A stretch of 64,000 nt of DNA, from assembly GCA_030148005.1 (NCBI GenBank), contig JASBUI010000019.1, forward strand, positions 124,001-188,000, in the 5' to 3' direction. The notes under the pieces are model-generated. The model was given only the letters and a program-made list of their open reading frames with translations, searched no databases and was not told the DNA's origin. The stretch is from Paracoccaceae bacterium (GTDB lineage: Bacteria > Pseudomonadota > Alphaproteobacteria > Rhodobacterales > Rhodobacteraceae). The translations under genes were made by a program, and so were the position numbers. Of this stretch, positions 1 to 64,000 are shown piece by piece; positions within the stretch are counted from its first letter, which is position 1, and every line of letters begins with the position of its first letter.

Positions 1-1488
1 CGCCTGACGCAGCCCGTAAAGCGTGATGAGGAAGGGCACGGCAAGATAGACAAAGGTCATGCCCGGCCCGGTTGTCGGCTTGATCAGCAAGGCATCTGCC
101 AGAAAGGCAAGAACGACGCCGCCCATACCGATGGCCAGTGGCCTGGGGTCGGCAAGGGGCGCAATACCGCGGGCCGTCGTGATGACCAGCGCGAAAAGCA
201 GGAACATTACCGCAACGCCGGTGCCGATCATCGGGGTTGCCGCGATCTTCTTGACAAGCGCATCGGCGCGCTCTTCGGGCGTCAGGGCATGGGACTGCTG
301 CGCGCCGCCGGCGGCGTCAATGGCCGCTTGCTGCGTGACGGCAAGGTCCCATTTGGCCTGACCATGAAGCTCGATCATAGAGGCTTTGCACTGCTCTGAC
401 ACATTGGTGCGCAGAACGGTGCTTTCGGTGGCATCCGAATAGCTGTCGATCGTGATGTCCTGGCTGCCGATGATGCCGATCTGGCCCGACATTATTACAG
501 CCGCGATCAGCGCTACAGGAACGCCAAGGAACCATGTCAGCGCATCGTTGCGCGAAATGGTCGAAACCGCATTTGGATCACCGATCACCGGCGGGGCTTT
601 GGACGGGTTGAAAAGGGCAAAGACGAAGGCGTAAAGCCCGTAAAGCACCGCCAAAAGGATACCGGGCAAAAGCGCGGCCTGAAAAAGCGTGCCGACAGAG
701 ACAACCGCCGCCTGCCCCAGATATGTAAGCGCATCGGAACAGCCCGCCGCCTGCGCGCGGGTTTCCTGCGCGGCCGAGTAAAGATCGCCTGCAAGCGTTC
801 CCAGAAGAACGATCACGATCGATGGCGGAATGATCTGGCCCAAGGTGCCAGAGGCCGCAATCACGCCCGTCGCCAGTTCCGGCGAATAGTTGTTGCGCAG
901 CATGGTCGGCAGGCTGAGAAGGCCCATCGTGACCACGGTCGCACCGACGATCCCGGTCGACGCGGCCAGAAAAGCGCCCACGATCACGACCGAAACGGCA
1001 AGACCGCCCGGAAGCGGGCCAAAGACGCGCGCCATCGTGGTCAAGAGGTCATTAGCGATCTTCGAACGCTCAAGCGTGATGCCCATCAGAACGAACATCA
1101 GAACGGCCAGCAGGGTTTCGATCGACTGGCCGGCCAGAACGCGTTCGTTCATCCGGTTGACGATAAAGCTTATGTTGCGGTCCAGCGCCCGCTCCCAGCC
1201 GCCGGTCAGCACATGTTCGGCTATGCGCGGCAGGTCGGGGTATCGGAACTTGGATATTTCAAGCTCGCTGACGCCCGAGGCGATCAGACTGTTATAGGCA
1301 TCACTGGATCGGTCGACCGCCTGATGGACCAAAAGCCCCGAGCTGTCGAGCGCCGCGATGATCCCGAATGAGATGATCGCCGAGCCGCCGATTGCGAAGG
1401 CCACCGGAAAGCCGGAAAGAATCCCCGCGAAGAGGCAGAGAAAGACGATGATCAGCCCTATCTCTACGCCATCAAGTCCAAACAGCAT
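1..1488 (-). CDS. TRAP transporter large permease (DctM family), C-terminus cut by window edge
   Basis: The reverse strand is open from ATG 1488 to base 1 with no stop, so 496 codons are visible and the end lies outside the window; the supplied ORF track omits it for that reason. The protein is strongly hydrophobic, starts with a membrane helix (MLFGLDGVEIGLIIVFLCLF) and contains the Gly/Pro-rich SGTLGQIIPPSI-type stretch typical of DctM, the ion-coupled transport subunit of TRAP systems. DctM proteins are usually about 430 residues. This one is already longer and carries a hydrophilic insert of about 80 residues (around codons 340-420) followed by more membrane helices, as in the extended permeases of the mannitol/chloroaromatic TRAP subgroup. 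It lies 13 bases downstream of the small permease in the same operon. The substrate cannot be read from this subunit. Confidence 0.88.
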   Translation of the reverse strand, partial: MLFGLDGVEIGLIIVFLCLFAGILSGFPVAFAIGGSAIISFGIIAALDSSGLLVHQAVDRSSDAYNSLIASGVSELEISKFRYPDLPRIAEHVLTGGWERALDRNISFIVNRMNERVLAGQSIETLLAVLMFVLMGITLERSKIANDLLTTMARVFGPLPGGLAVSVVIVGAFLAASTGIVGATVVTMGLLSLPTMLRNNYSPELATGVIAASGTLGQIIPPSIVIVLLGTLAGDLYSAAQETRAQAAGCSDALTYLGQAAVVSVGTLFQAALLPGILLAVLYGLYAFVFALFNPSKAPPVIGDPNAVSTISRNDALTWFLGVPVALIAAVIMSGQIGIIGSQDITIDSYSDATESTVLRTNVSEQCKASMIELHGQAKWDLAVTQQAAIDAAGGAQQSHALTPEERADALVKKIAATPMIGTGVAVMFLLFALVITTARGIAPLADPRPLAIGMGGVVLAFLADALLIKPTTGPGMTFVYLAVPFLITLYGLRQA

Positions 1489-1501
1489 TCACCCTGCCCC
1501 T

Positions 1502-2410
1502 TTAGTGTATGTTTGCCACAAGCTCGGCGTCTTCATCGCCAAGCGGGTCTTTGTCCAAGTATTTGCCTTCGCTCTCCGGCCCCTCTTTCAGCTCAAGATA
1601 CGAGCGGTAGAAAAAGGCAACGGCCTGCAGCATCACCATCACGGTGAAGGCCAGCAAAAGCACTTTGAACAGGAAGTACGCGTTAAATCCGTTGGGCGAA
1701 AAGCCGATCGTTTCGATGTTCCATCGCAGCGCGCGCGATTTGGCCAGAAGCCGTTCCAACGTGTCGGACGCCGAAGGCTTGGGCACGACAAGGTGGCGCC
1801 ACAGGAAAAACCATCCGTACATGTAAGTCAGCACCGCCGCAGGCAGCATCAGGATCAGCGATCCGACCATGTCGATGATCCGCTTGGTCCGGTAGGACAC
1901 GGCGGAATAGACAAGATCGACGCGGACATGCCCGCCTTGCACGAAGGTGTAGGTGGCACAAAGCGTTACCACCAATGCGTTGTAGAATTTCAGTTCCTCA
2001 GACCACCAGCTGACATCGAATGTCAGCGATGTGCCGACCCCGAAGGTCAGCGTGGCTTGGGTAAAGATGCGCTGGACAAAGACGATGATGATCTGTTGCA
2101 GCACCATCAAAAGCCCGGCCCATGCAAAAACGCGGCCGACGCCGTTGGCGAAACCTTCAAGGACCCGCACGCAGGCCCACATGAAGTTGTTCTTCCAAAA
2201 CCCGATGGCCGTGATGATCAGGAAGGCGGTAAAGGCGACAAAGAAAAGCTCTATCGAGGCACCGTAGTAGATGAACCTCATGATGGCTTGTTTGTCGGAC
2301 CAATCAAGCCACAGCGACGGGTTCAGAACCGCGTAGCCGAAATTGTAGAATGACAACCCGATATTGCTGATGATCCATTGAATGATGTCCAGCATCTGCT
2401 CCCCCGGCAT
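1502..2410 (-). CDS. TRAP transporter small permease (DctQ family)
   Basis: A 302-residue integral membrane protein, longer than the usual 160-200 residue DctQ. Hydrophobic segments fall near residues 10-30, 50-75, 95-118, 135-155, 175-200 and 235-258. The segment GGHVRVDLVYSAVSYRTKRI is the characteristic DctQ motif (HVRVDLhh), in the second half of the protein. The extended length fits the DctQ type that pairs with long DctM proteins and TakP-like binding proteins. The gene sits between the binding protein upstream and DctM downstream on the same strand. It would form the membrane complex with DctM and accept substrate from the periplasmic protein. Confidence 0.9.
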   Translation of the reverse strand: MPGEQMLDIIQWIISNIGLSFYNFGYAVLNPSLWLDWSDKQAIMRFIYYGASIELFFVAFTAFLIITAIGFWKNNFMWACVRVLEGFANGVGRVFAWAGLLMVLQQIIIVFVQRIFTQATLTFGVGTSLTFDVSWWSEELKFYNALVVTLCATYTFVQGGHVRVDLVYSAVSYRTKRIIDMVGSLILMLPAAVLTYMYGWFFLWRHLVVPKPSASDTLERLLAKSRALRWNIETIGFSPNGFNAYFLFKVLLLAFTVMVMLQAVAFFYRSYLELKEGPESEGKYLDKDPLGDEDAELVANIH

Positions 2411-2451
2411 CTTGGATTGCGACCGCTACTGACCTTTGAATGTCAGTTCGA

Positions 2452-2484
2452 ATTGGGCCCGCTTGCTTTGGCAAGGGGCCCAAT
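2452..2484 (-). promoter_or_regulatory. Intercistronic stem-loop between TRAP binding protein and permease genes
   Basis: A near-perfect hairpin lies in the 98-base gap between the binding-protein stop and the small-permease start. The outer arms ATTGGGCCC and GGGCCCAAT (9 bp) enclose a second stem CTTGC/GCAAG with loop TTTG, interrupted by one bulged base. No T-run follows on the reverse strand, so a simple terminator is unlikely. Such hairpins often protect the 3' end of the upstream binding-protein message or cause partial read-through, giving more binding protein than permease. The role is inferred; the structure is visible. Confidence 0.6.
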
Positions 2485-2508
2485 CCGGTGTCAGTTCACG
2501 AAGCGGGC

Positions 2509-3591
2509 TTAGCCCAGAACGCGGTCACGCTGCTTGCGGTACACGCCTTCGGACTTTGTCAGCCAGTTGGACGATGCTTTCATCGAATCCTGAACACTTA
2601 CAAAGACTTCCTTGAACAGGTCGTCGCCCATGAACTCGTCATAGACTTTCTTGCTGGCGTCGCCGAAGGCATCCCAGACGCTGTCAGGGAATTCCAGAAC
2701 CTTCACACCACCGGCCTGCAGACGCTGAAGCGCGGCACCGTTGTTATTCAGGAACTGAGCAAGGTTCCACTGGTGACATTCAGCGGCAGCGATCTCGATG
2801 ACCTTTTGGTGGGCAGGCGAGAGGCTTTCAAAGACGTCACGGTTGGTTGCAAGGCTAAGACCTGCGCCCGGCTCGTGGAAACCAGCGGTGTAGTAGAACT
2901 TGGTGATTTCCTGGAAACCGGCCTTTTCGTCGGCCCAGGGACCAATCCACTCGGTTCCGTCAAGCGCACCCGAGGCAAGCGCCTGATACACTTCGGCGCC
3001 GGGAAGGTTCTGGACGCTGGCGCCCATGAAGCCAAGGGCTTTGCCGCCAAGACCGGGCATACGGAACTTAAGACCGTTAAAGTCGCCGGGACCTGTGATT
3101 TCCTTGCGGAACCAGCCACCTGCCTGCGCACCGGTGTTACCGGCCAGGAAGGATTTCAGGCCAAAGATCTGGCCCAGCTGGTCATGCATGGCATGGCCGT
3201 CACCCTGATAGTACCAGTTCACCAGTTCCTGTGCGGTCATGCCGAACGGAATTGCGGTGAAGAAGGCATAAGCGGGGTGCTGGCTTACGAAGTAGTAGTC
3301 AGCGGCGTGGTACATGTCGGCCTGGCCGGATGTAACAGCGTCGAAAACTTCAAAAGCGCCAACCAGTTCGCCGGCGGCCTTGATGTCCACGGTCAACTGA
3401 CCGTCTGTCATTGCGTTGATGCTGTCGGCACTGCGCTGAGCAGCGTCGAAAACGCCCGCAAGGCCGCGGCCCCACGACGTGACCATGGTCAGTGTCCGTT
3501 TGCCCTGGGCATAGGCAGGCGCGGCAAGCGTCGAAGCTGCAGCGGCCGAACCACCAAGTGCTGAAGTCTTCAGAAAAGAACGACGATCCAT
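2509..3591 (-). CDS. TRAP transporter substrate-binding protein, TakP-like
   Basis: A 360-residue periplasmic binding protein. The ORF track starts 22 codons early; ATG 3591 is preferred because GGGAGGA sits just upstream and the protein then begins MDRRSFLKTSALGG, a twin-arginine signal ending near APAYAQ. The mature part has the DctP fold features, with a central substrate-arginine region (WFRKEITGPGDFNGLKFRMP) and DGTEWIGPWADEKAGF, which matches the TakP/lactate-binding subgroup that binds 2-oxo acids or lactate, often with a metal ion. It is first in the operon with DctQ and DctM and divergent from a two-component system that probably controls it. A small 2-oxo or hydroxy acid substrate is inferred, not proven. 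Confidence 0.88.
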   Translation of the reverse strand: MDRRSFLKTSALGGSAAAASTLAAPAYAQGKRTLTMVTSWGRGLAGVFDAAQRSADSINAMTDGQLTVDIKAAGELVGAFEVFDAVTSGQADMYHAADYYFVSQHPAYAFFTAIPFGMTAQELVNWYYQGDGHAMHDQLGQIFGLKSFLAGNTGAQAGGWFRKEITGPGDFNGLKFRMPGLGGKALGFMGASVQNLPGAEVYQALASGALDGTEWIGPWADEKAGFQEITKFYYTAGFHEPGAGLSLATNRDVFESLSPAHQKVIEIAAAECHQWNLAQFLNNNGAALQRLQAGGVKVLEFPDSVWDAFGDASKKVYDEFMGDDLFKEVFVSVQDSMKASSNWLTKSEGVYRKQRDRVLG

Positions 3592-3758
3592 ATAGATATC
3601 CTCCCATAGAAACTGCCCGCGCGGTGCGCAGGCGGATCGTTTCAAGTGGTGCGACACTAGCGATGAAGAGAAATTGGTAAATACCCACTCTTACGCACTT
3701 ATACCGTCCAACTGCCCCAAAGGTCGAAAAAAATGGCCTTGGGCGCCTTCAAACACCA

Positions 3759-5258
3759 ATGTTTGACCTCGGCCCGGCAAATCCGCATCTTGGCGAGAGG
3801 TCACGAAATGCACGGATCGAATCATCGCTGCTGAAGTTTCTTAAAACAACGGGCCTGCGTCTGCGGCTTAACTATGGTCAAAAGATCTTTCTTCTGGCCA
3901 CGATACCGCTTGTCGTCGCGGCAGCGGCCATTGCCGTTCTGGTCACCTACCAGTCGCGCCAATTGGCAGAGCGGGAGATTGCCGCGCTTGAGGCACAGCT
4001 GATCGCCGCCAAACGCGAGGAGATGAAGAACTATATCTCACTGGCGCGCACTGCTTTCGTGAACATCTATGGCCGTGCCGGCCCGGATGACGAGGCGGCC
4101 AAACTGGCTGTCACGCAAATTCTTGCCGCGATGATCTATGGGCAGGACGGGTATTTCTTCGTCTTTGACTATGAGGGCAACAACCTTGTGTCCCCTCGCC
4201 TGACCTATTTGATCGACAAGAACTGGCGCGGGCTTGAAGACCGCAATGGCACGCCGATCACCGATGAGCTTATCAAACTGGCCCGCAAGGGGGGCGGCTA
4301 TCACAGCTTTGATTGGATCAAGCCATCGACCGGAGAGACCGCGCGCATGATCGCCTATGTCGCGGGATTGCAGGACTGGAAGTGGGCGATCGGGACGGGC
4401 ATTTTCATCGATGACGTGCTGGACAAGGTCGCGGCCGCGCGCGCGGGCACGCAAGCGCGCATCCGCACGACATTCATCTGGATCGGTTTGATCACGCTTT
4501 CGGCCCTTCTGACCGTCTTTCTGACCGGGCTCTTGATCACGATCCGCGAAAGGCGCCTTGCGGATGCCAAGTTGAAAGAGCTGACGCAGCGGATTTTTGA
4601 CACGCAGGAAGAGGAACGCGGCCGCGTGGCGCGCGAGCTTCACGATAGTATCAGCCAGATACTTGTCGGTGCACGCTATGCGCTGGAACTGGCGCGGCGG
4701 CATCTTAACGTGGGCGATGATCGCGGGCCGGGAAGCCTGAACAAGGGGATCGATGGCCTCTCTGGCGCGATCCAAGAGGTTCGCCGCATCAGCCGCGATC
4801 TGCGCCCCGGAGTTCTTGATGATCTTGGCCTTGGCCCTGCGCTGAAATCCCTGACCGAAGAATTTTCCGCGCGCACAGGCATTGAAACCGAGTTCGAGAC
4901 CGTGGTTTTCAGTAACCGGCTGGACAAAGACTCCAAGATTGCGCTTTACCGCATTGCCCAAGAGGCCCTGACAAATATCGAGCGCCACTCTGGCGCCAGC
5001 CGGGTCTCATTGAAACTGGGCGGCCACAAAAGCGGTGCGACAATGCGTATCCAGGACAATGGGCGCGGGATGGAGAACAAACCGTCAAGATCGGCAGGCC
5101 AGCCCGGCATCGGTCTGAGGAACATGCAAGAGCGTATGGAACAACTGGATGGAACTTTGCGGATCCTGTCGTCGCGCTCTGGCACCGTGATCGAGGCGCA
5201 GGTGCCGCTGACACACCTGTTGCCGCCCGAAAGCAAGAAGAAGAAGGCAAGCGCATGA
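3759..5258 (+). CDS. Cache-domain sensor histidine kinase (HisKA_3 / NarX-DegS type)
   Basis: A 499-residue membrane kinase. A first transmembrane helix at about 43-65 and a second at about 237-262 enclose an extracytoplasmic single-Cache domain containing GYFFVFDYEGNNLVSP and the closing WAIGTGIFIDDV. After the second helix comes a HisKA_3 dimerisation helix with phosphoacceptor His295 (EEERGRVARELHDSISQ), then a HATPase_c domain with the N-box (AQEALTNIERHS) and G-boxes (DNGRGM, GIGLRNM). The gene overlaps its response regulator by ATGA and is divergent from the TRAP transporter operon, so organic acid sensing and control of that transporter is a reasonable guess. The start at ATG 3759 has no strong ribosome site; a start within the next 40 codons is possible. 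Confidence 0.9.
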   Translation: MFDLGPANPHLGERSRNARIESSLLKFLKTTGLRLRLNYGQKIFLLATIPLVVAAAAIAVLVTYQSRQLAEREIAALEAQLIAAKREEMKNYISLARTAFVNIYGRAGPDDEAAKLAVTQILAAMIYGQDGYFFVFDYEGNNLVSPRLTYLIDKNWRGLEDRNGTPITDELIKLARKGGGYHSFDWIKPSTGETARMIAYVAGLQDWKWAIGTGIFIDDVLDKVAAARAGTQARIRTTFIWIGLITLSALLTVFLTGLLITIRERRLADAKLKELTQRIFDTQEEERGRVARELHDSISQILVGARYALELARRHLNVGDDRGPGSLNKGIDGLSGAIQEVRRISRDLRPGVLDDLGLGPALKSLTEEFSARTGIETEFETVVFSNRLDKDSKIALYRIAQEALTNIERHSGASRVSLKLGGHKSGATMRIQDNGRGMENKPSRSAGQPGIGLRNMQERMEQLDGTLRILSSRSGTVIEAQVPLTHLLPPESKKKKASA

Positions 5259-5899
5259 GTGCAGAAATTCGCGTCCTGATCGTCGATGACCACCCGATGG
5301 TCGCCGAGGGCATCCAGTCGATTTTGGAAACCTATGACGACATCAACGTTGTCGGCACGCTGTCCAACGGGCGCGAGGCGATCGAGCAGGTTGAAAAGAT
5401 GGCACCCGATGTCGTGCTGCTTGACCTCAACATGCCCGAGGTCGGCGGTCTTTCGGCCACCGAGATCATCCTAGAGCGGCGCCCCGGAACCCGCATCCTG
5501 ATCCTGTCAATGCATGACAGCGCCGAGTATATCTCTTCTGCCCTGTCGCATGGCGCGGTGGGCTACATCCTGAAAGACGTGCCTACCGAAGAGATCCGCA
5601 CCGCGATCGATACCGTCATGCACGGCCAGCGCTATCTTTGCACTGGCGCGACCGCTTCTCTGAAACCCAAAACTTCGGACGGGCGAGAGCCGCTGACATC
5701 GCGCGAACAGACGATCCTTCTGGAACTGGCCCAAGGCAAGTCGAACAAAGAGGTCGCGGCAGAGCTGGATATTTCGGTTCGCACGGTCGAAACCCACCGC
5801 AAGAACCTTAAGCGCAAGCTGGGCATCAGTTCGACCGCTGGACTGACCCGCTATGCGATGGAACATGGTGTTTTGCAGGGCACCGGCGTCGGACTTTGA
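5255..5899 (+). CDS. NarL/FixJ (LuxR-type) response regulator
   Basis: A 214-residue regulator. The receiver domain shows the acidic pair D11-D12, phosphoacceptor Asp57 (DVVLLDLNMPEVGG) and conserved Lys107 (YILKDVP). The C-terminal GerE/LuxR helix-turn-helix spans about 145-205 (PLTSREQTILLELAQGKSNK, then VRTVETHRKNLKRKLGI). Its start overlaps the kinase stop by four bases, so the two proteins are translationally coupled and form a cognate pair. The likely target is the adjacent divergent TRAP operon, possibly also genes elsewhere. The 167-base gap between the TRAP binding protein and the kinase is where an operator would be expected, but I see no clear palindrome there. Confidence 0.94.
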   Translation: MSAEIRVLIVDDHPMVAEGIQSILETYDDINVVGTLSNGREAIEQVEKMAPDVVLLDLNMPEVGGLSATEIILERRPGTRILILSMHDSAEYISSALSHGAVGYILKDVPTEEIRTAIDTVMHGQRYLCTGATASLKPKTSDGREPLTSREQTILLELAQGKSNKEVAAELDISVRTVETHRKNLKRKLGISSTAGLTRYAMEHGVLQGTGVGL

Positions 5900-6062
5900 T
5901 GCCCGCCCCGGGCAAGGGGCCCGAAAATTACCCAAAACACCCGCAGGCGCGCAACAAAAGCAAAGAATTCTGCGCAATAGGACAATCTTTTCTCACCCTT
6001 GCAGGTTGACGCCCCCAGATACCCGCCATAATGTCTCGCCCACGAAACAAGGAGTATCCCGA

Positions 6063-6110
6063 ATGCACAGCATTCTAGTCGTGGTGGGAAAATGGCGCAT
6101 GGGCCGGTAA
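6063..6110 (+). CDS. ilvBN leader peptide (attenuation sensor)
   Basis: A 15-codon open frame, MHSILVVVGKWRMGR, starting 8 bases after a good ribosome site (AAGGAG at about 6049-6054). Five consecutive codons for Ile, Leu, Val, Val, Val are exactly the end products of the pathway encoded downstream. The stop is followed by a GC-rich hairpin with six Ts and then, 35 bases later, by ilvB. This is the classical design of a branched-chain amino acid attenuator leader: ribosomes stalling on the ILVVV codons favour an antiterminator. In the ORF track it appears only as the tail of a longer spurious frame. Confidence 0.85.
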   Translation: MHSILVVVGKWRMGR

Positions 6111-6137
6111 CGGAAACCCTAAGGGAACCCCATGCGC
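6095..6137 (+). promoter_or_regulatory. Candidate antiterminator / early hairpin of ilv attenuator
   Basis: GCGCATGGG at 6095-6103, inside the last leader codons, is perfectly complementary to CCCATGCGC at 6129-6137 (9 bp). The 3' arm overlaps the first two bases of the terminator's 5' arm (6136-6142), so the two structures compete. Pairing would be possible when a ribosome is held at the upstream ILVVV codons and blocked when it translates to the leader stop. The base pairing is visible; the switching mechanism is inferred by analogy with enterobacterial ilv and rhizobial leader attenuators. Confidence 0.6.
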
Positions 6138-6161
6138 CCCCGCCCGGACGGGGGCTTTTTT
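6136..6161 (+). terminator. Attenuator terminator upstream of ilvB
   Basis: A 7-bp GC stem GCCCCCG/CGGGGGC with loop CCCGGA is followed at once by TTTTTT, 26 bases after the leader-peptide stop. It lies before ilvB on the same strand with no complete gene between, so it can only serve to attenuate the ilv transcript. Confidence 0.85.
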
Positions 6162-6195
6162 ATGCGCAATCGATGCGGAAGTTGGAGAGAGAAAG

Positions 6196-7950
6196 ATGAC
6201 ACGTCAAATGACCGGCGCGAAAATGGTGATCCAGGCTCTGAAAGATCAGGGTGTGGATGTCGTATTCGGATATCCCGGTGGCGCCGTCCTACCGATCTAT
6301 GACGAGATCTTTCAGCAAAACGACATTCGCCACGTGCTTGTGCGCCACGAACAGGGCGCGGTTCACGCCGCCGAAGGCTATGCGCGTTCGACGGGCAAGC
6401 CGGGCGTCTGCCTTGTAACTTCGGGCCCTGGGGCAACCAACGCCGTTACCGGCCTGACCGATGCGTTGATGGACAGCATTCCGATCATCGTTCTGACCGG
6501 TCAGGTTCCGACCTTCATGATCGGCAATGACGCCTTTCAGGAAGCCGACACCGTTGGCATCACCCGCCCCTGCACAAAGCATAACTGGCTGGTGCGCGAG
6601 ACCTCGAAACTGTCCGAAACGATCCATCAGGCGTTCCACGTGGCCACCCAAGGCCGCCCCGGCCCGGTTCTGGTCGACATCCCCAAGGACGTTCAGTTTG
6701 CCAGCGCCTCTTATACCCCGCCGGGCAAGTCGCGCACTTCGCACTATGCGCCCCGCATGAAGGGTGACATCGACGCGATCACCAAGCTGGTCGAGATGAT
6801 GGAAAAGGCCGAGCGTCCGGTTTTCTACACCGGCGGCGGCGTGATCAACTCTGGCCCCGCAGCAAGTCAGCTTTTGCGCGAACTGGTGGGGGCGACGGGC
6901 TTTCCGATCACCTCTACCCTGATGGGTCTTGGCGCCTATCCCGCCTCGGGCGAGCAATGGCTGGGTATGCTGGGCATGCACGGGCTTTATGAGGCGAACC
7001 TTGCGATGCATGGCTGCGATCTGATGATCAACATCGGTGCGCGCTTTGACGACCGGATCACCGGGCGGCTGGACAGTTTCAGCCCCGGCTCCAAAAAGGT
7101 GCATATCGACATCGACCCGTCATCGATCAACAAGGTGATCCATGTCGACGTGCCGATCATCGGCGATGTCGGCCATGTGCTTGAAGATATCCTGAAGGTC
7201 TGGAAATCGCGGGGCCGCAAAACCAATTCCGCCGCTGTTGGCAAATGGTGGTCGAAGATCGAAGAGTGGAAGAAGGTCAACTGCCTTGCCTTTGAGCAAA
7301 AGGGCAAGACCATCCTGCCTCAGTACGCGCTTAGCCGGCTGGAAGAGCTGACCAAGAAACATGACCGCTACATCTGTACCGAGGTCGGCCAGCACCAGAT
7401 GTGGGCCGCGCAATACCTTGGGTTTGAAGACCCCAACCGCTGGATGACTTCGGGCGGCCTGGGCACGATGGGCTATGGATTTCCGGCCTCTGTTGGCGTT
7501 CAGATGGCGCACCCGGACGCTTTGGTCATCAATGTCGCGGGCGAGGCAAGCTGGCTGATGAACATGCAAGAGATGGGAACAGCGGTGCAGTACCGCCTGC
7601 CCGTCAAACAGTTCATTTTGAACAACGAACGACTTGGCATGGTGCGCCAGTGGCAGGAATTGCTGCACGGCGAGCGCTATTCGCAAAGCTGGTCTGAAGC
7701 CCTGCCCGATTTCGTGAAACTGGCAGAGGCCTTTGGCGCCAAGGGCATCCTGTGCAAGGACCCGGCCGATCTGGATGATGCCATCATGGAGATGATCAAC
7801 CACGACGGGCCGGTCATATTCGACTGCCTTGTCGAAAAGCACGAGAACTGCTTTCCGATGATCCCGTCGGGCGAGCCGCACAACAAGATGCTGCTTGGAT
7901 CAGCCTCCACCAAGGACGCAATTGGCGCCTCGGGCGCGGTGATGGTCTAA
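6196..7950 (+). CDS. ilvB: Acetolactate synthase large (catalytic) subunit
   Basis: A 584-residue ThDP enzyme making acetolactate or acetohydroxybutyrate, the first common step of valine, leucine and isoleucine synthesis. The N-terminal domain has GYPGGAVLPIYDE and the cofactor-activating Glu in RHEQGAVHAAEG; the middle domain has NIGARFDDRITGRL for FAD binding; the C-terminal ThDP domain has ILNNERLGMVRQWQ. The ThDP/Mg motif normally written GDGSF is here AGEASWLMNMQEM, so the usual metal-binding Asp is Glu. I recall the same variant in related Rhodobacterales enzymes, so it is probably functional. A ribosome site (GGAGAGAG) precedes ATG 6196. The regulatory subunit follows 42 bases downstream and the attenuator lies immediately upstream. 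Confidence 0.97.
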   Translation: MTRQMTGAKMVIQALKDQGVDVVFGYPGGAVLPIYDEIFQQNDIRHVLVRHEQGAVHAAEGYARSTGKPGVCLVTSGPGATNAVTGLTDALMDSIPIIVLTGQVPTFMIGNDAFQEADTVGITRPCTKHNWLVRETSKLSETIHQAFHVATQGRPGPVLVDIPKDVQFASASYTPPGKSRTSHYAPRMKGDIDAITKLVEMMEKAERPVFYTGGGVINSGPAASQLLRELVGATGFPITSTLMGLGAYPASGEQWLGMLGMHGLYEANLAMHGCDLMINIGARFDDRITGRLDSFSPGSKKVHIDIDPSSINKVIHVDVPIIGDVGHVLEDILKVWKSRGRKTNSAAVGKWWSKIEEWKKVNCLAFEQKGKTILPQYALSRLEELTKKHDRYICTEVGQHQMWAAQYLGFEDPNRWMTSGGLGTMGYGFPASVGVQMAHPDALVINVAGEASWLMNMQEMGTAVQYRLPVKQFILNNERLGMVRQWQELLHGERYSQSWSEALPDFVKLAEAFGAKGILCKDPADLDDAIMEMINHDGPVIFDCLVEKHENCFPMIPSGEPHNKMLLGSASTKDAIGASGAVMV

Positions 7951-8013
7951 GCGGCCACGGATCGCTCCCCTTGTCGGGGCACGGAATGCAAAGTGCTAAG
8001 TAAGGAAAAGATG

Positions 8014-8577
8014 ATGTCGGCACTCAAGATCAAGAAAGGGTCCTCAAGGCATTCGGCCTATGACCTTCGCGACCCTAATGGCGAACTCATAGAACGGCAT
8101 ACACTAGCCGTTCTGGTAGAGAATGAGCCTGGCGTTCTGGCCCGGGTGATCGGCCTCTTTTCGGGGCGCGGATACAACATTGAAAGCCTGACGGTGGCCG
8201 AAGTTGATCACAGCGGGCACCTTAGCCGCATCACCATTGTCACGACAGGAACACCGGCCGTCATCGAACAGATCAAGGCGCAGCTTGGGCGCATTGTGCC
8301 TGTTCACGACGTGCACGACCTGACGGTCGAAGGGCGCCCGGTTGAGCGTGAACTGGCGCTTCTGAAAGTGTCGGGCACGGGCGAGAAGCGGGTTGAGGCG
8401 CTGCGCCTTGCGGACATTTTCCGCGCCAATGTCGTGGATTCGACCCTTGGTTCCTTTGTGTTCGAAATCACCGGCACCTCGGAAAAGATCGATGCCTTTG
8501 CCGATCTGATGCGGCCCCTTGGGCTGGAAGAAACGGCGCGTACTGGCGTTGCGGCCCTGTCGCGCGGAGCCGACTGA
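8014..8577 (+). CDS. ilvN: Acetolactate synthase small (regulatory) subunit
   Basis: A 187-residue regulatory subunit with an N-terminal ACT domain (HTLAVLVENEPGVLARVIGL, then GRGYNIESLTV), which mediates feedback inhibition by valine, and a C-terminal ALS_ss domain (DIFRANVVDSTLGSFVFEITG). The ORF track opens at a GTG at 7993; ATG 8014, giving MSALKIKKGS, is chosen because AAGGAAA lies just upstream and the family starts this way. It forms the holoenzyme with IlvB and shares its transcript and attenuator. Confidence 0.95.
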   Translation: MSALKIKKGSSRHSAYDLRDPNGELIERHTLAVLVENEPGVLARVIGLFSGRGYNIESLTVAEVDHSGHLSRITIVTTGTPAVIEQIKAQLGRIVPVHDVHDLTVEGRPVERELALLKVSGTGEKRVEALRLADIFRANVVDSTLGSFVFEITGTSEKIDAFADLMRPLGLEETARTGVAALSRGAD

Positions 8578-8588
8578 AAAAGAAGTGT

Positions 8589-8610
8589 CAGGGCAGCGCC
8601 AGCTGCCCTG
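8589..8610. terminator. Bidirectional terminator between ilvN and glycosyltransferase
   Basis: A perfect 9-bp stem CAGGGCAGC/GCTGCCCTG with loop GCCA lies between the converging ilvN stop and the glycosyltransferase stop. On the reverse strand it is followed by ACACTTCTTTTT; on the forward strand by CCCTTT. It can end both transcripts. Confidence 0.65.
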
Positions 8611-8619
8611 CCCTTTGGA

Positions 8620-10029
8620 TCAATCCGCGCAAGCGCCGCCCAGATACCCCTGAACCGGGAAGACACGATAGCGGACCAATGTGGCGCGGCCTGACCGGCG
8701 CTCAATCGTCTCTTCGGTACCTACTTTCGCAAATGGCGCATCAACGTCGCCGGCCTTTTCGGTGATCATCAACGCGGGCTGATCGCAGAAATTGCGCGGC
8801 AGCGGCGCGCGAAAAAGATAGCGCTTGGGCGCGGCGATGTCCCTGACCTGCAGATCCGGCAGGTACCACCACAAGATTGCGGCCTTGCCATAGTCATCCG
8901 TTGCAATCCAAGTCGCGCCCGCCGCTTTCGCCGCGGCCTCAATCTCGGGCCTCGCCGCTTCCCAGCCTCGCGTCTGGTTGAACGGGTTGTTGGCCCGCAC
9001 CAAGGGGGTTCCAGGCCAGAAGCCCAGTGTCAGGATCAGCGCCGAGGTACCAAGGCCAAGCCCCGCAGCAAGGCGCCAGAAACGCGCGCCCTGCCCGGCC
9101 GCCCAGATGCCGGCAAGGACGGCCAGCGCGGGAAAGATCGGCACAAGCCAGTTTGCCTGAACCTGCGAATGCAGGCTGTGCCAGATCATGTAAAGCGGCA
9201 GCGGCGCGTTCAGCCAAAGAAGCAGCCCGCGCCAAGGCGCTGCGGCCACGCCTATCCCGCGGATGGCGGCCCAGAAGATCAAGGGCGTGATCAGGATCGG
9301 CGTAACGATCAGATACTCGGCCAGATAGCCGGGCGTAAAGCCACCTTCGGCAACGCGGCCAAACTGGCGCTCAAGCCCGACAAGATCGTTGACAATGTTC
9401 CACCAGACAAGCGGCGCTATCATCACAAGCGCCAGCGCCGCGCCAATCCAGGGCCCCGGGCGGGTCAGCCAGACGCGCCCTGTTGGCGTAAACGCAAGCC
9501 AGCCGACAATGCCTACGCCCCAGAAGATATTGGTAAACTTCGACTGTATCCCAAGCCCCGCTGCGATCCCTGCAAGCGCCCACCAGCGCAAGGGCCTGCC
9601 CGAAGAGGCCGCCTCGACCACGGCCCAGCTTGCCAGCGTCCAGAAGACCAGCGATGGCGCATCGGGCGTGGCCGTAAAGCCAAGGACAAGAACCAGAACG
9701 GTCGCGTTGTAAAAGACGGCGGCAAGGGCGGCGGCGCGCCTGTCCTGTCCCGAGGCCAGAAAGCCCATGCGCCAAACCGCTGCGGTCGAAGCTGCCGTTG
9801 CCAAAAGAGGTATCAGGCGCACGCCAAGGCGGTTCTGACCCATCAACCATTCGCCCGATGCGATCCACCACGCAATCATCGGTGGATGATCGTAATATCC
9901 CCATGCGGGCGATGTGGCCCAAAGGGCGTAGTACGCTTCATCCTGGATAAGCGGAAGGGCCAGGGCCAGGGCAAGGTGAAGGGCCAGAAAAACGGTGATC
10001 GTCAGGTCTAGCCGGGGGATGCGGTTCAC
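8620..10029 (-). CDS. Glycosyltransferase family 39 (ArnT/PMT-like) membrane protein
   Basis: A 469-residue polytopic protein. The N-terminal loop after the first helix has the GT39 acidic signature QDEAYYALWATSPAWGYYDH, followed by about ten hydrophobic helices and a soluble C-terminal domain. Family members transfer a sugar from a polyprenyl-phosphate donor to lipid A or protein on the periplasmic side. The start is taken at GTG 10029 (ACAGGAG about 10 bases upstream) rather than the track's upstream start, which adds a non-hydrophobic 27-residue extension. A divergent neighbour encodes a polyprenyl-phosphate glycosyltransferase, which would make the lipid-linked donor. Acceptor and sugar are unknown. 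Confidence 0.85.
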   Translation of the reverse strand: MNRIPRLDLTITVFLALHLALALALPLIQDEAYYALWATSPAWGYYDHPPMIAWWIASGEWLMGQNRLGVRLIPLLATAASTAAVWRMGFLASGQDRRAAALAAVFYNATVLVLVLGFTATPDAPSLVFWTLASWAVVEAASSGRPLRWWALAGIAAGLGIQSKFTNIFWGVGIVGWLAFTPTGRVWLTRPGPWIGAALALVMIAPLVWWNIVNDLVGLERQFGRVAEGGFTPGYLAEYLIVTPILITPLIFWAAIRGIGVAAAPWRGLLLWLNAPLPLYMIWHSLHSQVQANWLVPIFPALAVLAGIWAAGQGARFWRLAAGLGLGTSALILTLGFWPGTPLVRANNPFNQTRGWEAARPEIEAAAKAAGATWIATDDYGKAAILWWYLPDLQVRDIAAPKRYLFRAPLPRNFCDQPALMITEKAGDVDAPFAKVGTEETIERRSGRATLVRYRVFPVQGYLGGACAD

Positions 10030-10168
10030 GGGCCAAAGGCTCCTGTCGTTTCGGCAAAGCTTTGCTGCCCTATAACTTGTTGCGGCAGGCGGGGGCAAAC
10101 GGCTTGTCATTTCCGCCGGGCTGGTGCTTTAAGCGGGGCGAATTTGCCATTGAGCCAAAGGCGCAACG

Positions 10169-11272
10169 ATGACCTCGACATTTCTTCCGCAACTAACCGT
10201 CGTTGTGCCGACCTACAACGAAAAGGGCAATGTGCGCCCCATGGTCGAGCTTTTGGGCAAAACGCTGGATGGCCTTAACTGGGAGGTCGTCTTTGTCGAT
10301 GACGACAGCCCCGACGGCACCGCGCGCGAAGTGCGGGCTGTGGCGCGCGAAAACCCGCGTGTGCGCGTCTTGCACCGGATCGGGCGGCGGGGCCTTTCGG
10401 GGGCCTGCATCGAAGGCGCGCTTTCTTCGGTCGCCCCTGTGATCGCGGTCATCGACGCCGACCTTCAACATGATGAGACGCTGCTGGCAGGCATGTTTCG
10501 CGCGCTCGAAGACGACCCCGAACTTGATCTTGTGATCGGCTCACGCAATGTCGAGGATGGATCGGCTGGTTCGGGTCTGACGGCGATGCGCAAATGGGGC
10601 TCGGACCGGGCCAACGGCCTTGCCCGAAAGATGCTGAAGATCACCGCCTCTGACCCGATGAGCGGGTTTTTCATGATCCGGCGCACGGCCTTTAATCAGG
10701 TCGCGCTGGATCTGCAAAAGCAGGGCTTTAAGATTTTGGCCGACATGCTTTCGGCGTCCCGCGGGCGTTGGAAGATCAAGGAACTTCCCTATACCTTCCG
10801 CGAACGCCACAGCGGCGACAGCAAGATGGACGGCACCACGACGCTGGAATTTCTGGGATTGCTGATCTCGCGCCTGACGGGGGGGCTGTTGCCCATTCGC
10901 TTCGTGCTGTTCCTTATGGTCGGCATGTCGGGCGTTGTGGTTCAGCTGGCTGTGGTGCGCCTTGCGCTGGCAGCGCCCGGGGTGACCTTTTTCTGGGCCC
11001 AGATCGCCGGGGTCTTTGTGGCCATGACGTCGAACTTCATTTTGAACAACCGCCTGACCTACCGCGACCGCACCCTCAAGGGGCGCGAGTTTCTGCGCGG
11101 GCTTTTGTCGTTCTATGCGGTGTGCTCGCTTGGCGCGATTGCCAACGTTGGCGCGGCCGAAGCCGTGTTCCGGGTCTTGCCCAACTGGGCAATGGCAAGC
11201 TTTGTCGGCGCGGTCATGGGCGCCTTGTGGAATTTCTGGGCCAGTTTGCTGGTCACGTGGCGCGCAAGGTAG
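10169..11272 (+). CDS. Dolichol-phosphate-mannose-synthase-like GT2 with C-terminal GtrA membrane domain
   Basis: A 367-residue fusion. The N-terminal 235 residues are a GT-A glycosyltransferase of the DPM1 type (VVVPTYNEKGN, VVFVDDDSPDGT, DADLQHDE and the ERHSGDSKM segment). The C-terminal 120 residues carry four hydrophobic helices with the GtrA hallmark FWAQIAGVFVAMTSNFILNN. It should transfer a sugar from a nucleotide donor to polyprenyl phosphate and anchor or flip the product. The divergent GT39 gene could use the lipid-linked sugar. The sugar identity is not readable from the sequence. Confidence 0.92.
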   Translation: MTSTFLPQLTVVVPTYNEKGNVRPMVELLGKTLDGLNWEVVFVDDDSPDGTAREVRAVARENPRVRVLHRIGRRGLSGACIEGALSSVAPVIAVIDADLQHDETLLAGMFRALEDDPELDLVIGSRNVEDGSAGSGLTAMRKWGSDRANGLARKMLKITASDPMSGFFMIRRTAFNQVALDLQKQGFKILADMLSASRGRWKIKELPYTFRERHSGDSKMDGTTTLEFLGLLISRLTGGLLPIRFVLFLMVGMSGVVVQLAVVRLALAAPGVTFFWAQIAGVFVAMTSNFILNNRLTYRDRTLKGREFLRGLLSFYAVCSLGAIANVGAAEAVFRVLPNWAMASFVGAVMGALWNFWASLLVTWRAR

Positions 11273-11307
11273 CGTTGCCGCCCTTCGTGTCTCCCTTGCA
11301 ATAAAAG

Positions 11308-11339
11308 GACGCAGGGCGGCGTGGGTTCCGCCCTGCGTC
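11308..11339. terminator. Bidirectional terminator between GT2 and EF-hand genes
   Basis: A perfect 12-bp stem GACGCAGGGCGG/CCGCCCTGCGTC with an 8-base loop sits between two converging genes. On the reverse strand it is followed by CTTTTATT, so it most clearly ends the EF-hand transcript; the forward tail is only weakly T-rich. Confidence 0.65.
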
Positions 11340-11412
11340 TTCAGCACTTTCTCGGGGGCATGCACAGCCGGGGAAGCTGACCGGAAAGCACTGGTTCCTT
11401 AGCCTTGAAAGG

Positions 11413-11670
11413 TCAGCCAGCCATATCCGGCAGAACACCCGCTTCGATCGCGGCGGTCAGTTCAGCCTCGTTCAACATGCCATCGCCATTGACGTCCACG
11501 GCGTTGAATGTCGTCTCCCCAAGGTCGGGATAGGCGACCAGCATTTCGGCGAAGGAATACATCCCGTCACCATCGGTATCGATCTTGGTCATATCAGTGG
11601 CTGCATTTACTGAGAATGCGATCATCGAAAGCCCGGCGAGTGCCAGAAGCACCATTGCAAAACGTGCCAT
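11413..11670 (-). CDS. Small secreted EF-hand calcium-binding protein
   Basis: An 85-residue protein with an N-terminal signal peptide (hydrophobic residues 5-20, likely cleavage after VNA or NAA) and two canonical EF-hand loops, DTDGDGMYSFAE at 31-42 and DVNGDGMLNEAE at 59-70. Both keep Asp at positions 1, 3 (or Asn) and 5, Gly at 6 and Glu at 12, so both should bind calcium. AAGGAG lies upstream of ATG 11670. It is probably periplasmic. It is divergent from the sigma factor gene; no functional link is evident beyond that. Confidence 0.82.
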   Translation of the reverse strand: MARFAMVLLALAGLSMIAFSVNAATDMTKIDTDGDGMYSFAEMLVAYPDLGETTFNAVDVNGDGMLNEAELTAAIEAGVLPDMAG

Positions 11671-11915
11671 AGTCAGAACTCCTTTTTGAGGTTCGAAAGG
11701 TCAGGTTTCGTCCTGGCCTTACTTACCAAGAGCGTTTTTCGCACCGTCTATTCCGCGCCTTTCGCGCGCTGCGCGCCGCGCCGCCTATCGCTGCGCGCCG
11801 CTTTCGCCGTTCCTTGCCGAAAAAGCGCGGCGCCCCGCCGATGGCGGATTTCCCCGGCCTTGGCAGGTCCAATTGCGGTGGCATGATCGGTGCATAACAA
11901 GTTGAGAGATTTATC

Positions 11916-12395
11916 ATGCACAATGTGAACACCGGCGAAATTGTCGCCCTCTACAGCCCCTTGCGCCGAGCGGCGCGCGCACTGGCCCCCGGACGGGCCG
12001 ATGATCTGGTTCAGGAAACCTTGCTGGCCATGCTGCGGCGGCTTGATAGCGGCGGCGAGATTACCAACTTGCGGGCCTATGCGCGCACAACGCTGCGAAA
12101 CCTTGCCCGCAGGTCACCGCAGATTACATCGGGCGAAGATCCGGACGCGCAGGCGGCGCCGCCCTCGGGGCATTTTGCGCTGACGCAGGTTCTAAGCGTT
12201 CTGCGAAAGCTGCCCGCAGAGCAAAGCGAGCTGCTTGTGGCCTGCCTGCGCGGGCTTTCCTACGCGGAGATGGCGCAGTCACTGGGCCTTCCGCGCGGTA
12301 CGGTCATGTCGCGTCTGTCGCGGGCCCGCAAGGCGCTAAGACAATCCATGGGCCTGCGCCAGAACGAGTGCATCAACGCTCTTTTAGAGCAATAG
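11916..12395 (+). CDS. ECF-type RNA polymerase sigma factor
   Basis: A 159-residue sigma-70 family protein with only regions 2 and 4. Region 2 is short (YSPLRRAARALAPGRADDLV, then QETLLAMLRRL); region 4 has the helix-turn-helix GLSYAEMAQSLGLPRGTVMS followed by RLSRARKALRQSM. Its size fits extracytoplasmic-function sigma factors. No anti-sigma gene is adjacent: upstream is the divergent EF-hand gene and downstream the Rieske oxygenase 115 bases away. Its regulon cannot be predicted here; autoregulation through the 245-base divergent region is possible. Confidence 0.87.
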   Translation: MHNVNTGEIVALYSPLRRAARALAPGRADDLVQETLLAMLRRLDSGGEITNLRAYARTTLRNLARRSPQITSGEDPDAQAAPPSGHFALTQVLSVLRKLPAEQSELLVACLRGLSYAEMAQSLGLPRGTVMSRLSRARKALRQSMGLRQNECINALLEQ

Positions 12396-12510
12396 GGCCT
12401 GCGGATGTCGCCGCGATACCAAGGCTCGTCGCGGATTGACGGCAGATCGGCCCCTTGGGTGGCATTAGATGGGGCAATAGCACATCTTTTGCCACTCTCG
12501 GAGCAACGCC

Positions 12511-13668
12511 ATGGCCAGAGACCTGCCAATGACCGACCTTGCCGCCGTTCGCCAGCCCCTTGACCGGGCGCAGGGGCTTCCCAATGCGCATTACGTGGAT
12601 GAAAAGGTCTTTGCAGAAGAGAAAGAGGCGCTTTTGTTCTCGGCTTGGTCAGGGCTTGCGGTCGGCGCGGATGTACCAGAGCCGGGCGATGCAAAACCGG
12701 TCACCTTCCTTGACGTCCCCTTGCTTTTGCTGCGCGATCGCGCCGGGGCGGTCCGGGTGTTTCAGAACATCTGTCGCCACCGGGGCATGATACTGGTTGA
12801 AAAGGCGCGCAAGATCGAAGGGGCCATTCGCTGCCCCTATCACAGCTGGTGCTATTCGACCGAAGGCAAGTTGGTATCAACACCTCATGTCGGCGGCCCC
12901 GGCCAGAACCTGCATCCCGGCATTGATCGCCAAACTCTGGGCCTTATCGAGGTGCGCAGCCACATCTGGCGCGATGTCGTCTTTGTTAACCTTTCGGGCG
13001 ATGCGCCCCCCTTCGAAGAGGTTCACAAGGACCTTCTGGATCGCTGGGCAGAGTTTGATCAACCGATTTTCCATGGCGGCGAAGACAGCCGGTTTGAGCT
13101 GTCGCTGAAGACAAACTGGAAACTTGCGGTCGAGAATTACTGCGAAAGCTATCACCTTCCATGGGTTCACCCCGGCCTAAACAGCTATTCAAGGCTGGAA
13201 GACCACTACCATATCGAGGCGCCGGGCCGGTTCTCTGGGCAGGGCACGCTGGTCTATCGTCAGCTTACGGGCGATGCGGGCGAAACCTTTCCCGATTTTG
13301 GCGGCCTGTCAGACAAGTGGGACGAGGGGGCCGAATATGTCTCACTCTTTCCCAACGTGCTTTTGGCAGCGCAGCGCGATCACTGCTATGCAATCCTTTT
13401 GGAGCCGCGCGGCGTGGATGAAACGGTCGAGCATGTGCACATCTACTATGCCAACCCAAAGACCGACGACAAGCTGCGCCAAGAGAACACCGCCCTTTGG
13501 AAAGGTGTCTTCATCGAGGATATCGGGGTTGTCGAAGGCATGCAGCGTGGCCGCCATGCGCCCGCCTTCGATGGCGGAAGGTTTTCACCCGCCATGGACG
13601 GGCCGACGCATATCTTTCACGATTGGGTCGCCGCGCGGATCGAGGCACATCGCGCGCAGCAAGGATGA
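12511..13668 (+). CDS. Rieske non-heme iron oxygenase alpha subunit (quaternary-amine-like subgroup)
   Basis: A 385-residue oxygenase. The Rieske [2Fe-2S] motif is C88-R-H90 ... C108-P-Y-H111. The catalytic domain has ENYCESYHLPWVHP, giving iron ligands His215 and His220. The residue that bridges electron transfer is Glu212, where aromatic-ring hydroxylases have Asp. Glu at this position is a feature of carnitine, glycine betaine and stachydrine oxygenases, so an alkylammonium substrate is suggested rather than an aromatic ring. GGAGCAACGCC supports ATG 12511. The stop overlaps the next gene by ATGA. No reductase gene is adjacent, so an unlinked partner must supply electrons. Confidence 0.88.
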   Translation: MARDLPMTDLAAVRQPLDRAQGLPNAHYVDEKVFAEEKEALLFSAWSGLAVGADVPEPGDAKPVTFLDVPLLLLRDRAGAVRVFQNICRHRGMILVEKARKIEGAIRCPYHSWCYSTEGKLVSTPHVGGPGQNLHPGIDRQTLGLIEVRSHIWRDVVFVNLSGDAPPFEEVHKDLLDRWAEFDQPIFHGGEDSRFELSLKTNWKLAVENYCESYHLPWVHPGLNSYSRLEDHYHIEAPGRFSGQGTLVYRQLTGDAGETFPDFGGLSDKWDEGAEYVSLFPNVLLAAQRDHCYAILLEPRGVDETVEHVHIYYANPKTDDKLRQENTALWKGVFIEDIGVVEGMQRGRHAPAFDGGRFSPAMDGPTHIFHDWVAARIEAHRAQQG

Positions 13669-13883
13669 CCGACCGCGCACTGAACGCCGAGCTTTTGGCG
13701 GCGCATGCCCGCAGCGACGGACGCGCACTTGCCGAGCTATATCAAAGGGCTGCCGCGCAAAGCGAAAGTGAGGACGCGCGCGGTTTCTTTCTTGTGCACG
13801 CCTATGTCTTTGCGCTGGAAACCGGCCATCCGGATCAGGGGCGCATCCGCGATCAGCTTTGGCGCATGAACCGAGAGCTTTGA
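13665..13883 (+). CDS. Conserved-looking 72-residue protein coupled to Rieske oxygenase
   Basis: A short frame starting at ATG 13665, which overlaps the oxygenase stop by ATGA. It encodes 72 residues, hydrophilic at the start and apparently helical (LNAELLAAHARSDGRALAEL), with several alanines and aromatic residues (FFLVHAYVFAL) in the middle. The tight overlap and the terminator-like repeat right after its stop argue that it is a real gene and the last of the operon. I do not recognise the family; a helical-repeat-like accessory protein is possible. The ORF track shows it only as the end of a longer out-of-context frame. Confidence 0.7.
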   Translation: MTDRALNAELLAAHARSDGRALAELYQRAAAQSESEDARGFFLVHAYVFALETGHPDQGRIRDQLWRMNREL

Positions 13884-13905
13884 TCCGCCTCCGGCGGGGA
13901 TATTT
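13883..13905 (+). terminator. Terminator-like GCCTCCGGCGGGGATATTT element
   Basis: CCGCC-TCC-GGCGG followed by GGATATTTGG begins at the stop codon of the 72-residue gene. From memory, this sequence recurs after genes across Rhodobacterales genomes. I see one copy in this window. The stem is short, so termination strength is uncertain. Confidence 0.5.
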
Positions 13906-14012
13906 GGGCCACAAAGAAGTTGCAGGGCATGCGCCAGAGTTGCGCGCCAATGAGAAAAAGGCGTGCGCACCGCATGGTGCGCTCAATTGGATCACGCCGG
14001 TTTGCGGGAAAG

Positions 14013-14036
14013 AAAAAGGGGGGCCACCGGCCCCCC
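14013..14036 (-). terminator. nrdJ terminator
   Basis: On the reverse strand, GGGGGGCC-GGT-GGCCCCCC is followed by TTTTTC, about 110 bases after the nrdJ stop. The 8-bp GC stem and T-run make a standard intrinsic terminator for nrdJ. Confidence 0.75.
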
Positions 14037-14147
14037 GTAAGTTTCGCTGATCAGGCTCATCATTGGTACCGCCCGGTTTATGCCTGCGGCCTGATCCGCG
14101 TCAGGGGCGAGCGCACCCGCCCCGGATTCGTATTTCGTGTCAGCGGT

Positions 14148-17100
14148 TTAGGAGCAGCCGCTGGTTCCCCCGCATGTGTTGCACTTCATGCAGGTTCCAT
14201 TTCGTACCAGCGTGTAGTTGCCACATTCGCCGCAAGGATCGCCTTCGTACCCTTGCATCTTGGCCTTGCTACGCGCATCCATTGCGACCGTTCCGCTGGA
14301 TACCGCCGTGCTTGACGTTGCAGTTGTTTCGGGCACCAGCGTCTGAAGGGCCGCCATCGGGTCTGTCGATGTATCAAGGGCAACCGCCCCTGCCCCGCCT
14401 TGCAGCACGACAAGTTCCTGCGGAACGCGTTTGCGCAGGTAGCCGGTCGAGCTGATCTGCTTGAGGACCTCCAGCGACTTGCTGGCCGCGCTGTCGGATA
14501 CCTGACCGATGTTGCGCTTGCCTTCCTCGTGGCCGCGACCCAGATCGTCAAAGCTTTCGCCTTCGGGTTTGACGTGGGCCAGATCGGTCCGGTCGAGATA
14601 GCTGACCGCCAGTTCGCGGAAGATATAGTCGAGGATCGAGGTTGCGTTCTTGATGCTGTCGTTGCCCTGCACCATGCCTGCCGGTTCGAACCGGGTGAAG
14701 GTGAAGGCCTCAACGAACTCTTCCAGAGGCACGCCATATTGCAGGCCGACCGACACGGCGATGGCGAAGTTGTTCATCATCGCCCGGAACCCGGCGCCCT
14801 CTTTATGCATGTCGATAAAGATTTCACCCAGTGCGCCGTCTTCGTATTCGCCCGTGCGAAGATAGACCTTATGGCCGCCGACGATCGCTTTCTGGGTATA
14901 ACCCTTGCGACGCTCGGGCAGCTTTTCGCGGTGTGACTTGATGATCTCTTTGATGATCACTTTTTCCACGATCTTTTCGGCCAGAACGGTCGCTTTTTCA
15001 TGCGTCGAGCCGCTTTCAAGTGTCTCTGCGGCCTCATCATCGTCTTCTACAAGGGCGGCGGCCAAAGGCTGGCTCAGCTTTGATCCGTCGCGGTAGAGGG
15101 CATTGGCCTTGACGCCCAGCGACCAGCTAAGCTCATAAGCGGCCTGGCAGTCTTCGATCGTTGCGTCATTGGGCATGTTGATCGTCTTTGAGATCGCGCC
15201 CGAGATGAAGGACTGTGCTGCGGCCATCATGTAGATGTGGCTGTCAACGCTCAGGAAACGCTTGCCTTTCTTGCCGCAGGGATTTGCACAATCAAAGATG
15301 CTGTAGTGCTTTTCCTGCAGGTGCGGCGCACCTTCCAATGTCATGGTGCCGCAAACGTGGTCGTTAGTGGCGTCAATCTCTGCGCGGCTGAAACCCAGCG
15401 AGCGCAGAAGGTCGAACGTGGGATCGTTCAGCTTTTCGGCCGGGATACCCAGTGTCTTGGTGCAGAACTCTTCGCCCAGCGTCCACTGGTTAAACACGAA
15501 ACGGATGTCAAAGGCGCTGGGAAGCGCGGTTTCGATCTTGTCGATCTCGGCCTGCCCGAACCCGTGACCTACCAAAGAGGTGTGGTTGATCCCGGGCGCA
15601 TTGCCCAGCGTTCCATGGCCGACAGCGAAGGAGACAATCTCTTCAATTTGGGCGGGAGAATACCCAAGCGTCTCCAACGCCGCCGGGACGGAGCGGTTGA
15701 TGATCTTGAAATAACCGCCTCCGGCCAGCTTCTTGAACTTCACCAAGGCAAAGTCCGGTTCAATCCCGGTCGTGTCACAGTCCATGACCAGGCCAATTGT
15801 GCCGGTCGGAGCGATCACGGTGGATTGCGCGTTGCGATAGCCGTTCTTCTTGCCGAGCGTCAGCGCTTCGTCCCATGCGGTCTTTGCAAGTTCGATCAGG
15901 CGCTTGTCGGGGCAACTGGAGTGATCCAATGCGACCGGCTTGACGGCCAGATCTTCGTAACCATCGGTTTTGCCATAGGCGGCATTGCGGTGGTTGCGCA
16001 TGACGCGCAGCATGTGCTTGGCGTTCTTCTTGTACTTGGAAAATGGGCCCAACTCGCCCGCGATCTCGGCCGATGTGGCATAGGCGACGCCGGTCATAAT
16101 GGCCGTCAGCGCGCCGCAGATCGCGCGGCCTTCATCGCTGTCATAGCCATAGCCCATGTTCATCAGCAGCCCGCCGATGTTGGCGTAGCCCAGACCAAGG
16201 GTGCGGAAATCGTAGGACAGTTGCGCAATTTCCTTCGACGGGAACTGCGCCATGGTGACCGAAATTTCCAGCGTCAGCGTCCAAAGGCGCGTGGCGTGCA
16301 TATAGTCGTCAGACTGAAACTCGCCATTCTGGTAGAAGGTCAAAAGGTTCATCGACGCCAGGTTACAAGCGGTGTCATCGAGGAACATGTATTCAGAACA
16401 AGGGTTTGAGCCGCGAATTTCACCGTCCGCCGGGCAGGTGTGCCAAGCGTTGACCGTGTCGTGATACTGGATGCCGGGATCGGCACAGGACCAAGCGGCG
16501 TGACCGATCTGTTCCCAAAGCTCGCGGGCGCGGATGGTTTTGGAAACCTTGCCGTCAACGCGGTTGATCAGGTCCCAGTCTTCGTCGTTTTCAACGGCCC
16601 TGAGGAAGGCATCGGTGACCCGGACCGAGTTGTTCGAGTTCTGGCCCGAGACCGAGTTATAGGCTTCACTGTCCCAGTCGGTGTCATATGTCGGGAACTC
16701 GATGCTGTCGTATCCCTGACGGGCATAGTCCAGAACGCGTTTGACATAAGTCTCGGGGATCGAAACTTTCTTGGCCGAGCGGATCGCCGATTTCAGCGTC
16801 TCGTTGACCTTGGGGTCGGTGGCATCTTCGGCCTTGCCGTCCCAAGCCTTGATTGCGGCAAAGATCTTGTTCAGATGCGCTTCGTGCATCTTTGAGCCTG
16901 CGACGATCGAGGCGACCTTCTGCTCTTCGATGACCTTCCAGTTGATGAACTGTTCGATATCGGGGTGATCGGCGTCGCAGATGACCATCTTGGCCGCCCG
17001 GCGCGTTGTGCCGCCCGACTTGATCGCGCCCGCCGCGCGGTCGCCGATCTTTAGAAAGCCCATAAGGCCGCTTGAGCGTCCGCCGCCCGACAGACCTTCG

Positions 17101-17798
17101 CCTGCACCGCGAAGCGAGCTGAAGTTGGTGCCGGTGCCTGATCCGTATTTGAACAGACGCGCCTCACGCGTCCACAGATCCATGATCCCGCCCTCGTTCA
17201 CCAGATCGTCGCTGACGGACTGGATAAAGCAGGCGTGCGGCTGGGGATGCTCATAAGAGGACTTCGATTTCGTCAGCTTGCCTGACTTGTAGTCGACATA
17301 GAAGTGTCCCTGTGCAGGGCCATCAATTCCATATGCCCAGTGCAGACCGGTGTTGAACCACTGAGGAGAGTTCGGCGCGGCGCGCTGGGTGGCCAGCATA
17401 TAGCGCATTTCGTCAAAGTAGGCGCGCGCATCCTCTTCGGTGGAGAAATAGCCGCCCTTCCAGCCCCAATAGGCCCAAGCGCCGGCCAGCCGGTCAAAAA
17501 CCTGCTTTGCCGAATGCTCGCCGCCGCGCTCATCGCTGGCAGGTTCAGAGCGCCACAGAAACTCGGGCACGTCTGCTTCTTTTACCTTCTTGAGCTTGGG
17601 GGCAACGCCAGCCTTGCGGAAATACTTTTGTGCCAGAACATCGGATGCGACCTGGCTCCAGCTTTGAGGCACTTCAAGATCGTCGAGCTTGAACACTACG
17701 GTGCCGTCGGGGTTGCGAATCTCTGAGGATGTCTTGGTAAAGGCGACGTCTGCGTATGCGTCCTGCCCGGCCTTGGTGAATCTACGATCAATCTTCAT
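14148..17798 (-). CDS. nrdJ: Adenosylcobalamin-dependent (class II) ribonucleotide reductase
   Basis: A 1216-residue enzyme that reduces ribonucleotides to deoxyribonucleotides using a thiyl radical made from coenzyme B12. The catalytic NPCSE motif appears in [20 protein letters not shown]; the phosphate-binding stretch is [14 protein letters not shown]. The C-terminus holds the redox/zinc-finger region [19 protein letters not shown] with further Cys pairs, as in long NrdJ proteins of alphaproteobacteria. No class I subunits or NrdR gene are adjacent. An NrdR-box-like palindrome lies about 200 bases upstream. It has its own terminator and appears monocistronic. Confidence 0.96.
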
Positions 17799-18001
17799 TT
17801 TTCAACTTCTGCCTCGTTGAATGGTCTCTAATTTTGCGAAACGAAACTCTTAAGGCTTCGGGTTCGCGCTTCCAGCACCACCGTTCTTTTAGCGCAGACA
17901 ACAGATAACCCGGCCGGTAAGACGCTTCCCACATCCACCGTCTGGCGCCCTTAAATGCGGCCGCCATAAATTTTGGCTTTTTCCCGTTCCCCGCACCCGA
18001 G

Positions 18002-18017
18002 CCACAATATCTAGTGG
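18002..18017. promoter_or_regulatory. NrdR-box-like operator upstream of nrdJ
   Basis: CCACAATATCTAGTGG matches the core of the known NrdR consensus (CwAtATaTwG) at nine of ten positions and is itself largely palindromic. NrdR is the ATP/dATP-sensing repressor of ribonucleotide reductase genes. Its boxes usually come as pairs about 30 bases apart; a weak second candidate, CCACAACTTG, is centred about 28 bases away at 18033-18042. The position upstream of nrdJ supports the assignment. Confidence 0.6.
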
Positions 18018-18232
18018 CCCATCGGTTGGTTCCCACAACTTGGCGTATCCATGCCTATATGGTCAACGAAAAAATCAACGAATTTGTGACAAGTTTTGCT
18101 TGACCGGGGATTCGATCACAGTGGTCCCAAGCTGACGTTCCGGTAAGGTGGCAAACCTGACCTGAAAAAGCGTTTTGGTTCGGCTGAGTTACTCTGCAAA
18201 GCTGAAGGATTAAGCGAAGGTTAACGCTAAGT

Positions 18233-18265
18233 AAGCCCCGTTAAGATTCGGTCTGGGGGCTTTTT
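18233..18265 (+). terminator. Orphan forward terminator upstream of nrdJ
   Basis: AAGCCCC (18233-18239) pairs with GGGGCTT (18256-18262) and is followed by TTTTT. No forward-strand gene lies in front of it, since the nearest coding sequence upstream is nrdJ on the opposite strand. It either ends an unannotated small transcript or is fortuitous. Confidence 0.45.
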
Positions 18266-18372
18266 AGAAGCGACTGAACCGTGGCGCTTTTTCGGGCAGC
18301 TGTGCCAATCTGCAACACAATAGAGGCGCCGCTGCGGCGCCACTGCACAAATCTTTCACGATGAGAAGAAGG

Positions 18373-18449
18373 TGGTCGGGGCGATAGGATTCGAACCTAC
18401 GACCTACGGTTCCCAAAACCGCCGCGCTACCAGGCTGCGCTACGCCCCG
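18373..18449 (-). tRNA. tRNA-Pro (anticodon TGG)
   Basis: The reverse strand reads CGGGGCGTAGCGCAGCCTGG at its 5' end. Acceptor arms CGGGGCG/CGCCCCG pair fully, the anticodon stem CGGTT/AACCG encloses the loop TTTGGGA (anticodon TGG), and the T arm contains GGTTCGAATCC. The 3' end A-CCA is encoded, giving 77 bases. It follows the cold-shock/DUF192 genes on the same strand by 42 bases. Confidence 0.97.
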
Positions 18450-18491
18450 AACAGGGGTGTCTCTAACGCCCTCTTTGCAGGTTGAAAAGGC

Positions 18492-18980
18492 CTATCTCTC
18501 AGAACAGGGCCAAAGTGCGACGCTTTGGTCAAACCCGGGGTGGCGTATGACGTCGCCGGGCTTGATCCCAAGCTTACGAGCCAGCCCGCCGTTGATTTCC
18601 AGAACCGCCAGAATGCCAGAGCCGCCCATTATAGGTGTCAGGTCGCCGGGCACCGTGTTCTCGTGGATCTTTTCGACCCGCCCTTCAGGAGAGATGAACA
18701 GCATGTCGAGCGGGATAAGTGTGTTCTTCATCCAGAAGGATACGGATTGCGGACGCTCAAAGTAGAACAGCATGCCCGCGCTTGATGCCATCTTTTCGCG
18801 GAACATCAGCCCCTTTGCCCGCTCGGCCGCGTCATCGGCGATCTCTACTGAAAAACGCACCGTGCCATTAGCCGTGCGAATCTGCGCCTGATCTTCGATG
18901 CAGTTTGCAGAAACGTCGGCAAGTGCGGGGCTGGCAAGCAAGAGGCCGGCAAGGCATCCAAGAAATGCCCTTCGGATCAT
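18492..18980 (-). CDS. DUF192 family secreted protein
   Basis: A 162-residue protein with a signal peptide (MIRRAFLGCLAGLLLASPALA) and a DUF192 domain recognised by AERAKGLMFREKMASSAGML, SFWMKNTLIPLDMLFI and GGLARKLGIKPGD. The biochemical function of the family is unknown; members are small beta-rich envelope proteins. The track's frame opens 68 codons earlier inside the cold-shock gene. ATG 18980 is right because it overlaps that gene's stop by ATGA and begins the signal peptide. It is therefore co-translated with the cold-shock protein. Confidence 0.88.
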   Translation of the reverse strand: MIRRAFLGCLAGLLLASPALADVSANCIEDQAQIRTANGTVRFSVEIADDAAERAKGLMFREKMASSAGMLFYFERPQSVSFWMKNTLIPLDMLFISPEGRVEKIHENTVPGDLTPIMGGSGILAVLEINGGLARKLGIKPGDVIRHPGFDQSVALWPCSER

Positions 18981-19489
18981 TCCTGCGCCTTGTTGGCAAA
19001 TTCCCATGACATCACAGTTGTAGCCATCCGGCCGCGTTTGCCTTGCGTGGTGCGCAGACAGATCGCTTCGCCCGGCTGCAGATCGGCCAGCCCGGAACGG
19101 CGCAGGACCTCTACATGTATAAAGACGTCTTCGGGATGGCCGAAGATATTGGCAAAGCCAAAGCCCTTGGTCTTGTCGAACCATTTCACCCTTGCAGGCA
19201 AAAGCGGTTCTGACGCCAGTTCTTCGGGCGAAATGCCGTCGATATCTTCCAGCTCTACCGGAACGATTTCGGGTGGCTCAATTCGCAGCACCTCAGTGGC
19301 CTGCATACCGCGTTCGGTTTCCTGAACGCTCAACTCAATTCCGGATGCATCCGCTATAGAGCTTTGGCCGAAATTCCGCAGCACATTTGCATGCAGCAGA
19401 ATGTCCGGGCCGCCCTCGTCTGCGACTACAAAACCGAACCCTTTGGTAGGGTCGAACCATTTTACGTGGCCTACTACGCGCCGATCCAT
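18977..19489 (-). CDS. Two-domain cold-shock protein
   Basis: A 170-residue protein with two cold-shock domains. The first starts VVGHVKWFDPTKGFGFV at about 4-20, the second ARVKWFDKTKGFGFA at about 97-112; both keep the aromatic RNP1 motif for single-stranded nucleic acid binding. An acidic linker of about 30 residues joins them. Double-domain Csp proteins are typical of alphaproteobacteria. The track start is 30 codons upstream; MDRRVVGHVKWF (19489) is preferred from domain position, though the ribosome site (AAGAG) is weak and MARKQ at 19510 is possible. It acts in the cytoplasm as an RNA chaperone or regulator. Confidence 0.9.
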   Translation of the reverse strand: MDRRVVGHVKWFDPTKGFGFVVADEGGPDILLHANVLRNFGQSSIADASGIELSVQETERGMQATEVLRIEPPEIVPVELEDIDGISPEELASEPLLPARVKWFDKTKGFGFANIFGHPEDVFIHVEVLRRSGLADLQPGEAICLRTTQGKRGRMATTVMSWEFANKAQE

Positions 19490-19627
19490 AAACTCTTGCT
19501 TTCTCGCCATCCACAACGCGCACTGCGCGCTTAATTCCGCCCCCATCAATGTTTGTCCTAAATTTTGATCCGGTTGCAACCGTAAATATAGGCAAAAATC
19601 CGGAATGTCATTCGCGAAGCGCGAAAA

Positions 19628-20230
19628 TTAAGGATATAACCTTTTGATACTCCAATCGTTTTCGGATCCTGTTCTTGACCAGCGAAAGCGGTCATGAAGC
19701 CGAAACTCGCCGTCAGACCAGAACTCAATTTCAATCGGTGAAAGGCGATACCCACCCCAATGGGCCGGGCGCGGCGGGTTGTCACCCAGTTGTTGCGAGA
19801 GGTTCTTAACTTCGTCGGTCAAAACCTGCCGCGAGGAAAGCGGACGGGACTGTTGCGATGCATGGGCGCCTATTCTGCTTTGCAGGGCGCGGGACGCAAA
19901 ATAGGCATCTGCCTTTGGGCCGTCCTCACGTGTCAGGGTCCCTCTTACCCGAACCTGCCGGCGCAGCGACTTCCAGTGCATCACAAGCGCACCCTTGGCG
20001 TTTTCTTCAATCTCCTGAGCCTTCTGGCTGGTGTAGTTCGTGTAAAAGACAAAGGCGTCGTCTTCGATGTCTTTCAACAGCAGGATACGCACGTTTGGCA
20101 TCCCGTCGCGGCCCGCAGTGGCAAATGCCATCGCATTCGGATCATTGGGTTCTGTTCTGGTCGCCTCTTGCAGCCAATCGCGCGCGATCTGAAAGGGATC
20201 ATCGCCTGCAAAAATACCTGTACGGTCCAT
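19628..20230 (-). CDS. pdxH: Pyridoxamine 5'-phosphate oxidase
   Basis: A 200-residue FMN enzyme that oxidises pyridoxine or pyridoxamine 5'-phosphate to pyridoxal 5'-phosphate. Family signatures are present: [63 protein letters not shown] and the C-terminal [16 protein letters not shown] with RLYP at the end. Length matches the family. It is divergent from fabI across a 140-base region. Confidence 0.97.
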
Positions 20231-20370
20231 GGGGGCCTCCGCTATCGAAATGTTCCGGGATGATCCCCGCCTGGAAATGATCCAATTGTCCGGCGATGTC
20301 GTAGCGCCCTTGATGGGGCCCGGGGGATCGCCTAAACGTCGGGGACAGTTTCACTTCGGTTGGGGGGCAG

Positions 20371-21177
20371 ATGTCAACACAGCTCATGAGCGGTAAACGA
20401 GGCCTGATCATGGGTCTTGCCAATGACAAATCAATCGCGTGGGGGATTGCCAAGGCCCTTGCCGACCAAGGCGCGGAACTTGCGTTCTCTTATCAGGGCG
20501 ATGCACTGAAAAAGCGGGTCGACCCGCTGGCCGCTTCTGTCGGCTCGGATATCGTGCTGCCTTGCGATGTGGGCGATGAGGCTTCGATCGACGCGCTTTT
20601 TGCCGCCCTGCAAGAGCGGTGGGGCACGCTGGACTTTATCGTTCATGCCATCGGCTTTTCGGACAAGTCCGAGCTTCGGGGCCGCTATGTCGACACCAGC
20701 CGCGCGAACTTTCAGATGTCTATGGACATCTCGGTCTACTCTTTCACCGCCGTGGTTCAGCGCGCCGAGAAGATGATGAACAAAGGCGGCTCTTGCCTGA
20801 CGCTCACCTACTACGGCGCCGAAAAGGTCATGCCGCACTATAACGTCATGGGCGTGGCCAAGGCCGCGCTTGAGGCAAGCGTGCGCTATCTGGCAGAAGA
20901 TCTGGGCAAGGATGGCATTCGCGTCAACGCAATCAGCGCCGGTACGATCAAGACGCTGGCCGCCAGCGGCATCGGTGATTTTCGCTATATCATGAAGTGG
21001 AATGAATATAACTCGCCCCTGCGCCGGACGGTGACACAGGAAGAGGTCGGTAAATCGGCGCTTTATCTTCTGTCGGATCTGGGATCGGCAGTGACCGGAG
21101 AGGTTCTTCACGTCGATGCCGGCTATCACGTGGTTGGAATGAAAGCGGTCGACGCACCCGATATTACAAAGGACTAG
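20371..21177 (+). CDS. fabI: Enoyl-[acyl-carrier-protein] reductase (NADH)
   Basis: A 268-residue short-chain dehydrogenase-like enzyme completing each cycle of fatty acid elongation by reducing enoyl-ACP. The FabI hallmarks are the atypical cofactor loop GLANDKSIAWGIAKALADQG, the VHAIGFSDK segment and the catalytic Tyr157 and Lys164 in HYNVMGVAKAALEAS, with YYGAEK before it. GGGGGGCAG lies upstream of ATG 20371. The gpt gene begins 3 bases after the stop, so they are probably co-transcribed. Confidence 0.96.
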   Translation: MSTQLMSGKRGLIMGLANDKSIAWGIAKALADQGAELAFSYQGDALKKRVDPLAASVGSDIVLPCDVGDEASIDALFAALQERWGTLDFIVHAIGFSDKSELRGRYVDTSRANFQMSMDISVYSFTAVVQRAEKMMNKGGSCLTLTYYGAEKVMPHYNVMGVAKAALEASVRYLAEDLGKDGIRVNAISAGTIKTLAASGIGDFRYIMKWNEYNSPLRRTVTQEEVGKSALYLLSDLGSAVTGEVLHVDAGYHVVGMKAVDAPDITKD

Positions 21178-21180
21178 GGC

Positions 21181-21684
21181 ATGACGGATCGTTTGCCGCA
21201 CGAAAAAGGATTTCACGTCAGTTGGGACCAGATGCACCGCGATGCGCGGGCGCTGGCATGGCGTCTGGATGGCAAGGGCCCCGATGACGGGGCGTGGAAG
21301 GCCGTTGTGGCCATCACGCGTGGCGGTATGGCCCCTGCGATGATCGTCGCAAGAGAGCTGGATATCCGCACTGTCGATACGATCAGCGTCAAAAGCTATG
21401 ATCACCAGAACCAGGCTCAGGCGCGGGTTCTGAAATCGCCTGACGCTGAAATGATGGGTGACGGCACCGGTATTCTGGTGGTCGATGACCTTGTCGATAG
21501 TGGCAAGACATTGGAACTGGTGCGCGCGCTATATCCCAATGCGCATTTCGCGACCGTCTACGCCAAGCCAAAGGGTGAGCCGCAGGTTGATACCTTCATC
21601 ACCGGCGTAAGCCAGGACACCTGGATCTTCTTTCCCTGGGACATGGCCCTGCAATATGTCGAGCCCTATCGCGGCACAGACTGA
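21181..21684 (+). CDS. gpt: Xanthine(-guanine) phosphoribosyltransferase
   Basis: A 167-residue type I phosphoribosyltransferase salvaging xanthine, guanine or hypoxanthine with PRPP. The PRPP-binding motif is [20 protein letters not shown]; the N-terminal [17 protein letters not shown] and the [21 protein letters not shown] region match bacterial Gpt. It is tightly linked to fabI (3-base gap) and to a membrane protein gene one base downstream. Confidence 0.94.
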
Positions 21685-21685
21685 T

Positions 21686-22204
21686 ATGGCGCAGGGCGTG
21701 CCCGAGCCGCAAAGGGCCGCCTCTTCGGGCGGCTGGCTGCACAATTCCTACCTTGCCTCTGTTCTGTTCAAGCTTGGTCTGGGTATTGCGCAGATGCTTG
21801 CGGCCGCCGGGCTTGCCGCCACGTCGAAAAGTCAGCTTATCTGGCTGGTGGCGGAACTGACTGCCGGAGAGACACAGCAAGATCCATCGGACCCGCTTGC
21901 GCTTTGGCTTTTGGCGGCCGCGCAGGGTTTCTCGATCGAGGCGCATACATTCTATGTTATCTACTTTGCTGGTCACGGGCTTTTAAACATCGCGATCGCG
22001 CTGGCGCTGCTTGCACGGCTTCGCTGGTCCTATGTTGTGTCGATTATCGTTCTGGCGGGTTTTGTCGGCTATCAGGTCTACCGCTTCTTCCTGACCGGCT
22101 CGCCCATGATGATCGTGCTTTCCGCCTTTGATCTGATCATCATCGCCCTCGTCTGGCGCGAATATCTGCAAGAGCGGCGCAAGCGCGGCGCGCGCGGGCA
22201 TTGA
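21686..22204 (+). CDS. DUF2127-like integral membrane protein
   Basis: A 172-residue protein with about four hydrophobic helices (near 30-55, 90-115, 117-140 and 143-160). The first helix begins SYLASVLFKLGLGIAQML and the third part reads HGLLNIAIALALLARLRW, a pattern of the DUF2127 family. A start at ATG 21686, one base after the gpt stop, is preferred to the track start inside gpt. The function is unknown. Its C-terminus is a basic cytoplasmic tail. Confidence 0.72.
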   Translation: MAQGVPEPQRAASSGGWLHNSYLASVLFKLGLGIAQMLAAAGLAATSKSQLIWLVAELTAGETQQDPSDPLALWLLAAAQGFSIEAHTFYVIYFAGHGLLNIAIALALLARLRWSYVVSIIVLAGFVGYQVYRFFLTGSPMMIVLSAFDLIIIALVWREYLQERRKRGARGH

Positions 22205-22220
22205 AAAAGGCTGACCGAAC

Positions 22221-23411
22221 ATGACCAGACCACCGCATCCGCTGAACCCGTCGATGGGCGCAACCGAACGCCCGCCCGTGATGGAGGCGCGGCGCTGGAT
22301 CGCCGAGGCGCATTTCCCGCCCGAGCGGCCCCTTTTGAACGTCAGTCAGGCCGCGCCGGTGGACCCGCCACCTGAAAACATGCGCCGGGCCATCGCCGAT
22401 ATCGTGATCAATGACCCCGAGGCGCATCTTTACGGGCCGGTTCTGGGCCTGCCCGAGCTGCGCGCCGAAGTTGCCGCGCGCTGGTCGCAGTCCTATGGCG
22501 CACAGATCGGGCCGGAAAATGTTGCGATCACCTCTGGCTGCAATCAGGCGTTTTCCGCCGTGATGGCAAGCCTTGCGGGCGCGGGCGATGAGGTGATCCT
22601 GCCAAGCCCTTGGTACTTCAATCACAAGATGTGGCTGGATATGGCCGGCGTCACCACCCTGCCCCTGCAATGCGGCCCCGGCCTTGTTCCGCGCGCCGAA
22701 GATGCAAAGGCGCTGATCACGCCGCGCACCAAGGCGATCGTTCTGGTGACCCCCAATAATCCGACGGGCGCGGAGTATCCTGCAGAGACGCTTGATGCGT
22801 TCTTTGCCTTGGCCAAGGCGCATGGGCTGGCGCTTATCGTCGATGAAACCTACCGCGAGTTTGACAGCCGCTCCGGCGCGCCGCACCGTCTTTTCGGCAA
22901 TGCCGACTGGGACCAAGCTCTGGTTCATCTTTATTCTTTTTCAAAGGCTTACCGCCTGACTGGCCACCGCGTTGGTGCGGCCGTTGCCAGCCCCCAGCGT
23001 CTGGACGAGATAGAAAAGTTTCTTGATACGGTCGCAATCTGTCCCAACCAGATCGGCCAGCGGGCCGCCCTTTGGGGGATGCGAAACCTTGGCAACTGGC
23101 TTGCCGGTGAGCGGGCCGAGATTCTGGACCGCCGCGCCGCGATCGAAGAAGGTTTCGGGCAACTGAAAGGCTGGACGCTTTTGGGATGCGGCGCCTATTT
23201 TGCCTATGTGCAACACCCCTTTGACGAAGACGCCGATGTTCTGGCCCAAAGGCTTGTCAAAGATGCCGGGGTTTTGTGCCTTCCCGGAACGATGTTCACC
23301 CCCGATGGCGACCCCGCTGGCAAGCGCCAGCTTCGCATTGCATTTGCCAATGTGGACCGGGCCGGGATCGGTCAGCTCTTTGACCGTCTCGCGGCTGTGA
23401 AAAACAACTAG
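22221..23411 (+). CDS. PLP-dependent class I/II aminotransferase
   Basis: A 396-residue fold-type I aminotransferase. Cofactor-binding features are LVTPNNPTGAEYP (Asn contacting PLP), IVDETYREF (Asp-x-x-Tyr) and the Schiff-base lysine in YSFSKAYRLTGHRVG. The substrate-carboxylate arginine lies in the C-terminal QLRIAFANVD. It belongs with aspartate/aromatic or MalY-like transaminases; the amino acid specificity cannot be fixed by eye. It follows the membrane protein gene by 16 bases and may share the fabI-gpt transcript. Confidence 0.88.
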   Translation: MTRPPHPLNPSMGATERPPVMEARRWIAEAHFPPERPLLNVSQAAPVDPPPENMRRAIADIVINDPEAHLYGPVLGLPELRAEVAARWSQSYGAQIGPENVAITSGCNQAFSAVMASLAGAGDEVILPSPWYFNHKMWLDMAGVTTLPLQCGPGLVPRAEDAKALITPRTKAIVLVTPNNPTGAEYPAETLDAFFALAKAHGLALIVDETYREFDSRSGAPHRLFGNADWDQALVHLYSFSKAYRLTGHRVGAAVASPQRLDEIEKFLDTVAICPNQIGQRAALWGMRNLGNWLAGERAEILDRRAAIEEGFGQLKGWTLLGCGAYFAYVQHPFDEDADVLAQRLVKDAGVLCLPGTMFTPDGDPAGKRQLRIAFANVDRAGIGQLFDRLAAVKNN

Positions 23412-23480
23412 CCCGGCGGCACTTGCCCCCCTCCCTGCAACCGCCTATTGATCGGCTCGTCATATTTTCGGAGGGCTTCC

Positions 23481-25331
23481 ATGGCAGGCGCATCTAAGGG
23501 CAAGGCATCGCGGGCGATCGTATGGGTCATTCTTGGCCTGTTAATCGTCGGACTTGCCGGTTTCGGCACAGCCAACTTTGGTGGCAGCACGCAAAGCGTG
23601 GCCTCGGTCGGCGAGCAGGATATCACCGTCGACGAATACGCCCGCGCGCTTCAGGAAGAGCTTAACGCCTTTCAGGCCCAGACCGGGCAAAGCATTCAGC
23701 TAAGTCAGGGCACCGCCTTTGGGCTTGATCAGGCCGTACTGCGCCGCCTTTTGGGCCGGGCCGCTCTTGATAATGAAGCGCGGCGCGTTGGCGTGTCGAT
23801 CGGTGATGAGCGGGTGCGCGATCAGGTTCTGCAGGTTCAGGCCTTTCAAGGCCCCGATGGCACCTTTGACCGCGAGGCTTATCGCTATGCGCTGGAACGC
23901 TCCAACCTCAACGAAGCCACGTTTGAGGATCAGATGCGTCAGGACACCGCCCGCACGATCCTGCAAAGCGCGGTCGTAGGCGGCATTGTAGCCCCGGGCA
24001 CTTTCACCCGCTCGCTTCTGTCCTACATCAAAGAGGCACGCAGCTTTACATGGGCCGAACTGACGCCTTCTGATCTGGTAACCGGCGCGCCTGTGCCGAC
24101 CGATGCCCAGCTTGAAGAATACTACAAGGCGAACGAAGCTGACTTCACGCTGCCAGAGACGCGCGCGATCTCTTATGTGTGGATGACGCCCGAGATGATC
24201 GTCGATCAGGTCAAGATCGACGACGAAACGCTTAAAGCTGCGTATCAGGACCGGATTTCCGAGTTCAGCCAGCCAGAGCGCCGCTTGGTCGAACGTCTTG
24301 TGTTTGCCACCGAGGAAGAGGCCGCTGCCGCCGTGGCGCGGATCAACAGCGGTGAGATCACTTTTGACAAGCTGGTCGAAGAGCGCGGGCTGACCCTTTC
24401 GGATGCCGATCTTGGCGATGTGACGGTCGAGGATCTTGGCGATGCGGGCGCTGCCGTCTTTGCGCTGAAGGATCCGGGCGTAGCCGGTCCCCTGCCCTCT
24501 GCCCTTGGTCCGGCGATCTTTCGCATGAACGCGATTCTGCCCGCTGAGAACACGACCTTCGAAGAGGCACGCCAACAGCTTTTCGACGAGATCGCGGGCG
24601 AAAGAGCGCGCCGCCAGATTTCGGATGAGATCACGGCGGTCGATGACCTTCTGGCGGGCGGCGCCACTCTGGAAGAGGTTGCCAACGAAACCCCGATGGT
24701 TTTCGAGACGATCAAGTGGACGCCTGATTCAGATGGCGGGATCGCGGGCTATCAAGAGTTCAAAGATGCAGCCGCAGCGGCAAAATCCGATGACTTTCCC
24801 ACTATAGTCGAGCTTAGCGATGGCGGAATTTTTGCCCTGCGCCTTGATGAAATCATTGCCCCCAAACTACAACCGCTTGCCGATGTGCGCGGCGAGGTGA
24901 TCGCGGGCTGGGACCGTGCAGAGACCACAAAGCGCCTTGTCGAACTGGCGAACTCGCTGGTTCCGACGGTCAGTCAGGGCACGGATATGGCCGCTTTGGG
25001 CCTTACCGCGACGGTCGAAGACGGCCAGACGCGCGATGCCTTTATCGAAGGGACGCCGCCAAGCTTCATGAGCCAGATCTTTGAGATGGCCAAGGGTGAT
25101 GTGCGGGTGATCGAGGGCGACGAAAGCGCCTTTGTCGTGCGCCTTGATGACATCGTTCCTGCCGATCTGGGCGATCCTGAAACCGCTTCGGTGAACACGG
25201 CTCTGGAAAACCAGACGGCTCAGTCGCTGGCCCAGGACATCTTCGATGCCTTCACCCGCACGGTTCAGACAAGCGCGGGGATCTCGGTCAACCAGGCGGC
25301 GATCAACGCCGTTCACGCCCAGTTCCCTTAA
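23481..25331 (+). CDS. PpiD/SurA-like periplasmic peptidyl-prolyl isomerase (membrane-anchored)
   Basis: A 616-residue protein with one N-terminal transmembrane anchor (AIVWVILGLLIVGLAGFGTA), a SurA_N/PpiD N-terminal chaperone region (FGLDQAVLRRLLGRAALDNE), a parvulin-like rotamase segment at about 240-370 and a long C-terminal domain. This organisation is that of PpiD, which helps fold newly secreted proteins at the periplasmic face of the inner membrane. GGAGGG precedes ATG 23481; the track starts 11 codons early. The trpE start follows 4 bases after the stop, so trpE is likely read from the same message. Confidence 0.88.
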   Translation: MAGASKGKASRAIVWVILGLLIVGLAGFGTANFGGSTQSVASVGEQDITVDEYARALQEELNAFQAQTGQSIQLSQGTAFGLDQAVLRRLLGRAALDNEARRVGVSIGDERVRDQVLQVQAFQGPDGTFDREAYRYALERSNLNEATFEDQMRQDTARTILQSAVVGGIVAPGTFTRSLLSYIKEARSFTWAELTPSDLVTGAPVPTDAQLEEYYKANEADFTLPETRAISYVWMTPEMIVDQVKIDDETLKAAYQDRISEFSQPERRLVERLVFATEEEAAAAVARINSGEITFDKLVEERGLTLSDADLGDVTVEDLGDAGAAVFALKDPGVAGPLPSALGPAIFRMNAILPAENTTFEEARQQLFDEIAGERARRQISDEITAVDDLLAGGATLEEVANETPMVFETIKWTPDSDGGIAGYQEFKDAAAAAKSDDFPTIVELSDGGIFALRLDEIIAPKLQPLADVRGEVIAGWDRAETTKRLVELANSLVPTVSQGTDMAALGLTATVEDGQTRDAFIEGTPPSFMSQIFEMAKGDVRVIEGDESAFVVRLDDIVPADLGDPETASVNTALENQTAQSLAQDIFDAFTRTVQTSAGISVNQAAINAVHAQFP

Positions 25332-25335
25332 GCCT

Positions 25336-26847
25336 ATGGAACTTACGCCCAGTTTCGAGGTCTTTGAAAAGGGCCATGCCGAAGGCAAGAACCAAGTCGT
25401 CTATACGCGGCTGGCGGCCGATCTGGACACGCCTGTTTCGCTGATGCTCAAGCTGGGCGGCGCTGCGCGCGACGCTTTCATGCTGGAATCGGTCACCGGC
25501 GGCGAGGTTCGTGGCCGGTATTCGATCATCGGGATGAAACCCGACCTGATCTGGGATTGCCGCGGCGATGTCAGCCGCGTGAACCGGCAGGCCCGGTTTG
25601 ACCCCGACGGGTTTGAGCCGATGAAGGGCTCTCCGCTTGATACGCTGCGCCAGATCATTGCCGAAAGCCGGATAGAGCTGCCTGATGACCTGCCCGCTTC
25701 GGCTGCGGGCCTTTTCGGCTATCTTGGCTATGACATGATCCGTCTTGTCGAACATCTGCCCGATGTTAACCCCGATCCGCTGGGCCTTCCTGATGCCATC
25801 ATGTTGCGCCCTTCGGTGGTTGCGGTTCTGGACGGCGTCAAGGGTGAGGTGACGGTCGTCTCACCTGTCTGGGCCGACCACGGCCTGTCCGCGCGCGCCG
25901 CCTATGCGCAGGCGGCCGAAAGGGTGATGGATGCCGTGCGCGATCTTGACCGGTCCCTGCCCGGAGAGACGCGCGATCTGGGTCAGGCCGCGGTCGAGGA
26001 TGAGCCGGTTTCGAACTTTACCAAAAAGGCCTATCTGGCAGCCGTCGAGAAGGCCAAGGAATACATTCGCGCAGGCGACATCTTTCAGGTGGTTCCGGCA
26101 CAGCGCTGGCGCCAGAAGTTCACGTTGCCGCCCTTTGCGCTCTACCGCTCTTTGCGGCGCACGAACCCTTCGCCTTTCATGTTCTACTTCAATTTCGGCG
26201 GCTTTCAGGTCATCGGCGCCAGCCCCGAGATCCTTGTGCGCGTCTTTGACGGTCAGGTCACGATCCGCCCGATCGCAGGCACGCGCCCGCGCGGCGCCAC
26301 GCCTGACGAGGACCGCGCGCTTGAGGCCGATCTTCTTTCTGACCAGAAAGAGCTGGCCGAGCATCTGATGCTTCTCGATCTGGGCCGCAACGATACCGGG
26401 CGCGTGTCCAAGATCGGCACCGTCCGCCCGACCGAAAAGTTCATCATTGAACGCTACAGCCACGTGATGCACATCGTATCGAACGTCGTGGGTGAGCTGT
26501 CGGATGATCATGACGCTCTGTCCGCGCTTCTGGCGGGGCTTCCTGCCGGCACGGTGTCAGGCGCCCCCAAAGTGCGCGCTATGCAGATCATTGATGAGCT
26601 TGAGCCAGAGAAACGCGGCGTCTATGGCGGCGGCGTGGGTTACTTTGCGGCCAATGGCGACATGGATATGTGCATCGCCCTGCGCACGGCGGTTCTGAAG
26701 GATCAGACCCTCTACATGCAGGCAGGCGGCGGCGTCGTTTACGACAGCGACCCCGAGGCCGAGTACCAAGAGACGGTCAACAAGGCCAAGGCGATCCGGA
26801 TGGCGGCGCGCGATGCGGGCCGTTTTTCGGGCGGATCGAACGGCTGA
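25336..26847 (+). CDS. trpE: Anthranilate synthase component I
   Basis: A 503-residue chorismate-using enzyme, the first committed step of tryptophan synthesis, working with TrpG. The C-terminal chorismate-binding domain shows GDIFQVVPAQRW, IAGTRPRGATPDED, LLDLGRNDTGRVSK and GAPKVRAMQIIDELEP. The N-terminal regulatory part contains the GGEVRGRYSIIGMKPD segment near the tryptophan feedback site. ATG 25336 lies 4 bases after the ppiD stop; the track start is inside ppiD. No leader peptide is seen. The trpG-trpD-trpC genes lie 1.5 kb downstream beyond an inverted gene. Confidence 0.96.
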   Translation: MELTPSFEVFEKGHAEGKNQVVYTRLAADLDTPVSLMLKLGGAARDAFMLESVTGGEVRGRYSIIGMKPDLIWDCRGDVSRVNRQARFDPDGFEPMKGSPLDTLRQIIAESRIELPDDLPASAAGLFGYLGYDMIRLVEHLPDVNPDPLGLPDAIMLRPSVVAVLDGVKGEVTVVSPVWADHGLSARAAYAQAAERVMDAVRDLDRSLPGETRDLGQAAVEDEPVSNFTKKAYLAAVEKAKEYIRAGDIFQVVPAQRWRQKFTLPPFALYRSLRRTNPSPFMFYFNFGGFQVIGASPEILVRVFDGQVTIRPIAGTRPRGATPDEDRALEADLLSDQKELAEHLMLLDLGRNDTGRVSKIGTVRPTEKFIIERYSHVMHIVSNVVGELSDDHDALSALLAGLPAGTVSGAPKVRAMQIIDELEPEKRGVYGGGVGYFAANGDMDMCIALRTAVLKDQTLYMQAGGGVVYDSDPEAEYQETVNKAKAIRMAARDAGRFSGGSNG

Positions 26848-26869
26848 TGACGGCGGCGGGCGCTGCGGG

Positions 26870-28237
26870 CTAGTTCGGCGCCTTCAGAATAACCGATAGC
26901 GGCGCCAGTTCGATCGTCGTGGCGCGCCCCTGAACACCCCATTCAACCAATGTCTGCAAGGTTTCAGGCCGGGCATGGCCAACCACCAGAACACCCGCTT
27001 CCTGTCCGGCGCGAAAGGCCGCCTGATCAAGGAAACGCCGCATCACGGCAGAGTTTTCGCCATTTCCATCAAAGGTACGGAACACAAGCTTGGCCGGAAT
27101 GTCCTGCCGCTCGGCAATCTGCAGCGCGGTGTTAAGCCCGCGCGGATAGGTGACAAGGCCAAGGCCCCTGTCCTTCAGGATCGCCATCATCGCGCCGATA
27201 AGCGGGCGGTTGACCTGAAACCCGCTGTCTTGTGTGTCGAGCACGGCAACCGCCTCTGGCAGGCGCCGCTTGTAGACCTCAAATGACACTTCTGCATCCT
27301 GCGGCGTCATCTCCGCGGGCAGGTTGACCGCCATGGCAACTTCGAAACCGGCCTGCCGGTAAAGCTTCATCGCTTCGGCGGCATCGGGGGCTTCGGGATC
27401 GACCGCAAAGGTTGCGGCGAAAGGAAACTCTGCCAGCTGAGTCAGGCTGGGACGCGGGGTTACATCCAGCAGAAGGATGCCCATTTCGGGTTTGCCTTCG
27501 GGGTTGGAGTAAGGCGCGGCAAAGGCATCGATCGCCGGGATCGACTGAACCGGGGCCTCGGCAACCTCTTGTGACAAATCCCCGATCCGTGGAAGCCGGT
27601 CGGTCGTAACGCCCGATGGGGCGATCGTATCGGCCCCGGCTGAACTATCGGGTGCGGCGGGCGCGGCCGGAAGCGTCGGCGCGGGCGATGTGGCCACCGA
27701 TCCTTCGGCAAGCTTTGGCGGCTCGGGCGGGGCCTGCGGGGCGGTCGTGTCGCCCTTGGGCTGGGCGGGGGCCGGTGCAGGCGGGGCCGCAGCGGCCGGG
27801 GCGGAAGGGGCCACATCGGCACTTGGCGCCTCTGGCACAAGGGCCTGCGGGTTGGGCAGGACAGGCTCTTCGGCGCCAAGGGCAACCGCGCCGGGCGCAT
27901 CTGGGGCCGGCGGCGTTGCGGCCGGTGCCTGCGGCAGGTTCCCGGTCTGGGGCTGGGCCGCGGGGGCCGTATCGGTGCTGGGCGACGCCGGGGCCTCAAG
28001 CGTCGGCGCCGATACGCTTGGCGCGGCGGTCGCCGTGACATCCTGATCGGTCGAGGGAATGGTGGCGGCGCCTTCGGGCGCATCACGGTTGAAACTGGAA
28101 CCGGCGGGCACGACAACTTCGCTGGCCTTGTTCGGCATCACCCTGCCAGCATTGCTTTCAAGGATTGAAACCACCGCGACAACGGCAACCGAGAATACCG
28201 ATCCCCAGATGATTCCTGAAAGAAATCCGCGCAACAT
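26870..28237 (-). CDS. Divergent polysaccharide deacetylase family protein
   Basis: A 455-residue membrane-anchored protein: an N-terminal helix ([20 protein letters not shown]), a Pro/Ala-rich disordered linker of about 170 residues, and a C-terminal NodB-like domain (about 240-455) of the 'divergent polysaccharide deacetylase' type ([47 protein letters not shown]). Its targets are probably envelope glycans in the periplasm, but activity in this divergent family is unproven. ATG 28237 is preferred because AGAGGGGGTGACC precedes it. The gene converges on trpE and interrupts the trp region. Confidence 0.8.
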
Positions 28238-28365
28238 GGAGGTCACCCCCTCTTTTTTCCTGCTCACCTGCGACCCGTCAGACCTTGACCGCGGGGCGCT
28301 GCTCGTCTCATGTATACCGCGATCCGGAGGCGTCTCACACCCCTCCTTCTCATACGGGTGCGGAA

Positions 28366-28959
28366 ATGCTGCTTTTGATCGATAACTACGACAGTTTCAC
28401 ATACAACCTTGTTCATTATCTGGGCGAATTGGGCGCTGATGTTGCGGTTCGGCGCAACGATGCGCTGAACGTGCAAGAAGCAATGGGCATGAATCCCGAG
28501 GCGATCCTCTTGTCGCCGGGGCCTTGCGATCCTTCGCAGGCGGGAATTTGCCTTGCCCTGACGCAGGCAGCGGCGGAAACGCGCACACCGCTTTTGGGCG
28601 TCTGCCTTGGTCATCAGACCATTGGCGAAGCTTTCGGCGGCAAGGTGGTGCGTTGCCATGAGATCGTCCATGGCAAGATGGGCAGCATCCAGCACAAGGG
28701 CAAAGGCGTCTTTGACGGGCTGCCCTCGCCATTTCAGGCCACGCGCTACCACTCGCTGGTGGTCGAGCGCGAATCGCTGCCCGAGGCGCTTGAGATCACG
28801 GCAGAGCTTGAGGATGGCACGATCATGGGACTTGCCCACAAAGAGCTGCCGATCGAAGGCGTTCAGTTTCACCCCGAAAGCATCGCCTCGGAACATGGGC
28901 ACAAGATGTTGGCGAACTTTCTTACCCGCGCTGCGGTCAAGTTGAAGGTGCCGGCATGA
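28366..28959 (+). CDS. trpG: Anthranilate synthase component II (glutamine amidotransferase)
   Basis: A 197-residue class I amidotransferase that supplies ammonia to TrpE. It starts [20 protein letters not shown], carries the nucleophile Cys in [15 protein letters not shown] and the catalytic His/Glu in [13 protein letters not shown]. The start at ATG 28366 follows family length; the track frame begins 27 codons upstream. It overlaps trpD by ATGA, opening a six-gene run through lexA. Confidence 0.96.
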
Positions 28960-29969
28960 GCGACGCGCTGAAACCGCTTATCGGCGCTGCCGCTGACCGC
29001 GCCCTGACCCGCGACGAGGCCGAAACCGCCTTTGGCATCCTTTTTGACGGCGAGGCCACGCCAAGCCAGATCGGCGGGCTTTTGATGGCGCTGCGCACAC
29101 GCGGCGAAACGGTGGGTGAATATGCCGCCGCGGCGGCGGTGATGCGGGCCAAGTGCAACCCGGTCAAGGCGCCAGAAGGGGCGATCGACATTGTCGGCAC
29201 CGGCGGCGATGGCAAGGGCACGCTGAACATATCGACGGCAACCGCCTTTGTCGTGGCAGGCGCAGGCGTTGTGGTGGCCAAGCATGGCAACCGCAACCTT
29301 TCGTCAAAATCCGGCGCAGCAGACGCCCTTGGCCAGATGGGGATCGAAGTTATGGTCGGCCCGGCGGTTGTGGAACGTGCCCTGCGCGAGGTCGGCATCG
29401 GCTTCATGATGGCGCCGATGCACCACCCGGCGATCAAACATGTCATGCCGACGCGGGCCGAACTGGGTACGCGCACGATCTTTAACATTCTTGGGCCGCT
29501 GACCAATCCCGCTGGCGTCAAACGCCAACTGACGGGCGCGTTTTCGCGCGCGCTGATCCGCCCGATGGCCGAAACGCTCGCCGCGCTTGGCAGTGATCGG
29601 GCCTGGCTGGTGCATGGCAGCGATGGCACGGATGAGCTGGCGATCTCGGGCGTAAGCTATATTGCAGAGCTGCGCGATGGCGCGGTATCCGAGATCGAAA
29701 TTCATCCCGAGGACGCGGGCCTGCCCGAACATCCGTTCGAGGCCATTCTGGGCGGCACGCCCGAAGAAAACGGCAAGGCCTTTCGCGCGCTTCTTGAGGG
29801 CGAAGCTTCGGCCTATCGCGACGCGGTTCTTCTGAATGCCGCCGCCGCCCTTGTAGTGGCAGGCGCGGCAAGTGATCTTGTTCAGGGCCGCGACATGGCG
29901 ATCGAGGCGATCGACAGCGGCAAAGCGCTGGAAAAGGTTCAGGGGCTGGCGCGGGTCACCTCGGGATAA
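28956..29969 (+). CDS. trpD: Anthranilate phosphoribosyltransferase
   Basis: A 337-residue enzyme joining anthranilate to PRPP, the second step of the pathway. The signature glycine-rich motif [20 protein letters not shown], the [18 protein letters not shown] segment and [11 protein letters not shown] are all present. It overlaps trpG by four bases and is followed by trpC after 88 bases. Confidence 0.97.
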
Positions 29970-30057
29970 GCCGCCTTCGCGGCATCGCGCCGCGCAAGGC
30001 CCCTGCAAGGCGTTGCAATCTCTTCCAATCCGCCCAAAGGCAGGCTATCTGACGTTC

Positions 30058-30867
30058 ATGAGCACAATTCTGGACAAGATCAAAGCCTACAAGCTTGAAG
30101 AGGTCGCTGAGCGCAAGGCCACGCGCCCTTTGTCTGCTGTAGAAGACGCCGCCCGAAGCGCTCCGGCGCCGCGCGGCTTTGCCAAGCAGCTTATCGAAGC
30201 GACGCGCCAGGGCTATGGTCTGATTGCCGAGATCAAGAAGGCCAGCCCGTCCAAGGGGCTGATCCGGGCCGATTTCGATCCTCCCGAGCTGGCCAAGGCC
30301 TATGCCGAGGGCGGCGCGACCTGCCTTTCGGTTCTCACTGATACGCCGTCCTTTCAGGGGCAGGACAGTTTCCTGACGGCCGCTCACAAGGCGGTCAAAC
30401 TTCCGATCCTGCGCAAGGACTTTATGTATGACACCTATCAGGTGGCCGAGGCGCGGGCACTGAATGCCGACTGCATATTGATCATCATGGCCAGCGTCAG
30501 CGACGCGCAGGCCGTAGAGCTTGAGAATGCGGCAGAAGCTTGGGGCATGGATGTGCTGGTCGAAGTGCATAATGAGGCCGAGCTTGAGCGCGCAGAGGCG
30601 CTTAAATCCCCGCTTTTGGGGATCAATAACCGCGATCTGAACACCTTTGAGACCAATCTCGACACCACGCGCCGCCTTGCGCGGATGGCAACGGCCGAGC
30701 GTGTGATCGTATCGGAATCGGGTCTAAGCACGCCTGAACATCTGGCCGATATGGCCCGCTATGGCGCCCGCGCATTCCTGATCGGCGAGGCCCTGATGCG
30801 GCAGCAGGATGTCACGGCGGCAACACGCGCGCTATTGGCCAATCCCCTGACGCCGGGAAGCTTTTGA
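30058..30867 (+). CDS. trpC: Indole-3-glycerol phosphate synthase
   Basis: A 269-residue TIM-barrel enzyme forming indole-3-glycerol phosphate. Motifs are [20 protein letters not shown] (substrate-binding Lys), [42 protein letters not shown] and [14 protein letters not shown] 30058 begins [12 protein letters not shown]; the track opens 62 codons earlier in the tail of trpD. The stop overlaps the moaC start as TGATG. It is a separate TrpC rather than a TrpC-TrpF fusion. Confidence 0.97.
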
Positions 30868-31343
30868 TGGCTGAGCTGACCCATTTCGATGCCAAGGGCG
30901 ATGCCCATATGGTCGATGTTTCGGAAAAATCGGTCACTGACCGGATTGCCGTGGCCGAAGGCTATGTGAAGATGAGCCTGCAAACCCTTGAAATTGCAAC
31001 CAAAGGCACCGCCAAAAAGGGCGATGTCATGGGCATTGCACGTATTGCGGGCATCATGGGGGCGAAAAAGACAAGCGATCTGATCCCGCTTTGCCATCCG
31101 CTGGCCATCACGCGCGTCGCCGTGGATCTTGAGCCTGATGCGGAACTGCCGGGAATACGGATCACGGCGACCGTCAAGACCACCGGCCAGACCGGCGTCG
31201 AGATGGAGGCGCTGACAGCTGTGTCGACAGCGGCGCTTACGGTCTATGACATGCTGAAGGCGGTTGAGAAATCCATGGTGATCTCGCAGGTCCGGCTGAA
31301 GCTGAAAGAAGGCGGAAAATCAGGCCGTTACGAGGCGACATGA
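30867..31343 (+). CDS. moaC: Cyclic pyranopterin monophosphate synthase
   Basis: A 158-residue enzyme of molybdenum cofactor synthesis, acting after MoaA to form cyclic pyranopterin monophosphate. The motifs [54 protein letters not shown] and [11 protein letters not shown] define MoaC. The start overlaps trpC (TGATG) and the stop overlaps moeA (ATGA), so all three are translationally coupled despite belonging to different pathways. Confidence 0.97.
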
Positions 31344-32512
31344 TCTCTGTCGAACAGGCGCTTTCGGCGCTTCTGGACCTTGTTGAACCGCTATCTGTCG
31401 AAGAGGTCGATCTTGCAGAAGCAGGCGGGCGCGTTCTGGCGCGGCCCGCAACCGCGACGCGGGATCAGCCGCCCTTTGCCGCCTCGGCGATGGATGGCTA
31501 TGCGCTTTGCGCCGATGAGGCTAAGCCGGGCGCAAGGTTCACTGTCATCGGCGAATCCGCTGCAGGGCACGGCTTTTCCGGCAAGATCGGCGCGGGACAG
31601 GCCGCGCGCATCTTTACCGGCGCACCTGTGCCCGAAGGCGCGGACCGCATCGTCATTCAGGAAGACGTGCAGCGCGATGGCGACACGATCACCCTGAAGG
31701 ATAATCTGGACAGCGCCTTTTACCTGCGCCCTGCTGGCGGCGATTTCGCGGCTGGCGCGGCGCTAGAGGCCCCTTGCCTGCTTGGCCCATCTGAAATTGC
31801 ACTGCTCGCGGCCATGAACGTTGCAAAGGTCCATGTCCGGCGCCGGCCGCAGATCGCGATCATGGCCACGGGGGATGAGCTTGTGATGCCCGGCGAAAAC
31901 CCCGGCCCGGATCAGATCATCGCCTCAAACTCTTTCGGGCTTAAGGTTCTGGTGGAAGGCGCTGGCGCTCAGGCGCGGATGCTGCCCATTGCCCGTGACA
32001 CCAAGGCTTCGCTTGAAACGGCCTTCGGGCTGGCGCGCGGTGCGGACCTTATCGTGACAATCGGCGGGGCCTCTGAAGGGGACCATGATCTTGTCGGTCA
32101 GGTGGCCGCAGATCTTGGGATGGACCGCGCCTTTTACAAGGTTGCGATGCGCCCGGGAAAACCGATCATGGCCGGCCGGCTGTCGGATGCGGCGATGTGC
32201 GGGCTGCCCGGGAACCCGGTGTCTGCGCTTGTCTGCGGGCAGGTCTTTCTGATCCCGATGATCCGCAAGATGCTGGGACTTGGAAGCGCGCCGATGCAGC
32301 GCCTTCGCGCGCCCCTTGCCCGCGATATAAGCGGCAACGGACCGCGAGAGCACTATATGCGCGCCCGGCTTGACCAGAACGGCATCGCGCCTTTCGAAAA
32401 GCAGGACAGCTCGCTTCTGACCGTGCTTAGCGCGGCCAACGCTTTGCTGATCCGCCCGCCCCACGATGGCGCGCGCAAGGCTGGCGAGACGGTCGAGTAT
32501 ATCCCGCTTTAG
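31340..32512 (+). CDS. moeA: Molybdopterin molybdenumtransferase
   Basis: A 390-residue MoeA, inserting molybdate into adenylated molybdopterin. Domain motifs: [13 protein letters not shown] in the N-terminal region, [16 protein letters not shown], the MoCF-binding domain with [27 protein letters not shown] and [13 protein letters not shown], then the C-terminal beta domain. It overlaps moaC by four bases. The lexA gene begins 125 bases downstream with its own promoter. Confidence 0.96.
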
Positions 32513-32554
32513 GTCCGCGTCTTGGGCCAGGAACCTGCCTTTTCAAGCAAATTG

Positions 32555-32582
32555 TTGACACAAACGGGGAACATGGTAAGAA
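32555..32582 (+). promoter_or_regulatory. lexA promoter
   Basis: TTGACA at 32555-32560 is a consensus -35 hexamer; TAAGAA at 32577-32582, 16 bases further, is a plausible -10. The SOS boxes cover the -10 region, so bound LexA would block the polymerase. A ribosome site GGAGG lies at about 32623 before ATG 32638. Confidence 0.6.
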
Positions 32583-32594
32583 CATGACCAGAAC
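32569..32594 (+). promoter_or_regulatory. Two overlapping LexA (SOS) boxes
   Basis: Three GAAC half-sites at 32569-32572, 32580-32583 and 32591-32594 are each separated by exactly seven bases. GAAC-N7-GAAC is the direct-repeat SOS box of alphaproteobacteria. The shared middle half-site makes two overlapping boxes 44 bases upstream of lexA, consistent with autoregulation. Confidence 0.88.
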
Positions 32595-32637
32595 GTGCTG
32601 AGATATCGCACAAGTTTATGGTGGAGGTTCGACCGAC

Positions 32638-33324
32638 ATGTTGACCAAGAAACAGCTGGAACTTCTGAGTTTCATTCACAAGCGGGTGCAGCGCGATGGC
32701 GTGCCGCCCTCTTTCGACGAAATGAAGGAAGCGCTTGATTTAAGGTCGAAATCCGGGATCCACCGCCTGATCACCGCACTTGAAGAGCGCGGGTTCATTC
32801 GCAGGCTGGCCCACCGGGCCCGCGCGATTGAAATCGTCCGCCTGCCCGACAGCATGGACAAGGGCGGCTTTACCCCCCGCGTTATCGAAGGCGACAGAGG
32901 GGCGCCGCCACCGGCGGCCATGTCGGTTGAACCCATCCACGCGATGGAACTGCCCGTCATGGGGCGCATCGCCGCCGGTACGCCGATCGCCGCGATCAGC
33001 GAGGTGTCGCACAACGTTGCTGTTCCGGGATCGATGCTTAGCGGCGGCGATCACCACTATGCGCTTGAAGTCAAAGGCGATTCCATGATCGACGCGGGCA
33101 TCAACGACGGTGATGTCGTGGTCATTCGCGAAACCTCGACCGCCGACAATGGCGATATCGTCGTGGCGTTGGTCGATGGGCAGGAAGCAACGCTGAAACG
33201 GTTCCGCCGCAAGGGCGCGGCAATAGCGCTTGAGGCGGCAAACCCGGCCTATGAGACGCGGGTGTTTCATGACGATCAGGTCAAGGTTCAGGGGCGTCTT
33301 GTGGGGCTTATCCGCACCTACTGA
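32638..33324 (+). CDS. lexA: SOS response repressor LexA
   Basis: A 228-residue repressor-protease. The winged helix-turn-helix spans 1-65 ([20 protein letters not shown]). The autocleavage site is Ala113-Gly114 in [11 protein letters not shown]. The catalytic pair is Ser149 ([14 protein letters not shown]) and Lys187 (GQEATLKRF). DNA damage activates RecA, which triggers self-cleavage and frees SOS genes. Two overlapping SOS boxes sit on its own promoter. It follows moeA and converges on comEC with only four bases between the stops. Confidence 0.97.
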
Positions 33325-33328
33325 CGGG

Positions 33329-35413
33329 TTACTGGCGGCGCGGTGTGCGCCGCGCCACAGGCCTGTTCCACAGCCGCCTGCCCGCGCTTTGGCGGGCGGT
33401 GCGCACGCTTAGGGCCCCATCCTTTTCATAGATTGCAAGCGCGCCCGAAGCCGCAAGGCGTGCAGCGTCCCAAATCACACAGTTACCGGCGGCATCCGCT
33501 TTTGCCGGAAGGATGATCCAGACACCACCTGTGCATTCGGCGCCGATGCGGCCCGCGGCGGCCTTGCCCGACAGGTGCAGAAAGTCCTGCCTGCCCAGCG
33601 AGAAGCGAAGCGCGCCCTTCTCTCCGCCGATCCCGCCGATCCCGCCACGCTGAAACGCTGCCAGCTGCGGGGCGGTGTCTCCGTCATTCTCAAGCCAGCT
33701 TTTGGCGACAAAGCCCTGCCCCTTTGCCTTGCTAAGCGCCCTGCCCTCAGGCGTCATCAGCCCGAAAATCTCTCCGCCGCCAGAAATAAGAAGCGCGGGG
33801 CGATCGGTTTGGGACCAGATTGCAAAACCGGCGGCGGCAAGGGGGATGCCCAAAAGCCGAAGCCGGCCCTGCCAGATGATGATGGTCAGCCCGCCAAGGG
33901 CGATCAGCGCCAGAACCATCGGCGCGGGCGTTGGCACATGCGAGGTGGCGCCATCGATACCCGCAACCCAATGGGTGACACCAAGGATCCAGTTAATCGA
34001 TACCTCCATCACCCAAAGCCCCAGTTGCGCAAGGCCTAGGGAGTACAAAAGCGCGGTCAGAACTGCGGCCGGAATGACGATACTGCCCATCACCGGCACC
34101 GTCAGCAGGTTGGCCAAAAGCCCGTACTGCGCGATCTGATTGAAATGCACCGCCGCAATCGGTGCGGTTGCCGCCCCCGCAACAGCCGAGGACACCACAA
34201 GCGCCACCACCGGGCGCAGCCATCCGGGCATTCGCGTGTTCAGCGCGGTGTGGTCGCGAATTGCGCCAAATACCGCGACCAGCGCGGTCGTTGCGGCAAA
34301 AGACATCTGAAAGCCCGGCCCGGTCAACGCCTCGGGGCGCAGCAGCAAAAGGATGATTGCGGCCATGGCCACGGCCCGCAGGGTCATCGCCTTTCTGTCC
34401 AAAAGGACCGCCGTCAGCATCACCGCGACCATCACAAAGGCCCGCTGGGTCGCGACGTTCCCGCCAGAGAGGGCAAGGTAGATGGCCGCCACGATCATCG
34501 CCAGCGCGGCGCCGATCTTTTTGACCGGAAGGCGCAGGGCAACATAAGGCACCAGCGCCAGACCATAACGCAGGGCGGCAAAGACAAAGCCGGTCAATAG
34601 CCCCATGTGCAGCCCCGAAATGGCCAGGAGGTGCGCAAGGTTGGATGCGCGCAGGTCCTTGAGCGTCTCAATCCCGATGCCAGAGCGGTCACCGGTGACG
34701 ATCGCCGCGGCAAAGGCGCCCGCCTCGCCGGGGATGCGCATCTGCATCCAGTTGGAAAGGGCCATGCGGATGCGGTGAATCCAGATGCCCGCGTGACTTG
34801 CCGATGGAGGCTCAAGCGCCAGCGCGGGGGTTCGGGTGTAGCCAACCGCGCCCAGACCTTCGAACCATGCCTTGCGCTGAAAGTCGAAGCCGCCCGGCTC
34901 AACCGGCCCCTGCGGCGGCGACAGGTGGCCTGTCATCATCACCCGCATGCCCGGAAGCGGCGCCAGATACCCCTGCTTGCCGTGCAGCGCCACGCGAACC
35001 CTTGCCGGGGTGCGTTCGGGCGAGGTGTTTTCAAGCACCACCCGATCAAGCGTCAGGCGCGGCTTGTCAGACTGGCTTCGGTCGATGTTGATGATCCGCC
35101 CTTCGATGGGTCCGTAATAGCGAAAGCCAAGTTGCGGGGCGGCGACGCTTTGTGCCCGTAGCCCTGCAAGGATGACGCCGGCCATGATCAGGGCAACGGC
35201 GACAAAAAGCGGGCGAACCCCCTCATCCAGAAAGCGCAGGGCCGCGATGCAAAGAAAGGCGGTCAGCCCAAGTGCTGCATAGACGGGCCAGCGCGGTTCA
35301 ACCGGCAGCACAAAGTAAAGACCGATACCTATTCCCAGAAACACCGGCACCCATGGAAAAAGGTGCCCGCGTTCTTGTTGAAGCGTATCGGCGAGGGTTG
35401 CCAGGGCACGCAC
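33329..35413 (-). CDS. comEC: ComEC/Rec2-family DNA-uptake membrane channel
   Basis: A 694-residue polytopic membrane protein. N-terminal helices and a DUF4131 OB-like domain (about 30-215) precede the Competence domain with HLLAISGLHMGLLTGFVFAA and VATQRAFVMVAVMLTAVLL. The C-terminus, about 150 residues, is soluble but lacks the HxHxDH metal motif of the beta-lactamase-like nuclease domain found in Gram-positive ComEC, as in many alphaproteobacterial forms. It would pass single-stranded DNA across the inner membrane. In Rhodobacter, comEC also takes part in receiving gene-transfer-agent DNA, which is relevant to the lysis cassette further on. It is divergent from gltX. Confidence 0.9.
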   Translation of the reverse strand: MRALATLADTLQQERGHLFPWVPVFLGIGIGLYFVLPVEPRWPVYAALGLTAFLCIAALRFLDEGVRPLFVAVALIMAGVILAGLRAQSVAAPQLGFRYYGPIEGRIINIDRSQSDKPRLTLDRVVLENTSPERTPARVRVALHGKQGYLAPLPGMRVMMTGHLSPPQGPVEPGGFDFQRKAWFEGLGAVGYTRTPALALEPPSASHAGIWIHRIRMALSNWMQMRIPGEAGAFAAAIVTGDRSGIGIETLKDLRASNLAHLLAISGLHMGLLTGFVFAALRYGLALVPYVALRLPVKKIGAALAMIVAAIYLALSGGNVATQRAFVMVAVMLTAVLLDRKAMTLRAVAMAAIILLLLRPEALTGPGFQMSFAATTALVAVFGAIRDHTALNTRMPGWLRPVVALVVSSAVAGAATAPIAAVHFNQIAQYGLLANLLTVPVMGSIVIPAAVLTALLYSLGLAQLGLWVMEVSINWILGVTHWVAGIDGATSHVPTPAPMVLALIALGGLTIIIWQGRLRLLGIPLAAAGFAIWSQTDRPALLISGGGEIFGLMTPEGRALSKAKGQGFVAKSWLENDGDTAPQLAAFQRGGIGGIGGEKGALRFSLGRQDFLHLSGKAAAGRIGAECTGGVWIILPAKADAAGNCVIWDAARLAASGALAIYEKDGALSVRTARQSAGRRLWNRPVARRTPRRQ

Positions 35414-35488
35414 CCTTGTTCTCTCCTGCCCATGTCGGTATCGGTCTGCAAGTTAGGCCCACCATGGTTTCCAAAAGGTTAATCACCA

Positions 35489-36892
35489 ATGTCCGAGCGT
35501 CCCATCGTCACCCGTTTCGCCCCCTCGCCCACGGGCTATCTGCACATCGGCGGGGCACGGACCGCGCTGTTCAACTGGCTTTATGCGCGCGGGCGCGGCG
35601 GCAAGTTCCTGCTTCGGATCGAAGACACCGACCGCGAACGCTCTACGCCCGAGGCGACGGCGGCGATCCTGCGCGGGATGGATTGGCTGGGCCTTGATCA
35701 TGATGGCGAGGCTGTAAGCCAGTTCGAGGGCGCTGCCCGTCACGCCGAGGTGGCCCATGCAATGCTGGACGCGGGCCACGCCTATAAATGCTTTTCGACG
35801 CAGGATGAGATTGCCGCCTTCCGCGAAGCGGCGCGCGCCGAAGGCCGATCCACGCTTTTCCTCTCGCCCTGGCGCGACACGGACCCTTCTAAGCATCCCG
35901 ATCTGCCTTTCGTAATCCGGCTTAAGGCGCCCCGCACGGGCGAGACGGTGATCGAGGATCAGGTGCAGGGCCGCGTGGTTTGGCAGAACGATCAGCTTGA
36001 TGACATGATTTGTTTACGTTCCGACGGTACCCCCACCTACATGCTGGCTGTTGTGGTGGACGATCATGATATGGGCGTAACGCATGTGATCCGGGGCGAT
36101 GACCATCTGGCCAATGCCGCGCGCCAAAGCCTTGTCTATCAGGCAATGGGCTGGGACGTGCCGGTTTGGGCCCATATTCCGCTGATCCACGGGCCCGACG
36201 GCAAGAAACTGTCCAAGCGCCACGGCGCGCTTGGGGTCGAGGAATATCAGGCGATGGGTTATCCCGCCGCCGGCGTTCGCAACTATCTGGCCCGGCTTGG
36301 CTGGAGCCATGGGGATGATGAGTTCTTTACCGACGATCAGGCAAAATCCTGGTTTGATTTCAATGGAATCGGCAAGTCCCCGGCGCGTTTCGACTTTAAG
36401 AAACTGGACAATCTTTCGGGCCAGCACATCGCGGCGGCGGATGATGCTGCGCTGCTGCACGAAATTGAGGCCTTTCAGAAGGTGCGGAGTGCACCTGCGT
36501 TCGACAATGAACAAAAAACCTTACTTCTTGCCGGAATGTACTGTCTGAAAGAACGCGCCAAAACATTTCCTGAACTTCTTGAAAAGGCTCACTTTATTCT
36601 GGGCAAACGCCCGTTTGAGCCCGACGAAAAGGCGGCGGCGGCCCTTGATGATGTATCCCGCGGTATACTGTTAGAATTGACGCCGCACCTGCAAAATGCT
36701 AGCTGGAACCGCGACACGCTGGAGGCGATCGTTGCCCAGGTTGCCGAGGCTCATGACCTCAAGCTGGGCAAGCTTGCCGCACCGCTCCGCGCCGCAATTG
36801 CCGGCCGGGCCGTAACACCCAGTGTTTTCGACATGATGCTCGTCATCGGCCGGGAGGAAACGATTGCCCGGCTGAAGGACGCTACGCAATAA
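35489..36892 (+). CDS. gltX: Glutamyl-tRNA synthetase
   Basis: A 467-residue class I aminoacyl-tRNA synthetase. The HIGH motif is in [20 protein letters not shown], the KMSKS-like motif is [15 protein letters not shown], and the tRNA-binding C-terminal helical domain is complete. Length and motifs are those of a bacterial GluRS. Alphaproteobacteria commonly have two GluRS copies, so this could be the discriminating or tRNA-Gln-charging type; the sequence alone does not settle which. Confidence 0.96.
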
Positions 36893-36913
36893 AAGGGCTT
36901 TTTGGGCCCTTTT
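36891..36913 (+). terminator. gltX terminator
   Basis: AAAAGGGC and GCCCTTTT pair around a short T/G loop, beginning at the gltX stop codon. The 3' arm supplies the T-run. A second hairpin, GCCCACC-ACAGA-GGTGGGC, follows in the gltA leader (about 36922-36940). Confidence 0.55.
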
Positions 36914-36958
36914 GAATGACCGCCCACCACAGAGGTGGGCGCCACGAAAGGGACTATG

Positions 36959-38260
36959 ATGCAGGATAATTCAGTTACAAAGACTGCGAAGCTGACGATT
37001 GACGGCAAGGAATTTGATCTGCCGATCTACTCGCCCACCTTGGGCCCTGATGTGATTGATGTGCGTAAGCTTTACGCGCAGGCGAATGTGTTTACCTACG
37101 ATCCCGGCTTCACCTCGACGGCGGCCACCGACAGCTCGATCACCTTTATCGATGGCGATAAGGGAGAGCTTTTGCATCGCGGCTACCCGATCGACCAGCT
37201 CGCCGAAAAGTCTCATTTTCTCGAAGTTTGCTACCTGCTTCTTTATGGCGCCCTTCCAACCGCGCTTGAGCTGGACGACTTTGAAAGCCGTGTGACCAGC
37301 CACACCATGCTGCATGAGCAGATGATGTACCTTTTCCGCGGGTTCCGCCGCGATGCGCATCCTATGGCGATCATGGTGGGCGTTGTGGGCGCTATGTCGG
37401 CCTTTTATCACGACAGCACCGACATCACCGATCCCTGGCAGCGTGAGGTCGCTTCGATCCGCCTGATTGCAAAGATGCCGACGATCGCCGCGATGGCCTA
37501 TAAGTATTCGGTTGGTCAGCCCTTCGTCTATCCGCGCAACAACCTCGATTATGCCTCGAACTTCCTGCAGATGTGCTTTTCGGTTCCGGCAGAGGATTAT
37601 GAGGTCAACCCGATCCTCAGCCGCGCGATGGACCGTATCTTTACGCTGCACGCCGATCACGAACAGAACGCGTCAACCTCGACCGTGCGACTGGCGTCTT
37701 CGTCCGGGGCAAACCCGTTTGCCTGTATTGCCGCTGGTATCGCCTGTCTTTGGGGCCCGGCACATGGCGGCGCCAATCAGGCCTGTCTTGAGATGCTGCG
37801 CGAGATCGGGACGGTCGACAAGATCCCCGAGTATATCGCACGCGCCAAGGACAAGAACGATCCGTTCCGCCTGATGGGCTTTGGCCACCGCGTCTACAAG
37901 AACTTTGATCCGCGCGCCAAGGTGATGAAACAGTCCGCCGACGAGGTTCTTGATCTCTTGGGCATCCACGACAACCCGACGCTTCAGGTTGCCAAGGAGC
38001 TGGAAAAGATTGCGCTAAGCGATCCTTACTTCATCGAAAAGAAACTCTATCCGAATGTCGATTTCTATTCGGGTATCATTCTGGATGCGATGGGCTTTCC
38101 CACCTCGATGTTCACGCCGATCTTTGCGGTCGCGCGGACCGTCGGCTGGATTTCCCAGTGGAAAGAGATGATCGAAGATCCGGCGATGAAGATCGGCCGC
38201 CCGCGTCAGCTTTACTGCGGCGCAACCGCCCGCGACTATGTGGATGTCGAAAACCGCTAA
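36959..38260 (+). CDS. gltA: Citrate synthase
   Basis: A 433-residue type II citrate synthase condensing acetyl-CoA and oxaloacetate at the entry of the TCA cycle. Catalytic features include the His of [35 protein letters not shown] and the [15 protein letters not shown] region, plus [13 protein letters not shown]. The track starts at GTG 36935. ATG 36959 ([12 protein letters not shown]) is preferred since AAAGGGA lies 5 bases ahead; ATG 36956 is equally in frame. A strong terminator follows. Confidence 0.96.
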
Positions 38261-38297
38261 AGTACGCGCGCCCTCAAGGGCGCGCCGCGCCAACAAA

Positions 38298-38327
38298 AAG
38301 CCCCGCCCGGTTATCCCGGCGGGGCTT
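38298..38327. terminator. Bidirectional terminator between gltA and paaG-like gene
   Basis: AAGCCCCGCC/GGCGGGGCTT, a 10-bp GC stem flanked by A-run and T-run (AAAAAGCC... and ...GCTTTCTTTT), lies between the converging gltA and enoyl-CoA hydratase genes. Confidence 0.88.
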
Positions 38328-38358
38328 TCTTTTGGTCCGGTCTTAGACGGAAAGGCGG

Positions 38359-39135
38359 TCAGCGGCCTTCGTAAGTGGCGGGGCGCTTTTGCAAAAAGGC
38401 CATCACGCCTTCCTTGAAGTCGCGTGTTCTGCCGCATTCGCCCTGCAGACGCGCCTCAAGCGCCAACTGCTCTTCCTGGCTGTTGCCAAAGCTTTCGCGC
38501 AGCGCCGTTTTGACATTGCGATAGGCGACGGTCGGGCCTTCGGCCAGCTTGCGCCCGCGTTCGCGCCAGTGGGCGTCGAAATCGGCATCAGGCACCGCTT
38601 CCCAGATCATGCCCCAGTCGCTGGCCTGCTGCGCCGTGACCTTTTCAGCGAAAAGCGCCGCGCCCATGGCCTTGGCAAAGCCCACCTGACGCGGAAGCCA
38701 GTATGTGCCGCCCGCGTCGGGGATCAGGCCGATCCGGGTAAAGGCCTGCAGAAAATAAGCGCTTTGGCTTGCGATGACGACATCGGCGGAAAGGGCAAGG
38801 TTGGCCCCTGCCCCGGCGCATGGGCCGTTGACGGCGGCAATGGTCGGCACGGGGCAATCATAGATCGCGTTCAGCATCGGCACGTATTCGTCGCGCAGCG
38901 TCCGCTCAATATCAAGGTTCGCCGCGGTCGCCCGGTCGCCAAGGTCCTGCCCTGAACAAAAGCTTTTGCCAGCGCCGGTTATAACAACCGCGCGGGCCTT
39001 TTGACCGGCATCGCGCATCGCATGGGCAATCTCTGCGCGCATCTGCGTGTTCAGCGCGTTCATCACGTCGGGGCGGTTCAATGTCAGAACGGCCAGCCCC
39101 GCATCAATTTCAAGCGATATTGTCGAATAATCCAT
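38359..39135 (-). CDS. Enoyl-CoA hydratase/isomerase, PaaG-like
   Basis: A 258-residue crotonase-fold protein. The oxyanion-hole segments are GAGKSFCSGQDLGD and NGPCAGAGANLALSADVVIA; IGLIPDAGGTYWLPRQVG carries the catalytic Asp position used by PaaG rather than the Glu of hydratases. PaaG isomerises the ring-epoxide of phenylacetyl-CoA to an oxepin and is also used in beta-oxidation isomerisation. No other paa genes are nearby, so the pathway is not certain. It lies upstream of the gltA terminator and downstream of ccmH on the same strand. Confidence 0.85.
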   Translation of the reverse strand: MDYSTISLEIDAGLAVLTLNRPDVMNALNTQMRAEIAHAMRDAGQKARAVVITGAGKSFCSGQDLGDRATAANLDIERTLRDEYVPMLNAIYDCPVPTIAAVNGPCAGAGANLALSADVVIASQSAYFLQAFTRIGLIPDAGGTYWLPRQVGFAKAMGAALFAEKVTAQQASDWGMIWEAVPDADFDAHWRERGRKLAEGPTVAYRNVKTALRESFGNSQEEQLALEARLQGECGRTRDFKEGVMAFLQKRPATYEGR

Positions 39136-39202
39136 TTTCAGCCCTCTTAATCCTTTCGGACAAGATACTGAACTGATCAGTTTAGGAAAGTAAAACCACG
39201 CG

Positions 39203-39655
39203 TCACTCGCGCAAGATTCGATCCAGCTGATCCTTTTCGGCCTCTGTCAGGGCCATTGTGGCCCCCTGTGGCCGGCGGCGGCGCAAGTAAATTGCCGCAA
39301 CCAAAAGGGCTGTGCCCAGCAAAAGCGGCCCGGCCGCCCAGAGGATCAGGGTCGATCCGGTGGCCGGCGGGCTTAAAAGCACGTATTCGCCGTAACGGTC
39401 CACGATGAATTCCACGGCCTCTTTGTTGGTGTCGCCTTCGGTCAGACGCTCGCGCACGAGAATGCGAAGGTCGCGGGCAAAATCAGAGTTGGATTCGTCG
39501 ATCGACTCGTTTCTGCAGACAAGGCATCTTAGCCCCTTGCTGATATCACGGGCCCGCGCCTCAAGCGCCGGGTCCGACAGCATTTCGTCCGGCAGAACCG
39601 CAAAGGCCGGAACCGCCAACATGATCCACAGTATCGCCGCGCGAATAATGCTCAT
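39203..39655 (-). CDS. ccmH: Cytochrome c maturation protein CcmH
   Basis: A 150-residue membrane-anchored thiol protein (Ccl2/CycL type). A signal helix at the N-terminus, the redox motif LRCLVC (Cys44 and Cys47) in GLRCLVCRNESIDES, and a C-terminal membrane helix (STLILWAAGPLLLGTALLVA) match CcmH. It keeps apocytochrome heme-binding cysteines reduced in the periplasm. Its ATG overlaps the ccmF stop by four bases. Confidence 0.95.
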   Translation of the reverse strand: MSIIRAAILWIMLAVPAFAVLPDEMLSDPALEARARDISKGLRCLVCRNESIDESNSDFARDLRILVRERLTEGDTNKEAVEFIVDRYGEYVLLSPPATGSTLILWAAGPLLLGTALLVAAIYLRRRRPQGATMALTEAEKDQLDRILRE

Positions 39656-41625
39656 TCTGCAGGAACCGCGCTGGCGGGCGATTTGCGCGCGCCGGCGGCC
39701 ACACGGTAGCGGCGATCAGAAAGCGACAGCGCGCCGCCCAAGGCCATCAGGATGGCACCGCCCCAGATCCAGTTCGCAAAGGGCTTGATATAGCTGCGCA
39801 CCGCCCAGGATCCATTGGGTTGCGGATCGCCGATGACAACATAGACGTCGCTGAATACACCGTTCAGGATACCTGCTTCGGTCGTTGGCATGCCAGCGAA
39901 GGGGTAGAAACGCCGCTCGGGCTCGACTGTGGCGATGACAGTGCCATCGCGGATGATGTCTACTTCGCCCATGTTCGACGTATAGTTCGGCCCGCGCACA
40001 TCATGCACTTCGTTCAGGCGGATCTCATACTTGCCCAGTGGCAGGCTTTGGCCCGGCGACACGGCGCGAATATCTTCGACCTGCCATGCCAGAAGCGCCG
40101 AAATGGCAAAGACCGTCACGCCAAATCCGCCATGCGCAACCGCTTTTCCTAGGTCTGCGCGAGGCAGGCGGGCGATCCGCACGAGGCGCTGAACCGGCGT
40201 GCCGCGCCCTGTGCGCATGCCGAGATCGATGGCGGCGCCAACGATCAGCCAAGTGCCCAGCATCACGCCGATGGGGCCCATTGCCGATTTGTCGTTCTGC
40301 ATCGCCCAGACAAGCGCAGCGGCGGCAACGGCAAGAGCCGCGGCCGGGATCAGGCGGGTGATCGCGCGCCCAAGTTTGCCGCGTTTCCACGGAAGGATCG
40401 CACCAATGGGCAAAATGGCACCAAGCACCAGAAAGAACGGCGCGGCGGCCATGTTAAAGAACGGCGCTCCGACCGACAGTTTGCGGCCAAAGGAAAGTTC
40501 CGCAACCAGCGGCCAGACGGTTCCGACAAAGACGACGAAACAGGTGACCGCCAAAAGGATGTTGTTCACAACCAGCGCGGATTCGCGGCTGACGACCCCA
40601 AAGGCGCCCTTGGCTTCCATCACCCGTGCACGCGCGGCGTATAGCGTCAGCGCGCCGCCCATGAAGACGCCGATGATGGCAAGGATGAACATGCCGCGCT
40701 CAGGATCGCTGGCAAAGGCATGCACGGATGTCAGAACACCCGAACGCACGATGAATGTACCGATCAGCGAAAAGCCAAAGGCCATGATCGCCAGAAGGAT
40801 GGTCCAGCTTTTCAGCGACTCGCGTTTTTCCACCACGATGGCAGAGTGCAAAAGCGCCGCTGCCAGAAGCCATGGCATGAAGGATGCGTTCTCAACCGGG
40901 TCCCAGAACCAGAAGCCGCCCCAGCCAAGCTCATAGTAGGCCCACCAGCTTCCAAGGCCGATGCCGATGGTCAGAAAGACCCAGGCGGCAAGCGTCCACG
41001 GGCGCACCCAGCGCCCCCAAGCGGCATCAACGCGCCCTTCGATCAGCGCAGCTACTGCAAAGCTGAAGGACACTGAAAGGCCGACATAGCCGAGGTAAAG
41101 GAAGGGGGGATGGAAGGCCAAACCGGGGTCCTGAAGCAAGGGGTTCAGATCCTCACCGTCGAACGGCGGCGTGATCAGGCGCAGGAACGGGTTTGATGTA
41201 AAAAGGATAAAGGCCAGAAAGGCCGTCGCGATCGACGACTGCACGCCCAAAACACGAGCGCGCAAACTGGCCGGAAGATTCCCGCCAAACCAAGCGACCG
41301 AGGCGCCGAAAAGGCTTAGGATCAGCACCCAAAGCAAGAGCGAACCTTCATGGTTCCCCCAGACGCCCGAGATCTTGTAAAGCATCGGCTTAAGCGTGTG
41401 AGAGTTCAGAACCACCAGCTTGAGCGAGAAGTCCGAGGTCACAAAGGCGATCGTCAGGGCCAGAAAGGAAAAGGCCACAAGGATCAGTTGCGCGGTTGCC
41501 GCCGGCTCTGCAATCGCCATCCATCGGTGCCAGCCTTTGGCGGCTCCGAACAGCGGGACAACGGTATTCACCACGGCAACGGCGAGGGCGAGGATAAGGG
41601 CGAAGTGGCCAAGCTCTGTAATCAT
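39652..41625 (-). CDS. ccmF: Heme lyase subunit CcmF
   Basis: A 657-residue polytopic protein (Ccl1 type) that, with CcmH, attaches heme from CcmE to apocytochrome c. The periplasmic WWD motif is present (LGWGGFWFWDPVENASFMPW), followed by LLAAALLHSAIVVEKRESLK. Conserved histidines lie in the flanking loops. It overlaps ccmH by ATGA. Upstream on the same strand are five small genes of a lysis-type cassette and then ccmE, so the ccm locus is split. Confidence 0.96.
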   Translation of the reverse strand: MITELGHFALILALAVAVVNTVVPLFGAAKGWHRWMAIAEPAATAQLILVAFSFLALTIAFVTSDFSLKLVVLNSHTLKPMLYKISGVWGNHEGSLLLWVLILSLFGASVAWFGGNLPASLRARVLGVQSSIATAFLAFILFTSNPFLRLITPPFDGEDLNPLLQDPGLAFHPPFLYLGYVGLSVSFSFAVAALIEGRVDAAWGRWVRPWTLAAWVFLTIGIGLGSWWAYYELGWGGFWFWDPVENASFMPWLLAAALLHSAIVVEKRESLKSWTILLAIMAFGFSLIGTFIVRSGVLTSVHAFASDPERGMFILAIIGVFMGGALTLYAARARVMEAKGAFGVVSRESALVVNNILLAVTCFVVFVGTVWPLVAELSFGRKLSVGAPFFNMAAAPFFLVLGAILPIGAILPWKRGKLGRAITRLIPAAALAVAAAALVWAMQNDKSAMGPIGVMLGTWLIVGAAIDLGMRTGRGTPVQRLVRIARLPRADLGKAVAHGGFGVTVFAISALLAWQVEDIRAVSPGQSLPLGKYEIRLNEVHDVRGPNYTSNMGEVDIIRDGTVIATVEPERRFYPFAGMPTTEAGILNGVFSDVYVVIGDPQPNGSWAVRSYIKPFANWIWGGAILMALGGALSLSDRRYRVAAGARKSPASAVPAE

Positions 41626-41764
41626 GGCGCCACCCTAATCGCGGATCGCCTTCGGTCCAACAGGAAAGCGCGGTCGATATTGTCGCGGCACCTCACATTT
41701 TCGTAAGCGCCATATCGGACGTCAGATCAGCGTTGATTTAAAGGGCTTGGGCGCCCGTTTGCCC

Positions 41765-42190
41765 CTACCCCGTCCAGCCCCAGACCATAAGAGAGATCAG
41801 CGTCGCGCCCCCGACAGGAAGCCAGAACACCTCTCGCGGGAGCGAAAGCGCCTGTTGGATCACCCGGAAATGCATCAGCGCGCCGACGATGTAGAGCGAC
41901 AGAAAAACGAACAGTGCCTTGTTGTCATGCATCACCTCAGGGCGGCCCAGCACATTAAAGCTCCACCACCAGCCCATGACCGATCCCGCACCGGCCCATG
42001 AGAACGCCATGCCAAGGGCCAGAGGCGTTGCCCGCACCCACCAAAGCCACAAAAAGGTCAGCGCAATGACCACGCCCATGATCGATATCGCGCCATAGCC
42101 AACCTTGTAGGTCGACGCATAGCCAAGCAGGTGCACGCCCAGTTCAAAGACCAGAACAAGACCCGCGAAAAGTACGATCGCTCGCTTCAT
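41765..42190 (-). CDS. Four-TM membrane protein at end of lysis cassette
   Basis: A 141-residue, very hydrophobic protein with four predicted helices (about 4-22, 31-52, 57-78 and 95-112, with a further hydrophobic C-terminus EVFWLPVGGATLISLMVWGW). Its ATG 42190 overlaps the stop of the upstream 43-codon gene by ATGA, and the track's 41-codon extension lies inside that small gene. I do not recognise the family. Position could tie it to cytochrome c maturation or to the lysis genes; it is 139 bases before ccmF. Confidence 0.72.
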   Translation of the reverse strand: MKRAIVLFAGLVLVFELGVHLLGYASTYKVGYGAISIMGVVIALTFLWLWWVRATPLALGMAFSWAGAGSVMGWWWSFNVLGRPEVMHDNKALFVFLSLYIVGALMHFRVIQQALSLPREVFWLPVGGATLISLMVWGWTG

Positions 42191-42318
42191 TTCTGCAAAA
42201 CCTCTCTTAGTGCCGCATCCAGACCGGCAGCCGCGCTTTTGTGGCGGGCCATTGCCCGCTTCAGCCCCCGTTCGGTCAGGTGGTTGCGTAGGAAAACTCT
42301 CATTCGACGCCAAAACAT
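42187..42318 (-). CDS. 43-residue basic small protein in lysis cassette
   Basis: An open frame from ATG 42318 to a TGA that overlaps the next gene's ATG (ATGA). It encodes 43 residues, strongly basic and helical (MFWRRMRVFLRNHLTERGLK, ending LDAALREVLQK). It begins 4 bases after the stop of the 60-codon gene upstream. It is absent from the supplied ORF track because of its length. The junctions on both sides suggest it is translated; no family is recognised. An amphipathic membrane-binding helix is possible. Confidence 0.55.
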   Translation of the reverse strand: MFWRRMRVFLRNHLTERGLKRAMARHKSAAAGLDAALREVLQK

Positions 42319-42322
42319 CGGC

Positions 42323-42505
42323 TTATCCCCCCCTTGGCAGGCGTTCCTTGATCAGCGTGGTCAGCTCGGCCAAAATCGTAGAGCTTTTGTTCAGCGCCTC
42401 GCGGATTGCCTGTTCTTTCTGGATGTCCCGCCACAGCAGATAGAAAACCAAAAGCGCCCATGGCCCGTTCTCGGTCAGGATGGCCGCCCATAAAGTGTCG
42501 CTCAT
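42323..42505 (-). CDS. 60-residue BhlA/UviB-like holin-type peptide
   Basis: The frame starts at ATG 42505, which overlaps the stop of the three-TM holin gene by ATGA. The peptide has one hydrophobic helix near the N-terminus (GPWALLVFYLLWRDIQ) followed by a charged helix (KEQAIREALNKSSTILAELT). This layout, a single helix followed by K/R/E-rich sequence, resembles the BhlA/UviB family of small bacteriocin and phage holin-like proteins. It could be a second holin or an accessory to the adjacent one. The ORF track shows it fused to an upstream shadow. Confidence 0.65.
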   Translation of the reverse strand: MSDTLWAAILTENGPWALLVFYLLWRDIQKEQAIREALNKSSTILAELTTLIKERLPRGG

Positions 42506-43056
42506 GCCCCGGCCCGCCATTCTTCCAAGGCGGCATTGGCGCCGGGCGCCGCGCTCGGCGCGCCATCCTCCGGCTGATCGGCGCCTTCCCGGCCCAGTTC
42601 CTGCAAGGCCTCGATGTTGCGCGTGACACTGGCGGCGTGCAGCATTGTCGCCGCGATAGAGCGTTGAAATGCCTGGCCCTTCATCTGGTGACGGGCGCCG
42701 AAGTAGAATGAGACGATAACCCCCAAGAGCCACCAAAGCGGCTCAGGAACAAGGGCAATGCCCTGCATCCGGGCGGCAAACCAGATCGGATCGATCATCG
42801 CGGCCGCAAAAAGGGCAAGCGTTCCCAGTGCCAGCGCCGGGCGCGGCAAGCGGTTGATCGCGTCCATGACACGGTCGAACACGCCTGTGGTGGGCGATGC
42901 AAACTCGCGCGCGAACTGCTCCAGCGCCTCGCCCCGAAGGCCGAAATCGCGCAGGGCGGCGGCTTCGGCGTTTTCGCGAAAGACCTCGGCGGTTTCCTTG
43001 ACGGTATTTCGCCCGCCGCCAAACAACAGACGCAGCACAGCTTCGATCATCCCCAT
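42502..43056 (-). CDS. Three-TM GTA-type holin
   Basis: A 184-residue protein. An N-terminal hydrophilic helix region precedes PRPALALGTLALFAAAMIDP, FAARMQGIALVPEPLWWLLG and VIVSFYFGARHQMKG, which match the 'holin of 3TMs, for gene-transfer release' family. The C-terminus is Ala/Glu-rich and soluble. The start overlaps the endolysin stop by 10 bases (ATG 43056) or by four (ATG 43050, the ATGA pattern used through this cassette). Paired with an endolysin lacking a signal peptide, it would open the inner membrane to let the enzyme reach peptidoglycan. Confidence 0.88.
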   Translation of the reverse strand: MGMIEAVLRLLFGGGRNTVKETAEVFRENAEAAALRDFGLRGEALEQFAREFASPTTGVFDRVMDAINRLPRPALALGTLALFAAAMIDPIWFAARMQGIALVPEPLWWLLGVIVSFYFGARHQMKGQAFQRSIAATMLHAASVTRNIEALQELGREGADQPEDGAPSAAPGANAALEEWRAGA

Positions 43057-43658
43057 GATGCCACCCGCGCGCTGTGCTCCGTCTCGCTTAACCAGAAGCG
43101 GGGCGAGATAAAGTTTTCGGCCCGCGTGATCCAGCCGCCCTTGCCGCCACTGCGGCGCCGGGCGAACTTGCGCAGCGACGGGCGCCGGTCGCCCAGTGAA
43201 TAGTAATAGTTGCGCCGCGCGATCCCGTAGGCATCTGCCAGATGCTCAGGCGCACGGGCGGCTGCAAGCGCGGCGGCCTCGGCGGTTTGGGGCCCGACGA
43301 TGCCATCAACCGCGACGCTTAGCCCCATGTCCCGAAGCAGCCTTTGCAGGATTTTGACCGCGTTGGCGCCCGAATTGACGTACATATCGAAGACGCTTGC
43401 CTGAATCGCTTCGGGCAGTTTCGCCAGTTTCGGGCCCTCGAAATAGTGGCGCAGAAAGATGTCCACCGCATCCTTGCGGGTCAGCTTGCGCACATCGCTT
43501 TGGGTGATCCGACCGTCGCCATCAAGGTCCAGCCCAAGGCGCCGCATGGTGGCCAATGTGACGCCCATGTTCGTGGCCCCGCCGGGATCGTCGGGGTCAT
43601 TCACATAGCCGCCTTCGCGGGCCACGATCTCTTCGGCAATCTTGCGGACCGACAGCAT
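43047..43658 (-). CDS. GH108-family endolysin (GTA/phage-type N-acetylmuramidase)
   Basis: A 203-residue muralytic enzyme. The N-terminal glycosyl hydrolase 108 motif VAREGGYVNDPDDPGGATNM contains the catalytic Glu; the C-terminal half has the PG_binding_3 region (GLSVAVDGIVGPQTAEAAAL, then AYGIARRNYYYSL). An EF-hand-like loop DLDGDGRITQSDV sits between catalytic segments and may bind calcium. There is no signal peptide or SAR helix, so export depends on the holin next to it. In Rhodobacter capsulatus a similar endolysin-holin pair releases gene transfer agents by lysing a subset of cells. No phage structural genes are in this window. Confidence 0.88.
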   Translation of the reverse strand: MLSVRKIAEEIVAREGGYVNDPDDPGGATNMGVTLATMRRLGLDLDGDGRITQSDVRKLTRKDAVDIFLRHYFEGPKLAKLPEAIQASVFDMYVNSGANAVKILQRLLRDMGLSVAVDGIVGPQTAEAAALAAARAPEHLADAYGIARRNYYYSLGDRRPSLRKFARRRSGGKGGWITRAENFISPRFWLSETEHSARVASWG

Positions 43659-43738
43659 CCCAGCCGCCTCCTCTGCGCTGTTTACAACGCCGGAAAGCTT
43701 GCTGAGATTTGGTTAATTTGTGCCTGTGGCAGCGAACG

Positions 43739-44182
43739 CTAGTTCGAGGCTTCCTTGTAGACACCCTGTTCCTTCAGGGCGTCAATAACCTCGCGCGGCA
43801 TGTAGGTCTCGTCATGCTTTGCAAGGATTTCAGTGGCTTGGAAGGTGCCATCAATGTACTGGCCAAGCCCGACCATGCCTTCGCCCTCTTTGAAAAGGTC
43901 AGGCAGGATGCCGGTAAAGGCCACCGGGATCACCGCGTTTCCATCGGTGACCTGAAACTCGATCTTGCCGCCCTCGTTCTTGACGATGCTGCCTTGCGCC
44001 ACAAGACCGCCAATGCGGAAAACCTCGTTCGGCAGTGGCGGCGCTTCGGCCACCTGAGTGGGGCTTCGGAAGAAATTGATCCCGTCGCGCATCGCGTAAC
44101 CGATCAATCCCGTCGAAACGACCAGCGCAATCGTAGCCAGCGCAATGATCTGTATTCGGCGTTTTTTCTTAAGACCCTTCAT
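43739..44182 (-). CDS. ccmE: Cytochrome c maturation heme chaperone CcmE
   Basis: A 147-residue membrane-anchored periplasmic protein. It begins with a basic stretch and one helix (RIQIIALATIALVVSTGLIG), then an OB-fold ending in AKHDETYMPREV, where His123 binds heme covalently. AAAGGTG before ATG 44182 sets the start; the track adds 10 codons. It receives heme from the CcmABCD complex and hands it to CcmF-CcmH. It lies 10 bases after the argC stop and 80 bases before the endolysin. Confidence 0.96.
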   Translation of the reverse strand: MKGLKKKRRIQIIALATIALVVSTGLIGYAMRDGINFFRSPTQVAEAPPLPNEVFRIGGLVAQGSIVKNEGGKIEFQVTDGNAVIPVAFTGILPDLFKEGEGMVGLGQYIDGTFQATEILAKHDETYMPREVIDALKEQGVYKEASN

Positions 44183-44192
44183 GGGGCACCTT

Positions 44193-45221
44193 TCAGGGGA
44201 ACATTGGCGCAAGCATCAGCCCGGCCGTTTCATCTTCGCCCAACATTAAATTCGCATTTTGTAATGCTTGTCCAGAGGACCCTTTGGTCAAGTTGTCCAA
44301 AGTGGCGATGACAATTGCGCGACCAGAGATCCGGTCAGCCGTCACGCCGATATGCACAAAGTTGGATCCGCGCACATGGTGGGTCGAAGGCAACTCGCCC
44401 ATCGGCAGGGTCACGACAAAGGGTTCATCGGCGTAGGCATCGGCCAAAGTCTGATGCACCTTGCCTGCGTCACCCTTGACGTAAACGGTTGCCAAAATCC
44501 CGCGATTTGCGGGGATCAGGTGCGGCGTGAACTGAACTTTCACCTCGCGCCCGGCGACGCGGCTGAACTCTTGATCAAACTCGCCCAAATGCCGGTGCGT
44601 GCCGCCAGCCGAATAGGCGCGATAGCCTTCGGAAACCTCGGCGTGAAGAAGCCCTTCTTTCAGCGCCCGCCCTGCCCCGGAAACCCCGGCCTTGAGATCG
44701 ATGATGATGTCGTCCAGATCGATCACCCCTGCCTTAATCAAGGGCACAAGGGCAAACTGGCCCGTGGCCGCGTTGCACCCGGTGCCTGCAACCAGACGCG
44801 CGCCAGCGATTTCGGCCCGGTAAAACTCGGTCAGGCCATAGACGGCCTCGGCCTGCAGCTCCAGCTGCGCATGTGGCTTGCCGTACCACTTGGCATAGGC
44901 CTCGGGGTCGCGCAGCCGGAAGTCGGCCGAAAGATCAACGATCTTCAAATCGCGCGGCAGCGTGGCGATAACGGCCTGGCTTGTGGCATGGGGCAGCGCG
45001 CAAAAGGCAAGATCGACGCCCGAGAAATCAATCTCTTCGATCTTTTGCAGCACGGGCAGGCCCAAGTGGCGCAGATGGGGGAAAACCTCATGCATCTGCT
45101 GGCCCGCCTTGCGGTCACCTGACAGGGCGACGATCTGCATGCTGGGATGGGTTGCGATCAGCCGGACAAGTTCGGCCCCGGTATAGCCGGACGCACCAAG
45201 AATGGCGATTTTATGGGTCAT
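44193..45221 (-). CDS. argC: N-acetyl-gamma-glutamyl-phosphate reductase
   Basis: A 342-residue NADPH enzyme of arginine synthesis. The Rossmann start is [20 protein letters not shown]; the nucleophile is Cys149 in [19 protein letters not shown]; the C-terminal [14 protein letters not shown] segment is typical. Length fits the single-domain bacterial ArgC. No other arg genes are adjacent. It is followed closely by ccmE. Confidence 0.96.
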
Positions 45222-45278
45222 TTTGACTTCCGTGAAATTTTCAGTGGCGATTTAAGACAGAATGCGATGCCCCTGCAA

Positions 45279-46091
45279 TCAGGCGGCAATGAATTCGATC
45301 TTTCGTCGCAGAAACTGTGTTGCCTTGTCGGACACCCGCTTGGGATCGCCAGTGGTCAGGTAATAGCTTTCGGTACCCGGCCCCTTCATCTTGGGGTGAC
45401 GTTCAAGATAGTCGGCAAGGCTTTCGGCCACCAGATCGGCCTGCGAAAACACCTTGACCTGCGGGCCCAGCGCATTGCGGAACTCGTTTTCCATCAGCGG
45501 GTAATGGGTGCAGCCAAGGATCGCTGCTTCCGGCTTTGGCATCCGCCGCTTCAGCGCCTCGACATGCGAATTGACCAGCGCTTCGGCAAGGATTAGATCA
45601 CCGTCCTCGATCGCATCCACGACACCGCCGCAGGGCTGCGCCTCGACATCGACACCGATGGCGCGAAAGGCCAGTTCACGCTGAAAGGCGCGGCTTGAAA
45701 CGGTCGCGGGCGTGGCAAAAAGCGCCACATGCTTGACCGCAACCTCGCGCGGGGGGGAATTGTCACCCCATTGCCGCTCTGTCAGCGCCTCGATCAGCGG
45801 CACGAAAACGCCCAGAACACGCTTGTCGCTTGGAACCCAGGATTCCTGCATGCGCCGCAGCGCCGCCGCCGATGCGGTGTTGCAGGCAAGGATCACCAGA
45901 TCACAACCTGCATCCCAAAGACGTTCAACCGCCTTGCAGGTCAGGTCATAGACGTCATCGGCATCGCGCACGCCATAGGGCGCATGAGCACTGTCGCCCA
46001 GATAGACGAAAGCGGTGTCCGGCAAGCGCTTGCGCACTGCCTCAAGGACGGTCAAACCGCCCAGTCCACTATCAAAAACCCCTACGGCCAT
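45279..46091 (-). CDS. murI: Glutamate racemase
   Basis: A 270-residue enzyme making D-glutamate for peptidoglycan. The two catalytic cysteines are Cys70 ([14 protein letters not shown]) and Cys194 ([16 protein letters not shown]); the N-terminus [16 protein letters not shown] is the family signature. It is 57 bases upstream of argC and 6 bases after the acyltransferase stop on the same strand. Confidence 0.96.
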
Positions 46092-46097
46092 TGGTTG

Positions 46098-46973
46098 CTA
46101 TGCCTTGTAACGTGCTTCAAACTCAAAGCCGTAGCCAAGCGATGGCAGCGGCTTTCGGGAAAGCTCATACGTGGCTTTGCGCAAGAAATCCATCGTCTCT
46201 TTGGCATCGCCTTCCAAAGAGCGAAGTTTGCCTTCGTCAATGGGTTCTCCGATAACCACACGGACCGGCTCATCGACGCGCGCGCGGAACTCATTGATCA
46301 AAAGCGCAAGGCGCAGCGTCTGGTGCAAGTGGCTGGCGATCTGAAATAGGCGAGAGTTGTGGCCTTCAAAGAAAACCGGAACGACGCGCGCGCCCGAACG
46401 CGCCACAAGCTTGGCGGTGAACGAACGCCAACCGGGATCCATCGGCATGCCAAAAGGCCGGTTTGAGGTGGAAACCGTGCCGCCGGGGAAAATGCCAATC
46501 GCGCCGCCTTTTTCCAGATAATCCAGCGCGCTATTTCGGGTTTCGATGTTCCTGCAGACGGCCTCTTTCGTGCCGTCAAAGTATATCGGCAGGATCACAT
46601 GGTTCAGATCGGCCGATTTGCGAAAGACCCGGTGCGCCAGAATGCGGAAATCGGGGCGTGTGGCCGACAGGATCCGGCCCATCATCAGCCCGTCCAGAAT
46701 GCCGTATGGGTGGTTTGCGATCAGAACAAGCGGCCCCTCGGCGGGGATATTGGCAAGCGATCCTGCGGTGATATCCAGCGTCAGGCCATAGCGCTCGCAC
46801 ATCACCGTCCAAAAATCGCGCCCGTTGGCCACTTCCTCTTCATAGCCCTTTGCGCGGCGGATCAGCCGGATACGTCCGGTAGAGTTTTCAACCAGCCGGA
46901 TCAGGGTGCGCCCGCCGCGCGATGCGGCGGAACTGGCATAGCTTATCTCACGTGCGGCATCTGCGGGTGGCAA
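46098..46973 (-). CDS. Lysophospholipid acyltransferase-family protein (PlsC/OlsA-like)
   Basis: A 291-residue acyltransferase of the LPLAT superfamily. The catalytic HX4D-type motif is ANHPYGILDGL (His and Asp), followed by GIFPGGTVST (FPEGT-like) and VPVFFEGHNSRLFQIA. This pattern is shared with ornithine-lipid synthase OlsA-type and 'hemolysin' acyltransferases. The start is a TTG at 46973 with CGGAG about 7 bases upstream. The acyl acceptor is not evident. It would act at the cytoplasmic face of the inner membrane. Confidence 0.83.
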   Translation of the reverse strand: MPPADAAREISYASSAASRGGRTLIRLVENSTGRIRLIRRAKGYEEEVANGRDFWTVMCERYGLTLDITAGSLANIPAEGPLVLIANHPYGILDGLMMGRILSATRPDFRILAHRVFRKSADLNHVILPIYFDGTKEAVCRNIETRNSALDYLEKGGAIGIFPGGTVSTSNRPFGMPMDPGWRSFTAKLVARSGARVVPVFFEGHNSRLFQIASHLHQTLRLALLINEFRARVDEPVRVVIGEPIDEGKLRSLEGDAKETMDFLRKATYELSRKPLPSLGYGFEFEARYKA

Positions 46974-47065
46974 GGTCTGGCTCCGTTGCGGTCATGGGCG
47001 ACTTAACTTTTGCCAGCCCAACTAACCAGTGGGCATGTCGACTTTGTGAAGCCGCCCCCGCGCCG

Positions 47066-50000
47066 TCATTCAGCGGCAATCCTTTCGCCATCGCCCTGTC
47101 GCAACTGGGCCAATAGCGCCTCGCGCCGCTTGGCCGCCTTTAGTGCGTTGGCCTGTTTTACCGGGCCAAACCCGCGTATCTGAAGCGGCAGTTCGGCCAA
47201 TTCCAGACAGGTCTTGCGCGAGGTTTCGGCAAAGGCGGCCAGCACCTCTTCCATATCGGCCATATATTCGGTGATCAGCGCGCGCTCCATCTTGCGCTCG
47301 GCCGAATAGCCGAAGGGATCGAAGGGCGTGCCGCGCAGGAACTTCAGCCGGGCCAGCGGTGACCACATGCGATCAATCCAGCCGCCAAAGGCGCGCTTTT
47401 TGGGCCGCCCGCCGACGGTCTTGCCGCTCAGGATCGGCGGGGCCAGATGGTATGTCAGCTTCACATCGCCATCAAACTCGGCCTGAACCTTCGCGCGGGT
47501 AGACCGCAAAAGGCGCGCGACCTCATATTCATCCTTGTAGGACAAAAGCTTGTGCAGGCCCTTGGCGACAGCCGTCTTCAGGTCCCTGTCTTCAAAGCGA
47601 TCGACAAACTGGCGGTACTTGCGCGCCAGACGGCCCGATTGATAGGCGGCCAGATGATCGGCGCGGAAGTCAATCTGTTCTTCCAACGATTTGGGAAGCT
47701 CGGTCACATTGGGCGCCTGCGCCCTTTCGGCATCGGCGGGGTAAAGCGCCGCCCAGCGCCCATATTCAAAGGCTTTCTTGTTGCCTTCAACCGCTGCCTT
47801 GTTCAGCTCGATCGCGCGCTGGATCGCCTCATGGCCAAGCGGGATCATCCCAAGCTGCCATGCCGCGCCAAGGATCATCATGTTCGAGAATATGGAATCG
47901 CCCAGCAGCGCCTTTGCCAATGCACTTGCATCGAACATGGTAAGCCGCTCTTTCAGCCGCGCCTCAAGCGCCAGCGACAGCCGGTCAGTGGGCAGGTGAA
48001 ACTCGGTATTGCGGGTGAAATCGCCCGTAATGATTTCGTGGCTGTTGACGACCGCGCCGGTTTTTCCGGTCTGCATCAGGCCCAGCGTCTTGGCACCGGC
48101 GCTGACCACAAGATCGCCACCGATCACCGTGTCAGCCTCGGCCGTGGCCACGCGGATCGCGCTTATATCCTCTGGCTTTTCGGCGATCCGGCAATGGATG
48201 TGCACCGCCCCGCCCTTTTGCGCCAGACCGGCCATTTCGATCATACCCGCGCCCTTGCCATCAAGATGCGCGGCCATGCTCAGAATGGCGCCGACCGTCA
48301 CCACACCGGTGCCGCCAACGCCGGTGATCACGACGTTGAACGTGCCGTTGATGGGCGGCAAGGCCGGTTGCGGCAGTTGCGGAAGCGAGACCTCTGTCAC
48401 CGGTTCCTTGCGGATCTTGGCGCCCTCGATCGTGACAAATGACGGGCAGAACCCGTTCACGCAGGAAAAGTCCTTGTTACAGGACGACTGGTCGATGGCG
48501 CGCTTGCGCCCCAGTTCGGTTTCAACCGGCACGATCGAGACACAGTTCGACTGAACCCCGCAATCGCCGCAGCCCTCGCAGACATCCGTGTTGATGAAAA
48601 CCCGCTTGTCGGGGTCCGGGAACTGGCCGCGCTTGCGCCGCCTGCGCTTTTCAGCGGCGCAGGTCTGAATGTACAAAATGGCCGATACGCCCTTGATCTT
48701 GCTGAACTCTTCCTGCACGCGCATCAGATCTTCGCGCGGATGGCTTGGCATTCCCTTGGGAAACTGGGACAGGTCGATCTCTTCTTTTTCGTCGTAGACG
48801 ATGGCGACGTGATTGACCCCCATCGCCTGAAGTTCGCGCGCGATCTGGGCGGCCGACAGATCGCCATCGTTCTTCTGGCCCCCCGTCATCGCCACCGCAT
48901 CATTGTAGAGGATCTTGTAGGTGATGTTCGTATTGGCGATCAAAGCGGCGCGGATGGCCTGAACGCCCGAGTGGTTATAGGTGCCATCGCCAAGGTTCTG
49001 AAAGACATGCTCGCGGTTGGAAAAGAGCGACTCGCCGATCCAGTTGGCGCCCTCACCCCCCATATGGGTAAAGCCCAGCGTTTCGCGGTCCATCCACTGC
49101 ACCATATAGTGACAGCCGATCCCGGCATAAGCGCGGCTTCCGTCCGGCACTTTGGTGGAACTGTTATGCGGGCAGCCTGAACAGAAATACGGCAGACGTG
49201 ATGCGATTTCCTTGGCGTTGTCATTGCGGCGTGCGTCTTCCAGCTTGGCAAGCGCGGCCTTAAGGCTCTCTGTCTCGCGCCCCTCTTCGATCAGGATACT
49301 GCCCAGCTTTTCGGCAACCTGGATCGGATCGAGGGCAAAGCGCGTGGGGAAAAGTTCAAGCCGGCGACCATGCTCCCATGTGTCACCCTTGTGCCAGCCA
49401 TAAACGCGGCGGCCATTTCGGTCGTCGAAAACCGCTTCCTTGATCTGAACTTCGATCAGCTTGCGCTTTTCCTCGACGACGACGATCAGTTCCAGCCCCT
49501 CGGCCCATTCATGGAAGGTATCCATGTCCAGCGGCCATGTCTGACCGACTTTGTAGGTCGTGATGCCAAGGCGGTTCGCCTCGGCCTCGTCTATGCCCAG
49601 AAGGGACAGCGCATGCACCAGATCAAGCCAGTTCTTGCCAGCGGCCACGAAACCGATCTTGGCGCCCGGCTTGCCCCAGACACGTTTGTCGATGCGGTTG
49701 GCGCGGGCAAAGGCCTCTGCGGCGAAACGCTTGTAGTCGATCATCCGCGTCTCTTGCGCGACCGGCGTGTCCACAAGGCGGATGTTAAGGCCTCCCTCGG
49801 GCATATCGAACTGAGGCGTGACAAAACTCATACGGTCCGGGCGGCCATCAACGACGGCGGTTGCCTCGACTGTATCCTTCATGGTCTTCAGCCCAACCCA
49901 GACACCGGCAAAGCGCGACAGGGCCCAGCCATAAAGGCCATAGTCCAGTATTTCCTGCACGCCCGCGGGCGAAACGATGGGCATATAGGCATCCAGCATG

Positions 50001-50485
50001 GCCCAGTCGGACTGATGCAAGGTGGTCGAACTTTCGCCGGTATGATCGTCGCCCATCGCCATCAGAACACCGCCCAGCGGCGCTGTTCCGGCCATATTGG
50101 CGTGGCGCATGACATCGCCCGAGCGGTCAACGCCCGGCCCTTTGCCGTACCAAAGCCCGAAAACCCCGTCGAATTTGCCTTCGCCGCGCAGCTCTGCCTG
50201 CTGACTTCCCCAAAGGGCGGTCGCGGCCAGATCTTCGTTCAGACCCGTCTGAAAGGTGATATCGGCCGGTTTCAGCACCTTCTCGGCGCGCGCCATCTGC
50301 AAATCAACGGCCCCCAGCGGCGAGCCGCGATAGCCCGTCACATATCCCGCCGTATCAAAACCGGCGGCCACGTCGCGGGCCTTTTGCATAAGCATCAGAC
50401 GCACAAGCGCCTGTGTTCCGTTCAACAGCACAGGAGACTTTTCAAGATCGTAACGGTCGTTGAGTGAAATTTCAGGCAGTGTCAT
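47066..50485 (-). CDS. Indolepyruvate ferredoxin oxidoreductase, fused alpha-beta
   Basis: A 1139-residue fused 2-oxoacid oxidoreductase that decarboxylates aryl pyruvates from aromatic amino acid breakdown to acyl-CoA, reducing ferredoxin. The ThDP domain shows YFCSGCPHNSSTKVPDGSRA and LYNDAVAMTGGQKNDG; a [4Fe-4S] site follows (VCEGCGDCGVQSNCVSI); the C-terminal gamma-type domain begins FNVVITGVGGTGVVTVGAIL. GGGAGGGG precedes; ATG 50485 is preferred over GTG 50488. It is divergent from a LysR regulator with a palindrome between them, suggesting local control. Confidence 0.93.
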   Translation of the reverse strand: MTLPEISLNDRYDLEKSPVLLNGTQALVRLMLMQKARDVAAGFDTAGYVTGYRGSPLGAVDLQMARAEKVLKPADITFQTGLNEDLAATALWGSQQAELRGEGKFDGVFGLWYGKGPGVDRSGDVMRHANMAGTAPLGGVLMAMGDDHTGESSTTLHQSDWAMLDAYMPIVSPAGVQEILDYGLYGWALSRFAGVWVGLKTMKDTVEATAVVDGRPDRMSFVTPQFDMPEGGLNIRLVDTPVAQETRMIDYKRFAAEAFARANRIDKRVWGKPGAKIGFVAAGKNWLDLVHALSLLGIDEAEANRLGITTYKVGQTWPLDMDTFHEWAEGLELIVVVEEKRKLIEVQIKEAVFDDRNGRRVYGWHKGDTWEHGRRLELFPTRFALDPIQVAEKLGSILIEEGRETESLKAALAKLEDARRNDNAKEIASRLPYFCSGCPHNSSTKVPDGSRAYAGIGCHYMVQWMDRETLGFTHMGGEGANWIGESLFSNREHVFQNLGDGTYNHSGVQAIRAALIANTNITYKILYNDAVAMTGGQKNDGDLSAAQIARELQAMGVNHVAIVYDEKEEIDLSQFPKGMPSHPREDLMRVQEEFSKIKGVSAILYIQTCAAEKRRRRKRGQFPDPDKRVFINTDVCEGCGDCGVQSNCVSIVPVETELGRKRAIDQSSCNKDFSCVNGFCPSFVTIEGAKIRKEPVTEVSLPQLPQPALPPINGTFNVVITGVGGTGVVTVGAILSMAAHLDGKGAGMIEMAGLAQKGGAVHIHCRIAEKPEDISAIRVATAEADTVIGGDLVVSAGAKTLGLMQTGKTGAVVNSHEIITGDFTRNTEFHLPTDRLSLALEARLKERLTMFDASALAKALLGDSIFSNMMILGAAWQLGMIPLGHEAIQRAIELNKAAVEGNKKAFEYGRWAALYPADAERAQAPNVTELPKSLEEQIDFRADHLAAYQSGRLARKYRQFVDRFEDRDLKTAVAKGLHKLLSYKDEYEVARLLRSTRAKVQAEFDGDVKLTYHLAPPILSGKTVGGRPKKRAFGGWIDRMWSPLARLKFLRGTPFDPFGYSAERKMERALITEYMADMEEVLAAFAETSRKTCLELAELPLQIRGFGPVKQANALKAAKRREALLAQLRQGDGERIAAE

Positions 50486-50592
50486 CACGCCCCTCCCACA
50501 GGTTTGCGCAGGCCCCTATAATAGGTCAAAAACTCTGACCTACAAAACGAAAAACAAAGTCCCTTTGGTATTTGCATTCATTGGCCGTTCAC

Positions 50593-50609
50593 CGGTAACT
50601 CTGTTACCG
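50593..50609. promoter_or_regulatory. Palindromic operator between ior and LysR genes
   Basis: CGGTAAC-TCT-GTTACCG is a perfect 7-bp inverted repeat in the 156-base divergent region, 33 bases before the likely LysR start. A tandem TTTATGAA/TTTATGAA repeat follows at about 50613-50628. This is a natural site for the LysR protein or another dimeric regulator; the identity of the binder is inferred. Confidence 0.55.
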
Positions 50610-50641
50610 CAGTTTATGAATTTATGAACGGTTGCGTTACT

Positions 50642-51547
50642 ATGGACTGGGACAAGCTTAGAATATTTCACGCGGTGGCCGATGCGGGCAGCCTTACCCA
50701 TGCCGGTGAGACGCTGCATCTTAGCCAATCTGCCGTCAGCAGGCAGATTCGCGCCCTTGAAGAAAGCCTTAACGCCACCCTTTTCCACCGCCATGCGCGT
50801 GGACTGATTCTTACCGAACAAGGGGAGCTTTTGTTCGACGCCACCTCTTCGATGGCCCGGCGGCTTGAAACGGCCTCGGCGCGCATCCGCGACAGCGAAG
50901 AGGAAGTTTTCGGCGAATTGCGCGTCACCACGACGATCGGCTTTGGATCGCTCTGGCTTGCGCCGCGCCTGACGCGACTTTACGAAAAATACCCCGACCT
51001 TAAGATCGACCTGATGCTGGAAGAGCGGGTTCTGGACCTTCCCATGCGCGAGGCGGATGTCGCGATCCGTATGAAAGAGCCAAGCCAGGCCGACCTGATC
51101 CGCCGCCGCCTGATGAGCGTGCGCATGCGCCTTTACGCCTCTCCCGGCTATATCGCCCAGAACGGTATGCCCGAGCGGATGGAAGACTTTGGAGAACACA
51201 GGCTGATCAGCCAGAACACGAAAAGCGCTCAGGTCTCGGCCGGTGCGCAGTTGATCAACCAGATCCTTGCTCATGACGTGCCCTCGCTGTTGACCGTCAA
51301 TAACTACTTTGGGGTTTTGCAGGCGGTTATCAACAACCTTGGGATCGGCTGTCTGCCCGACTATATCGTCGAATCCGAACCTGACCTTGTGCGGGTTCTG
51401 CCGGATGTCGAATCTGTCGAAGTGCCGGTTTTCCTCGCCTATCCAGAGGAACTTCGTCAGTCCAAGCGCATTGCCGCCTTCCGTGATTTCATCACCGGCG
51501 AAATCACAGCGCACCGAAAAAAGCTTAAATCAGAGGCAGATAGCTGA
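50642..51547 (+). CDS. LysR-family transcriptional regulator
   Basis: A 301-residue regulator. The N-terminal winged helix-turn-helix is LRIFHAVADAGSLTHAGETL, then HLSQSAVSRQIRALEE; the effector-binding domain follows (LRVTTTIGFGSLWLAPRLTR, ADVAIRMKEPSQADLIRRRL). ATG 50642 (MDWDKLRIF) is chosen over the track's 50624 because family members begin there, although neither has a good ribosome site. Being divergent from the indolepyruvate oxidoreductase, it may control that gene and itself. Confidence 0.92.
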   Translation: MDWDKLRIFHAVADAGSLTHAGETLHLSQSAVSRQIRALEESLNATLFHRHARGLILTEQGELLFDATSSMARRLETASARIRDSEEEVFGELRVTTTIGFGSLWLAPRLTRLYEKYPDLKIDLMLEERVLDLPMREADVAIRMKEPSQADLIRRRLMSVRMRLYASPGYIAQNGMPERMEDFGEHRLISQNTKSAQVSAGAQLINQILAHDVPSLLTVNNYFGVLQAVINNLGIGCLPDYIVESEPDLVRVLPDVESVEVPVFLAYPEELRQSKRIAAFRDFITGEITAHRKKLKSEADS

Positions 51548-51592
51548 GATATGCAGCGGACGCATAACGGCTTTTCATCAAATTGATGGATA

Positions 51593-51711
51593 TTCTCTTG
51601 ATCGGCCACGGGGCCAACCCTAATTGAGCATCAAGAGAAGCGAAGGCGTGGCCTTCATCTCTTACCTCCCTGTTGGACTTGGGCCGAGCTTAGTCTCGGC
51701 CTACTTTTTTT
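51593..51711 (+). ncRNA. Candidate small RNA downstream of LysR gene
   Basis: A non-coding segment with ordered structure: a 10-bp perfect stem TTCTCTTGAT (51593-51602)/ATCAAGAGAA (51630-51639); a hairpin GAAGGC-GTG-GCCTTC (51642-51656); an unpaired pyrimidine-rich stretch containing TTACCTCCCTG, complementary to ribosome-binding sites; and a strong terminator. GGCCACG (51604-51610) can also pair with CGTGGCC (51647-51653), giving a pseudoknot or an alternative fold. It may be an independent sRNA or a processed 3' end of the LysR transcript. No promoter is clear. Confidence 0.5.
51682..51711 (+). terminator. Strong terminator after LysR gene / candidate sRNA
   Basis: GGCCGAG-CTTAGT-CTCGGCC, a perfect 7-bp GC stem, is followed by TAC and seven Ts. 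It faces forward and lies 134 bases past the LysR stop. Confidence 0.88.
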
Positions 51712-51808
51712 CTCAGGCAGCTTACCTTAACGGAAATTTTTGACGCAAACTTTCCTCAAACCGGTCTCTTTTTGATCGGAATGCGGGTTAAGCGTGGTGG
51801 CATCACAA

Positions 51809-51878
51809 CCAAAGCGTGCGTTGCTTTGGAAAATGCGAGTGGTGAGTGCTGGGCCTAGCGTCCAATATTACTAGGCCC
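51809..51878 (+). promoter_or_regulatory. Two hairpins in leader of secreted Ser/His-rich protein gene
   Basis: CCAAAGC/GCTTTGG (51809-51815 and 51823-51829, 7 bp) and GGGCCTAG/CTAGGCCC (51851-51858 and 51871-51878, 8 bp, 12-base loop) are perfect stems in the presumed 5' untranslated region. The second ends 25 bases before the ribosome site AAAGGAG. They may stabilise or regulate the message; no known riboswitch is recognised. The 51548-51915 interval holds these, the candidate sRNA and nothing else I can call. Confidence 0.5.
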
Positions 51879-51915
51879 CCGGCGAGGACCGCTCTGGTTT
51901 GAAAGGAGTGCGACT

Positions 51916-52605
51916 ATGCCTTCGAAGATTATGTACACCGCAGCCATTTCTGGTTTCCTGCTGGCCTTTGCGCCGGCTTCCCACGCAGACATCGGCGGAG
52001 TTGGAGTTGACGTCTCGGCCGACATCGGAGGCGGCGACGTCTCTGCCTCTGCCTCAGCCTCTGTTGGATCGTCGGCCAGTGCCTCGGCCTCTGTATCCAC
52101 CTCCCACAGCCATGATGGAAAGAATTCCAAGGGCAAGAAGCATTCAGGCTTCAAGTGGCCCTGGCAAAAGGCCAAACAGGCCGCCGTTCCGGCCGTCACC
52201 AAAAAGGTCGGCGGCGTGGTCAAGCATGTTCACAAGGACCTGCATGGCATTGGCCACGGGCGCGGACATGATCACGGCGACAAAACCACAACGACAAACG
52301 ACGGCCCGGTTGCGCGGGTAACCCGCGACGAGAGCGCAATTGACATCATTCGCCCGCTGAACGGTTGGGACCGCTCCAAGGTCGGCATGCCCATCTATTC
52401 TTCGGATGGTCACCTTCTTGGGACAACGAACGCCGTGCAGTCCGGAAAATCACAGTCGATGCTTGTTCACGCAAAGATCGCGCGTGATCTTGGCATTAGC
52501 CACAGCGAGGTAATGCTGCGCATGGCCTCTTTCAACATCCGCAATGACCGGATTGTTTTCAACATGACGCGCGACCGTTTTGTTAAGCACATGTCAAAGA
52601 CCTAA
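51916..52605 (+). CDS. Secreted Ser/Ala- and His-rich protein with PRC-barrel-like C-terminus
   Basis: A 229-residue protein with a signal peptide (cleavage near ASHA). Residues 24-70 are low complexity, with SASASASV and SSASASASVSTS repeats. A Lys/His-rich region follows (about 65-125, including HKDLHGIGHGRGHDHGD), able in principle to bind metal. The last 90 residues (IRPLNGWDRSKVGMPIYSSD, then GHLLGTTNAVQSG) resemble a PRC-barrel. AAAGGAG precedes ATG 51916. No specific function is recognised. It stands alone between terminators. Confidence 0.75.
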   Translation: MPSKIMYTAAISGFLLAFAPASHADIGGVGVDVSADIGGGDVSASASASVGSSASASASVSTSHSHDGKNSKGKKHSGFKWPWQKAKQAAVPAVTKKVGGVVKHVHKDLHGIGHGRGHDHGDKTTTTNDGPVARVTRDESAIDIIRPLNGWDRSKVGMPIYSSDGHLLGTTNAVQSGKSQSMLVHAKIARDLGISHSEVMLRMASFNIRNDRIVFNMTRDRFVKHMSKT

Positions 52606-52652
52606 GGCACTGATCACGGCGCCGCTCCCCCCTCGGGCGCCATGCACGGCCC

Positions 52653-52679
52653 AGAGCGGACCTTTCAAAGGTCCGCTCT
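52653..52679 (+). terminator. Terminator after secreted protein gene
   Basis: AGAGCGGACC-TTTCAAA-GGTCCGCTCT is a perfect 10-bp stem, extendable through TTT/AAA, about 48 bases past the stop. The tail ATCTTTAT is only moderately T-rich. Confidence 0.72.
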
Positions 52680-52773
52680 ATCTTTATAGGCAAGCGTCAT
52701 TAAAGCGCGCCAATAGCACCTTTAATCCCCTGCATGTTCCGGCTAGAAGTCCGCAAAACCTGGGGGACAACCA

Positions 52774-54936
52774 TTGCAAACCGAGCCAGAAATCACACCT
52801 GAGCTGATCGCCGCTCACGGGCTAAGCGACGACGAATATGCGCGCGTTCTTGAAATCATAGGCCGCGAGCCAAGTTTTACTGAGCTTGGCATCTTTTCGG
52901 CCATGTGGAACGAACACTGTTCCTACAAATCTTCAAAGAAATGGCTGCGCACCCTGCCGACAACAGGACCACAGGTCATTTGCGGGCCCGGTGAAAACGC
53001 TGGCATCGTCGATATCGGCGACGGGCAATGCGTTGTCTTCAAAATGGAAAGCCACAACCACCCCAGCTATATCGAACCCTATCAGGGTGCGGCCACGGGT
53101 GTGGGCGGCATTCTGCGCGATGTCTTTACCATGGGCGCACGCCCCATCGCGGCGATGAACTCTCTTTCCTTTGGCGAACCCTCGCACCCCAAGACGCCTT
53201 CGCTTGTCTCGGGCGTGGTTGCGGGCGTCGGGGGCTATGGCAACTGCTTTGGCGTGCCCACGGTCGGGGGCGAGGTGCGCTTTCACCCCGCTTATAACGG
53301 CAACTGCCTTGTGAATGCCTTTGCCGCAGGTCTGGCAGAGACGGACAAGATTTTCTATTCGGCCGCATCGGGCGTCGGCATGCCGGTGGTCTACCTTGGC
53401 GCCAAGACGGGCCGCGACGGCGTCGGCGGCGCCACCATGGCCAGCGCCGAGTTCGATGACACCATCGAGGAAAAGCGCCCCACCGTTCAGGTTGGCGATC
53501 CTTTCACCGAAAAGCGCCTGATGGAGGCCACGCTGGAACTTATGGCCACGGGCGCCGTCATTTCCATTCAGGACATGGGCGCCGCAGGGCTGACCTGTTC
53601 TGCGGTCGAGATGGGCGACAAGGGCAACCTTGGTGTGCGTCTTGATCTGGATCACGTTCCGGTGCGCGAAAACAACATGACCGCCTATGAGATGATGCTG
53701 TCGGAAAGTCAGGAGCGCATGCTGATGGTGCTGCGCCCTGAGCTTGAGGCAGAGGCCAAGGCCGTCTTTGACAAATGGGACCTTGATTTCGCCATCGTGG
53801 GCGAAACCATCGCCGAAGACCGTTTCCTGATCATGCAGGGTAACACCGTGATGGCCGATCTGCCGCTCAAGGCGCTGTCGGGCAATGCGCCCGAATATGA
53901 TCGCCCATGGGTCGAAACGCCCGCCGCTGGCGAAATGGACGAAGTGCCCGAGATTGATCCGATCGACGGGCTGCGCGCGCTTTTGGCCTCGCCCAACTAC
54001 GCGTCCAAGCACTGGGTGTGGGAACAGTATGACACGATGGTCATGGCCGACACGATGCGCACGCCGGGTCTTGGCGCGGGGATCGTGCGGGTTCATGGCA
54101 CGCCCAAGGCGTTGGCCTTCACCTCGGATGTAACGCCGCGCTATGTGCGCGCCAACCCTTATGAGGGCGGCAAACAGGCCGTGGCCGAGGCTTACCGCAA
54201 CCTAAGCGCCGTGGGCGCCCTGCCCCTTGCTACCACCGACAACATGAACTTCGGCAACCCCGAAAAGCCCGAGATCATGGGCCAGTTCGTTGGTGCCATC
54301 AAAGGTATCGGCGCAGCTGTCGAAGCGCTGAACATGCCGATCGTTTCGGGCAATGTGTCACTTTATAATGAAACGGACGGCGAGCCGATCCTGCCGACGC
54401 CGACGATCGGCGCGGTTGGCCTTCTGGACGATCATGAACAGGTGATCGACGGCACAGCGCGCGAGGGGCATCTTGCCCTTCTTTTGGGCGACACGCAGGG
54501 CCATCTTGGCCAGTCCGCGCTTTTGGCCGAAGTCTTTAACCGCGAAGACGGCGATGCGCCGCATGTCGATCTGGCCACCGAAAAGGCCCATGGCGATTTT
54601 ATCCGCGAAAACCGCGAAAACATCACCGCTGCGACCGATCTTTCCGATGGCGGGCTGGCGCTTGCAGGCTTTGAAATGGCGCTGGCGGGCGATATCGGCA
54701 TCACGCTCGATGACAGGGCCACCGGTTTCAACTTTGGCGAGGATCAGGCGCGCTATCTGATCGCCTGCTCGTTTGACCGGGCCGAGGCGCTGATGATTGC
54801 CGCGGGCCAAGCGGGCGTGCCGCTTCAGACCGTGGGCCGCTTTGGTGGCGACAAGGTGCGCATCGGAAGCTCAGAGGCTTCGCTGGCCGATCTTGCCGCT
54901 ATTTTCCACGGCGCCTTCGAACAGGCAATTGCCTAA
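52774..54936 (+). CDS. purL: Phosphoribosylformylglycinamidine synthase subunit PurL
   Basis: A 720-residue small-type PurL that works with PurS and PurQ in the fourth step of purine synthesis. Motifs: [20 protein letters not shown] at the N-terminus with the catalytic His, [20 protein letters not shown] for ATP/metal binding, [20 protein letters not shown], and [19 protein letters not shown] in the second half. The start is TTG 52774 after GGGGGAC, since no ATG fits the N-terminus. A BolA gene follows 65 bases later. PurS and PurQ are not in the window. Confidence 0.96.
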
Positions 54937-55001
54937 GGCCTCTTGCAGCGCTGGTTCTGCGCCTCTAAATCTGAAATCAACCGAAACAGGGTTCACCGTT
55001 C

Positions 55002-55238
55002 ATGCCAATGCAGCCAAAAGAAGTCGAAGAGTTGATCCGCGAGGCGCTGCCGAACGCGAAAATCACCGTTGAGGGTGATGATGGCGTGCATTTCGTGGCA
55101 GAGGTCATCGACGAAAGCTTTCGTGGGCAGAACCGTGTGCAACAGCAACGTGCGGTCTATGCCGCGCTGAAGGGAAAGATGGACGGCGCCAACGGTGAGT
55201 TGCATGCGCTTGCACTGACCACAAAGGCGCCTGACTAG
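55002..55238 (+). CDS. BolA-family protein
   Basis: A 78-residue BolA-fold protein (VEELIREALPNAKITVEGDD, then HFVAEVIDESFRGQNRVQQQ and RAVYAAL). It carries the His of HFVAEVI and the C-terminal HALALTTKAPD, where a conserved His can share a [2Fe-2S] cluster with a CGFS glutaredoxin. Such a glutaredoxin is encoded 105 bases downstream, which supports an iron-sulfur trafficking or iron-sensing pair. No BolA-type DNA-binding target is visible here. Confidence 0.93.
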   Translation: MPMQPKEVEELIREALPNAKITVEGDDGVHFVAEVIDESFRGQNRVQQQRAVYAALKGKMDGANGELHALALTTKAPD

Positions 55239-55343
55239 GCAATTGCCACAGGCTTTGGCGGATTGGCCAAAGCATCATTCATGACGGCCGCGCGGCGCGA
55301 CAAAAGTTGGCCCGGACCGGATCATAGAGAAGGACGCAAGTAT

Positions 55344-55703
55344 ATGAGCGCTCAAGACACGATCAAGCAGACCGTCGCCGATAACGACGTGGTTCTTTTC
55401 ATGAAGGGCACGAAATCCATGCCCCAGTGCGGCTTTTCCAGCCGGGTTGCGGGTGTTCTGAACTTCATGGGCGTCGAATTTGCCGATGTGAACGTTCTGG
55501 CCGACGACGAAATTCGTCAGGGCATCAAGGATTACTCCGACTGGCCGACAATTCCGCAGCTTTACGTCAAAGGTGAGTTTGTGGGCGGCTGCGATATCAT
55601 CACAGAGATGACCCTGTCGGGTGAGCTGGATGAGCTGCTAGAGAAAAGCGGCGTCGGTTTTGACAAGGACGCAGCCGACAAGATCCGCGAAGCCAACGGA
55701 TAA
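55344..55703 (+). CDS. grxD: Monothiol glutaredoxin (CGFS type)
   Basis: A 119-residue Grx4-type protein. The active site CGFS occurs in [39 protein letters not shown] contains the cis-Pro and glutathione-binding GG. These proteins carry and transfer [2Fe-2S] clusters, often as a heterodimer with BolA, whose gene precedes it. ATG 55344 follows AAGGACGCAAG; the track starts 27 codons early. Confidence 0.95.
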
Positions 55704-55761
55704 ACTTATCCGCAAGGGGCCCTGCGGGGCGCCGGTTCGTGAATTTTCAGCGGAATGAAAG

Positions 55762-55780
55762 CCCGGCCACCTAGGCCGGG
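55762..55780 (-). terminator. Hairpin at zapA stop codon
   Basis: CCCGGCC-(5-base loop)-GGCCGGG forms a 7-bp stem on either strand. The zapA stop codon (CTA on the plus strand, 55771-55773) lies inside the loop. On the reverse strand CTTTCATT follows. It may terminate zapA and, from the other side, grxD. Confidence 0.5.
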
Positions 55781-56157
55781 TCAACCGTTTCTGCAAGCGC
55801 CTCGGCGCGGGCGGCAAGTTCGGCGAAAGTATCAACCACCCCATCAGGCAGCACCGCAACCTCGACCTTTTCGGGCGCGGGTTTCGGCGCATTCTCCAGC
55901 TCAGATATGCGCCGTTCCTGATCGCTCAGGATCGCCTGCGCCTGCACCAGCTTTTCTTCCAGTCCCGCCGTTTTGTCCGCCAGCATAAGGCCGGCCATCA
56001 AAAGCATCTGCGGCTCGGGCATCCGTCCGATCTGGCTTGAAAGCGTTGTTGCTTCGTTATCCAGCAGCTTGGCGGCCGAATGCAGGAAATGCTCTTCGCC
56101 TTCCTGGCACGCCACTTCAAAGCTGCGTCCACCGATGTTGATCACGACCTCAGGCAT
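55771..56157 (-). CDS. zapA: Cell division protein ZapA
   Basis: A 128-residue FtsZ-associated protein. The N-terminal ZapA domain (EVVINIGGRSFEVACQEGEE, then AAKLLDNEATTLSSQIGRMP) is followed by a coiled coil (AGLEEKLVQAQAILSDQERR) and an Ala/Glu/Pro tail. It cross-links FtsZ filaments at mid-cell. The start overlaps the stop region of the upstream coiled-coil gene by 8 bases, a known pairing in alphaproteobacteria. Confidence 0.93.
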   Translation of the reverse strand: MPEVVINIGGRSFEVACQEGEEHFLHSAAKLLDNEATTLSSQIGRMPEPQMLLMAGLMLADKTAGLEEKLVQAQAILSDQERRISELENAPKPAPEKVEVAVLPDGVVDTFAELAARAEALAETVDPA

Positions 56158-56659
56158 GAGAGCCTCCCTCCAGCACGTCTTTCAGTTCGGCCAGAATTGC
56201 GTCGACCTCGATCACATCCGTCTCGCGCGTGGCGCGCAAGGCTTCCAGTTCTTCCAGCATCGACTTGTTGATCAGATGCGGCTGGCCGACACCGCTGGCA
56301 TTGGCCGCGCGCAGGGCTGCGTTATTCTCGCGAAGCTTTGCGTTCGTTGCTTTCAGCTTTGCCAGCCCGTTTTCAGCCGCCGCAACCTGCGCACGCAGGG
56401 ACGCGATAAGCTCTTCCTGACCGCCGCCGGCGCTTTCGTGCTTTTCCTTCAGAACGCGCAGCCGCTCGGTCAGTTGGGCGTTCACGACACGCTCATCCTC
56501 AAGCTCGGCCAAAAGCGCTTCGTTGTTGGCCGACGGCGCAGCTTCGGCGCCGCCCTCGCCCGCAGCCGAGGACTTTGAAGCCTTCAGAGCTTCAACGCCC
56601 TGCCCGATCCGTTCCAGCGCCGCCGTAATTCGGCGTTCCAGATCGACAATATCGCTCAT
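56150..56659 (-). CDS. Coiled-coil partner of ZapA (ZauP-like)
   Basis: A 169-residue protein that is nearly all helical. It begins MSDIVDLERRITAALERIGQ and contains a long heptad-like stretch (about 60-130) rich in Leu, Ala, Glu and Lys (LAELEDERVVNAQLTERLRV). The C-terminal segment DVIEVDAILAELKDVLEGG is distinct. In Caulobacter, ZapA is encoded with the coiled-coil protein ZauP, which focuses the Z-ring; operon order and protein type match here. ATG 56659 is preferred over the track start 16 codons earlier. Confidence 0.78.
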   Translation of the reverse strand: MSDIVDLERRITAALERIGQGVEALKASKSSAAGEGGAEAAPSANNEALLAELEDERVVNAQLTERLRVLKEKHESAGGGQEELIASLRAQVAAAENGLAKLKATNAKLRENNAALRAANASGVGQPHLINKSMLEELEALRATRETDVIEVDAILAELKDVLEGGSHA

Positions 56660-56868
56660 CTGACAACTTCCCCTTGCTGCTCTGCCCGGCGCTGACGCGA
56701 AATCCATCCGCGAATCGCCAGACGCTTGCTGTTTTTACAAGTCTAACCAAAGCTCCGAAAGATTTCGCCCCCTTTACGATCAATCACTTGCCCTGCCTCC
56801 TTGATCTTACACCCCGGACTGGTATCAACCCGGCAAACTGACGCCCATGGTGCAAAAGGACTGATAAT

Positions 56869-58887
56869 TTGGACATCGACACACTTCGGACGACCCATCC
56901 CGATCACTGGCGCAAGGCCGCTGCGATCCGGACCCTGACACTTGACGCGGTTGCAGCCGCAAATTCGGGGCATTCGGGTGCGCCCATGGGCATCGCCGAT
57001 GTAGCGACAGTCCTTTTTGAAAAGCACCTGCGCTTTGATCCGACCGCCCCCAACTGGCCCGACCGCGACCGGTTCATCCTGTCGGCGGGTCACGGATCAA
57101 TGCTGATCTATTCGCTTTTGCACCTGACCGGCTATAGCGACATGACGCTGGATCAGATCAAGAACTTCCGCCAGTGGGGCGCGATCACCGCAGGCCACCC
57201 AGAATATGGCCATGCAACCGGCGTCGAGACGACAACCGGCCCCTTGGGTCAGGGCATCGCCAATTCGGTCGGCTTTGCCATCGCCGAAGAGCATCTGCGC
57301 GCCCAGTGGGGCAAGAAGATCGTTGATCACCATACCTATGTCATCGCAGGCGACGGGTGCCTGATGGAAGGGATCAGCCAAGAGGCGATCGGCCTTGCGG
57401 GCAAGCAAAAGCTTGGCCGTCTGATCGTTCTTTGGGACAACAACAACATCACCATCGACGGCACCGTCGATATGTCCGACATCACGGACCAAAAGGCGCG
57501 TTTTGCCGCCTCTGGCTGGTCGGTCTTTGAATGCGACGGCCATGATCCCACCGACATCGACCGTGCGATCACGGCAGCAAAGGCCACCGACACGCCGTCG
57601 ATGATTGCCTGCAAGACGCATATCGCGCTTGGCTCATCGGCGCAGGATACCTCAAAAGGGCATGGCGCGCTGACGGATGCGAAACTGATCGCAGACACCA
57701 AGGCCGCCTATGGCTGGGACTACGAAGCCTTTGAAATTCCAAAGGATGTTCGGGATGCATGGGCCGCGATCGGCGCACGCGGGCAAGAGGCGCGCCGCGA
57801 CTGGGAAGCCCGGCTGGCCGATCTTTCCGCCAACAAACAGGCCGAGTTTGCGCGCATCTTTGCCGGCGAGCTTCCCAAAAAGCTGACCGCCACGATCAAG
57901 GCGCTAAAACGCCAGCTGGCCGAGGTTCAGCCCAAGGTCGCCACGCGCAAAGCCTCGGAAATGGCGCTTGAGGTGATCAACCCGATCATGGCCGAAACGC
58001 TGGGCGGGTCGGCCGATCTGACCGGCTCGAACAACACCAAAACCGCCGATCTGGGCGTTTTTGGCCCCGAGAACCGCAAGGGCCGCTTCATCCACTACGG
58101 CATCCGTGAACACGGGATGGCCGCGGCGCTGAACGGCATGGCCCTGCACGGCGGGATCAAGCCCTATTCCGGCACCTTCATGTGCTTTACCGACTATGCC
58201 CGCGCCTCGATGCGCCTCTCGGCTTTGATGAAGATCGCGCCGGTCTACGTGATGACCCACGATAGCATCGGTCTGGGCGAGGATGGCCCCACGCACCAGC
58301 CGGTCGAACATCTGGCAATGCTTCGGGCTACGCCGAACATGATGGTCATGCGCCCGGCGGATGCCACCGAAACGGCAGAGGCATGGGAAGTGGCCCTTGG
58401 CCAGACCAAGACGCCATCGGTGCTTGCCCTGTCGCGCCAGAACCTTGCCGCGGTGCGGACCGAGTTCAAGACAAAGAACCTTGTGGCTCAGGGCGCCTAT
58501 GTTCTGGCCGATGCCACGGCCAAGCGTCAGGCGATCCTGATGGCCACAGGCTCCGAGGTTGAAATTGCCATGGCTGCCCGCGATCTGCTTGAAGCCGAAG
58601 GGATCGGAACGCGCGTCGTTTCAATGCCCTGCTGGGAGCTTTTCGAGGCGCAAGACGACAGCTATCGCAAGCGCGTTCTGCCGGGTGGCCCGGTGCGCGT
58701 TGCGGTCGAGGCCGGCGTGCGCCTTGGCTGGGACAAGTGGCTGCTTGGTGAGCGTGGCCGCGAGGCCAAGGCAGGCTTTGTCGGTATGACCGATTTCGGT
58801 GCATCGGCGCCTGCCGAGGTTCTGTACGAAAAGTTCGGCATCACGGCAGAGGCCGTTGCGCAAAAAGTGCGCGACCTTCTGGGCTGA
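56869..58887 (+). CDS. tkt: Transketolase
   Basis: A 672-residue ThDP enzyme exchanging two-carbon units in the pentose phosphate and Calvin pathways. Signatures: [20 protein letters not shown] at the N-terminus, [20 protein letters not shown] with NNN for Mg/Th[22 protein letters not shown] in the middle domain, and a complete C-terminal domain. The start is TTG 56869 with AAAAGGA about 9 bases before; the only nearby upstream ATG is out of frame. It is divergent from the zapA pair and followed by a strong terminator. Confidence 0.96.
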
Positions 58888-58906
58888 TATCGCAACCCGA
58901 AAATAG

Positions 58907-58945
58907 AAAAGGGCGCGGCAGGTTCATCCCCGCCGCGCCCTTTTT
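58907..58945. terminator. Bidirectional terminator between tkt and DUF808 gene
   Basis: AAAAGGGCGCGGC/GCCGCGCCCTTTT is a perfect 13-bp stem with A- and T-runs on the two sides, between converging genes. It should end both transcripts. Confidence 0.9.
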
Positions 58946-58978
58946 CATATCTTATTCAATTGCTTGCCGCGTTTTCCT

Positions 58979-59929
58979 TTAGCGGAACTTCTTCCAGACC
59001 GGAACGATGACCTTATTGGCAAGCGGCACCAAAAGCGCGCCCAGGAACAGGCCAAAAACGCCGTCCAAGGCCGCCTTGGTGCTCCACTCTACGGCGCCTG
59101 TCGCGGATGGGACCGCATGGCCCAACGCAGCGGCGGCCGCTTCGATCATGTGGCCCGGCTCGTTCATCCCAAGCACTTCCATGCCGTGGATAACGATCGA
59201 TCCGCCAACCCAAAGCATTGCCGCCGTTCCGACGGCCGTCAGGGCGGTCAGAAAGCCGGGCATGCCGCGCACGATGGCGCGCCCTGTGACCCGGGTTGCG
59301 CGAAAGCGGCCGCTTTTGGCCATCAAAAGCCCCACGTCATCGGCCTTTACGATCAGGGCCACGCCGCCATAGACAACCGCCGTGATCCCGATCGCCACGA
59401 CCGCAAGCGTCGCCGCCTCCATCGCAAAGGAACTTTCGGGGATGGCGGCAAGCGCGATGGTCATGATCTCGGCCGAAAGGATAAAGTCGGTCTTGATCGC
59501 GCCGCGTATCTTTTCCTCTTCCAGATGGGCCGGATCGCCGCCCTTGTCCTCTGCGCCGGGGCCGTGACTTTTGCCCGGCCAAAAGACGTGCAGAACCTTT
59601 TCGGCCCCCTCAAAGCAAAGATAGGCCCCGCCCAGCATCAAAAGCGGCGTGATTGCCCAAGGCGCAAAGGCCGACAGGGCAAGACCTGCGGGCAGAAGGA
59701 CCAAAAGCTTGTTGCGGATCGAGCCAAGCGCGATGCGCCCCACGATGGGCAGTTCGCGCTTGGCCTCAAAGCCATGGACGTATTTCGGCGTCACAGCGGC
59801 ATCATCAATGACCGCGCCCGCGGCCTTGGCGCCGGCCTTGGCCGCCTGCCCGATCACATCGTCGACCGACGCCGCCGCCACCTTGGCAATGGCAGCAACA
59901 TCATCCAACAGGGCCAACAAACCGCTCAT
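58979..59929 (-). CDS. DUF808 (YedI-like) inner membrane protein
   Basis: A 316-residue membrane protein starting MSGLLALLDDVAAIAKVAAA, the signature of the DUF808 family, with VTPKYVHGFEAKRELPIVGR and about six later helices. Function is unknown; transport or stress roles have been guessed for relatives. It is converging with tkt and divergent from gap. Confidence 0.9.
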   Translation of the reverse strand: MSGLLALLDDVAAIAKVAAASVDDVIGQAAKAGAKAAGAVIDDAAVTPKYVHGFEAKRELPIVGRIALGSIRNKLLVLLPAGLALSAFAPWAITPLLMLGGAYLCFEGAEKVLHVFWPGKSHGPGAEDKGGDPAHLEEEKIRGAIKTDFILSAEIMTIALAAIPESSFAMEAATLAVVAIGITAVVYGGVALIVKADDVGLLMAKSGRFRATRVTGRAIVRGMPGFLTALTAVGTAAMLWVGGSIVIHGMEVLGMNEPGHMIEAAAAALGHAVPSATGAVEWSTKAALDGVFGLFLGALLVPLANKVIVPVWKKFR

Positions 59930-60009
59930 TTCACACCCACCTCATTCAAATCAACAAAAGCGCCCGACAAGGCGTCGATCATGCCTATCGATGACTGTTG
60001 GCGCAAACA

Positions 60010-60051
60010 GTTAGCGCTACCCTCGAAAAACTCTCGCAGGTTAACGCTAAC
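60010..60051. promoter_or_regulatory. Pair of operator-like repeats upstream of first gap gene
   Basis: GTTAGCGCTAC (60010-60020) and GTTAACGCTAAC (60040-60051) are centred 30 bases apart, about three helical turns. The second is the exact reverse complement of a site upstream of the second gap gene. The TTA(A/G)CG(C/T)TAA pattern is of the type bound by LacI-family regulators of central carbon metabolism in Rhodobacterales and rhizobia (CceR/PckR-like). The binder is inferred. Confidence 0.6.
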
Positions 60052-60139
60052 ACGCTGTCAGAAAACGATTTTACCCTTTCTGATAGCATGCAAACACCTT
60101 AGACCGGGCGGCACATATTGACGCGGTAGGGATGAAAAA

Positions 60140-61144
60140 ATGACGGTAACTGTCGGGATCAACGGGTTTGGACGCATCGGGCGGGCGACGCTTGCACATA
60201 TCGCTGAGAGCGCGCGCAACGATGTCTCTGTGGTCAAGATCAACGCAACAGGCCCGATTGAAACCAACGCCCATCTTCTGCGTTATGACAGTGTTCATGG
60301 TCGCTTTGGCTCTGAGGTGCGGATCAAGGATGACACGATGGATCTGGGCAGCGGCCCGATCAAAGTCTTCTCCACCTACGACCCGGCAGAGCTTGACTGG
60401 GACGGCGTCGATGTCGTGCTGGAGTGCACAGGCCAATTCAACGACGGGCATAAATCTTCGGTGCATCTTGAGCGCGGCGCGGGCAAGGTCCTGATCTCGG
60501 CCCCGGCCAAGAACGTTGATCGCACCGTCGTCTATGGCGTCAACCACCGCGATATGCTTGCCGGCGAAAGGATGATTTCGAACGGGTCCTGCACCACCAA
60601 CTGCCTGGCGCCGCTTGCCAAGGTATTGGATGAGGCGATCGGGATCGAGCGCGGGATCATGACCACGATCCACAGCTATACCGGCGATCAGCCGACGCTG
60701 GATCGGCGCCACAACGACCTTTACCGCGCGCGCGCCGCCGCGATGGGGATGATCCCCACATCCACGGGCGCCGCCAAGGCGCTGGGAGAGGTCCTGCCGC
60801 AGTTGTCGGGCAAGCTTGACGGCACCGCGATGCGCGTCCCCACCCCGAATGTCAGCGCAGTTGACCTGACCTTTGAAGCGCGGCGCGATGTGACCGTTGA
60901 AGAGGTCAACGCAGCCGTGGCCGATGCCGCGGCGGGCCATATGGGCGCGGTGCTGGCCTATGATCCCGAACCCAAGGTTTCGATCGATTTCAACCACACC
61001 CCGCATTCGTCGATATTTGCCCCCGATCAGACGAAAGTCGTGGGTGGCCGGACGGTCCGCGTTCTGGCATGGTACGACAACGAATGGGGCTTTTCCTGCC
61101 GGATGGCAGATGTTGCAGCAGCGATGGGAAGGCTCCGCCACTAA
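60140..61144 (+). CDS. Glyceraldehyde-3-phosphate dehydrogenase, GapB-like (NADP-type signature)
   Basis: A 334-residue phosphorylating GAPDH. The nucleophile is Cys151 in [16 protein letters not shown]; the catalytic His lies in [20 protein letters not shown]. At the end of beta-strand 2 the residue that selects NAD is Ala36 (INATGPI) instead of Asp, and the C-terminus reads [11 protein letters not shown]. Both features parallel Bacillus GapB, the NADP-preferring gluconeogenic form. Two operator-like repeats lie upstream. A 47-residue membrane protein gene and a second gap follow. Confidence 0.93.
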   Translation: MTVTVGINGFGRIGRATLAHIAESARNDVSVVKINATGPIETNAHLLRYDSVHGRFGSEVRIKDDTMDLGSGPIKVFSTYDPAELDWDGVDVVLECTGQFNDGHKSSVHLERGAGKVLISAPAKNVDRTVVYGVNHRDMLAGERMISNGSCTTNCLAPLAKVLDEAIGIERGIMTTIHSYTGDQPTLDRRHNDLYRARAAAMGMIPTSTGAAKALGEVLPQLSGKLDGTAMRVPTPNVSAVDLTFEARRDVTVEEVNAAVADAAAGHMGAVLAYDPEPKVSIDFNHTPHSSIFAPDQTKVVGGRTVRVLAWYDNEWGFSCRMADVAAAMGRLRH

Positions 61145-61164
61145 TTACACGGACGGATACTTTC

Positions 61165-61308
61165 TTGACCAACCGGCTTGCCATCATTCTGGGTTTTCTG
61201 GTTGTCGCCCTCTTTGTTACCGACTGGGCCTTTTTTGACGGGACCCTGCCGGTCTTTCTGGGCGCGAAAATTGCAGACCTCATCGAATATATCGCCTTCT
61301 GGCGATAG
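61165..61308 (+). CDS. 47-residue membrane peptide between gap genes
   Basis: An open frame starting at TTG 61165, encoding 47 residues with one strong membrane helix (LAIILGFLVVALFVTDWAFF) and a hydrophobic C-terminal part (LGAKIADLIEYIAFWR). GGACGGA lies 8-10 bases upstream. It begins 20 bases after the first gap stop. The hydrophobic composition and position suggest a real small protein, possibly glyceraldehyde-phosphate dehydrogenase-linked in transcription only. The track carries it as part of a longer frame. Confidence 0.6.
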   Translation: MTNRLAIILGFLVVALFVTDWAFFDGTLPVFLGAKIADLIEYIAFWR

Positions 61309-61330
61309 GGTACTTGACGCGCACCTCAAA

Positions 61331-61359
61331 TTGACTTTGTTAGCGTTAACATGGATTAA
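61331..61359 (+). promoter_or_regulatory. Promoter and operator of second gap gene
   Basis: TTGACT (61331-61336) and GATTAA (61354-61359) are spaced 17 bases apart. The spacer contains GTTAGCGTTAAC (61339-61350), reverse complement of the site at 60040-60051. A regulator bound there would cover the promoter, so repression is the simplest reading. Confidence 0.6.
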
Positions 61360-61409
61360 AATTTTTCTAAAAGCCGCCCCACCGAGGGGTGGCGAAACGG
61401 AGGCACGAG

Positions 61410-62414
61410 ATGACATTGAAAGTTGCAATCAACGGCTTTGGACGCATTGGACGCAACGTGTTGCGCGCGATCATCGAAAGCGGGCGCACGGATATCGAAG
61501 TTGTGGCGATCAACGATCTGGGCCCGGTCGAGACAAACGCGCATCTTTTGCGTTTTGACAGCGTGCATGGGCGCTTTCCGGCGACCGTGACCACGACGGC
61601 GACCACGATGGACGCAGGGCGCGGCCCGATGGAAGTGACCGCGATCCGCAACCCGGCCGAGCTTCTTTGGGGGCATGTGGACATCGTTCTTGAATGCACC
61701 GGCATCTTTACATCCAAGGAAAAATGTCAGGCCCATCTTGAAAACGGGTCATCGCGGGTCCTGATCTCGGCCCCGGGCGCCGGGGCGGACAAGACCATCG
61801 TCTACGGGGTGAACCACGACACGCTGGGCGCCGATGACATTGTCGTCTCGAACGCTTCCTGCACCACAAACTGCCTGGCGCCCGTTGCCAAGGTTCTGAA
61901 TGACACCATCGGGATAAAGCGCGGCCTGATGACCACGGTGCACAGCTATACCGGGGATCAGCCGACCCTGGATACGATGCACAAGGACCTCTACCGCGCC
62001 CGCGCCGCCGCGATGAGCATGATCCCGACCTCAACCGGCGCGGCCAAGGCCGTGGGACTTGTCCTGCCTGAGCTCGACGGCAAGCTGGACGGCGTTTCGA
62101 TCCGCGTGCCCACGCCCAACGTCTCTGTCGTGGATCTGACCTTTGAGGCCGGGCGCGATACAAGCGCCGAAGAGATCAACGAAGCGATGTCAGCGGCCGC
62201 CGCCTCTGGCCCGCTGAAGGGCATTCTGGCGGTCACCGATGACAAGCTGGTGTCGATGGATTTCAACCACGATCCGCATTCGTCGATCTTTGCCACCGAC
62301 CAGACAAAGGTCCTGCAAGGCAGCCTGTGCCGCGTGCTAAGCTGGTATGACAACGAATGGGGCTTTTCCAACCGCATGGCCGATACGGCCGTCGCGATGG
62401 GTAAATTCCTTTAA
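61410..62414 (+). CDS. gap: Glyceraldehyde-3-phosphate dehydrogenase, GapA-like (NAD-type signature)
   Basis: A 334-residue GAPDH closely related to the one upstream. It keeps the NAD-selecting Asp36 ([17 protein letters not shown]) and the usual [13 protein letters not shown]-terminus; the nucleophile is in [18 protein letters not shown]. This fits a glycolytic, NAD-dependent enzyme. ATG 61410 follows GGAGGCACGAG; the track starts 7 codons earlier. It has its own promoter with an operator-like site in the spacer. Confidence 0.96.
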
Positions 62415-62425
62415 GACACAGCGGC

Positions 62426-62956
62426 CTAGCGGGCAGCGGCGTCGCCCTGCCCGCCCGGCGCTTTTTCGGAAAAGCGATCGTACAAGGCCCGCGCCACGGC
62501 GGGGGTCACGAATTTGCTGATGTCACCGCCCAGACGTGCGATTTCCTTGACCAGCTTTGACGCAATGGCCTGATGCTGGGCTTCGGCCATCAGAAAGACG
62601 GTTTCGACCGAATTATCCAGAACACGGTTCATGCCAACCATCTGGTATTCATACTCAAAATCCGCGACCGCACGCAGCCCGCGCAGGATAACCCCGGCGC
62701 CCACATCGCGGGCGCAGTCGATCAGCAGATTCTCAAAGGGATGAACGACAATCTCCATGCCGGTGGCCTTTGAAACGGCGCTGCATTCTTCCTCGATCAT
62801 GCGCACCCGTTCATCGAGCGAGAACAAGGGCCCCTTGTCGCGGTTGATCGCAACACCGATCACCAGCTTGTCCACCAGAGCAGCGGCGCGGCGCATGATG
62901 TCGATATGGCCCAATGTGATCGGGTCGAAAGTTCCCGGGTATAGTCCGACGCGCAT
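62426..62956 (-). CDS. coaD: Phosphopantetheine adenylyltransferase
   Basis: A 176-residue nucleotidyltransferase of coenzyme A synthesis. It begins MRVGLYPGTFDPITLGHIDI with the TxGH-type ATP-binding motif; LRGLRAVADFEYEYQMVGMN and EAQHQAIASKLVKEIARLGG are further family segments. Length is slightly above the usual 160 residues because of a short C-terminal tail. It converges on the second gap gene with 11 bases between stops. Confidence 0.96.
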   Translation of the reverse strand: MRVGLYPGTFDPITLGHIDIMRRAAALVDKLVIGVAINRDKGPLFSLDERVRMIEEECSAVSKATGMEIVVHPFENLLIDCARDVGAGVILRGLRAVADFEYEYQMVGMNRVLDNSVETVFLMAEAQHQAIASKLVKEIARLGGDISKFVTPAVARALYDRFSEKAPGGQGDAAAR

Positions 62957-63014
62957 GTGCTGTCCCCTTCAGTTGGGGGGTAAGCAACACCATGACCCGC
63001 GCAGGATCAAGGGC

Positions 63015-63452
63015 TTAGTGCCCCATAATCATGCCTTCCAAAGCATCTTTTTCCATCGAAAGCTCCATCAGGCGCGCTTTGATGACATCGCCAAGGGTGA
63101 TCAGGCCAATCATCTTGCCATCGGATGCCACGACCGGCATGTGCCGGAACCTTCCTTCGGTCATGGTTGCCAGAATGTGATCGGCGGCCATATCGACGGT
63201 GCAGGTCACCGGGTTCTTGGTCATGACCTCATCGACCGTGTCGGACAGGCACGACGGCCCGCGCCGGCCCAGTTCGGTCACGATATCGCGCTCTGAAAGG
63301 ATGCCTTGGACGTTCTCGCCAGTGGACGAGATTACGACCGCACCAATCCGCTTGTCGGCGATCATGCGCGCGGCGTCGGATATTGATGAGCCCGGCGCAA
63401 GCGTGACGACTTTGTTGTCGGCCTTTGACATGAGGATCTGTTTAACAAGCAT
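63015..63452 (-). CDS. Tandem CBS-domain protein
   Basis: A 145-residue protein made of two CBS domains. The first spans about 8-65 (PGSSISDAARMIADKRIGAV, then GILSERDIVTELG), the second about 75-130 (VDMAADHILATMTEGRFRHM, then GLITLGDVIKARL). Such stand-alone Bateman modules bind adenine nucleotides and regulate partner proteins. The partner is unknown. It lies 58 bases upstream of coaD on the same strand. Confidence 0.93.
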   Translation of the reverse strand: MLVKQILMSKADNKVVTLAPGSSISDAARMIADKRIGAVVISSTGENVQGILSERDIVTELGRRGPSCLSDTVDEVMTKNPVTCTVDMAADHILATMTEGRFRHMPVVASDGKMIGLITLGDVIKARLMELSMEKDALEGMIMGH

Positions 63453-63514
63453 CGAAGCGGCCTCCGGCTAATAACCTATGATAGCCCCATGCTCGCCGTG
63501 GGTGCGGCATTCTG

Positions 63515-64000
63515 TCAAGTCTCGGCCTCCAGTCTTTCCACTTCGGCGCGAAGACCCTGTGCCAAAAGAGCCGCAAAACGGTTGAGCCGCTCAAGCCGCC
63601 GGTCGTCGGCGTGACGCACCAGATAGAAGGACCGTTTCAGGGAAATCTCATGCGTCAGCACCTTGCGCAGCCCCGGCGCGAAGGGCATGGCGAAATCGTG
63701 GACGATCCCCACCCCGGCCGACTGGCGCAGCCAGTTCAGCTGAACCGAGACAGAGTTCGAGGCAAGCCCGACCGCTTCAACCCCGATGCCGCCAAGATAA
63801 TCCAGCTCTCTGTCGTGGATCATGTCGGGGATGTAACCCACCACACGCCGCCCGTTCAGATCTTCTGCCGTGTCGATCGGACCGTGGGCCTCAAGATAGC
63901 GCTGCGAGGCGGCAAGGTGCAGCCGATAGTCGGTGATTTTCTGCGCCACCAGCCGCCCCGTAGGCGGAAGCGACACCGCGATAGCCATGTCGGCCTCGCG
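63515..64000 (-). CDS. LysR-family regulator, effector-binding domain (N-terminus beyond window)
   Basis: The frame is open to the right edge. The track starts it at an internal Met (63988), but the four preceding codons read Arg-Glu-Ala-Asp, completing the READMAIAV motif common in LysR effector domains. About 160 residues of the substrate-binding domain are visible (LVAQKITDYRLHLAASQRYL, then the DLNGRRVVGY and SVSVQLNWLRQSAGVGIV segments). The DNA-binding domain lies outside. Target genes are not in view. Confidence 0.88.
   Translation of the reverse strand, partial: READMAIAVSLPPTGRLVAQKITDYRLHLAASQRYLEAHGPIDTAEDLNGRRVVGYIPDMIHDRELDYLGGIGVEAVGLASNSVSVQLNWLRQSAGVGIVHDFAMPFAPGLRKVLTHEISLKRSFYLVRHADDRRLERLNRFAALLAQGLRAEVERLEAET

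Follow-up and report, generated by a model that had tools for sequence, protein, structure and literature searches.

In the Escherichia coli trp leader, the position of the translating ribosome picks either a terminator or an antiterminator, and an early hairpin holds the stop codon of the leader peptide in its loop. Attenuators have reportedly been predicted for the alphaproteobacterial ilvIH operon as well, by Vitreschak et al. in 2004, a study that PMC6123439 and PMC10272879 cite. The element described here shares with those ilvIH attenuators the bacterial class, the enzyme and the principle, and our work adds a hairpin around the stop codon, a bias in codon choice and a set of relatives linked to a transporter gene.

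For the ilvBN operon, an attenuator in Caulobacter crescentus, reported by Tarleton, Malakooti and Ely (1994), is described in PMC4117421 as having tandem Ile and Val codons and a rho-independent terminator; by that description, it resembles our locus in belonging to an Alphaproteobacterium and in operon, leader and terminator. Leader ORFs rich in branched-chain codons also precede ilvB in the ilvB-II, ilvB-OMG and ilvB motifs of Breaker's group, of which ilvB-II was reporter-tested (PMC10272879); unlike our element, these motifs belong to other lineages, and they are absent from the Rfam scan matches of the region. In Rhodobacterales, the uORFC-8-2 motif before cysS has a leader peptide and two main stems, the second of which is an intrinsic terminator (PMC8632094), but its codons are for Cys and both its gene and its sequence are different. 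The Rfam family Atu_C8 (RF02502) shares with our element the core GCGCAUGGG...CCCAUGCGC, a leader whose stop codon lies in a hairpin loop, and a terminator; it differs in standing before a transporter gene instead of ilvB, and in having a terminator that is clear of the pairing called P1 below.

Here we report on a leader element that precedes ilvBN in a Paracoccaceae bacterium, within a stretch of 64,000 nucleotides, the whole of which is referred to as the window. The kind of system is already known, and the Rhodobacteraceae ilvB element is a new, well-conserved example without an Rfam family of its own; among the papers accessible to our literature search, none turned up on this element or on its link to Atu_C8. 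We put at roughly 0.8 the probability that the ilvBN operon would be governed by a ribosome-mediated transcription attenuator of the kind outlined below. That attenuation acts through the Ile, Leu and Val codons as such appears highly likely from the sequences compared.

The leader and its conservation before ilvB

A sequence-only reading of this DNA had proposed a 15-codon leader with a good ribosome site and Ile-Leu-Val-Val-Val in a row, and this proved correct to the base. The leader peptide ORF (MHSILVVVGKWRMGR and stop, 6063-6110, on the forward strand like every other part of the element and its operon), recognized by its translation and by matching leaders in relatives, is preceded by the ribosome-binding site AAGGAG at 6049-6054, carries the control codons ATT CTA GTC GTG GTG at 6072-6086, which are I/L/V-rich in relatives too, and ends in a stop codon at 6108-6110. 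The 7-bp terminator stem with six Ts that had been placed directly before ilvB was confirmed by a terminator scan and by the relatives: an intrinsic terminator at 6136-6161, with its stem formed by 6136-6142 and 6149-6155 and followed by T6156-6161, has the sequence GCCCCCG-CCCGGA-CGGGGGC-TTTTTT, giving seven G-C pairs and a 6-nt loop. The genes that follow are ilvB (6196-7950), encoding the large subunit of acetolactate synthase with Pfam TPP-enzyme domains, and ilvN (7993-8577), encoding the small subunit with the Pfam ALS small-subunit domain.

Upstream, a putative promoter consists of TTGACG at 6006-6011 and CATAAT at 6027-6032; its 15-nt spacer meant that it was missed by a consensus scan demanding 16-18 nt. 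In 135 of 142 relatives, TTGAC is found at a similar place, mostly 53-60 nt 5' of the leader start. The genes directly 5' of the attenuator (3759-5899) encode a histidine kinase that carries a Cache sensor domain, and a LuxR-type response regulator. Counting the two strands of the window together, a single ATG-initiated ORF of 8-30 codons contains at least five I/L/V codons in succession and has a terminator no more than 60 nt away, and the same criteria yielded none in 60 simulated windows of equal dinucleotide make-up. The fold of 6031-6162 has a z-score of -3.05. When the whole window was scanned against Rfam at the gathering score, no cis-regulatory family was matched and tRNA alone was returned (a single gene at 18376-18449, on the minus strand). 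A riboswitch seems unlikely, as every copy carries the leader ORF and no Rfam riboswitch matched at its cut-off.

To follow the element across relatives, IlvB was searched for in 249 genomes of the window's family together with a named genome collection, and upstream sequence was taken at 170 loci. The IlvB comparison puts the window among Rhodobacteraceae/Paracoccaceae; of the named relatives, a Paracoccaceae metagenome assembly comes nearest, with an IlvB that is 92% identical. By an automatic scan, ilvB is preceded by a short leader, recognized by its I/L/V run or by an RMG motif, at 168 of the 169 loci having enough upstream sequence. Removal of duplicates left 142 distinct canonical copies, with the consensus M..LVVIVG..RMGR before the stop codon and with lengths of 15 codons (131 copies), 16 codons (10) or 14 codons (1). 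The alignment that had been suggested as a check for conserved I/L/V codons bears them out, the leader having 4-6 such residues in 136 of the 142. In 141 of 142 relatives, a Shine-Dalgarno-like core lies no more than 25 nt from the leader start, and the pairs of the terminator stem are retained in all 51 aligned relatives. With the I/L/V run, leader, stop codon and terminator kept across the family, attenuation control of ilvBN, as originally claimed, has strong comparative support.

At a few places (loci L070, L140 and L170, and genomes G001 and G004), ilvB is preceded by an unrelated I/L/V leader, each with its own terminator. Leaders of this non-RMGR kind read MRHNVVLI, MNGILVLCWRGDRAA, MKILISVVVR and MKTQCQNIVVVM, each ending at a stop codon and each accompanied by a terminator. 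The occurrence of different I/L/V leaders with terminators at the same gene suggests that what is selected is the combination of I/L/V codons and a terminator, and not one RNA sequence. The loci with such unrelated ilvB leaders are L070, L140, L170, L309 and L310, MRHNVVLI being an example of the type.

Codon choice in the canonical leaders departs strongly from that in the relatives' ilvB genes. Of the Leu codons, 92 of 181 are CTA in the leaders but 68 of 3242 in ilvB (Fisher p ~1e-84); of the Val codons, 197 of 412 are GTA in the leaders but 153 of 3074 in ilvB (p ~1e-107). These p-values overstate independence, as the sequences are related. By theory and by experiment, CUA is the most starvation-sensitive Leu control codon in the leu leader (PMC1183508). 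Alternatively, A may be favoured at the third position as a means of keeping G away from the C-rich arm of the terminator, and relatives do avoid G at those third positions; however, CTA is far above the equally G-free CTC, so that avoidance of G alone does not account for the bias. Over the last five codons before the stop, the synonymous sites are frozen: 137 of 142 leaders use CGC for the Arg of codon -4, 125 of 142 have CGG as their last codon, and 141 of 142 carry a G at stop-13, where 84.7 (sd 3.9) would be expected from ilvB codon usage. This freezing of synonymous sites implies that, to a large extent at least, the conserved RMGR tail reflects the RNA rather than the peptide.

P1, the stop-codon hairpin and the modelled switch

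The sequence-only reading had also paired 6095-6103 (GCGCATGGG) with 6129-6137 (CCCATGCGC) over 9 bp as an alternative pairing that overlaps the terminator stem. The two strands are exact reverse complements, and one more G-C pair (6094-6138) extends the helix, which we call P1. Its 5' arm (6094-6103), the candidate antiterminator strand, lies in the codons for W-R-M-G, and its 3' arm (6129-6138), recognized from the fold, is near-invariant among relatives. The overlap with the terminator exists, but it is restricted to 6136-6137, or to 6138 as well when the extra pair is counted, so that P1 and the terminator have 2-3 nt in common, whereas the antiterminator of the Escherichia coli trp leader takes most of the terminator 5' arm. 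A small hairpin at 6104-6113, CCG[GUAA]CGG, displays the stop codon of the leader in its loop, and the predicted fold alone gives a second small hairpin, CCC-UAA-GGG, at 6117-6125 within P1.

Compensatory changes, which had been proposed as a check on the stems, were found for the small hairpin around the stop codon and not for P1. Among relatives, P1 shows almost no covariation because its strands hardly vary. For the stop-codon hairpin, a covariation test on fixed columns gave a weak signal, since the register of the hairpin shifts from one sequence to another; we scored it instead by a register-free permutation test, in which the pairing score of 31 non-consensus sequences was 5.66 against 4.64 +/- 0.21 with the downstream parts permuted, and 0 of 500 permutations reached as high a value. 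Compensatory variants include GCCGC[TGA]GCGGC, GGCC[TGA]GGCC, GCCC[TGAC]GGGC and GGCGGC[GTA]GCCGCC. In the trp leader, pause hairpin 1:2 likewise has the stop codon in its loop, and the stop-codon hairpin described here is probably its counterpart.

To model the switch, we folded all 142 leaders with everything masked up to 12 nt past the first base of the ribosome's A-site codon. In this equilibrium model, which ignores the order of folding during transcription (P1 being made first), the window's terminator has a base-pair probability of 0-0.25 when the ribosome is on any of the first four control codons and of 1.0 when it is at the stop codon; if the stall came only at the last control codon, the terminator would still be whole. 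A ribosome at the stop codon lets the terminator base form in virtually all of the 142 folded leaders, and after an early stall the basal terminator pair of the median relative still has a modelled probability of ~0.8. RNAalifold sets P1 and the terminator side by side, able to form together as adjacent helices. The antiterminator role first given to the 9-bp pairing thus holds up in part: P1 is a strong competitor of the terminator in the window's own fold, but it shares few nucleotides with it, competes weakly in most relatives, hardly covaries, and corresponds in Rhizobiales to an element whose two helices do not overlap. We lean slightly towards P1 as the antiterminator, for which it is the most likely candidate.

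Under the proposed mechanism, transcription would start near 6040 and a ribosome would translate the 15-codon leader. Given an ample supply of charged Ile-, Leu- and Val-tRNAs, this ribosome would reach the stop codon at 6108-6110 and cover the P1 5' arm together with the stop-codon hairpin, upon which the full 7-bp terminator (6136-6161) would form and transcription would end. A shortage of one of these tRNAs would make it stall on codons 4-8, and P1 would then form first, removing 2-3 basal terminator pairs from the U-run and permitting read-through into ilvBN. We infer that the leader RNA is made and terminated, with amino-acid supply as the signal.

A related element before a transporter gene

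A covariance model (R1) built from ilvB-linked copies only gave single strong matches in several other alphaproteobacterial families, and a second model (R2) found further matches. Beyond the window's family there are 12 clear matches (E < 1e-10), every one of which precedes a transporter and none of which precedes ilvB; in these 12 genomes and in seven Rhizobiales genomes, no such element was found upstream of ilvB. Three of the transporter proteins were scanned and fall in the Bcr/CflA efflux subfamily of NCBIfam. Within the window's own family, genomes G001 and G004 have the element before the transporter, and it is their ilvB that has an unrelated I/L/V leader. Copies linked to a transporter of the Bcr/CflA-family MFS type, which occur in many alphaproteobacterial families, are those at L211-L218, L284-L290, L302 and L303 (and L254 and L261). 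In the transporter-linked copies (alignments A1 and A2), the P1 3' arm CCAUGCGCC is more conserved than its 5' partner, and mid-helix mismatches are uncompensated.

Compared with Rfam, the window element aligns over its full length with RF02502, Atu_C8, at 18.4 bits (E = 0.34), below the cut-off of 50 bits. The next weak match, THF-II, was dismissed as a mere reflection of the GC-rich terminator stem. On these alignments, we would call the window element a homologue of Atu_C8 and not a member of it. Genuine Atu_C8 members (L171 and L176-L179) precede the same transporter and have leaders with Val runs, for example MQVSVVVGRRMGKAA ending at its stop codon; a Val-run leader ORF, the stop-codon hairpin and P1 are common to the window element and Atu_C8. 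The end-to-end alignment, together with the Val-run leaders before the transporter, points to one element occurring at two kinds of gene, and in sequence Atu_C8 looks like an attenuator directly before the transporter gene rather than a free-standing sRNA. We consider it reasonably probable that a single cassette, made up of a Val-run leader, an RMGR-like end, P1, the stop-codon hairpin and the terminator, is common to the Bcr/CflA-type transporter and to Rhodobacteraceae ilvBN, and that it has been tuned with CTA and GTA codons at ilvB.

Alternative readings and significance

Attenuation by I/L/V codons could be real while P1 and the stop-codon hairpin serve mainly as a pause or timing structure that lets the ribosome catch up, with the terminator opposed in some other way, for example by a helix stacked directly below it or by pairing of the upstream codons GUGGUGGG (6081-6088) with 6139-6145. 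We regard this as possible but doubtful. It would agree with the compatibility of P1 and the terminator as adjacent helices, with the weak competition in most relatives, with the Rhizobiales form in which the two do not overlap, and with the whole-leader fold of the window, where part of 6081-6088 is paired with the terminator arm. Against it, 141 of 142 leaders have the same G as partner of the first terminator C, and the GUGGUGGG pairing is not general, relatives avoiding G at those third positions.

Other readings give the leader a different signal or a different target. The homologous elements before Bcr/CflA-family transporters, where Val runs are shorter and sometimes lost (L218, L217), might suggest that the leader senses slow translation generally, as with ribosome-targeting drugs, and not the supply of Ile, Leu and Val; this is quite unlikely for ilvB, where nearly all copies retain a run of 5-6 I/L/V codons, the CTA/GTA bias is extreme and even the unrelated leaders in the family are I/L/V-rich. 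No less unlikely is a terminated leader that works mainly as a trans-acting small RNA, or a peptide that acts in trans. Rfam does list the related Rhizobiales element, Atu_C8, as an sRNA, and a precedent exists in Sinorhizobium meliloti, whose trp leader products are described as acting in trans (PMC7298713), but almost every genome of the family has the element at ilvB, and the N-terminal part of its peptide is freely variable. A role in trans would be compatible with attenuation and does not exclude it. Finally, the terminator is complete without the other parts and could lower ilvBN expression by a constant amount, the leader ORF being incidental; conservation of the I/L/V run, start, Shine-Dalgarno core and stop codon, together with the codon bias, makes this most improbable.

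Ribosome-mediated attenuation of ilvBN, the reading we prefer, would place the synthesis of branched-chain amino acids under attenuator control family-wide, in a group that is abundant in marine and freshwater habitats. The overlap of 2-3 nt also poses the question of the minimum overlap that is sufficient for an antiterminator. If one cassette does indeed serve both kinds of gene, the transporter would also be under leader-peptide control, possibly sensing translation inhibitors or branched-chain amino acids, and its occurrence at both suggests that unrelated genes can share an attenuator cassette.
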